Shown here piece by piece: positions 1 to 34,276 of a stretch of DNA of 34,276 nucleotides; the first letter of the stretch is position 1; each line of letters begins with the position of its first letter. The DNA is from Bacillota bacterium. GTDB taxonomy: Bacteria > Bacillota > Clostridia > Saccharofermentanales > Fastidiosipilaceae. A program made the position numbers and the translations under genes. Where the stretch lies: the NCBI GenBank assembly GCA_030055235.1, contig JASGUW010000237.1:1-34276 (forward strand), written 5' to 3'. The notes beneath the pieces were generated by a model. That model did not search any database and was not told where the DNA came from. It saw nothing but the letters and a program-made list of their open reading frames with translations.

Positions 1-2
1 CC

Positions 3-323
3 CGCTGTCCTGAAGCCTTCGCAGAAAAGCTCTGCGATCGTGCAAAGACGCTTGTTCTTGGTGAAGGTGGCCTCCTGGATCTGGGCACATTCAGTGAAAA
101 CAAGGATGCCGCCAGCTATCGTGGTCGAAGTATCTGGATGGAAGTGTATCCGGGTCTTCCCGTCCGTCTTCTGGTTCTTGAAAGTGATCAGCTGAAGGCC
201 AAGGCTGAGCGGAATCTGAATCGTATGGAAGAAGACATAAAAGCGATCATTAAGGTGACGGAAAAGAAGATCTTCAAGTGCCGTCCTGACGCATATTCAA
301 GTGCCGTCCTGACGCATAGGTAA
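3..323 (+). pseudogene. Transposase fragment (IS1634/IS4-like), broken at both ends
   Basis: The frame is open from the left edge to a TAA at 321-323 and reads like the middle of an IS1634-type DDE transposase. It has a YRGRSIWMEVYPG stretch, then RLLVLESDQL and a charged helix with KIFKCRPDA. In that family an E..L.K helix followed by a short F.C..DA motif lies in the C-terminal half. The start lies outside the window. The normal C-terminus is missing: after CRPDA the frame runs into a 23-bp tandem duplication and then into CRISPR-repeat sequence. I infer a decayed insertion sequence that landed in or next to the distal end of the array. The family assignment rests on remembered motifs and is moderate. 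Confidence 0.55.
273..318. repeat. Perfect 23-bp tandem duplication
   Basis: Positions 273-295 and 296-318 are identical, each beginning TTCAAGTGCCG and ending GACGCATA. The duplication sits at the junction between the transposase fragment and a CRISPR-repeat-like sequence. It gives the frame its odd end (KCRPDAYSSAVLTHR). It looks like slippage or a repair scar at an insertion or deletion breakpoint. Confidence 0.9.
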
Positions 324-620
324 GGATAAAAGCTTCGCTCCTCCCCCATGGGATGGCTCCTGGGAGGCAGTATTAATTCCTTATAGGTAAGGAAAACTGA
401 ATAAAAGTGCGTTGCAAATGAGTTAGACATAGCTAACATTCGTCGCCGACGAATCCTAGCCCTTTGTGCCTTGCGGGAAGCGAACATGCTTCGAGCAAAA
501 ACGGGTCAGAGAACGCCAACACGCAGCAAACACGATTCATGGCGTTTTGTGCCTCGAGCGAAGCGAGAGGCCAGGGGTATAAAAGTGAGATAGACGTAAA
601 TCGTCTCCAAGCGGAGATGG
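315..620 (-). repeat. Decayed distal end of the CRISPR array
   Basis: Left of the intact array there are remnants of the same 30-bp repeat. Positions 315-331 match its right half with one change. Positions 370-399 match most of it, with changes at the fourth base of GTATC and at the right end. The sequence between them (332-369) is 38 bp, the normal spacer length. At 577-585 only the two tips of a repeat remain (GTAT joined to AAAAG), followed by a 35-bp spacer-like stretch up to the first intact repeat. The piece at 408-576 is unrelated to repeats and holds two palindromes, TTCGTCGCCGACGAA at 439-453 and a GCCTC/GAGGC hairpin at about 551-571. Decay at this end agrees with it being the old, leader-distal end. 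Confidence 0.75.
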
Positions 621-1938
621 GTATCAATTCCTTATAGGTAAGGTTAAAAGCAGAAGATCAGAAAGGTCGCCGATGAGGCGGCAATCGCGTATCAATTCCT
701 TATAGATAAGGTTAAAAGTACGAGCAGACTGATATGTCTACAAACGGGTACCGCAAAGCGTATCAATTCCTTATAGGTAAGGTTAAAAGTCGCCAACAAG
801 AGCCTTCCCTCCAGGTGGAGGCACAAGTATCAATTCCTTATAGGTAAGGTTAAAAGTTGGCAGGAGTCGCCGGAGACGGCGTTCCCTACACCACGTATCA
901 ATTCCTTATAGGTAAGGTTAAAAGAATGACCAAACTCCAGGGCGTGAGCTCTGGCTCGCAGTATCAATTCCTTATAGGTAAGGTTAAAAGTTATTGCTGC
1001 CAACGACGCGGGGTTTATACCTGGAATGTTGTATCAATTCCTTATAGGTAAGGTTAAAAGCGGCACCAACCTACCCAAAAACCACGGAGCCGACCCAGGG
1101 TATCAATTCCTTATAGGTAAGGTTAAAAGACACCTGCACACGGGAAATGCCACGGGCGAAATGCAGTATCAATTCCTTATAGGTAAGGTTAAAAGTAGCG
1201 ACTATATTAAGATAAAAATCTTAACCTCAGACCTCGTATCAATTCCTTATAGGTAAGGTTAAAAGGCGATCATAATTGGGCTAGCCATGCCCACTTGGTA
1301 CCCGTATCAATTCCTTATAGGTAAGGTTAAAAGTCTGCTTTACATACACGATAAACACAGAAGATGAGAAGTATCAATTCCTTATAGGTAAGGTTAAAAG
1401 CAACGCTGTAAAGCTGTCCACCGGAGAGGTCTACTCGTATCAATTCCTTATAGGTAAGGTTAAAAGTTTGGATTTTTGTTGCGGTCCTCATTATGGCCGC
1501 CATCTCTGTATCAATTCCTTATAGGTAAGGTTAAAAGAAGCAACAATTCGCACGCAAAGCGATGATTCATGGCCGTGTATCAATTCCTTATAGGTAAGGT
1601 TAAAAGCCACCGCCAGGTGACGGACAACCTCGGGAGGATTATTGTATCAATTCCTTATAGGTAAGGTTAAAAGTGGGTCACATTCGAGGCATGCGGCTCG
1701 CTGGCAGAGATGGTATCAATTCCTTATAGGTAAGGTTAAAAGTTATCTTTCAAAGGAGGAGAAGAAATGAAAGATATGGTATCAATTCCTTATAGGTAAG
1801 GTTAAAAGGAGTGGTGGTATTTCTATCACCTCCCCCTTCGAGTATCAATTCCTTATAGGTAAGGTTAAAAGGATAGGGATTCGAAACTGCAATCACGGTA
1901 GAGAGCCCGTATCAATTCCTTATAGGTAAGGTTAAAAG
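621..1938 (-). CRISPR. CRISPR array, 20 repeats and 19 spacers, type I-B-like repeat
   Basis: Thirty-bp repeats begin at 621, 689, 760, 827, 895, 961, 1031, 1100, 1166, 1236, 1304, 1371, 1437, 1508, 1577, 1644, 1713, 1779, 1842 and 1909. All are identical except the copy at 689, which has one G-to-A change. Spacers are 33-41 bp and all different. Read on the minus strand the repeat ends in GGAATTGATAC, close to the ATTGAAA(C) 3' tag typical of type I-B repeats. I therefore place transcription leftwards, with the leader right of 1938 and the oldest spacers on the left. This agrees with the decayed repeats at 315-620. No cas gene is present anywhere in the window. Open frames crossing the array only translate the repeat and are not genes. 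Confidence 0.97.
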
Positions 1939-2230
1939 AGTCGAGAAATCAACGTTTCTCTCACCCTCCTTTCTAGCTTGACCCATTATACACTCATTTT
2001 CCTCCCAAAAACTCCGCCAGTCGTTTTTTTCTCAAAATCGCCAGAACCTCGTGGTTCCAGGGCTTTCCCGCTTTTTGCCGGACGCGGCTCAGCTCCCTCG
2101 GGAGACTGGCGGACTTTTCACTCTAAAAAACCGGATTTTAGCCCTTTTTTGACCCTTTTTGAGACACACAAAAAGGCTGAAACGCCGCTATATCAAGCTA
2201 AAACGATTGGCGGACTTTTTTGCTAGGATC
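1939..2230 (-). promoter_or_regulatory. Probable CRISPR leader region
   Basis: This gene-free stretch flanks the clean end of the array, on the side predicted by repeat orientation. It is rich in T runs on the plus strand (A runs on the transcribed strand). The motif TGGCGGACTTTT occurs at 2107-2118 and again at 2208-2219. Its core is also inverted at 2013-2022 (TCCGCCAGTC against GACTGGCGGA at 2104-2113, a perfect 10-bp inverted repeat). Such repeats could be binding sites for adaptation proteins or part of the array promoter. That role is inferred from position only. Confidence 0.6.
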
Positions 2231-2345
2231 TCCGCAATCATAAGAACGCCACACGATCTCCACCTCGACTCCTCGTAATCCATAATGCTTTTGTCATGTC
2301 TCCCCACATCAAGACAACGAGAAATCAATCTGAGGAATCAATCTA

Positions 2346-2513
2346 AATCACCACACCATCCGCGTCCCCTACAGCTATGAGACGGCCGCTTCCGGTATCG
2401 GCGACACCACACACCACCCGGTCATCTGGTACGAACGCACGATCTCGATCCATCCAAACCAGCTCGCACCGGAACACGCGGTCGTCCTGCTCTTTGAAGG
2501 CGTCGACTACTAA
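2346..2513 (+). pseudogene. GH2 beta-galactosidase fragment
   Basis: The frame from 2346 to the TAA at 2511-2513 reads as part of the N-terminal sugar-binding domain of a glycoside hydrolase family 2 enzyme. Recognisable pieces are IRVPYSYETAASGIGD, then HHPVIWYERTISI, then VVLLFEGVDY. In intact GH2 proteins these form the VPFSYE..SGIG, the V.WYRR and the L.F.AVDY segments of the jelly-roll domain. The protein normally continues with a VNG motif, but here a stop follows VDY at once and nothing upstream (TGA at 2331-2333) extends the match. It is a relic of at most about 55 codons from a gene of about 600-1000. Confidence 0.65.
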
Positions 2514-3143
2514 AAATCAATTCATGACTATCATCGGGATGGGAAGTTTCATCGGATCGGGCTCAGCGGAGTGAAATGCAGGAGACACAGTACACCTCGA
2601 AACGCATTTTTCATTATCAGTAGTGCGCTCTAAGCTTTGGTTTCAAAGATATGTGTTTTATTTCTTACATTATTACATAAAGGTTGCCGGACATATAACA
2701 CATGCACGGCATTGACTCGAAAAGTGCGGAAATCAGATCATTTGTCCTTCCCATTCCGAAGAGAACTAGTTCCAGGCTGCTCTCAATTCTGTTTTGACAC
2801 GCATCTCAACTAAGCCTCTCGCTCACGTGAAGATAGCCAACATTTCTCGAGTACCCCCCTCTGAAAGCAAGTTTTCGAGTACTGCATGCGTTAACTCACA
2901 ACAAAAGCTGTCCTTGGGAGCAGGGCTGGAGGTCCACCAAACCCGCCCAGCCAACCAGCCCACCAACTTGCCAATCCGCCAACCAAACCCGCCAACCCGC
3001 CAACCAAACCCGCCAATCTGCCAAACACCAGCATTTTTATACTATATTGATAATATGTATTTCATTCATTGGAAGCAGACACCGCAGCCGCTGCTCAGAA
3101 GGCAGGCGCCGCTGCCACCAGTCATGACAAAGGAGCAAAATCA
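2514..3143. other. Intergenic region with CCAACC-type low-complexity tract
   Basis: I see no gene here. Positions about 2938-3027 are a G-poor tract built from CCAACC/CCCGCCAA units, including two near-identical copies of CGCCAACCAAACC in a row. An AT-rich patch at about 3030-3066 (with TATACT and GATAAT words) could hold the promoter of the gene starting at 3144, but I cannot pair a convincing -35 with it. The tract just upstream of the gene resembles the C-rich tracts ahead of 5682 and 11560. Confidence 0.5.
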
Positions 3144-4982
3144 ATGACATCATCACCGAAGAGAACCAGCAAAGCCCAGGATGCCCGTGAGCCCCGTTCC
3201 GTATACATCGAGCCTCTGCTCAAGCGCTGGTGCGATGGCCTGCTGCGCTATGAAGTCACCGGCATGGGCCAGCCCCACATGGACGGCAATCTGCTCTGCC
3301 CCTCCTGTGTCCGCATCCATGGCCGCGCGATCGACGCCGTCTTCCCGCTCCTGGTGCTCTCCAAACGCAGCGGCGACAGCCGCTATGTCGACCTCGCCCG
3401 CCGCATCTTCAACATGACCGAACTCGTCTACGAACGCGAAGACGGATCCAATGTCAATGACGTCGACACCAACTGGCGCGCCATCACAGTCTTCGCGGCG
3501 ATCGCCCTTGCCGACGCTCTGAATGCCGATAAAGACGGCAATCTGCTGCCGGAAATCGACAGAAAACGCTGGGTCAAGCGCCTCGAACGCATGGGTGACT
3601 TTCTGCGCAACTACCCATACTGGGAAGAGGCAAACGCCAACTACCAGATCACGAAAAGCCTGGCTCTGGCCAAGGTCGGCCTCTTCTTCGGCCGTCGGGA
3701 CGATCTGGATCGGGCGCGCGCGACCCTTGCCGCGGCCTGGCGCTTCCTGACTCCGGATAATCTTATTTTTGGCGAAGGCCGCCCCTTCGACCGCCGCAGC
3801 CCCAAGGGCTGCCTTCCCATCGACATCGGCTACAACGTCGAGGAGTCCGCGCCCGCTCTGGCCGAGGCCGCCCTCCTGGTCGGCGATGCGGCCGATCAGG
3901 AGCGTGCCGCCGGTGTCCTCCGCTCCCATGCCCGCTTCCTGCTGGATGACGGTGGCTGGGACAACTCCTTCGGCTCCCGCGCCTTCAAGTGGAGCTGGTG
4001 GGGCAGTCGCACTGCTGACGGTGCCGCGCTCGCCTACCTCCTGTACAGCGATCGCGATCCGAGCTTCGCAGAAATTGCCTGCCGCTGCCTGGCCATCCTG
4101 GAGGACTGCACCGGCAGCGACGGCCTGCTCATGGGCGGGCGCCGCTACGATGACTGGGGCGAGCCGTCCTGTATCCACCATACCTTTACGCATGCGAAAA
4201 TCCTGGCCGCTCTCCTGGAGCACGGTACCGAGGTCCTGACCTCCAACCCCTCGCTTACGCTGCCGCGCTATGAGCCCGGTTTCCGTTCCTATGTCTATGC
4301 GGTGGACAGCCTGCTCGTTACAGAGGAAGAGTGGACGGCAACGATCTCCGGCTATGACTGGATCTTCCTGCCGGAGGGCCATCCCAGCGGCGGCGACCTG
4401 ACGCTGCTGAAGCCGCTCGGCGCCGACCCCCTCCTGGTCGCCACAATGAATAAATATGTCTTCCAGGAGCCGCACAACATGCAGCAGGCCCGCCTTGACT
4501 GCCATCGACCGCTGACTCCGCGCCTGGTGCTTGGCGATCCGGGGGACGACGAAGCGAGCAGCCTCTACGGCACGACCGCCCCGCTTTTCCGGGAAGCGCC
4601 CGCTCCTACCGAGGGCCTGAAAGCGTTGGATATCGACGGAACACTGCCGGATGGGACGGCTTATCGCTATCGGTATACTTTTGAGCCCGACAAAATCCGT
4701 ATGGATATTCGTTGGGACGGAGCGGCGACGGGTACCTATGTCCTGCCTTTGATTGTCGACCCGGCCATTGTGCGCGACAAGCAGGAGCCGGATGCGGACG
4801 GCGTGCGGCTGCGCCGGCGTGATGGTGAAATCATCCTGAAAACGAGCGGTGCCAAAGTCAGCTGGGCCACGGACCATGACTATATCTACAACCTGGTGGG
4901 CGGCTTTATGGCGCGCGAACTGCACCTGACGTCCGAGACGGGCCAGCTTAGCTGGACGCTGGAGTTCCGCGCCGGAGTCTGA
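3144..4982 (+). CDS. Alpha/alpha-barrel glycan-active enzyme (six-hairpin glycosidase/heparinase-like)
   Basis: This protein of 612 residues has no signal peptide. I chose the ATG at 3144 because AAAGGAGC lies 8 nt upstream; the frame extends 25 codons further to a TTG at 3069 without a ribosome site. The N-terminal two thirds carry helical-hairpin features of the (alpha/alpha)6 fold: CPSCVRIHGRAIDAVFPLL, the repeated R(Y/R)xDLARR-type helices, DTNWRAITVF, and aromatic and acidic motifs such as DDGGWDNSFGSR, WSWWGSRTADGA and CIHHTFTHAK. The last 200 residues look like a beta-rich cap. This layout occurs in unsaturated glucuronyl hydrolases, heparinase II/III-like lyases and related hypothetical proteins. 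The exact reaction is not visible. It stands alone on the plus strand, and a palindromic repeat array separates it from the amino-sugar genes that follow. Confidence 0.6.
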   Translation: MTSSPKRTSKAQDAREPRSVYIEPLLKRWCDGLLRYEVTGMGQPHMDGNLLCPSCVRIHGRAIDAVFPLLVLSKRSGDSRYVDLARRIFNMTELVYEREDGSNVNDVDTNWRAITVFAAIALADALNADKDGNLLPEIDRKRWVKRLERMGDFLRNYPYWEEANANYQITKSLALAKVGLFFGRRDDLDRARATLAAAWRFLTPDNLIFGEGRPFDRRSPKGCLPIDIGYNVEESAPALAEAALLVGDAADQERAAGVLRSHARFLLDDGGWDNSFGSRAFKWSWWGSRTADGAALAYLLYSDRDPSFAEIACRCLAILEDCTGSDGLLMGGRRYDDWGEPSCIHHTFTHAKILAALLEHGTEVLTSNPSLTLPRYEPGFRSYVYAVDSLLVTEEEWTATISGYDWIFLPEGHPSGGDLTLLKPLGADPLLVATMNKYVFQEPHNMQQARLDCHRPLTPRLVLGDPGDDEASSLYGTTAPLFREAPAPTEGLKALDIDGTLPDGTAYRYRYTFEPDKIRMDIRWDGAATGTYVLPLIVDPAIVRDKQEPDADGVRLRRRDGEIILKTSGAKVSWATDHDYIYNLVGGFMARELHLTSETGQLSWTLEFRAGV

Positions 4983-5112
4983 GGGAGGCCGCCGGCTCTG
5001 GATTTGCTGTGGCCGTGAGGGCAGGCGGTGGCTCTGGGTCGGGCGGTGGCCGTGGGCTGGCGATGGCTTTTCCTTCGTTAGTGGTGAGATGGGCCAGGCG
5101 CGGTACCTTTGG

Positions 5113-5310
5113 TGGTCAAGATAGGCCGAAATGGCAATCGAATTTGCCATTCCACGCTGCTTTGACCAGAAAGGTGTCTTTGGTGGTCAAGATGGGCCGA
5201 AATGGCAATCGAATTTGCCATTCCACGCTGTTTTGACCAGAAAGAGGCCCTTGGTGGTCAAGATCGGGAGAAATACAAAAAAGATTTTGTAAAACTCCTC
5301 AAGTTGACCA
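5113..5310. repeat. Three tandem 56-bp palindromic elements with 15-bp spacers
   Basis: Elements lie at 5113-5168, 5184-5239 and 5255-5310. Each is exactly 56 bp, begins TGGTCAAGAT and ends TTGACCA. The 15-bp gaps at 5169-5183 and 5240-5254 are similar to each other (GAAAG....CTTGG pattern). Copies 1 and 2 are nearly identical and have an inner stem ATGGCAA/TTGCCAT. Copy 3 keeps the ends and the length but has a different inner stem, TACAAAA/TTTTGTA. A fourth member lies at 26053-26108. No protein is encoded. A mobile palindromic element or a structured RNA would both fit. Confidence 0.85.
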
Positions 5311-5681
5311 TCCCACCTGTCCCAGCAAACCGCCTGTCCCAGCACCCCGCCTGCCCCAGCCGCCCGCCCGTCCCAGCCGCCGCCACCCTCCCGGCGTGCC
5401 GTCCCGTCCCCGGTGATGGCAAAGCGCCGCAGGGATCGTTAAGATGAATCAATAACATGCGATTCGACGGGATCCCATGCGATTCCACAGGATCGCCCGG
5501 GACCGCTCGGGATCGCATGGGAACACAAGGGATCGCGAAGTTCAAGGAAAACAGCAGACATGCCCACAGCGACGACCACCCCACGGCACGGGAACCAAAA
5601 GGGAACCAAAAGGGAATCGGAAGGGAACTGGACAACACGAACGCCAGGGCACGTCATGAGTGAAGCAGACGAGGTAAGGCC
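5311..5681. other. C-rich tract and short direct repeats before the amino-sugar genes
   Basis: Positions about 5311-5400 are C-rich and G-poor, built from CCTGTCCCAGC-like words, and could act as a Rho loading site on the plus-strand transcript. From 5456 to 5540 words such as ATGCGATTC and CGGGATC recur. From 5589 to 5630 the unit GGGAACCAAAA is repeated and then degrades. No gene is supported. The end of this region carries the ribosome site GAGGT (5671-5675) for the gene at 5682. Confidence 0.5.
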
Positions 5682-6713
5682 ATGAAACACGACCCCTACT
5701 ATCTGATGTCGGACGGCGGCGGCACGAAGGTGGACTCCGTCCTCATTGACGCCGATCTCAGGCGCTGCGGCACAGGCAGCTCGGGCGGCGTCAACACCAA
5801 TTTCGTCACCCCGGAACTCGCCGCCGAACGCTATGCCGAGACGATCCACAGCTGCCTCGCCACCATCCCCGCCACCACCCCCGCACCCGCCATCCGGCGC
5901 CTCACCCTCACCGGCCCCGTTGACTTCAAGCTCCTGGTCGACACCGCCCGCAGCATCCTGCCCGTCGACGAAGCCGTCCCCATGAGCGAGAGCGAAGCCT
6001 TCCTGGCAGCCGGCGCCTTCCGCCGCCATGGCCTCATCGCTCTCTCCGGCACCGGCTCCGGCGCCCAGTACCGCGGCCCCGACGGCCGCGGCGCCAGCGT
6101 CGGCGGCAAAGGCGGCCCGGTTGACGACGAAGGCTCGGGTTACCGCATCGGCCGCTCCGCCATCAAGGCCGCGATCAAGGCCGAAGACGGCCGCGGTCCC
6201 CGCACCAGTCTGCTCGACACCCTGCTCGCCCATGTCGGCGTCACCAACATGGGCAGCTTCGTCAATCACCTCTACCACCAGCAGGACCAGCGCCGCTTCA
6301 TCGCCTCCATGACCCTGCTGACGGTGCAGCAGGCCCAGGCCGGCGACGCTGAAGCGATCGATATTTTACGCAAAGCCGGGCGGCGCATGGCCGAACAGGT
6401 CCGCGCCCTGGTCGACCGCCTGCAGATCCAGGACCGCGATGTCCTGCTCGCCGGCTCCGTCTGGCGTGGCAACCCCTGGATGCAGGACAGCTTCCTGGCC
6501 ACCCTGCGTTCATGGGATCCCGCCTGGCAGGCCTACAATCCCTTCTTCAAACCCGTCCTTGGCGCCGCCGTCAAAATGCTCTTCGAACGCGAAGGCCGGG
6601 TCACGCTCGCCTGGGCCAACACCCTCATCGAACGCTTCCCCGACTACCTCCTTGCCGCTCCCGACACCATCCGCCGCGCATTCCAGAGCCAGAACGAAAG
6701 AGAGGATTCCTGA
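5682..6713 (+). CDS. BadF/BadG/BcrA-family ATPase, N-acetylglucosamine kinase-like
   Basis: This ASKHA-fold sugar kinase has 343 residues and is probably cytoplasmic. The phosphate-1 loop DGGGTK is at residues 11-16, the phosphate-2 region LSGTGSG at 121-127, and GGKGGPVDDEGSGYRIG at 141-157 matches the conserved GG.GP..GDEGSGYWIG block of the N-acetylglucosamine/N-acetylmuramate kinase branch. ATP-dependent phosphorylation of an amino sugar is the likely reaction; the substrate is inferred. The ATG at 5682 has GAGGT six bases upstream. Its TGA overlaps the ATG of the next gene (TGATG at 6711-6715), so translation is coupled to the SIS proteins. Kinase plus UPF0309 SIS proteins is a familiar pairing in amino-sugar clusters. 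Confidence 0.85.
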   Translation: MKHDPYYLMSDGGGTKVDSVLIDADLRRCGTGSSGGVNTNFVTPELAAERYAETIHSCLATIPATTPAPAIRRLTLTGPVDFKLLVDTARSILPVDEAVPMSESEAFLAAGAFRRHGLIALSGTGSGAQYRGPDGRGASVGGKGGPVDDEGSGYRIGRSAIKAAIKAEDGRGPRTSLLDTLLAHVGVTNMGSFVNHLYHQQDQRRFIASMTLLTVQQAQAGDAEAIDILRKAGRRMAEQVRALVDRLQIQDRDVLLAGSVWRGNPWMQDSFLATLRSWDPAWQAYNPFFKPVLGAAVKMLFEREGRVTLAWANTLIERFPDYLLAAPDTIRRAFQSQNEREDS

Positions 6714-7441
6714 TGCGTTTCCTGAACGAGATCCGCCGCCTGCTTGACCAGCTCGAAGCCGGCCAGCTCGACGCCATTGACCGCGCCGCCGCCGCCCTGG
6801 CTGCGGCGATCCGGGGTACCGGATCGATCTTCGCATTTGGCAGCAGCCATGCCAACCTCATTGCCCAGGAGATGATTTACCGCACCGGCGCCCTGGCCGT
6901 CGTCAATCCCATCCCCGCGCCGGGCCTGCAGCTGGACATCCAGCCGCTCACGCTCGGCTCGCAGATGGAGCGCTATCCCCGCTACGGCGCCGACCTCGTC
7001 CGCTTCCGTGGCATCACGGCCGGCGATGTCGTCATCCTGCACTCGGTTTCCGGCCGCAACACCGTCATCATCGACGCCGCCATCACGGCCCGGGAACTGG
7101 GCGCCACCGTCATCGCCATCACCAATCTGGCCTATAGCCGAGCCAGCGAATCGCGCCACCCATCGGGGCAGCTGCTCTACCAGTGCGCCGATATCGTCAT
7201 CGACAACTGCGGAGCGATCGGCGACGCCGCCCTGGACTTCGACTCCCTCCCAACCAGAGCCGTCCCCACCTCCACGGTCATGGGTGCGGTCATCGTCAAC
7301 CTCATTCTTGAGCGCACCATTGAGCGGCTGGAGGCGGAAGGCGTCGAGGCCCCGGTTCTGCAGAGCGCCAATCTGCCGGGCGGCGATGCCTACAACGAAC
7401 GCATTTTTGCGAAGTTCGGCGCCCGCATCCACTACATGTAG
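6713..7441 (+). CDS. UPF0309-type SIS-domain sugar-phosphate isomerase-like protein (copy 1)
   Basis: This protein of 242 residues starts at an ATG overlapping the kinase stop, with AGAGAGGA just upstream. A longer open frame runs back into the kinase gene but has no ribosome site. The SIS fold is seen in FGSSHANLIAQEMIYRTG (residues 43-59), in the phosphosugar-binding loop SVSGRNTV (111-118), and in VIAITNLAYS and SRHPSGQLLYQCADIVIDN, all hallmarks of the UPF0309 family. SIS proteins bind phosphosugars and act as isomerases, etherases or regulators. The UPF0309 reaction is not firmly established, so I give no EC-type function. The kinase product is the likely ligand. Confidence 0.85.
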   Translation: MRFLNEIRRLLDQLEAGQLDAIDRAAAALAAAIRGTGSIFAFGSSHANLIAQEMIYRTGALAVVNPIPAPGLQLDIQPLTLGSQMERYPRYGADLVRFRGITAGDVVILHSVSGRNTVIIDAAITARELGATVIAITNLAYSRASESRHPSGQLLYQCADIVIDNCGAIGDAALDFDSLPTRAVPTSTVMGAVIVNLILERTIERLEAEGVEAPVLQSANLPGGDAYNERIFAKFGARIHYM

Positions 7442-7478
7442 TTCACCGCACCCGCAACTGGAAAGGAAGAAAAAGCCC

Positions 7479-8216
7479 ATGAACCTGATCGACCGCTACA
7501 TCGAAGCGCAGCAGCAGAGTTTCGCGCGCGCCGCCAGCACCCAGCGCCAGGTGATCGAAAGTGCCGCCGAGCTGATCGCCGACCGTGTCGCCGCGGGTGG
7601 CCTGGTGCACATCTACGACTCCGGCCACATCGTCGACAGCGAAATCATCAACCGCGCCGGCGGCCTGCCCCTCTTCCGCCAGCTGCGCTTCAGCCTCAGC
7701 GTCACCAATCCCGTTCCGCCGACGCGCAGTGTTGAGCCGCTCCTTGGCGGCGCCGAAACCGGCATCGGCCGCCTCGTCCTGCGCCGCTCCAACGTCGGCC
7801 CGAACGACACGGTCATCATGGGCACGGTGAGCGGGAAAAGCCATGACCTCATCGATCTGGCCCTGGCCATCAAGGAGGCCGGTATCCCCCTCATCGCCGT
7901 CACCTCGCCGACCTATTCCTCCCGGCTGCCGTCCGAGCATCCCTCCGGCCAGCGCCTGTTTGAGATCGCCGACCTGGTCATCGACAACTGCGCCCCCTAC
8001 GGCGATGCCCAGCTCGAGGTCGAGGGCCTGGCCAACAAATTCGGCCCCGCCTCCGGCCTCAACGCCGCCTACCTGATGTGGATGCTCTCCGCCGCCCTCA
8101 TTGATGCCCTCCTGGCCCGCGACATCAAGCCCACCGTCCTCGGCAGCGTCAACCGCATCGGCGGACGGGAGGACTACCAGAAGATGATCGCCCGCTTCAA
8201 TGAATTGGGGTATTAA
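7479..8216 (+). CDS. UPF0309-type SIS-domain protein (copy 2)
   Basis: This protein of 245 residues starts at the ATG at 7479 with GGAAAGGAAG upstream. Longer in-frame translation from 7008 would overlap the previous gene and is not supported. It is a diverged paralogue of the preceding gene. The phosphosugar loop is GTVSGKSHD (residues 115-123), where copy 1 has SVSGRNTV, so a Lys replaces the Arg. The early glycine motif is YDSGHIVDSEIINRAGG, with HPSGQRLFEIADLVIDN later. Copies 1 and 2 probably form a heterodimer or act on successive or alternative phosphosugars; this is inference. The next ATG follows two bases after its stop. Confidence 0.85.
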   Translation: MNLIDRYIEAQQQSFARAASTQRQVIESAAELIADRVAAGGLVHIYDSGHIVDSEIINRAGGLPLFRQLRFSLSVTNPVPPTRSVEPLLGGAETGIGRLVLRRSNVGPNDTVIMGTVSGKSHDLIDLALAIKEAGIPLIAVTSPTYSSRLPSEHPSGQRLFEIADLVIDNCAPYGDAQLEVEGLANKFGPASGLNAAYLMWMLSAALIDALLARDIKPTVLGSVNRIGGREDYQKMIARFNELGY

Positions 8217-8218
8217 TT

Positions 8219-10024
8219 ATGGATGCAAAGCCTGTCTCCGCTCCCGCCATCCTGATCGAGCCCACAGCGGTCGACCAGGCCGCCTATGCGGCCACCGAGC
8301 TTCGCACATATCTTGAGCGCATGACCGGCGCCCTGGTCCCGATCTACAGCGGTCGTTCCTTCACGCCGCGGCTGCCTGATGCCGCTGAACTGACTGCTGT
8401 CACGGACCGGCCCGTTATCCGCCTGACAGCTCCGGACTCCCCCGACCTGGGCGAAGAGGGCTACCGCATCCGGGGCGACGCTGCCGGACTCACGATCTCC
8501 GGCGGCCGCCGCGGCATCATCTACGGCGCTTATGAGCTTCTGGAGACTCTGGGCTGCCGCTTCCTGACCCCGACCGCCGAGCACATCCCTGTGCTTGGTG
8601 ACAAGCTGCTTCTTCCTGTGCTCGACCGCACGTATGTCCCGCGCCTTGAGTACCGCCTGCACAACTACCATGTCTTCACGCAGTATCCCCGCTTTGCCGT
8701 CAAGCGCCGCATCAACGGCGCCCTGGGCGGAGACGGACGGGGCGGCATCGACGAGCAGTTCGGCGGCGAAATCCGCTATGCCTGGTTCGTGCACAGCTTC
8801 AACACGATTCTGGATCCGGCGGTCGAGTTCGACGCCCATCCCGAGTATTTCTCTGAGATTGACGGCGAGCGTTTCGGTGGCTGGACCCAGCTTTGCCTGA
8901 CCAATCCCGATGTCAGGCGTATCGCAGTCGAGCGCGTCCGCGAAGCTCTGCGCGAGCATCCCGGCGCCCGCCTGATTTCGGTCTCCCAGAACGACTGGGG
9001 CAACCCCTGCACCTGCTCAGAATGCCGCGCCATCGATGAGGCGGAGGGCAGCCATGCCGGTTCCCTGCTGCACTTCATCAACTACATAGCTGACGCCATC
9101 GCCGAGGAGTTCCCGCTGGTGACCGTCGACACGCTGGCCTACCAGTACACCCGCCGTGCCCCGAAGCACGTCCGTCCGCGTCCTAATGTCTGCGTCCGCC
9201 TCTGCACCATCGAGTCCTGCTTCATGCATCCCTTCGAGGTCTGCGACGACGACACGCGCGGGCTGCCGCAGCCGGACGGCTCCGTGCGCTCTTTCATGGA
9301 CGATCTGCGCGAGTGGGGCCAGGTCTGCGACCGGCTCTACATCTGGGACTACACCACCGGCTTCGCCCACTACGCCATGCCCTTCCCGAACTGGGACGTG
9401 CTGCAGCCAAACATGCAGAGCTTCGTGAACAACGGCGTGAAGGGCGTCTTCGAGCAGGCCAACGGCGCCCTGGGCGGCGGCGCCGATCTCAACGAACTGC
9501 GCGCCTACCTCATCTCCGCCCTGCTCTGGAATCCCGATGTCGATCTGGCCCGCGAGCGCGACGAGTTCCTGCAGCTCTACTACCGCGAGGCGGCGCCCTA
9601 CGTCCGCGACTACATCAAGACCATCACCCGGGTGGTGCGCGAGGAGAACATCCACGTCGGCTTCAACGACCAGTGCGACCGCGCCTATCTGACGGACGAA
9701 CACCTGGATGTCTATGAGAGTCTGCTGCGCGAGGGCTTCCGGGCCGTCCTGGAGACGGGCGACGCCCTGGCGATCGGGCGCATGCACCGTGCCCTGCTGC
9801 CGCTGCGCTGGGTGCGGATGAAGAACGCCCAGATGCGCGGCGAGGGCGTCGACGCCGCCGAGATGAACCAGTTCTTCGAGGACTGGCGCGCCCACGGCCT
9901 GACGCGGATCGAGGAGTGGGTCTCGGCCGAACTGACCCAGCACGCCCTGCTCGACGAGGGCCACTGGCGCGGCGTCGACTACTACCCCGAGGGCTGGTGG
10001 CTGGCGGGACCCGAGTATCTCTGA
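8219..10024 (+). CDS. DUF4838-domain protein, GH-like
   Basis: This protein of 601 residues has no signal peptide. The N-terminal part (about 1-125) is an alpha-glucuronidase/GH20-type beta domain: AATELRTYLERMTGA, then DSPDLGEEGYRIR, then GGRRGIIYGAYELLETLGCRFLTP. The central part (about 145-420) matches DUF4838: VHSFNTILDP, HPEYFSEIDGER, CLTNPDVRRIAVERV, SVSQNDWGNPCTCSECRAIDEAEGSHAG and TLAYQYTRRAP. The family has a TIM-barrel-like domain and is found with polysaccharide-degrading genes; its reaction is not generally known. Start ATG 8219 has only a weak GGGG upstream and probably relies on coupling to the stop at 8216. It completes the kinase-SIS-SIS unit. I expect intracellular cleavage of an uronic-acid- or amino-sugar-containing oligosaccharide. 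Confidence 0.75.
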   Translation: MDAKPVSAPAILIEPTAVDQAAYAATELRTYLERMTGALVPIYSGRSFTPRLPDAAELTAVTDRPVIRLTAPDSPDLGEEGYRIRGDAAGLTISGGRRGIIYGAYELLETLGCRFLTPTAEHIPVLGDKLLLPVLDRTYVPRLEYRLHNYHVFTQYPRFAVKRRINGALGGDGRGGIDEQFGGEIRYAWFVHSFNTILDPAVEFDAHPEYFSEIDGERFGGWTQLCLTNPDVRRIAVERVREALREHPGARLISVSQNDWGNPCTCSECRAIDEAEGSHAGSLLHFINYIADAIAEEFPLVTVDTLAYQYTRRAPKHVRPRPNVCVRLCTIESCFMHPFEVCDDDTRGLPQPDGSVRSFMDDLREWGQVCDRLYIWDYTTGFAHYAMPFPNWDVLQPNMQSFVNNGVKGVFEQANGALGGGADLNELRAYLISALLWNPDVDLARERDEFLQLYYREAAPYVRDYIKTITRVVREENIHVGFNDQCDRAYLTDEHLDVYESLLREGFRAVLETGDALAIGRMHRALLPLRWVRMKNAQMRGEGVDAAEMNQFFEDWRAHGLTRIEEWVSAELTQHALLDEGHWRGVDYYPEGWWLAGPEYL

Positions 10025-10128
10025 CGGGTGCGGCTGGCCGACGGTCGCTCCGGGTGGCGGGGCGCGCCGACGGGGGCCGGACGCAGGACGCCGCGGTAGC
10101 TTGCAGCCTGGTTTTAGCAGGCAACTTT

Positions 10129-10461
10129 GCGAAAGGTTGAAATTTTGCACAGTCGGGCAGTGTCCGTGTGCAATTTTTCAACCTTTCGCAGTTTTTGAGA
10201 GTGTTGGGTGCATAAATATTTTATTATATGCATATACCCGCCGCTATATTCAGAAGATTGGTTTTTTATGCAGTTAACCTCGCGAAAGGTTGAAATTTTG
10301 CACAATCGGGATGCGATCGTGTGCAATTTTTCAACCTTTCGCAGTCTTTGAGAGTGCTGGACGCATAATGTTATGCATAAAACACCGCTATATTCAGTGG
10401 ATTCGTTTTTATGTATCCGCTCCTGCGATAGGTTGAACTTTTGCACAGCCGAGCAGCGGAA
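10129..10461. repeat. Tandem 138-bp MITE-like palindromic elements (family A)
   Basis: Two near-identical 23-15-23 hairpins lie at 10129-10189 and 10282-10342. Their arms contain GCGAAAGGTTGA and AATTTTGCACA, with the mirror image after a 15-nt loop. Read the other way, complete elements with terminal inverted repeats TGTGCAA...TTGCACA lie at 10167-10304 (138 bp) and 10320-10447 (128 bp), separated by 15 bp. The interior is AT-rich and conserved between copies (GAGAGTG, GCATAA, CGCTATATTCAG). A third copy, also exactly 138 bp, lies at 21456-21593. No open frame of interest is present. Confidence 0.85.
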
Positions 10462-10601
10462 TGTGCTGCATTCTGTGAGGTAGATGTCAGCAGACTTGGC
10501 TTTAGGGGCCTCAAATGCCAATTGGGAACAGGGCTTGGCTGTGGAAATTACCTTCTGAACAAGTTTAGTGCCTCAAATTATCTGTCCTGGACTCGGACGA
10601 G

Positions 10602-10785
10602 TGAGCAATTTTTCCGCTCTGGACACCATTTCGGTTCCCTGAGCGGGCTGCGCCTGTCCAGAGCGTAAATTTTGCACAGAGAAGGGCTTCGGGTGAGCAA
10701 ATTTTCCGCTCTGGACGGATTTTGGTGTCCCGGGACACTCTGAGCTTGTCCAGAGCGTAAATTTTGCACAGGCGTGCAGCGGTTT
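10602..10785. repeat. Tandem 77-bp palindromic elements (family B), same geometry
   Basis: Two 77-bp elements lie at 10602-10678 and 10694-10770, separated by 15 bp. Each begins TGAGCAA, then TTTTCCGCTCTGGAC, and ends with GTCCAGAGCG followed by AATTTTGCACA. Across the junction they form a hairpin with 23-nt arms (10656-10678 and 10694-10716) around a 15-nt loop. This is the same 23-15-23 geometry as family A, with the same loop-proximal sequence but a different basal stem. Confidence 0.8.
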
Positions 10786-10910
10786 AGTGTAATTTTCAGC
10801 CGTTTGTAGCTTTCGAAGTTTTTTGGCTTGGTGGCCGGCGAATATTCGAGGAATCGAATTCTCCAGCTACTACTATGTAAAAGATGAATCTTGATGAGAA
10901 GGCCACTTGC

Positions 10911-11160
10911 ATGCGAAAGCTTGTGTTTTGCATTGGCGGGTCACGAACGTGTGAGATTGTTCAGCTTTGCGCAGACTTTGCGCGCTTCATCATGCATAGA
11001 TAGTCGAAATGGTGCATATTGAGTAGGGAAAGCAAAGAATATCTGCATGAATATTCAGCGCAGCCCGAGATCGCTGGGGTTTTCATTCCTTTGCCGTGAG
11101 CGGCCGGTGCTTTCGCTCTGAAAGCACACCTGCGCACAGGCGGGCAGCAATCGTGCACAT
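10911..11160. repeat. Degenerate family A copies
   Basis: Positions 10911 to about 10970 read as a worn family A hairpin: GCGAAAGCTTG on the left and CAGCTTTGCGC on the right, around a TGCA-rich loop side. Compared with intact copies, one stem G:C pair has become C:G on both arms. A further worn loop lies at about 11131-11160, where GCGCACA and TGCACA flank GGCGGGCAGCAATCG, which resembles the 15-nt loops of the intact copies. Confidence 0.55.
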
Positions 11161-11559
11161 ACCCGCCCGCCCCGCCCTCCCCGTCCGCCCCACCCGTCCC
11201 ACCCGCTCCGCCAGCTCCGCAGCCCCGACCCGTTGCATCCCGCGCCTCCAAGGGGCAATATGAAAGGGACTTGCGAAATGCGGGCGCAGGGAGATGGGGC
11301 AGGGAGCAGGGAAGCGGGGTGCATCTGCCCCGCCCGCCTGCACAACGGCCCGCGCAACCGCTTGCACCGGTCCCGCCGCCTGCACCACAGGGGCAACGAA
11401 GGAGCTAAAACGGCATGATCATCGGTAGAATGTAAGGCGAGTGCCAAACCGGCATTTCAACGAGTGCCGAACCCGACGCCGGAACTGCAGCAATCGGCCA
11501 GGCCTCAGCAGCAAGCGTGTCCTGCCGACAGACATCAAGAGATAGAAACGGAGAGACAT
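11161..11559. other. C-rich tract and leader of the ten-gene operon
   Basis: Positions about 11161-11225 are almost pure C with CCCGCC and CCCACC words and could be a Rho-loading or G-quadruplex-prone (minus strand) tract. Positions 11240-11420 are gene-free with GGGGCA and CCCCGCC words that can pair. The promoter of the operon at 11560 must lie in this stretch or further upstream, but I cannot identify a confident -35/-10 pair. GGAG at 11550-11553 is the ribosome site of the first gene. Confidence 0.4.
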
Positions 11560-12861
11560 ATGGCAGAACGCTATGACCTCATCTTACGGAACGGTCACGT
11601 GATCGATCCCGCGAACGGGATCGACGAGGTGCGGGATGTTGCGGTGCGTGATGGGCGCATCGTTCTTTGTGCGAAGGACATCCCCGTCAATCCCGTGAAC
11701 CCCGTCAATCCCGTGAACCCCGCCGGCTCAGCCGACCGCACAACCCGCGTCGTCGACGTCACGGGCAGCTACGTCACGCCCGGCCTGATCGACATCCACT
11801 CCCACGTCTACCCGCTGCTGCCGAAGGGCGCCGCCAACACCCTGCTGACGATCGACGCCGACACCCACATGCTGCGCAGCGGCGTGACGACGACGGTTGA
11901 CGTGGGCACGGTAGGCTGGCGCGACTTTCTGGACTTCAAGGAGCGCGTGGTCGATGTCTCGCATGTGCGCGTCCTGGCCATGCTCAATGTTGCCTCGGGC
12001 GGCATGGTCAACATGGACACGGAGCAGAATCCGGCCGAGCTGCACCCCCAGATCACGGCAGCCGTCGCCCGCCAGTACCCCGACATCATTGTCGGGATCA
12101 AGGCCGCCCACTACTGGGTCGGCCGCCCCTTCGACGCGATCCACACCCCCTGGGCCTCGGTTGATGCCGGCCTGGAGGCGGCGGAGCTCGCGGGCCTGCC
12201 CTTCATGATCGACTTCTGCCCCAACCACTCCAAACCCGGCCGCAGCTATGAAGATCTCGTCACCCACAAGCTGCGCCCCGGCGACATCCACACCCACGTC
12301 TTCGCCCAGCAGTTCCCGATTCTTGACGAGAACCGCCGCGTCCGGCCCTTCATGTGGGCGGCGCGCGAGCGCGGCGTCTTCTTCGACGTCGGCCACGGCG
12401 CCGGCAGCTTCTGGTTCAGAAACGCCAAGCCCGCCTTCGACGACGGCTTCGTGCCGGACACGATCTCGACCGACATGCATGTGCACAGCGTGCTCTTCGC
12501 CGGTCTCGACCAGCTGCAGACCATGTCGAAGTTCATGGCCATCGGCATGTCGCTCCAGGAAGTCGTCCGCCGCTCGACCACAGAAGCCGCCCGCCTCATC
12601 CGCCGCCCGGACCTCGGCACGCTTTCGCCTGGAGCCGGCGCCGACATCGCCGTCTTCCGCAAACTTGACGGCGCCTTCAACTACGTCGACTGCGGGAAGG
12701 CCCGCCTGCGCGGAAGCGCCCGCCTCGACTGCCTGATGACCATCCGCGACGGGAAGATCCTCTACGATGCCAATGGCCTCTCACTGCCCGACTGGGAAGA
12801 GGCACCCGCGGCCTACTGGAAAATCCCCTTTCTGCCGACTGAAGATGAAGGAGAACAATAA
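11560..12861 (+). CDS. Amidohydrolase/deacetylase-family metallohydrolase
   Basis: This cytoplasmic metal-dependent hydrolase has 433 residues in the urease/dihydroorotase superfamily, of the type found with SelA-like/DgaE PLP enzymes. It is expected to remove an acyl group from an N-acylated substrate. Metal-site elements are PGLIDIHSH (H80, H82), the likely carbamylated lysine in VGIKAAHYW (K181), D218 in FMIDF, IHTHVFAQ (H246) and STDMH (D305). GVFFDVGHGAGSFWF is a family signature. I chose ATG 11560, with GGAG six bases upstream; the longer frame from 11464 adds 32 low-complexity residues. An 18-bp in-frame duplication (11686-11721) inserts a (NPV)n stretch between early beta strands. It is the first gene of the operon; the next gene starts five bases after its stop. 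Confidence 0.82.
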   Translation: MAERYDLILRNGHVIDPANGIDEVRDVAVRDGRIVLCAKDIPVNPVNPVNPVNPAGSADRTTRVVDVTGSYVTPGLIDIHSHVYPLLPKGAANTLLTIDADTHMLRSGVTTTVDVGTVGWRDFLDFKERVVDVSHVRVLAMLNVASGGMVNMDTEQNPAELHPQITAAVARQYPDIIVGIKAAHYWVGRPFDAIHTPWASVDAGLEAAELAGLPFMIDFCPNHSKPGRSYEDLVTHKLRPGDIHTHVFAQQFPILDENRRVRPFMWAARERGVFFDVGHGAGSFWFRNAKPAFDDGFVPDTISTDMHVHSVLFAGLDQLQTMSKFMAIGMSLQEVVRRSTTEAARLIRRPDLGTLSPGAGADIAVFRKLDGAFNYVDCGKARLRGSARLDCLMTIRDGKILYDANGLSLPDWEEAPAAYWKIPFLPTEDEGEQ

Positions 12862-12866
12862 GCACC

Positions 12867-13985
12867 ATGGGAATCTATGAACGCCTCGGCGTCAAACAGT
12901 ACATCAACGCAGCGGCGACCCTGACCGTCTACGGCGGCTCCCTGATGCCGCCGGAGGTCATCGACGCCATGGCGGAGGCAGCGGGGAGCTTCGTCGACCT
13001 CTTTGAGCTTCATGCGAAGGTCGGCGACCGCATCGCCGCTCTGACTCACAACGAGGCCGCCTTCGTCCCGAACGGCGCCGCCACCGGCCTGATGCTCGCC
13101 ACCGCCGCCGCAATCGCCGGCGCTGACCCGGAGAAACAGGCGCTGCTGCCCTTCACCGACGGGCTCAAAAACGAGGTCGTCCTCTCTGAGGCCGGCCGCG
13201 TCCGCTACGACTATGCGATCAAGATGGCCGGCGGCAAATACGTGCCCTTCGGCGACAAGGAGCACGGCACGGTGGAGCAGCTTGAGGCCGCGATCACCGA
13301 TAAGACGGCGGCGATCTTCGTCTTCTACTTCGAGCACAAGATGACAAACCAGCCCGACTATGCCGACTACATCCGCATTGCGAAGAAATACAATGTGCCG
13401 CTCTTTGTCGACGCAGCCGCCCAGCTGCCGCGGAAGGAGAACCTCTGGCGCTACACCGCGGAGGGCGCGGACCTGGCCATCTTCAGCGGCGGAAAGGGCC
13501 TGCGCGGTCCGCAGGCGAGCGGCCTGATGGTCGGCAAGCGCAAATGGATCGACATCATCCGCGGCATCGCCAGCCCCAATCCCGGCTTCGGCCGTCCGAT
13601 GAAGGTCGGGAAGGAAGAGATCGTGGGCCTGCTGCGCGCGGTCGAGCTCTTCATGGAGACTGACGAGGCCGAAACACTGGCCGGCTACGAGCAGGATGTC
13701 GAACGCGTCGTCGCAGCCTTCGCGGATGTCCCGGGCGTCACCGTGACGCGCGACTTCCCGAGCGAAGCCGGGCAGCCGATGCCCTGGGCCCTTGTCAAAC
13801 TGCAGCCGGGCGCCTTCGGCACGGACGCCGCGGGAATACTGGCCGAACTCAAGGCCGGCGAACCCGGCATCCTGCTCTCCGGCCACAGGGACTTCCTGCA
13901 CATCAACCCGCAGACGCTGGAAGCCGGCGAACTCGACATCATCATCCGCCGCCTCAAAGAGGTGCTGGACGCCCATCGGGTTTAG
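12867..13985 (+). CDS. SelA-like/DgaE-family PLP-dependent enzyme
   Basis: This fold-type I PLP enzyme of 372 residues belongs to the branch containing D-glucosaminate-6-phosphate ammonia-lyase (DgaE) and SelA-related proteins. The Schiff-base lysine is probably K210 in IFSGGKGLRGPQASG, and D182 in VPLFVDAAAQLP is the PLP pyridine-nitrogen aspartate. The N-terminus (YINAAATLTVYGGSLMPPEV) matches the family's substrate-site loop. The expected chemistry is alpha,beta-elimination or ammonia loss from an amino-sugar acid or amino acid, giving an enamine that tautomerises. AAGGAG lies about 14 nt ahead of the ATG, a rather long spacing. The last codons (DAHRV) fall in a 17-bp tandem repeat. Neighbouring RidA genes fit an enamine-forming enzyme. 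Confidence 0.8.
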   Translation: MGIYERLGVKQYINAAATLTVYGGSLMPPEVIDAMAEAAGSFVDLFELHAKVGDRIAALTHNEAAFVPNGAATGLMLATAAAIAGADPEKQALLPFTDGLKNEVVLSEAGRVRYDYAIKMAGGKYVPFGDKEHGTVEQLEAAITDKTAAIFVFYFEHKMTNQPDYADYIRIAKKYNVPLFVDAAAQLPRKENLWRYTAEGADLAIFSGGKGLRGPQASGLMVGKRKWIDIIRGIASPNPGFGRPMKVGKEEIVGLLRAVELFMETDEAETLAGYEQDVERVVAAFADVPGVTVTRDFPSEAGQPMPWALVKLQPGAFGTDAAGILAELKAGEPGILLSGHRDFLHINPQTLEAGELDIIIRRLKEVLDAHRV

Positions 13986-14050
13986 ACGCCCATCGGGCAT
14001 AGACGCCAGGCGCATACAGGCGCCAATCGCATATAGCCACCAATCGGATT
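13968..14050. repeat. 17-bp minisatellite overlapping the 3' end of the PLP-enzyme gene
   Basis: About five copies of a 17-bp unit occur: GACGCCCATCGGGTTTA at 13968-13984, a near copy at 13985-14001, a 15-bp copy at 14002-14016, then 14017-14033 and 14034-14050. Similarity falls to the right. The first copy contains the last codons and the TAG stop of the upstream gene. The rest forms most of the 88-bp gap to the next gene. Confidence 0.85.
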
Positions 14051-14073
14051 TCATTAGCACAGGAGGTACATAC

Positions 14074-14538
14074 ATGAACGCAGAAACCAGACTGGCGAAG
14101 ATCGGGATCGAGCTCGACCCCGTCTGCCGCAAAGGTCAGAGCACGACCGCCATCCGGCGCTACGGCGACCTGCTCTTCCTGTCGGGCTTCGGGCCCGTCG
14201 ACAGTGAGGGGAAGCCGCTGATGCAGGGCTGTGTCGGCGTCGACCTGACCCAGGAAGAAGGCTTTGAGGCCGCCCGCCTCTGCGCTGTCGCCATGCTGCG
14301 GGCGCTGAAGGACTACCTGGGCGACCTGGACCGCATCGAAGAGTGGATCAAGGTCCTGGGCCTGGTCAATTCCGGCGGCGACTTCTGGGGCATGCCGGCG
14401 ACGATCAACGGCTTCTCGAACGTCATCGTCCAGACCTTCGGTGAGCGCGGCCGCCACGCCCGCGCCGCGATGGGCTCGGCCAATCACGAGTCGCAGTACC
14501 CGGTCGTCGTCGACGCCATCGTCCGCATCCGCGGCTAA
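14074..14538 (+). CDS. RidA/YjgF-family protein (1 of 3)
   Basis: This protein of 154 residues starts at ATG 14074 with an ideal AGGAGGT seven bases upstream; the longer frame runs back into the previous gene. RidA-family features are RYGDLLFLSGFGPVD, the paired helices of the trimeric fold and the C-terminal block GRHARAAMGSANHESQYPVVVDAIVRI. R130 corresponds to the substrate-carboxylate arginine of RidA. D147 stands where E. coli RidA has the glutamate of its VEIE motif. RidA proteins hydrolyse enamine/imine intermediates such as 2-aminoacrylate. It follows the PLP enzyme and precedes two more RidA genes. Confidence 0.85.
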   Translation: MNAETRLAKIGIELDPVCRKGQSTTAIRRYGDLLFLSGFGPVDSEGKPLMQGCVGVDLTQEEGFEAARLCAVAMLRALKDYLGDLDRIEEWIKVLGLVNSGGDFWGMPATINGFSNVIVQTFGERGRHARAAMGSANHESQYPVVVDAIVRIRG

Positions 14539-14585
14539 GCGGGGGACGGTCCTGAGACTTCGCATAAATGAAGGAGAACATGCTC

Positions 14586-15068
14586 ATGAACGAGACAAAA
14601 TTCACGGATTTCCTGGAACGCGCCTTTGCCGAATTCGAGGTTCCCTATATTGACTACCGCAATCGCACACTGGTTGATGTGCGTGAGGCGAATGGCCTGG
14701 TCTTCGTGTCCGGCACCGCCTGCGAGGACCACCTGAACGGCGGCCCCCTCTGGGTGGGGAAGATCGGCGCAGAGGTCACGCCCGAAGAGGCGTATAAGGC
14801 GGCGCGCTGGTGCGGCCTGATCCAGCTCAACATGCTGCACAACGCCTACGGACTGGACCGCATCGAGCGTATCGTGCGTTCCTTTGGCCTGATGCAGGTG
14901 GCGGACGATTTCTACGACCTCAATAAGGTCTATGACGGCTACTCTGACGTCATGTACGCGGCCCTCAGGAAGCGTGGCATGCACGTGCGCACGGTGATGG
15001 GCACGCGCAATCTGCCGAACCACCACGTGACGATTGAGGTCGAGACCATCGCGAAGCTGCGTGACTAG
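14586..15068 (+). CDS. RidA/YjgF-family protein (2 of 3)
   Basis: This protein has 160 residues. Three in-frame ATGs are possible (14568, 14580, 14586). I prefer 14586 because AAGGAG at 14571-14576 lies nine bases upstream of it and would fall inside or too close to the others. Family features are NGLVFVSGTACED, PEEAYKAARW and the C-terminal MHVRTVMGTRNLPNHHVTIEVETI, with R135 and E153 at the substrate-site positions. Here the glutamate is retained, unlike in the two flanking paralogues. CEDHLNGGPLWVGKIG is a longer loop than usual. Sequence identity to its neighbours is low, so this is not a recent duplication. Confidence 0.82.
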   Translation: MNETKFTDFLERAFAEFEVPYIDYRNRTLVDVREANGLVFVSGTACEDHLNGGPLWVGKIGAEVTPEEAYKAARWCGLIQLNMLHNAYGLDRIERIVRSFGLMQVADDFYDLNKVYDGYSDVMYAALRKRGMHVRTVMGTRNLPNHHVTIEVETIAKLRD

Positions 15069-15093
15069 CGGCCGCGGCCAGTAGAAAGGTTGA

Positions 15094-15567
15094 ATGATTA
15101 TGGCTTATGAACTGGAACGTCTGCAGGCGATTGACCTGGAGCTGCCGCCGATCCGCCTGACCGGGCGCGGCGTCCTCAACTATCAGATTGTCGATGACCT
15201 GCTCTTTATCGGCGGTGTTGGCCCGCTCAACGAGAAGGGCGAACTGGAATTTGTCGGGACGATCGGCAGCGAGCTGACGGTTGAGGACGGCTACAGGGCC
15301 GCGCGCCTGGCCGGCATCAACGTGCTGCAGCGGATCAAGGACGCGCTCGGCGGCTTTGACCGCGTCGAGGCGGTGCTGCGCTGCTACGTCTGTGTTGCGG
15401 CGGTGCCGGGTTTTGGCGAAATCTATCAGGTGGCCGACGGCTTCTCGGATGTCCTGACCGAGGCACTCGGCGCGCGCGGTGTCCATGCGCGCAATGCCAT
15501 GGGGGCGGCGACGCTGGAGGGCAACAGTCCGGTGCTCTGCGACGCCATTGTACAGATCCGGAAATAA
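15094..15567 (+). CDS. RidA/YjgF-family protein (3 of 3)
   Basis: This protein has 157 residues. GAAAGG upstream serves either ATG 15094 or ATG 15100 (the latter gives MAYELERLQ); the choice is open. VDDLLFIGGVGPLNEKGELEFVG and GVHARNAMGAATLEGNSPVLCDAI are RidA-like. R133 is the substrate arginine position and D150 replaces the usual glutamate. The extra cysteines in LRCYVCV (C97, C100) lie in a core strand and are unusual for the family. The gap to the next gene is 14 bp and carries its ribosome site. Confidence 0.83.
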   Translation: MIMAYELERLQAIDLELPPIRLTGRGVLNYQIVDDLLFIGGVGPLNEKGELEFVGTIGSELTVEDGYRAARLAGINVLQRIKDALGGFDRVEAVLRCYVCVAAVPGFGEIYQVADGFSDVLTEALGARGVHARNAMGAATLEGNSPVLCDAIVQIRK

Positions 15568-15581
15568 AAGGAGCTAAGGGC

Positions 15582-16475
15582 TTGGTCCTGAACTACGAAG
15601 AGATCAACTATGAGCGCTTACTGGAAGGATACCGTGTCCTGATCACGGGCGGGGCGTCGGGAATCGGGAAGGAGACGGCGCTGCTTTTTGCGAAGCACGG
15701 AGCGTCCGTCGCCATCGCCGACCGCGATCAGGCGGCGGGGCTCCAGACGGAAGCTGAACTGCGGGAGATTTCCCCGGAGAGCTTCCTGGTCGTCGCCGAT
15801 CTGGGCCGGCTGGAGGAGGTCGACCGGGTCGCCGATCTGGTCATCGAACGCTTCGGCAGCCTGCATTCGCTGGTCAACAACGTCGGGCTCTTTGAGCCCG
15901 GCTTCCTGATTGAGCAGCCGATAGAGGCACTGGGGCGCATGCTCGACGTCAACGTCAGCGGCCCCATCCGCCTGACCCAGCGCATCCTGCCGGCCATGTT
16001 CGAAAACCGCAACGGCACCCTGGTCCACATTCTGTCGGACTACTGCCTGCGCGGGGCGCCGGGGGTCAGCCTCTTCGCCGCGACGAAGGGGGCGATTTAC
16101 TCTTTCTCGCGTTCGATTGCCTACGAATATAGTCGCTACAACATCCGCAGCAACTGTATCCTGCCGGGCATGAACATCGGCTCCCACGGCGACCTTTACA
16201 TCGAGCGCTACGGGGCCGAGGAGGCGGAGGCGGACTTCGCCCAGTTCCAGCCGCTGGCGGGCCGCGGCAGCACGCTGGATGTGGCGAATGCGGCTTTGTT
16301 TCTGGCTTCTGAACTGTCGCGCTTTGTCAACGGCGACCAGATTGACATCACCGGCGGTGCCTGTGCGAAGGCGCACAAGCAGTACCAGCGGCGTGAGGAG
16401 GCGAACTGGCGCAACCATGTGACCTTCCTGACCGTGCCGTCGACGGAAGCACTGCGGGCGGGAGGGCTGAAGTGA
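15582..16475 (+). CDS. SDR-family protein with catalytic Tyr replaced by Phe
   Basis: This short-chain dehydrogenase/reductase-fold protein has 297 residues. The start is a TTG at 15582, eight bases after AAAGGAG; no nearer ATG exists in frame before the Rossmann motif. The cofactor motif is TGGASGIG (22-29), with VADLG (71-75) and LVNNVG (97-102). N124 and S152 are in place and K169 is present in AATKG. However, residue 165, where the family has the catalytic Tyr of YxxxK, is Phe (codon TTC). A conventional SDR oxidoreduction therefore looks impaired. It may be a partner of the intact SDR encoded next, bind cofactor for structure, or use another acid. The stop overlaps the next start. Confidence 0.85.
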   Translation: MVLNYEEINYERLLEGYRVLITGGASGIGKETALLFAKHGASVAIADRDQAAGLQTEAELREISPESFLVVADLGRLEEVDRVADLVIERFGSLHSLVNNVGLFEPGFLIEQPIEALGRMLDVNVSGPIRLTQRILPAMFENRNGTLVHILSDYCLRGAPGVSLFAATKGAIYSFSRSIAYEYSRYNIRSNCILPGMNIGSHGDLYIERYGAEEAEADFAQFQPLAGRGSTLDVANAALFLASELSRFVNGDQIDITGGACAKAHKQYQRREEANWRNHVTFLTVPSTEALRAGGLK

Positions 16476-17425
16476 TGAACTACGGCAGACTGCTGGAGGG
16501 CCGCCGGGCGGTCATCACCTCCGGGGCGCATGGGATGGGCTTTGCCATAGCAAAGATGTTTGCAAAGCACGGGGCCAGGGTGGCCATCTGCGGCCGCAGC
16601 CCCACGGGCGTCGAATCCGCGACGCTGCTGCAGGGCTTCTGCCCCGAATGCTTTTTCTTCCAGTGTGACGTCACGCACCGCGACGAGCTGGACGCCTTCT
16701 GTGACGCGGTGCTCGAACATTTCGGCTATGTTGACATTATCGTCAACAACGTCGGCATCAATGTCCGTGAACTGACCTATGAGGTGACGGATGAGGCGAT
16801 GGAGGCGGTCTTTACGACCAACCTGAAGAGCATCGTCCATCTGAACCGCCGCCTGCTGCCGGTCCTGATCGAGAAGGGACTGCCGGGATCGGTGATCCAC
16901 ATCTCCTCCGTCCACGGTCATGCGACGATGATGGCGATGGGCTCCTATGCGGCGTCGAAGGGCGCGATCGAGGCCTTTTCGCGGGCCATGGCGGTCGAGC
17001 TCGGACCCTACGGGATCCGCTCGAACGTGGTGGCGCCGGGCGGTGTCTTCACGATGCCGGCCTACAACCGCATCCTGACCTGGATGACCGAACATCCCGG
17101 ACAGTCCTATCGCGACGAGATCATCGCCAAGATTCCTCTGGATCCCCTGATCGGGGACGCGGCGCTCACCGACGGCCGGGCGGAGGACATCGCCCACGCC
17201 TGCCTCTACTTCGCCTCTGACATGAGCGCCTATGTGAGCGGCACGGTGCTGATGCAGGACGGCGGCGCGGGCAATCAGGCGCACCGCGCGCGGGAGTATC
17301 CCGTGCCCGACTACTTCGAGGACCTCAAGCGCGAATACCTGATGGCGATGCCCTATCCCGAGCCCGGCGACACCGCTTTGCGCAACACCAGCGGGCAGGT
17401 GGATCTGCACAAAGGAGAGAGCTAG
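16475..17425 (+). CDS. SDR-family oxidoreductase
   Basis: This protein of 316 residues starts at ATG 16475, which shares a base with the upstream TGA and has GGAGGG eight bases before it. The Rossmann motif is the variant TSGAHGMG (15-22) instead of TGGxxGIG. The NNVG motif (91-94), N116, S145, Y158 and K162 (SYAASKG) form an intact SDR active site. The C-terminal 50 residues after the DGG motif extend beyond the core. It is paralogous to the preceding gene, and tight coupling suggests a hetero-oligomer. It probably oxidises or reduces a sugar-derived hydroxyl or keto group with NAD(P). Confidence 0.87.
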   Translation: MNYGRLLEGRRAVITSGAHGMGFAIAKMFAKHGARVAICGRSPTGVESATLLQGFCPECFFFQCDVTHRDELDAFCDAVLEHFGYVDIIVNNVGINVRELTYEVTDEAMEAVFTTNLKSIVHLNRRLLPVLIEKGLPGSVIHISSVHGHATMMAMGSYAASKGAIEAFSRAMAVELGPYGIRSNVVAPGGVFTMPAYNRILTWMTEHPGQSYRDEIIAKIPLDPLIGDAALTDGRAEDIAHACLYFASDMSAYVSGTVLMQDGGAGNQAHRAREYPVPDYFEDLKREYLMAMPYPEPGDTALRNTSGQVDLHKGES

Positions 17426-17426
17426 C

Positions 17427-18311
17427 ATGAAGATCTATTCCGTGGCCTGGGGCTGGACCCCGGTCCCCGAAGACATGCCGCAGGGCGACAGCCTGCTGCA
17501 AATTGCCGACCAGGTCGCCGCTCTGGGCTTTGACGGCATCGACTATCTTTCGACCTTCGAGTCGCTCGACAGCTACTTCACGGCCGGGCGCTGCCGCCGG
17601 ATCCGTGAGCACTGCGCCGGGCTGGGGCTTGATATCGGGGGCTTCGTCTTCCAGAGCAGCAACTGGAACAACCCCGATCCTGCGGTGACAAGTGAGCAGC
17701 TTAGGTTTTTTGCGAAGTGCGCCCTGGCGGCCGTGGAGCTTGGCGCCGGCACCATCTCCTGCATCATTCCGGGGCCCTTCGGGGCCCGCGGGACCCGGGC
17801 GGGGGCTTCGCCTTCCGAACCGCGCAGCCTGAAACTGCCGGCTGACTACAGCTGGCAGCAGGACTGGGACCGCTTTGTCGGTTCTCTGACGCAGGCTGTA
17901 GACATCGCCGCGGATCACGGACTCCGGGTCGCCCTGGAGTGCTTCCCGGGCTCGCTCTGCTCGACCCCGCACGCCATGCTCCAGGTGCTGCGGGATGTCG
18001 GCCGGCCGAACTTCGGCATCCAGCTCGACACCGCCCACCTGATGAACCAGCATATCGACGTCGAAACGGCCGTCTACATGCTGGGCGGAAAGAACATCCT
18101 GAACGTCCATCTGAAGGATTCGGACGGCCTGACGCGCGGTAACCTGCCGCCGGGCAGCGGCCTGATTGACTATGTGGCCTTCCTGGCGGCGCTTAAGAAT
18201 GTCGGCTATGAGGGCACGGCTTCGATCGAGGTCGAGTTCACCGATAATCCGCGCCGCTACATGAAGCAGGGACTGGGCCACATCCGCCAGATTCTGGACG
18301 GGACGCTTTAG
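17427..18311 (+). CDS. Sugar phosphate isomerase/epimerase-like TIM barrel
   Basis: This protein of 294 residues belongs to the xylose isomerase-like (AP endonuclease 2) TIM-barrel family. The likely divalent-metal and catalytic residues are E171 (VALECFPG), D201 and H204 (IQLDTAHL), H228 (NVHLKDSD) and E268 or E270 (SIEVEF) on successive strands. It would isomerise or epimerise a keto or aldo sugar or sugar acid. AAAGGAGAG precedes the ATG at seven bases, and the gene begins one base after the upstream stop. A low-complexity loop GARGTRAGASPSEP (119-132) is inserted after strand four, in keeping with repeat growth elsewhere in this locus. Confidence 0.85.
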   Translation: MKIYSVAWGWTPVPEDMPQGDSLLQIADQVAALGFDGIDYLSTFESLDSYFTAGRCRRIREHCAGLGLDIGGFVFQSSNWNNPDPAVTSEQLRFFAKCALAAVELGAGTISCIIPGPFGARGTRAGASPSEPRSLKLPADYSWQQDWDRFVGSLTQAVDIAADHGLRVALECFPGSLCSTPHAMLQVLRDVGRPNFGIQLDTAHLMNQHIDVETAVYMLGGKNILNVHLKDSDGLTRGNLPPGSGLIDYVAFLAALKNVGYEGTASIEVEFTDNPRRYMKQGLGHIRQILDGTL

Positions 18312-18324
18312 GGAGGTTTTGCTT

Positions 18325-20409
18325 ATGCGGCGGGAGGCTACGGCCCGGGTCCGGGCGCTGCGCCAGGCGGCGCTCGAGGCCGCTGTGCCTGGCCTGCAAA
18401 GTGCCGAGGGGCGGCTCCACTGGCTGCGCGGCTGGGCCGAGGCGGCGGGGCTGCCGTCGCACATCGAGCGGCGGGCGGCGGCCCGGGCGGCCCAGCTCGG
18501 TGCGGCGACGCCGGTGATCTGGGACGGCGAGCTCATCGTCGGCAAGCCCTGCTACCGTGAGCTGACGGCGGCGGAGGCGGCCGAGCTTGGGGAGCTGGAG
18601 CTGACGGCGCCGCCCAGGCCCGGCGGCCAGGACAGCCACATGGCGATCGACTATGAGAAGCTGCTCAGGCTGGGGCTCGGCGGCATCCGGGCGGAGGTCG
18701 CGGAGCGGCTTGAGACGGCGACGGGGGAGAACCGCGATTTCTACCGCGCCTGTTTGATTGCCCTTGACGGCCTTGGCGCCATGGCGGCGAACTATGCCGC
18801 GGCAGCCGGTCGGGAGACCGGGCTTTGCAAAGATCCCGAACGTGCCCGTGAACTGGCTGAGATCGCGGCGCGGCTCGAGCGGGTGCCGGAGGGGCCGGCC
18901 CGGAATTTCCGTGATGCCCTGCAGGCCGTGCATTTTGTCACCTGGGCCCTTGAGGGGCTCTATCAGCTGGGGCGGCCGGACCGCTACCTGATTGCTTTCT
19001 ACCGGGCCGATGTCGCGGCGGGGCTGTTGACCGAGGAGGAGGCGCTCGAATGGCTCGACTGCCTGGCGATCCTCTACAACTGCTATGTGCCGCGTGGACT
19101 GGCGGCGGGCTGGATGGTCGGGGGCCGGGATGCTGACGGGCACGATGTCTCGAACGAGCTGACGCGGCTCTGTCTGGAGAGCATCGGCCACGTGCGCATG
19201 ATCTATCCGGGTATCGGTTTTTGCGTGCATCCGGGTACGCCGCCGGAGCTTATGGACCTGGCACTGGAGCAGCTGGCCGCGGGCTCGTCGCACCCGGCGC
19301 TGTTTAACGATGTCGTCATCACCGACGGGCTGCGGGCGCTGGGGCTGGGGCCGGAGGAGGCCTGCCACTACATCCACAGTACCTGTGTCGAGATCACGCC
19401 GGCGACGTCGTCGGCCGTCTGGGTTGCAAGTCCCTACCACAACCTGCCGCAGCTGCTGTTGGACCTGATTGAGGCGGGGGAGGAGCCTGCGTGTTTTGCC
19501 GCGCTGAAGGCGGGGGTCAGGGAGCGGTTGCGGGAGGTGGTGCGTGCCGAGGCCTGTGAGCAGAACCGCATCCAGCGGCTGCGCCGTGAGCTGAGCGGGG
19601 ATCCGCTGGTGTCCTGCTTCGTGAACGACTGCCTGGAGCGGGGGCTCGATGTCGACTGGGGTGGGGCGCGCTACAACTGGATCATGCCGTCCTTTGTGGG
19701 GCTGGCGAACCTGGCCGATTCGCTGGTGGCCGTGGAGCGGCTCGTCTACCGCGAGGGGCGGCTGACGCTGGCCGAACTGCGGGAGATTCTGGCGGCGGAT
19801 TTCGCGGGCCACGAGCGCCTGCGTCAGGAGATCGTGAACCGCTTCCCCAAGTACGGCAATGACGATGATGAGGTTGATGCTCTGGTGTGCGAGATCACGG
19901 AGTGGATCGTGGCTGCCGTCGGCGAGCATGAAACCGCGCGCGGCGATCGCTTCGTGCCGAGCCTTTTCTGCTGGATCATGCATGAGCAGCTGGGCAGCGT
20001 GACCGGCGCGACACCCGACGGCCGGGTGGCGGGCTTCCCTCTCGGCGACGGCTCGGGGCCGGCCCAGGGCCGCGAGCGGCTGGGGCCGACGGCGTCGCTT
20101 TTGTCGTCAACCAAGTGGGAGCACCGGCCCTTTATCGGCGGGGTGGCGGTGAATCTGAAGTTTGATCCGGACCTGGCGGGACCCGGGGCGTTTGCGGCGC
20201 TGCGGGCGCTCGCCGTGACCTATCTCGAGCGCGGCGGCTTCGAGCTGCAGATCAATGTCGTCGACCGGGCGACGCTGCTCGAGGCACAGCGGCATCCGGA
20301 GCGCCACCGCGACCTCGTTGTGCGCGTGGGCGGCTACAGCGACTACTTCGTCCACCTCTCGCCGGCGATGCAGGCCGAGGTCATCGCGCGTACGGGGCAC
20401 CGACTCTGA
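18325..20409 (+). CDS. Glycyl radical enzyme of the PFL/dehydratase-lyase superfamily
   Basis: This protein of 694 residues starts at ATG 18325, with GGAGG eight bases upstream (a TTG two codons earlier is less likely). The radical site is G670 in VVRVGGYSDYFVHLSP, 25 residues from the C-terminus, as usual for the superfamily. The thiyl cysteine is C354 in HSTCVEITP. Glu two residues after it (C-V-E) is shared with glycyl radical eliminases such as choline lyase and diol dehydratases, whereas pyruvate formate-lyase has C-C. I therefore expect radical dehydration or C-N/C-S cleavage rather than acyl transfer. At 694 residues it is shorter than the usual 780-850, mainly at the N-terminus. The substrate is unknown. 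The enzyme is oxygen-sensitive and needs the activase encoded next. Confidence 0.9.
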   Translation: MRREATARVRALRQAALEAAVPGLQSAEGRLHWLRGWAEAAGLPSHIERRAAARAAQLGAATPVIWDGELIVGKPCYRELTAAEAAELGELELTAPPRPGGQDSHMAIDYEKLLRLGLGGIRAEVAERLETATGENRDFYRACLIALDGLGAMAANYAAAAGRETGLCKDPERARELAEIAARLERVPEGPARNFRDALQAVHFVTWALEGLYQLGRPDRYLIAFYRADVAAGLLTEEEALEWLDCLAILYNCYVPRGLAAGWMVGGRDADGHDVSNELTRLCLESIGHVRMIYPGIGFCVHPGTPPELMDLALEQLAAGSSHPALFNDVVITDGLRALGLGPEEACHYIHSTCVEITPATSSAVWVASPYHNLPQLLLDLIEAGEEPACFAALKAGVRERLREVVRAEACEQNRIQRLRRELSGDPLVSCFVNDCLERGLDVDWGGARYNWIMPSFVGLANLADSLVAVERLVYREGRLTLAELREILAADFAGHERLRQEIVNRFPKYGNDDDEVDALVCEITEWIVAAVGEHETARGDRFVPSLFCWIMHEQLGSVTGATPDGRVAGFPLGDGSGPAQGRERLGPTASLLSSTKWEHRPFIGGVAVNLKFDPDLAGPGAFAALRALAVTYLERGGFELQINVVDRATLLEAQRHPERHRDLVVRVGGYSDYFVHLSPAMQAEVIARTGHRL

Positions 20410-20414
20410 GCGCT

Positions 20415-21395
20415 GTGGGTACCTTGGGCGCGCAGAGCACTCAGAACGCTCAGAGCTCTCAGAGCGTGGCTGCCGGGCTGCGGGGGCGCATCTTCGCGGT
20501 GCAGCGCTTCAGCACCGATGACGGGCCGGGTATCCGCACGACCGTGTTTTTTCAGGGCTGTCCCCTGCGCTGTTACTGGTGCCACAATCCGGAGTCGCTG
20601 GGGGGCGGGCCGCGGCTGCAGTGGTTTCGGAGTTTGTGTGTGGGCTGCGGCGCCTGCGTCGCCGTCTGCCCATCGGGGGCGCTGGCGGGGGCGTCGCCGG
20701 CGCACGGGATCCGGCGGGAGCTTTGCGTTGCTTGTGGAGCCTGCGTGGCGGCCTGCATGGCCGGGGCGTTGGCGCTTCCCGGTGAGTGGCGTGAGGTCGG
20801 GGAACTGCTCGATCTGGTCGAACGGGACCTCTCCTTTTATGAGCGCTCGGGCGGCGGGGTGACGCTGTCGGGCGGGGAGCCGCTGCTGCAGGCGGATTTT
20901 GCTGCTGCTTTGCTGGAGGGTTGCCGGGCGCGGGGGCTCGGGACGGCGGTGGAGACAGCGGGCGCGGTGCCCTGGGCAGCATTTGAGCGCTTGCTGGAGC
21001 TCGTTGATCTCTGGCTCTTTGATCTGAAGCTGATGGATCCCGGGCGGCACCGGGAGGCGACCGGGCGCGACAATGCTGAGATCCACGCGAATCTCGAGCG
21101 GCTCGCGCCTCTTGCGCGGGCACTGCGGGTGCGGGTGCCGCTGCTGCCGGGTCTCAACGATACGGAGGCTGAGCGCGAAGCGATGGCGGCGTTCGTCGCG
21201 GGACTTGGACGGCCAGCGGGTGCTTCTGCGATTGAGGTACAGCCGATGCCCTATCACGAGCTCGGGGCGGGGAAGTACGAGAGTCTGGGGCTGGAGTACA
21301 AGGGTCGCGGCCTACGGGTGCCGACGGCGGCGGAGGTGGAGGCCTTCGCGGCGGCGTTCAGGCGGCGCGGGATCTGGGTGCTGCTGGAGAGCTGA
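20415..21395 (+). CDS. Glycyl radical enzyme activating enzyme (radical SAM)
   Basis: This protein has 326 residues. It installs the glycyl radical on the upstream enzyme using SAM. The radical-SAM cluster is C49-x3-C53-x2-C56 (GCPLRCYWCHNPES), and SGGEP lies at 152-156. Two ferredoxin-like [4Fe-4S] motifs are inserted, C75/C78/C81/C85 and C104/C107/C110/C114. This layout is normal for activases of the eliminase-type glycyl radical enzymes and differs from the PFL activase, which lacks the inserts. The start is uncertain: GTG 20415 (used here) or GTG 20466, neither with a clear ribosome site, so coupling to the upstream gene is likely. The first 17 residues come largely from a 9-bp repeat at 20431-20466 and may be dispensable or untranslated. 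Confidence 0.9.
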   Translation: MGTLGAQSTQNAQSSQSVAAGLRGRIFAVQRFSTDDGPGIRTTVFFQGCPLRCYWCHNPESLGGGPRLQWFRSLCVGCGACVAVCPSGALAGASPAHGIRRELCVACGACVAACMAGALALPGEWREVGELLDLVERDLSFYERSGGGVTLSGGEPLLQADFAAALLEGCRARGLGTAVETAGAVPWAAFERLLELVDLWLFDLKLMDPGRHREATGRDNAEIHANLERLAPLARALRVRVPLLPGLNDTEAEREAMAAFVAGLGRPAGASAIEVQPMPYHELGAGKYESLGLEYKGRGLRVPTAAEVEAFAAAFRRRGIWVLLES

Positions 21396-21455
21396 ATGTC
21401 GTGCCGGAGTGGCAGCGGCAATATGATTGCACTTTCCGTTTGCTGCCTGTGTGGC

Positions 21456-21593
21456 TGTGCAAAATTTCAACCTTTCGACATGTGGCGTGCATAAATATTC
21501 ATTTAATCGCATATTACAGTTAGTTCATGCAGTAGTAAGAATAATTATGCGGCAAAAGGTCTCAAAAACTGCGAAAGGTTGAAATTTTGCACA
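21456..21593. repeat. Solitary 138-bp family A MITE-like element
   Basis: Terminal inverted repeats are TGTGCAAAATTTCAACC at 21456 onward and its mirror GGTTGAAATTTTGCACA ending at 21593. Total length is 138 bp, exactly that of the copy at 10167-10304. The interior shares the AT-rich GCATAAATATT and GCATAT words with that copy. It lies 60 bp after the activase stop, so it bounds the 3' end of the operon as family A and B copies bound its 5' side. Confidence 0.8.
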
Positions 21594-21699
21594 CCGGCCG
21601 ATGCAGAATATCCTCTTTCTGTGCTGCCAGAGCTGCTGTAGCCTGATGGACAGAGCGCGGCGGGACTTTCCGGATTCGTTCAGAGGGGGATAGCCGATA

Positions 21700-22065
21700 A
21701 TCGGGGTTTGTGTCCGGTTTCGCTGGCACAAACGGTCTTTTTTGGCCAGCTGTGGACAAGTTTTTCGTTCCTGCCCCGATTCCGGGGCACCAGCGCAATT
21801 TTTGTCCACCCTTGGCCAGAAATCGGGGTTTGTGCCCAGGTTTCAGGGCACAAACGACCTTTTTTGGCCAGCCCTGGACAATTTTTTCGTTCCTGCCCCG
21901 ATTTCGGGGCACCAGCGCATTTTTTGTCCACCCTTGGCCAGAAATCGGGGTTTGTGCCCGGGTTCGGGGGCACAAACGGCCTTTTTTGGCCAGCCCTGGC
22001 CAATTTTCGCTCCTGCCCCTGTTTCGGAGCACAAGTGGCACTTTTTGATCAGCAGCGCTGTTTGC
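21700..22065. repeat. Three tandem 122-bp palindrome-rich repeats (family C)
   Basis: Copies begin at 21700, 21822 and 21944 (ATCGGGGTTTGTG), a strict 122-bp period. Each contains the hairpin GTTTGTG...CACAAAC with a 14-nt loop, a second hairpin TGCCCC/GGGGCA, and a longer pairing of TTGTCC..TGGCCA with TGGCCA..TGGACAA. The third copy is partly degraded, and weaker echoes (CGCTCCTG..CTGTTTCGG) continue at about 22080 and 22267. Open frames across it in several frames only translate the repeat. I do not consider them genes. Confidence 0.9.
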
Positions 22066-23096
22066 TCCTTATCATTTTTCCGCTCTTGTCCCGCTTCCGT
22101 GTAATCACACAAGAGAGTCCACTCCTTTGCGGGCATCAGAGCATGTGCCGCCCGTACGATTTGTTTTCTATCCATTCTTTTGTCGCCGCTTCGCGATAGA
22201 GAAAGGAAAGAGAAAGCGGCGATCGAGACGGTCTGTTGAAGGCAATGAGAGTGGACATCATCTACGCTCCTGTCCTGTTTCGGGAAGTAACGTAATCTTG
22301 ACTCCAGCTTCTGGACATATTCTCTGCGTTTACCCGCTCGCGGGGTCATTACGGACTTTTCACGCCCTGTCCAATTCTTCGTTATTCAGAACGGGCCAAC
22401 AGAGAATTCCAGCACCTTTACGTAAGCGACAGCTTTACATTGTGAAGCGTGTAAGAACAAATCGCTTAGTGCATTAGAAGCCCATGAATAGCGCCTTTTA
22501 CAATTTGCCAGCACTTCAGCGAATCAAGGTTCTTTGAGACGGAAAACGCCATGTTTGCAACAGTTTCAGAGTGCTAAAGGAGAAATATTACGATGCGGGC
22601 GGCCCGAAGTCGTCCGTCTCTTCTTTTTTCTATTAATCTCGCCCGTGCTGCAAAGCCCGGAACAGGCGATTTGTTTGCCTTTTCCTTTTGACTGAAGGCA
22701 ATCGTGAGAATGGACTTTTTCCTGTCTTTTGTTTGTGAAATCGCCTTTGTCATGGATCGCTTCCGTCACATGCATGCAAAATGAAAAATGAATGAAGTGG
22801 CGGGCGGCAATGGCCACGGCAGAGTGTCCAGATCGAATTTCCTGCAAGCATGAAGAGACTCTGTGCAGCATCCTGTACGATCGATGTCGGCAGGCGCTGT
22901 GAGTAGGTATTTTATGAACGGGCGATGGTTTGCTGCTTGAAAATCGGCTTTTACAGCTTTTGCGTATATGAAGTCGTTTTTGCTCATGACCTTTTATACG
23001 AACTTATGCAGCCCTGATTCCAGCACTGCTGTAGTCCAGGGCGGCGCATAGTCATCGTTTGGCTGAAGTGTACAAGCTTCTCTCAGATGGTAAATC
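22066..23096. other. Long gene-free region
   Basis: About 1 kb has no supported gene on either strand. Fading echoes of family C occur to about 22290. The phrase CTG(TT)GAAGGCAAT...GAGA(G/A)TGGAC appears at about 22230 and again near 22692, so an older duplication may be present. I see no tRNA or rRNA and no recognisable riboswitch. Confidence 0.5.
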
Positions 23097-23127
23097 GTCC
23101 AGTCCCGCTAATCGAGCGGGACTGGAC
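23097..23127 (-). terminator. Perfect 13-bp hairpin containing the luxS stop codon
   Basis: GTCCAGTCCCGCT (23097-23109) and AGCGGGACTGGAC (23115-23127) pair perfectly around a five-base loop. On the minus strand the luxS TAG (23110-23108) lies at the loop/stem boundary, so the last luxS codons form one arm. No T-run follows on the minus strand, so intrinsic termination would be atypical. An mRNA 3'-end protection hairpin is an alternative. Confidence 0.6.
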
Positions 23128-23578
23128 GCCGCTCGAAGGCATCGGAGCTGATGCCCTGCTCGAGTACCCGGCGGGCGATGTCCTGGGCGGCGGCCAGGTC
23201 GTGGTCACGGTAGTTGCCACATTCGGTGGCAGTGGTGGCGGGGATGCGGTCGACGGAGCTGAGGCTTCGCAGAGATCGTCCCAGCGCTCTGGCAACTTCA
23301 GCGGTTGTTGCAGTGCCCCAGAGGATGAGATAGAAACCCGTGCGGCAGCCCATAGGGGAGAGGTCGATGACGCCGTCCAGTTCCGCGCGCAGGGCTATGG
23401 CGAGGAGGTGCTCCAGCGTGTGGAGGGCGGCGGTCGTGAGCGGGGGCGTGTTGGGCTGGATGAGGCGAATGTCGTACTTGGTGATGGTGGCGCCGCCGCG
23501 GGTTTCGGTCATGGCTGTTCGGACATAGGGGGCCTGAACGGTTGTGTGATCCAGCTGGAAACTCTCTACGCTGTGCAT
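23108..23578 (-). CDS. luxS: S-ribosylhomocysteine lyase LuxS
   Basis: This protein of 156 residues cleaves S-ribosylhomocysteine to homocysteine and the AI-2 precursor DPD in the activated methyl cycle. The metal site is complete: HTLEH gives H53 and H57, with E56 as catalytic base, and C120 (ATECGNYRDH) is the third ligand. The second catalytic cysteine is C78 in SPMGCRTGFYL. VESFQLDHTTVQAPYVR and EQGISSDAFERR are LuxS signatures. The ATG at 23578 has AAGGAG on the minus strand; a longer frame upstream lacks support. It is divergent from the MFS gene, with 154 bp between the starts. Its 3' end overlaps a perfect hairpin. No pfs/mtn gene is nearby. Confidence 0.96.
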   Translation of the reverse strand: MHSVESFQLDHTTVQAPYVRTAMTETRGGATITKYDIRLIQPNTPPLTTAALHTLEHLLAIALRAELDGVIDLSPMGCRTGFYLILWGTATTAEVARALGRSLRSLSSVDRIPATTATECGNYRDHDLAAAQDIARRVLEQGISSDAFERRPVPLD

Positions 23579-23732
23579 GGGGTTCTCCTTGTTTCGGGAA
23601 TCTGTGCTGTTTTGTATCTTAGCATCGCTGCTGATCGTCTTTTTATGTATTTTGTTTAAAATAGGAGAGGGCCTGTGGCACCTGAGCACAGTCAGTGCAT
23701 GTTTCGGATTTTCTTTTGAACGAGGTCAAGGT

Positions 23733-24920
23733 ATGAATGTGAAACACCACTCCGACAGGCTATGGAACAAAGACTTCGTTCTGATGCTTCTGGTCTTTTC
23801 TTCCTCTGCCTATGCCATCAGCATTCTCATGTCTCTGCTGCCGGTGCATGTTCTGGAAATTGGTGGCAGCAACACTGTAACCGGCCTGATGACGACCGGC
23901 ATGACGGTCTTGACGATGCTGACCAACCTGTTAGTGGCACCCCTGATTGACCGGGTTGGACGGAAGAAGCTTCTGGTTCTGGGCAGTGGTCTTTACTTTC
24001 TGAATCTTCTGTTCTTTTGCTTTACCAATGAGCTGAGTGTTCTGTTCGTCCTTCGTGTTTTCTGCGGCTTTACGCAGGGCATTTTCTTTCCTGTGATGAT
24101 GACGATGGTGGCGGATATCGCCCCGGAAGATCAGCTGGTTGATGCGCTGGGCATCTCTGGTGCTGCGTCTTCCGTGGCCTTCGCCATTACTCCGACGATT
24201 GGCCTGGCCATCTACACGAATCTCGGCTCCCGGGCCATGTTCATCTCGGCCGCGCTGATGGGTGGCCTGACTTTTGTGCTCACGCTCTTTATCCGCGAAC
24301 ACCACCAGTGTCCGCTGCAGACAAAGGCAGACCGAAAAGGGAAAACGGGCGGATCCATCGGCTGGGCTTCTTTGTCCATGATGCTGCTGCCTGCCCTGGC
24401 CAGCATGACGGTCTTTTTTGCCAACAGCTCTGTTGTTAACTTTCTGACCCCATGTGGTCTAAGCAGAGGCATGGAGCAGATCAGCCTCTACTTTCTGGTC
24501 AATCAGGGAATTGTGATGTTCGCGCGCCTCTTTGTGGGTCGGGTGCTGCGCTATGTCTCGAAACGGCTGTGTACGGGGATCGGACTTTTACTGACGGCGG
24601 GCGGCATTGCCCTGATCGCGGTTGCCCATTCGATACCGCCCATGCTGCTCTCTGCGTTCCTGATAGGGCTGGGTTTCACCGCCGTCACCCAGATCTTCCA
24701 GGCGGAGACGCTCGTTAGTGTGCCGGGCGAGCGCCGTGGTCTGGCCAGCACTGTCTATATGCTCCTGGGCAGTTTTGGCAACGGCGCCGGCTCTGCTCTA
24801 TGGGGAGCGATCTCTACCGCCAGCGGCTACACGTTGACCTATGCGCTGGCGGGATTGTCCACGCTGGCCGGTGTCATCATCCATCAGGTTTACTGGCGGA
24901 GGGTGCCTGAGGAAAGGTGA
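23733..24920 (+). CDS. MFS transporter
   Basis: This integral membrane protein of 395 residues has about 12 hydrophobic segments. The ATG at 23733 has GAGGT six bases upstream; a longer open frame back to 23577 overlaps the luxS start on the other strand and is rejected. The MFS loop 2-3 signature is visible in APLIDRVGRKKLLVLG, and the mirrored loop in the second half is GRVLRYVSKRLCTGIG. A basic loop (HQCPLQTKADRKGK) links the halves. The substrate cannot be told from sequence; the drug/sugar efflux-type branch is plausible. A flavoprotein gene follows after 180 bp. Confidence 0.88.
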   Translation: MNVKHHSDRLWNKDFVLMLLVFSSSAYAISILMSLLPVHVLEIGGSNTVTGLMTTGMTVLTMLTNLLVAPLIDRVGRKKLLVLGSGLYFLNLLFFCFTNELSVLFVLRVFCGFTQGIFFPVMMTMVADIAPEDQLVDALGISGAASSVAFAITPTIGLAIYTNLGSRAMFISAALMGGLTFVLTLFIREHHQCPLQTKADRKGKTGGSIGWASLSMMLLPALASMTVFFANSSVVNFLTPCGLSRGMEQISLYFLVNQGIVMFARLFVGRVLRYVSKRLCTGIGLLLTAGGIALIAVAHSIPPMLLSAFLIGLGFTAVTQIFQAETLVSVPGERRGLASTVYMLLGSFGNGAGSALWGAISTASGYTLTYALAGLSTLAGVIIHQVYWRRVPEER

Positions 24921-24972
24921 AGGGCTGCTTCTGCATGAAGTGTTCGGCCGATTTGGTTGGTTTAGATCATTC

Positions 24973-25092
24973 GGACGACTCAGGCTCTGCGGGCGATTTG
25001 GACGACTCCAGCTCCGTGGTCGATTTAGATCAATAGGAGCTTTCCGATAAGAAGGCACTTGATGAGAAGAAAGAACTTGATGAGAAGGAGGA
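24973..25092. repeat. Two short tandem duplications before the flavoprotein gene
   Basis: A 27-bp unit, GGACGACTC..., is repeated imperfectly at 24973-24999 and 25000-25026. An 18-bp unit, ACTTGATGAGAAG..., is repeated at 25057-25074 and 25075-25092, and its second copy has become the ribosome site AAGGAGG for the ATG at 25100. Repeat growth has thus shaped the 5' region of a gene. Confidence 0.8.
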
Positions 25093-25099
25093 AGGTTTC

Positions 25100-25720
25100 A
25101 TGAAGATTCTCTTGCTGAATGGCAGTCCGCATGAGAGGGGCTGCACAGCGACGGCGCTGGCGGAGCTGGCCGGCAGTCTGGAGCAGCGGGGAGTGGAGAC
25201 GGAAACGCTCCATGTCGGGGTGAAACCGGTCGCTGATTGCACTGCCTGTGGCGTCTGTGCCGAATGCGGGATTTGTGTCTTCGATGATGCAGTAAACGAT
25301 ATTCTGGAAAACCTGGATGACTATGGCGGCATTGTGGTGGGGTCACCTGTCTACTATGCCGGGCCTACCGGGGCCGTGACGAGCTTTCTCAACCGCCTTT
25401 TTTATGCCGGTGGCCGGCGTATGGCCGGGAAACTGGGAGCTGCGGTGGTGTCCTGTCGCCGGGCTGGTGCGACAGCGGCGCTGGACCGCCTGTACAAGTA
25501 CTTCACTATATCGAACATGGTACTGGTGGGCTCACAGTACTGGCCGATGGTGCATGGCGTGACGCCGGATCAGGTGCGGGCCGATGCTGAGGGGTTGCAG
25601 ATCATGCGGACACTGGGGGAGAACATGGCCTGGCTGCTGCGGGAGCAGCAGGCGGGGCGGGAGGCTGCAGTCGCTCCGGCCGTGTACGAGCCGCGGGTGA
25701 CAACAAGTTTTCATCACTGA
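25100..25720 (+). CDS. Flavodoxin-fold NAD(P)H-dependent reductase / iron-sulfur flavoprotein-like
   Basis: This protein of 206 residues has a flavodoxin fold. NGSPHERGCTATAL (7-20) is the FMN-phosphate loop and VVGSPVYYAGPTG (79-91) the second FMN loop. Between them lies a cysteine run C47-x2-C50-x2-C53-x2-C56-x2-C59. Related iron-sulfur flavoproteins use four cysteines in a C-x2-C-x2-C-x(n)-C pattern for a [4Fe-4S] cluster; five evenly spaced cysteines are more than needed. It would carry out two-electron reduction of a small molecule or electron transfer. The ATG has AAGGAGG eight bases upstream, created by an 18-bp tandem duplication. It may be co-transcribed with the MFS gene. Confidence 0.85.
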   Translation: MKILLLNGSPHERGCTATALAELAGSLEQRGVETETLHVGVKPVADCTACGVCAECGICVFDDAVNDILENLDDYGGIVVGSPVYYAGPTGAVTSFLNRLFYAGGRRMAGKLGAAVVSCRRAGATAALDRLYKYFTISNMVLVGSQYWPMVHGVTPDQVRADAEGLQIMRTLGENMAWLLREQQAGREAAVAPAVYEPRVTTSFHH

Positions 25721-25848
25721 GGCGGCGGGGCGCGAGGCTGGCGGCGAGGCGGCGGAGGCCGGTACATAGAGGGGACCGGAGCAGAATTTCGACTTGTACA
25801 CAGAAAGTCGTGCATAAAATGAATTATTGAGCAGAAAACCATTCAATT

Positions 25849-25903
25849 TGTGCAAAATACAGGCTGTACACGCCGTAACGTGTACAACCCGTCTTTTTGC
25901 ACA
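25849..25903. repeat. 55-bp palindrome with family A-type termini
   Basis: The sequence begins TGTGCAAAATAC and ends TTTTTGCACA, the same ends as the 138-bp elements. The interior is a different palindrome, CTGTACACG...CGTGTACAAC around a six-base centre. It reads as another member of the terminal class with a swapped internal stem. It lies in the gene-free stretch after the flavoprotein gene (25721-26052), which otherwise shows nothing I can name. Confidence 0.65.
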
Positions 25904-26052
25904 TTACATACTCCACCCAGATACCGGAGCGCTGTTTTTTCAGGTCCAGCTGAGATCCCGGATCCCGGGTGCACGTCAAGAGTGTCAGGACGCGGGTGTA
26001 CGTGTTAAGCGGGTTGCTGGTATGGGAGGAGAAGCTGTTTGCGGATTTCTGG

Positions 26053-26108
26053 TGGTCAAAACAGCGTGTAATCCAAAAAACCATTTGGATACCAGGCTAC
26101 TTTGACCA
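26053..26108. repeat. Fourth 56-bp palindromic element
   Basis: It is exactly 56 bp, from TGGTCAAAACAGCGTG to TTTGACCA, and aligns without gaps to the reverse complement of the elements at 5113-5239. The termini and the CAGCGTG.AAT block are conserved. The inner stem is ATCCAAA/TTTGGAT here and ATGGCAA/TTGCCAT there, so both sides changed together. It lies 21 kb from the tandem set. Confidence 0.85.
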
Positions 26109-26662
26109 CGGAGAGTCGCGCACGCCGCGCAGAGCCAAAATAGGAGCGCCAGGACAGCTGAATTTGCTTTTCCCTGGCAACGAAAGAGCAGATCCAGTCT
26201 TTTACCTCTTCGAAACGTACCAACTTTATGCGGATAAGCCTTGCCGATCGCCGCCGTCTTTCATTCCTATCATTTTATGCTTCGCCCAGCGCCCAGCACC
26301 CTGAGTTCAGCACCCAAGATCCTGGGTTCAGCACCCAGGATCAAGAGCCCTGCTTCCAGCGTCAAGAATTCCGACTGCTGCGGAAGAGAACTTCTACAAA
26401 TGTGCCCAGTGTTCAAGCTGCGCAAAACTGCAGTGTTGCAGGTGTTTGAGAAAGGTTCAGAAAAAGAGAGGCTCGTCCCGAAAATATGACACACCCCCTG
26501 TAGCGGAAACACAGTAAAAACCGCTTTTCTAGGCATTTTGAATTTGAGAAAATTCCATAAACAAGGCTTTCAGGCGTGTGTCATTTGCTTAACATCAGGG
26601 GTGTCGGCAATCTCAGGCACAACAGACCAAAACTTGTTTAATTTAACTCAAAGAGAACATAT
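26109..26662. other. Intergenic region at the edge of an AT-rich patch
   Basis: No gene is supported. Near 26287-26345 the phrase TTCAGCACCCA(A/G)GATC recurs two to three times as a small minisatellite that can fold (CCTGGGT/ACCCAGG). At 26486-26494 and 26576-26584, ATGACACAC and GTGTGTCAT form a 9-bp inverted repeat 99 bp across; this may be the remains of an insertion-element end. Base composition drops to AT-rich from about here to 28720. Confidence 0.45.
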
Positions 26663-27010
26663 TCATAGTTCTTGAGATATTACTTTCAATGTTCTCCAGT
26701 AAGGAGTCTTATCATCTGTTCTTTGGTGACTTGCCCATGCGGCAATAGACACAAAAACACCCGCCGTAATTGGCTCTGTAAAATCCGCACCCGAATTTTT
26801 CGCAAAATACTCGCGGATTTTCCCAACAGTAATAACTTTTCCAAACGGAACCATTCTCATAACTTTGTCATAGTCAATCGATGGAGCAAAATACATTCTG
26901 TTTCCACCGTATTTTTCAATACTTGGTTCGTCCGTTATGATTTAAAATTTAGGCATATCCTTGCTGTCATGCAACATTGCATTAAAATATTTTTTATTTT
27001 CATTGGCCAT
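26663..27010 (-). pseudogene. MGMT-like (alkyltransferase-family) gene with nonsense mutation and lost 3' end
   Basis: On the minus strand an AAGGAGGTG ribosome site precedes ATG 27010. The protein begins MANENKKYFNAMLHDSKDMPKF and meets TAA at 26944-26942. The same frame continues as IITDEPSIEKYGGNRMYFAPSIDYDKVMRMVPFGKVITVGKIREYFAK. In intact relatives as I recall them a Gln follows KF, so CAA-to-TAA is the simplest cause. After DKTPYWRTLK the sequence diverges (VISQEL, stop), where relatives continue with a NGEL..KYPGG-type region. The PFGKVITVGKI block resembles the DNA-binding helix region of O6-methylguanine-DNA methyltransferase-like proteins. The gene is disabled twice. Its AT-rich composition matches the nuclease gene beside it. 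Confidence 0.65.
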
Positions 27011-27216
27011 TTTTTCACCTCCTTATATAAGTGTAAGGAGTTTATCCAAGCCATGCAATGAGACAGTTAAAAAAGAGCTCCATATTTCTATTTTAGTCTA
27101 TAAACACAATCTATTTTTCGAATCCATCAGATGTCGAATCATAAAACTCACTTGCAACTACTACTGTTGTTGCAACAGTTTTACAGGTTTGTTTTACTTG
27201 CCTTATCCCATCAGTA

Positions 27217-27245
27217 CGAACTAATAAAAAATTCTTGTTAGTTCG
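27217..27245. other. Hairpin CGAACTAA/TTAGTTCG after the nuclease gene
   Basis: A perfect 8-bp stem surrounds a 13-base loop, 40 bp beyond the stop of the minus-strand nuclease gene. The loop holds an A/T run, but no T-run follows the stem in either direction, so classical termination is doubtful. The rest of 27011-27284 shows no gene. Confidence 0.4.
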
Positions 27246-27284
27246 CCTCCTGCTTTAGCGTTACTATAACATTGCACATTTCAT

Positions 27285-28385
27285 CTACTTCATCGGCTTT
27301 TCGCTCTTTTTTTCCTGTTGTTGGAGGTAAAATAAGGTTTTCTGTGTTTCTATCTCAGCTCTAAGCTCTTCTTCGGTAGGGAGATAGAGTTTGTATTTTA
27401 CTGCAAACAGCTGCTCATTCCCATGCATCACCGAATATCGTGCAATATCTTCATCTGTATCATAACAGAGGACAATACCGATAGTAGGATTATCTCCCTC
27501 GCTTCGCTTCAGTTCATCGTACATTCGGACATACATATCCATTTGACCGACATCCTGATGCGTGATTTTTCCTGTTTTTAAATCAAATAAAACGAAACAC
27601 TTCAGGATATAATTATAGAAGACCAAGTCAATGAAGTAATCCTCTTTCTCGGTTTTAATATGTTGCTGCCTTCTGACAAAAGCATAGCCTTTCCCGAGTT
27701 CCATAATAAACTTTTGTAAATTATCAATGATAAACTGTTCCAAATCAGATTCAAGATAACTTGTGTCTTTAGGAATACCTAAAAATTCAGCAATAACGGG
27801 ATTTTTTATGAACTCCAACTTATCCTGTTGGTACTTTGAGGTCAGAGACAGCATTTCTTCCTTTACCAGACGCTTATCCTGTGATTTGAGAAGACGATAA
27901 TAATACTGCGTAGAGATGTTCCGTTGTAGTGTTCTGGAACTCCAAGTTTCGTTGAGTGCTTCCTTTGCATACCAATCTCGTGCATCTTTATCCGGAACTT
28001 GCAGCAAACAGCGATAATGCGTCCAGGAGAGTATCGGAGATTTTGAACTCACTGCGTTCAAAATTTGAGGAAAGTAATCATAAAAACGGACGTAATAGTA
28101 AAGATTCCTTTGATTAAGTCCTTTTCCATAAGATTTTTCCATTTCTTTAGCAAGAGTTTTTAGCAGTTCTGTACCATATTCGGCACGTATCCCGCCCTGT
28201 AATTCTTCTTCCGCTATCCGCTTCCCGATTAGCCAATTTCGAAATACCAAAGCAACATTTACAGAGCTATAGGCGTAGCTTTGGGTAGAATCAATAATTT
28301 CTTTTAAATCTTGAACAATATTATTGCTTTTTCTATATTTAACATGTGAACTCAAATCTTTGGGAATCATATCAAAACTTGCCAT
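27285..28385 (-). CDS. DUF1016/YhcG-family PDDEXK nuclease
   Basis: This protein has 366 residues. The N-terminal DUF1016_N region (about 20-170) has the typical LVFRNWLIGKRIAEEELQG, the YGxELLKxLAKEM and KGLNQRNLYYYVRFY motifs, then LSWTHYRCLLQV and the WSSRTLQRNI helix. The C-terminal PDDEXK domain (about 190-340) has DYFIDLVFYN (D253) and VLFDLKTGKI (D268, K270), followed by Q281 in the family's DVGQMDMYV motif. A DNase role is inferred from the fold. YhcG genes often travel with restriction or other defence genes; none is seen here. The gene is much more AT-rich than most of the window and probably horizontally acquired. The start at 28385 has AAAGGA about 12 bases upstream. Confidence 0.9.
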   Translation of the reverse strand: MASFDMIPKDLSSHVKYRKSNNIVQDLKEIIDSTQSYAYSSVNVALVFRNWLIGKRIAEEELQGGIRAEYGTELLKTLAKEMEKSYGKGLNQRNLYYYVRFYDYFPQILNAVSSKSPILSWTHYRCLLQVPDKDARDWYAKEALNETWSSRTLQRNISTQYYYRLLKSQDKRLVKEEMLSLTSKYQQDKLEFIKNPVIAEFLGIPKDTSYLESDLEQFIIDNLQKFIMELGKGYAFVRRQQHIKTEKEDYFIDLVFYNYILKCFVLFDLKTGKITHQDVGQMDMYVRMYDELKRSEGDNPTIGIVLCYDTDEDIARYSVMHGNEQLFAVKYKLYLPTEEELRAEIETQKTLFYLQQQEKKSEKPMK

Positions 28386-28731
28386 TTGAATGCCTGTCCT
28401 TTCTTTCCGGTGCTTTCAAATTTTCGCCTCAGTTGGGCAAAAATCAACTTTCCATCAAATATTACATATAAAAGAGAGATGGCTAAACTAATTTTGCAGA
28501 ATCTTGCAGTAAAATTTTCTGTTGACAGTATACTAAACATTACCGATACATTTCGACAACATTTAAAAAATTCGATGACACTTCCCGACATTTGCTAAAT
28601 TTAACCCGACACTAATAATGTTGGGTTATCGGTCTTTGACAATGATTTTCGAATTTCATACTTTGTGGAAGCTCTGAAACCCTGTTAGTTGCTACATTTT
28701 CCCCTTTAACATTATTATGTTCCTCCCCGGA

Positions 28732-28769
28732 GGCCGCCTCCACCCCCGGAGCCGGGGGCGGTGGAGGCC
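28732..28769 (-). terminator. Strong GC hairpin after the GH116-like gene
   Basis: GGCCGCCTCCACCCCCGG pairs, with one bulge on each side, with CCGGGGGCGGTGGAGGCC around a two-base loop. It lies just beyond the stop of the minus-strand glycosidase and could end that transcript, although no T-run follows. Further left, the AT-rich stretch 28386-28720 has no gene, only an AACCCGACA/TGTTGGGTT hairpin at 28603-28626. Confidence 0.45.
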
Positions 28770-28795
28770 GGTGGCAGCGCTCCGGAGGCCGCCGC

Positions 28796-31387
28796 CTATG
28801 CCCGGTATATCACCGTCAGCGGCCGTTCCGGAGTGATGCGCACGGGGCCAAAGACCAGCTCATCCCCCTCAACCGCGAAGTCCAGTTCCTCCCCGCCAGG
28901 CTCCGCCCCGCCCAGCCGCAGCCCGACAGCCGCCCCCGCCCGCGGCAGCCCCAGCCGCCGGAGCACGAGCCCGCCCTCGCAGACGCTGAGGCAGGCGGCA
29001 GCCGCGCCAATCACGACCTGCCCCCAGCCTGTCCCCGCCGCCCAGAAATAGCGGTGCTCCTCAAGCTCCTGCAGTGGCCGAAAGCCCAGCGCCTGCCGCA
29101 CCAGGTCACAGCGGAAGCCGGAAAAGACCGGCAGCAGCGCCCAGCTCGCCAGCGAACGTGCATAGTTGCTGCCACACTCGAACTCATTCCAGGGATTGCG
29201 CTTCTCGCCGTCATAGCGGTCGCGGATCGAGCGCACGATCGTGAGCCCCTCATCGACCATCCCATGCGCGATCATGTGACTGGCGACCTGATACTCAAAA
29301 CCGTGCATGCTCTCCTCTGCATAGGGAATCGGCACGGCCGGCTTCCGGCTCCCCTGGGGCCAGGTACAGATGACAACGCCTGCCTCATCATTGAGCCCAT
29401 AGATCCGGCAGGGATTAAAGTGCTGGCGGAATGAGGGCAGATAATTGTTGCGAAAGATGGCAGCCAGAGCCCGCTCGACCAGCCCACGATCGACGATCTC
29501 ACCGACACCGCAGAGCTCCGCCATCCAGACCGCCAGCACCTGGTCGATGTGGCAGCCGTCGGCAATCTGGTACTTGATTTCCCCCGTCTCCTCATTCCAG
29601 TAAGCCGCATCCGTCGACGCCCCGGTCAGCGTATCGCCGTCAAGATACGGTTCGAGCAGCGTCCGGTCGCTCACGTCGATGTCCTGGATGAAATACTCGC
29701 CGTTGAAGAGCCGCTCCTCGGTGTAGCGGCGCCCTGCTGCGGCGAGCTGTTCGTAGAGCCCGGCATCAGGATCGCCCAGCGCCCTGGCCATCACCGCCGC
29801 CGCCCGCAGTGCAGCGACATAAAAAAGCTCAAGCCAGGCATTCGGCCCAAACAGCTCCATGTCCAGCGTGTGGTGCTGGCGCCCGGTCAGGACGCCTGTC
29901 CGCCCGGGATCCCAGCGGTCGGGGTTGTCCGGCGACCAGGCGTAGTGCAGGGACTTCTTGACTGCCGGCCACCAGCGCCTAAGCCAGTTTGTGTCGCCGC
30001 TGATCTTCCACTCACGGAAGACCTTCAGCACACCGCCCATCTGACCATCGACGCAGGGGCGGAATCCCGAGCGCGGACTGCCGAGCGGCAGCTGCAGGCG
30101 GAAGGGCATGCCGCCGTCGGGGCGCAGATTATACGTGTAGTCAAGTTCGCGCATGGAGCGCTCGAGCCGCGGGAAGAGATAGGGCAGGGCGAAGGCGTAG
30201 TTCCAGACGTGAGTGCAGGAACCCTCACAGCTGCCGGCGGAGGCATGGCAGCCCTCCCAGCCATAGAATTCGCCGTCCGTCAGACGCAGGACCGTCGGCG
30301 ACTTCAGCACTGCCAGATTGCTGGTCAGGGCCTCCAGGGCTTCGGGAGGGAGTGTGGAGCTTTGCAAAACTCTACTAAAGCACCGCGTTCTCCCGGCCAA
30401 ATCATCCCAGTGGCTCATGCAGTGGTTGACGACAGCCGTCACATCGGCGAACCGGGTGGCGTAGTAGTTGGTCCAGCTCTTTTCCCAGGGGCCACGCTCC
30501 GGATCTTTCCAGTAGGCCCAGCAGTGGGGCACGTACCAGGCGACAAGGAAGCGCACGCGGCGCGTTTCGCCGGGGGTCAGACGCAGGTGAGAGGCCAGGA
30601 CCGCGACGTCTTCACCGTCGGGGCCGTGGTGGTCGCGGTTGCGGAAGGGGCCGGGCGTGTTGAGGTCGCGCCAGAACAGGTTCAGGTTGTCGAACCAGGC
30701 GCCGTGGTACCAGTACTGCTGGTAGCTGGTGTCGGCGGCGTCGGTGGCCATGGCGAGCTCGCCCAGCTCGTGGGGCAGTTCGGGTGCGGGATGGCCGCTG
30801 AGCCGCATCAGGTGGTGGGGGCCAGCAGGCGCCAGATTGCTGCGCGGTGCCGGGAAGGGGTTGTTGAGGCAGAGTACCGCCGTGTAGTCGAGCGTGGTCT
30901 GGGTATTGTTTGTGAGGCAGACGGTGAAAAAGGCCGCCGGCAGGCTGGAATTCAGGTCATCGTGGGGGATGAAGGGGCTGAAGGCTTCGAGTGAGACTCT
31001 GCCGGGGAAGCTTTCGTCGCGAAAGTCGAGCCTGGCCTCCGGAAAGCAGCCATAGAAGCTGCCGTCGCGGAAGTGAGGGACACCGGCGAGCAGGTGGCGG
31101 TGGGGTCCGAAGCCGTATTCGCGGAATTCGGTGCCGGGGATCAGGCGGCCGGTGTAGGGCGGCGCCAGATCGCTGTGCAGGGCGCGGGCGTCGATGACGC
31201 GGCCCGCCTCTTCCGCCCGGACGAAGAAGGCGGAGAAACCGTTGCGGGAGCCTTTGTTCGGGCGGTTGAAGATCTCCCAGTCGCGCAGGCGCCCGCTGCC
31301 GTCCAGCGAGACACTCCCCGCGCCCATGCCGCCGAGCGGGAAGACGATCTCATTGCGTTTGCTGCCCTCGTACGTATAACGTGCCAT
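28796..31387 (-). CDS. GH116-family-like glycosidase (non-lysosomal glucosylceramidase type)
   Basis: This protein of 863 residues has no signal peptide. The N-terminal beta-sandwich begins FPLGGMGAGSVSLDGSGRLRDWEIFNRPNKG, a strong family signature. The C-terminal (alpha/alpha)6 domain carries FYGWEGC (E378, probable nucleophile), SCTHVWNYAFALPYLFPRLERSMRELDY, and HHTLDMELFGPNAWLE (D509, probable acid/base), in the order and rough spacing of GH116. The likely activity is a retaining beta-glucosidase or beta-xylosidase; the substrate is not determined. The ATG at 31387 has GAGGTGA on the minus strand. Upstream in-frame sequence to 31600 adds 71 residues without a start signal and is rejected. 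It faces away from the catabolic operon and appears monocistronic. Confidence 0.82.
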   Translation of the reverse strand: MARYTYEGSKRNEIVFPLGGMGAGSVSLDGSGRLRDWEIFNRPNKGSRNGFSAFFVRAEEAGRVIDARALHSDLAPPYTGRLIPGTEFREYGFGPHRHLLAGVPHFRDGSFYGCFPEARLDFRDESFPGRVSLEAFSPFIPHDDLNSSLPAAFFTVCLTNNTQTTLDYTAVLCLNNPFPAPRSNLAPAGPHHLMRLSGHPAPELPHELGELAMATDAADTSYQQYWYHGAWFDNLNLFWRDLNTPGPFRNRDHHGPDGEDVAVLASHLRLTPGETRRVRFLVAWYVPHCWAYWKDPERGPWEKSWTNYYATRFADVTAVVNHCMSHWDDLAGRTRCFSRVLQSSTLPPEALEALTSNLAVLKSPTVLRLTDGEFYGWEGCHASAGSCEGSCTHVWNYAFALPYLFPRLERSMRELDYTYNLRPDGGMPFRLQLPLGSPRSGFRPCVDGQMGGVLKVFREWKISGDTNWLRRWWPAVKKSLHYAWSPDNPDRWDPGRTGVLTGRQHHTLDMELFGPNAWLELFYVAALRAAAVMARALGDPDAGLYEQLAAAGRRYTEERLFNGEYFIQDIDVSDRTLLEPYLDGDTLTGASTDAAYWNEETGEIKYQIADGCHIDQVLAVWMAELCGVGEIVDRGLVERALAAIFRNNYLPSFRQHFNPCRIYGLNDEAGVVICTWPQGSRKPAVPIPYAEESMHGFEYQVASHMIAHGMVDEGLTIVRSIRDRYDGEKRNPWNEFECGSNYARSLASWALLPVFSGFRCDLVRQALGFRPLQELEEHRYFWAAGTGWGQVVIGAAAACLSVCEGGLVLRRLGLPRAGAAVGLRLGGAEPGGEELDFAVEGDELVFGPVRITPERPLTVIYRA

Positions 31388-32167
31388 GGATGTCACCTCT
31401 TCGCGTGTCCGGCGGTGGGAGCGGACGCCGGCAGCAGCTGGCTGTTCGTCGTCAGCATAGCACGCAGGCAGGGGTCTTTGAGGGCTTGTTCCCTGAGCTC
31501 GGTATGAAGATGTTTTTTGCGAAAGTCCCCCTGTTTTCAGGACGCACGAGTGTTCCGGGATTTGATTTTTCAGGTCGGACGTTTGTCTGCAGCTGTACAT
31601 GGTCTTCTGCAGCTTCTTCGCCTGTGGTCATTCAGGTCTGCAATCCCCTGTCTGTGCAGGAATATCCATTGGGATGAGTATTGCACGGCTTTCGTTCGGG
31701 ACTTCCGGTGACCTTATATTGGCCATCCTGCGTCCTGCTGACGGTCGCAGGCCGCTTCAGATATTGGCTTTTTGATGTCCTGAAGTCTGTGTCAGATGGT
31801 GTTGTTCCTGGCTCAGGAGAAACAGCTGTTGACGGGGGTCGCCGAAAAACGAATGTTTGGTGAAAAGCTGGATTTCGTCGCATTTCAAGGATGTTTTGCA
31901 GTAAAATAGTGATGTTAAAAGTCAGCTGTTTTGCATATATCAGATCATGATTCAGTTCATAAGAACACTGTTGCAGACGGAACCCATATCTTTTTATCCT
32001 GTAGCGGAATGGCGGTGGTATTCGTATTCAGAGAATCCTGATATCTATGGAAACTTCTGTTGAAACAAAAAAAGCACTTTTCGGAAATGAACGGCTTCTG
32101 ACTGCTGTAATCCAGCAATATTTAAATTCATTATTGTGAAGGAGGGTATACGGACGAGATATCTGTC
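31388..32167. other. Gene-free region between divergent genes
   Basis: This stretch separates the minus-strand glycosidase from the plus-strand surface protein. I see no gene, tRNA or repeat of note. AAGGAGGG at 32139-32146 is an excellent ribosome site, but the nearest in-frame ATG is 21 bases downstream. Confidence 0.5.
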
Positions 32168-34276
32168 ATGTATACGGTAAATATCATGAGTATGAAAAAA
32201 ACGAGAAGAATAGTACTCCCCCTGATTCTGGCACTGCTTTTTGTATGGATGGCGAGTTCGTGTATTGGATCTCCTAAATTAGTGATTAATGAGGGCGCAA
32301 GAAGGTTCTGGTTCGGCAACTATAACGGTGCGCCTGTCCAGTGGCGAGTGGTGGGCAATAAGACAGATGGCAATAACACCTACAGGCTGTTTCTGTCCAA
32401 CCATGTGCTTGCTGATGTACAGTTCAATCCGGAGAGTGCCGGTAATGCGTGGCAGGGCAGTGCCGCTCAAAGCTGGTGCCAGAACTTCTATGCCAATGCG
32501 TTCAGCGCGGCTGAAAAGGCCGTTATTGTCCCAACTACGAAAACCGATGCCGCATTCACAAGCCCGAACGGTCGCCAGTTTGGTGAATCTTCATTGACGA
32601 ATGAGCAGGTTTTCTTCCTTTCGGCAGAGGAGGCACACGTAGAGAATCCTTTTGAATCTGACGATGATCGAATTGCGAAGAATTTGAGCAATCAGCCTGT
32701 GTCATGGTGGCTGCGTTCACCCAGCGATCCTGATCAGGTGGGCATTGTGGATATGAATGGTGGGGCGGGCAGCTCCGACTACACCAGTTCGCTTGGAGCA
32801 CGTCCTGCCTTTAATCTCAATCTTAACTCTATCCTCTACGTATCTGACGCCGAGGGCGGCAAGATAAGCGGCCCGCTGGGTGCCAAGGCGCTGACGGCAG
32901 TTTCCCAGGAACAGCCCAATGACTGGAAGCTGACATTGAAAGACGACTCCAGAGAGGATTTTTCCGTGACCGTGACGTCGCTTTCTTCCTCGCAGATTAC
33001 GTTCAATTACGAAGGGGCAACGCGGTATGATGCTGATACAGCTCCCAACGAGTATATTTCTGCCATACTCACACGCAGAGAAACAGGAGGTTTGATGCCC
33101 AGTGTCCGGTACTATGGGCGTATCGCACAACCTTCGTCCTCGAGTGGCACGCTGACCATTGACTTTTCAGGAATTCCGATAGAAGACATGGGAGTAATTT
33201 CTATCTTCTCTGAGCAGTACAACGGTGATAAACAAACTGACCTGGCCAGCGATCCGGAGCGCGTTTATCTGCTATATAGCATTTCGAACGATTTGACCAA
33301 TATAAGCAGCAACAACGAAGCAACTGAACGCCATTTTACTGAAACGACAGACTATTCTGCCACTCTTTCCGCAGACAGCGGCTATGTGCTCCCTGAAAAG
33401 ATCAGCGTTAGTGTGGGTGGAACTGAGTTGACAGAAGGTATTGAGTATAACTACGACAGTAGCAGCGGCGCCCTGTTGATTCCTGCCGCATCTATTAACG
33501 GGAATGTTCAGATTGAGGCGGTGGCGGTGGCAGCTGATCCGACTGAGACCAGTCCGACGACGGATGAGACGACGGACGCGACCTCGGACGAACCGACGTT
33601 CCCGACGATCACGACTGATCCTACGACGGTTGATCCGACGAGCCCGACCACGATTGATCCGACGACATTTAACCCGACGACATTTGATCCGACGACATTT
33701 TATCCGACTACGACTGATCCGACGACGACCAGTCTGACCACGACTGATCCGACCACGACTGATCTAACCACGACAGATCCGACTACGGCCACCCCGACCA
33801 CGACTGATCCGACTACGGCCACCTCGACCACGACTGATCCGACGACGACCAGTCTGACCACGACTGATCCGACCACGGCTACCCCGACCACGACAGATCC
33901 AACCACGACTGATCCGACCACGACTGATCCGACCACGGCTACCCCGACCACGACTGATCCGACTACGGCCACCCCGACCACGACAGATCCGACCACGGCT
34001 ACCCCGACCACGACAGATCCGACCACGGCTACCCCGACCACGACAGATCCGACGACGGCCAGTCCGACCACGACAGATCCGACTACGGCCACCCCGACCA
34101 CGACAGATCCGACGACGGCCAGTCCGACCACGACAGAGCCGACTACGGCCATCCCGACGACGACGGAGCCAACCACGACAGAGCCGACGACGGCCACCCC
34201 GACCACGACAGATCCGACCACGACGGATCCGACCACGGCCAGCCCGACGACGGCGGCGCCGACGACGGCCACCCCG
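32168..34276 (+). CDS. Secreted DUF6273 protein with Ig-like domain and Thr/Pro/Asp repeats (3' partial)
   Basis: The frame is open from ATG 32168 to the window edge (703 residues seen). ATG 32192 (MKKTRRIVLPLILALLFVW...) gives a cleaner signal peptide; neither start has a well-spaced ribosome site. ASSC after the hydrophobic core is a weak lipobox. Residues about 41-225 match DUF6273: FWFGNYNGAPVQWRVVG, then SAAQSWCQNFY and QPVSWWLRSPS, then SLGARPAFNLNL. Residues about 388-455 (TDYSATLSADSGYVLPEKISVSVGG) form a small beta-sandwich of a type found in Gram-positive surface proteins. From about residue 458 the chain is a (T)PTTTDPTT(A)-type linker, probably a cell-wall-spanning, glycosylatable stalk. 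The C-terminal anchor lies outside the window. Confidence 0.8.
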   Translation, partial: MYTVNIMSMKKTRRIVLPLILALLFVWMASSCIGSPKLVINEGARRFWFGNYNGAPVQWRVVGNKTDGNNTYRLFLSNHVLADVQFNPESAGNAWQGSAAQSWCQNFYANAFSAAEKAVIVPTTKTDAAFTSPNGRQFGESSLTNEQVFFLSAEEAHVENPFESDDDRIAKNLSNQPVSWWLRSPSDPDQVGIVDMNGGAGSSDYTSSLGARPAFNLNLNSILYVSDAEGGKISGPLGAKALTAVSQEQPNDWKLTLKDDSREDFSVTVTSLSSSQITFNYEGATRYDADTAPNEYISAILTRRETGGLMPSVRYYGRIAQPSSSSGTLTIDFSGIPIEDMGVISIFSEQYNGDKQTDLASDPERVYLLYSISNDLTNISSNNEATERHFTETTDYSATLSADSGYVLPEKISVSVGGTELTEGIEYNYDSSSGALLIPAASINGNVQIEAVAVAADPTETSPTTDETTDATSDEPTFPTITTDPTTVDPTSPTTIDPTTFNPTTFDPTTFYPTTTDPTTTSLTTTDPTTTDLTTTDPTTATPTTTDPTTATSTTTDPTTTSLTTTDPTTATPTTTDPTTTDPTTTDPTTATPTTTDPTTATPTTTDPTTATPTTTDPTTATPTTTDPTTASPTTTDPTTATPTTTDPTTASPTTTEPTTAIPTTTEPTTTEPTTATPTTTDPTTTDPTTASPTTAAPTTATP
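33540..34276 (+). repeat. Coding tandem repeat, Thr-Pro-Asp linker
   Basis: A 15-30-bp unit is repeated throughout, for example ACCACGACTGATCCGAC and ACTACGGCCACCCCGAC. It encodes runs of TTDPTT and TTATPTT. Early copies (33600-33720) are more varied (VDPTS, FNPTT, YPTT) and later copies nearly identical, so recent expansion is at the 3' side. The minus strand is also open here and would read (V)nG, but that is a shadow of the repeat. Confidence 0.9.

Follow-up and report, generated by a model that had tools for sequence, protein, structure and literature searches.

The window, the whole 34,276-nucleotide contig C237 of a 3.42-Mb genome in 242 contigs (G000; 94% complete), contains four 56-bp palindromic units with intact TGGTCAA and TTGACCA ends. 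Three of them lie in tandem on the forward strand at positions 5113-5168, 5184-5239 and 5255-5310; units 1 and 2, both with the core ATGGCAA/TTGCCAT, are near-identical copies with a period of 71 bp, and unit 3 has the core TACAAAA/TTTTGTA. The fourth unit (26053-26108, core ATCCAAA/TTTGGAT) was assigned to the reverse strand by flank alignment. All four were exact matches where an earlier note on this DNA had placed them, with 0 expected by chance in 100 dinucleotide shuffles. The three inner stems also read as that note had given them and correspond to three haplotypes differing mainly at columns 21-23. Single-strand folding of the window units gave z-scores of -3.0 to -5.7, better than shuffles, and no known RNA family from Rfam matched in the window.

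Two further arrays were detected in the window: one of family F5 at 10601-10771 (period 92; TRF and the unit spacing of F5) and one of a different family with the same type of ends, F2/F2b, at 21699-22047 (period 61; TRF and a unit scan). The single unit at 26053-26108 lies inside a MITE-like carrier element of family 1 (25967-26498), delimited by its terminal repeats and by alignment to other copies. The left terminal repeat, GGGTGCACGTCAAGAGTGTCAGGA (25967-25990, forward strand), has one mismatch; the right one (26476-26498, reverse strand) is degenerate and was located by alignment. No clear target duplication was seen around this copy, and the array at 5113-5310 has no recognisable carrier. 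A gene for a YhcG/DUF1016 PDDEXK nuclease is found at 27285-28385, about 0.8 kb past the carrier element. At the end of the window (33643-34276), a 30-bp coding tandem repeat of 16-19 copies, rich in Thr, Pro and Asp codons, lies in an open reading frame that runs past the window end; similar repeats are present on other contigs (L036, L038).

A genome-wide search for the exact ends (TGGTCAA-N36..48-TTGACCA) retrieved 286 copies from G000 and 0 for a reversed control. The two window loci are therefore not the only copies, and the observation of the earlier note holds and was understated. Copies of F1, the family of the four window units, are mostly arranged in tandem with a period of 71 bp, made up of the 56-bp unit and a 15-bp spacer. 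When the ends were relaxed to TGGnCAA/TTGnCCA, 760 copies belonging to several sequence families were obtained from G000 (control 0). At least five unit families with unrelated cores were distinguished in this genome: F1, F2 (core TGCCCC/GGGGCA), F3 (core TATTGCCC/GGGCAATA), F4 (core GAGTTGTGTCA/TGACACAACTC) and F5, whose units measure 77 bp and have the ends TGnGCAA/TTGCnCA. Neighbouring units in tandem arrays resemble each other.

With the relaxed ends, 150 copies were found in G001, a congener of G000, 108 in G058, from another family of the same order, 53 in G004 and 12 in G010; each of 29 further species had 0-6, with 0-3 in their controls. The exact ends rose above background in 3 of the 188 species of the order, and the looser ends added two species among the 34 searched. 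A class-wide sample of 291 genomes contained nothing comparable outside G000 (0-3 matches each), and the matches listed in a scan of named genomes were mostly due to chance, the G058 assembly excepted. Repeated TGGTCAAAA...TTTTGACCA matches in Stieleria/Rhodopirellula (L056, L058, L065, L088, L112, L114, L129, L130) belong to a Planctomycetes repeat without a clear hairpin core, which is probably unrelated to the window units. Another tandem palindrome, with TGGCAA/TTGCCA ends, a length of 55 bp and a gap of 16, was observed in G004 (L209, 165-560).

The arrays lie between genes and are over-represented where the two genes converge (17 convergent, 14 tandem and 4 divergent, vs 37, 224 and 38), a preference that tolerated insertions would also produce; the gene context rests on our own simple gene-calling model, and the statistics come from genome stretches of which many were picked for holding arrays or carrier ends. 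Relative to the upstream gene, 12 F1 arrays had the same and 13 the opposite orientation, and a role as terminators or mRNA 3' hairpins was dismissed because the two orientations are not linked. Many contigs terminate within hairpin arrays (e.g., L044 1-300, L049 1-482, L172 2-256); the arrays thus probably interrupt the assembly, and the copy numbers given are likely too low.

The earlier note had proposed that both arms of the inner stem change together. Covariation statistics for a set of 38 distinct F1 units, drawn from G000 and G001, bore this out: 74 cells showed a two-sided change, against 43.7 ± 5.0 in shuffles, and the covariation score was 0.267 against 0.158 (0/500 shuffles for each). 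Slid structures scored far below the F1 register, and the covariation is genuine. The stronger proposal, that pairing itself is maintained, was not established. Two-sided change affected 9 F1 pairs, no excess over the 10.2 of the shuffles, and covariation in the G058 units was not above shuffles. The strongest F1 covariation was concentrated in the adjacent pairs 21-23, which occur as three haplotypes that two replacements would possibly be sufficient to generate. Cores were paired at 65-93% in most families (chance 23-31%); the G004A and G010 units, which also bear on maintained pairing, had no inner stem in register (36% and 35%, chance 24-27%, in 5 and 8 units). Every family has inverted ends; a palindromic core is frequent but not required.

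The fourth (middle) base of the ends was paired in only 6-50% of the units of F2, F3, F4 and G058, which makes the ends look like a sequence that is read and not like a stem; covariation of this middle base was considered and found no support. Column 14 was unpaired in 86 of 90 F1a units, beside paired columns. With the unit strand set by the spacer or the leader, G.T mismatches were more frequent than A.C mismatches in four of the five sets and the order was reversed in F1c, although the columns are few and related. An excess of G.T is what a folded strand predicts, and binding to duplex DNA does not predict it.

Each unit can be described as two inverted half-sites of ~15 bp, about TGGnCAAAAnnnnCG, that together span 55-57 bp (77 bp in F5). 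The inverted half-site and the spacing classes are common to all unit families. Gaps between units measure 4-5, 14-16, 25 or 89 bp, with a single gap of 35, and the units are 55-57, 76-78 or rarely 98-99 bp long, so that both gap and length classes rise in increments of about 10.5 bp or of double this value. At 10.5 bp, the phase concentration R reached 0.94 for nine families and 0.97 for four distinct classes, the highest among the periods scanned (9 to 12.5). Spacing in helical steps is compatible with a protein bound along a single face of the double helix, and a folded single strand would have no evident use for it; this argument from sequence is suggestive and is weakened because the unit families may share ancestry. 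Using a half-site profile built without F1, a match was found to CCGACAAATATGACG, which is contained in the terminal repeat of the first carrier (18/5000 shuffles), and no match to the ends of the second carrier described below (940/5000 shuffles).

The flanks of F1 arrays are conserved and terminate in inverted repeats of ~24 bp, GGGTGCACGTCAnnnnTGTCGGGA. Such ends occur in pairs in both G000 and G001, as in MITEs, and 50 carrier ends with up to 2 mismatches were found. Paired copies of this first carrier are mostly 0.4-1.2 kb long and hold 0-14 units, one element (L290) containing one degenerate unit; by-hand arithmetic puts their length very roughly at 390 bp with a further 71 bp for each unit, from which some copies deviate. 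Across 26 copies, the mean identity of the flanking sequences was 0.53 for a target duplication of 9 bp, compared with 0.23-0.35 at other lengths (0/5000 shuffles), which is the fixed-length duplication characteristic of MITEs; perfect 9-bp duplications flank L248 (TTCTGGATG) and L254 (GTGACCGCC). At one orthologous gap, G001 has an element with 4 units where G000 has 200 bp without the element; at another, G000 carries an element with 6 units, and the 370 bp found there in G001 lack it. The locus L287/L168 was dropped as a shared insertion since the block order differs. Our gene calls revealed no transposase gene inside copies of the first carrier. The F1 carrier is thus short, without a transposase gene, multicopy and mobile, in line with a MITE, and within the order it is confined to the genus of G000 and G001.

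Of 21 F1 arrays collected before the carrier ends had been recognised, 12 had such an end no more than 700 bp away (7.8% for random positions), as did 3 of 7 in an unbiased subset (random 3.5%). These comparisons show that many F1 arrays are internal repeats of a MITE-like element that brings them to new intergenic sites. The earlier note had suggested, as an alternative, copying by a process that needs the hairpin; the spread by copying holds, at least part of it being terminal-inverted-repeat transposition of the carrier, which may not need the hairpin. F2 arrays have a separate carrier of the same plan, with ends GTAAGCGGTTCAnAATCGGACGGGTGA; of the three pairs found, one has a perfect 8-bp duplication and another matches at 7 of 8 positions. 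The G058 arrays have no common carrier. Most of them directly follow a palindrome of ~15 bp close to CTTAGCATGCTAAGT (e.g., L051, L214, L215, L092), which gives the arrays a leader and a polarity. At L053 (8876-9250) of G058, an inverted repeat, GGGGCTGTCTCA/TGAGACAGCCCC, encloses an array of two units between its arms, and sequences similar to this repeat come after several other G058 arrays.

Candidate movers were sought among the transposases. A Y1 transposase is absent from G001 and exists in G000 as one broken remnant, which argues against REP-type mobilisation; RAYT and IS200 enzymes, absent or broken in the G000/G001 genus, were rejected as movers. G004 encodes a 252-aa Y1-like protein, judged by eye, and the location of a unit near this gene and of an array near the G000 remnant was set aside as a likely coincidence. 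IS256-type transposases are absent from G000 and G001. G000 had fifteen DDE_Tnp_1 matches, four proteins scanned from G000 and G001 were of the IS1634 or IS1380 type, and the IS4-superfamily genes inspected in the genus were without the carrier's ends. Two IS1634-type copies on contigs C98 and C122 of G000 (L338 and L340) encode proteins 97.6% identical and probably arose recently; one of them has a degenerate carrier end upstream. In the sampled stretches, no protein family present in several copies qualified as a potential transposase. The partner transposase may have died out, may have diverged or may lie outside what was sampled.

Integrons likewise carry variable palindromes whose inverted ends are conserved, and their attC core sites follow the consensus RYYYAAC/GTTRRRY. 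The 7-bp unit ends do not fit this consensus, and the inter-unit gaps of 4-89 bp carry no cassettes. The first carrier resembles bacterial MITEs in being short, non-coding, multicopy and bounded by terminal inverted repeats and target duplications, and differs from them in its variable internal array of palindromes and in that a partner transposase was not found. REPINs and REP sequences are palindromes found outside genes in high copy number; their inverted ends are invariant, and their hairpin cores often carry compensatory changes (PMC3116915, PMC3733652). The units share with them the invariant inverted ends, the fixed spacing, the compensated hairpin cores and the clustering (PMC3116915, PMC3733652), and F1 shows the hairpin doublet of fixed length with compensated cores, a combination that the G058, G004A and G010 units do not show. 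Unlike REPINs, the units have no GTAG or CGTC tag, their ends reading TGGnCAA/TTGnCCA followed by variable spacers; no RAYT accompanies them, with none in G001 and a broken remnant in G000; and units of the window type form regular tandem arrays with gaps in helical steps, many of them in a terminal-inverted-repeat element. Because both the tag and the transposase are lacking (PMC3733652), the units are REPIN-like in part and were not classed as REPINs. A matching plan is that of Cg_HINE in the oyster Crassostrea gigas, where satellite-like arrays form the central repeats of several non-autonomous transposons (PMC7492417) and, as here, different arrays sit in different carriers (PMC7492417). 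Cg_HINE is a eukaryotic element of the Helentron (rolling-circle) class (PMC7492417); in contrast, the bacterial carriers have terminal inverted repeats, 9- or 8-bp duplications and palindromic units. No bacterial description of such arrays was found in the open-licence literature.

On balance, and by no wide measure, we favour the reading that the units are satellite-like array repeats, often MITE-borne, whose half-sites are bound by protein on duplex DNA. Many F1 arrays travel to new intergenic sites inside a terminal-inverted-repeat carrier, with the number of units varying by copy and probably changing through tandem duplication and loss. A protein would bind the half-sites on one face of the double strand; the best candidate would be the transposase that moves the carrier, because the terminal repeat of one carrier contains a half-site match. 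The palindromic core may provide a further symmetric contact in interchangeable versions, in which case both arms would change together whenever a unit is replaced. This reading is weakened by the proportion of arrays near carrier ends (12 of 21, or 3 of 7 in the unbiased subset), by the lack of a carrier at 5113-5310 and in G058, by the second carrier's ends, which have no half-site match, and by the failure to find a partner transposase. A bolder version, which we regard as unlikely, is that the units represent a kind of bacterial satellite not described before: inverted half-sites arrayed in whole helical turns, acquired by several unrelated mini-transposons since a protein assembling there promotes or controls transposition, with the exchangeable palindromic cores as specificity tags.

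Other readings account for part of the evidence. If a folded single strand of DNA or RNA were the functional form, as in REPINs, either through copying by an HUH transposase that recognises the hairpin or as RNA hairpins, pairing would be selected; the fixed ends and length with compensated cores (PMC3116915), the stable folds, the F1 covariation and the strand-specific excess of G.T over A.C in four of five sets all agree with this. We nevertheless consider it doubtful, given a Y1 transposase missing in G001 and broken in G000, no orientation bias relative to the upstream gene, G004A and G010 units without a core stem, a fourth end base that is often unpaired, no covariation in G058, no Rfam match in the window and a helical-turn spacing that has no evident role in a folded strand. 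Arrays without any function, expanded by slippage and recombination while replication template switching in the quasi-palindrome rewrites one arm from the other, would explain why three adjacent pairs were replaced as a block instead of by scattered compensation, and why tandem neighbours are alike. Such a process is improbable in view of the mismatch conserved beside paired columns (column 14), the same ends around unrelated cores in several families and species, and the spacing classes. Least probable, in our estimation, are host chromosome-organising sites, at which a nucleoid or segregation protein binds the arrays and the carriers only spread them: arrays without carriers exist, and the arrays are dispersed, intergenic and helix-phased, but the exact ends occur in only 3 of 188 species, with two more having looser ends among 34, and a function central to the host should be conserved.

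A plan similar to one known from an oyster is seen here in a bacterium, in which at least two carriers and several families of units occur. By itself, the sequence points to a phased DNA-protein complex and offers a handle for finding the protein. It also separates selection for pairing from selection for a symmetric duplex site, a question that applies to REP-type repeats too.
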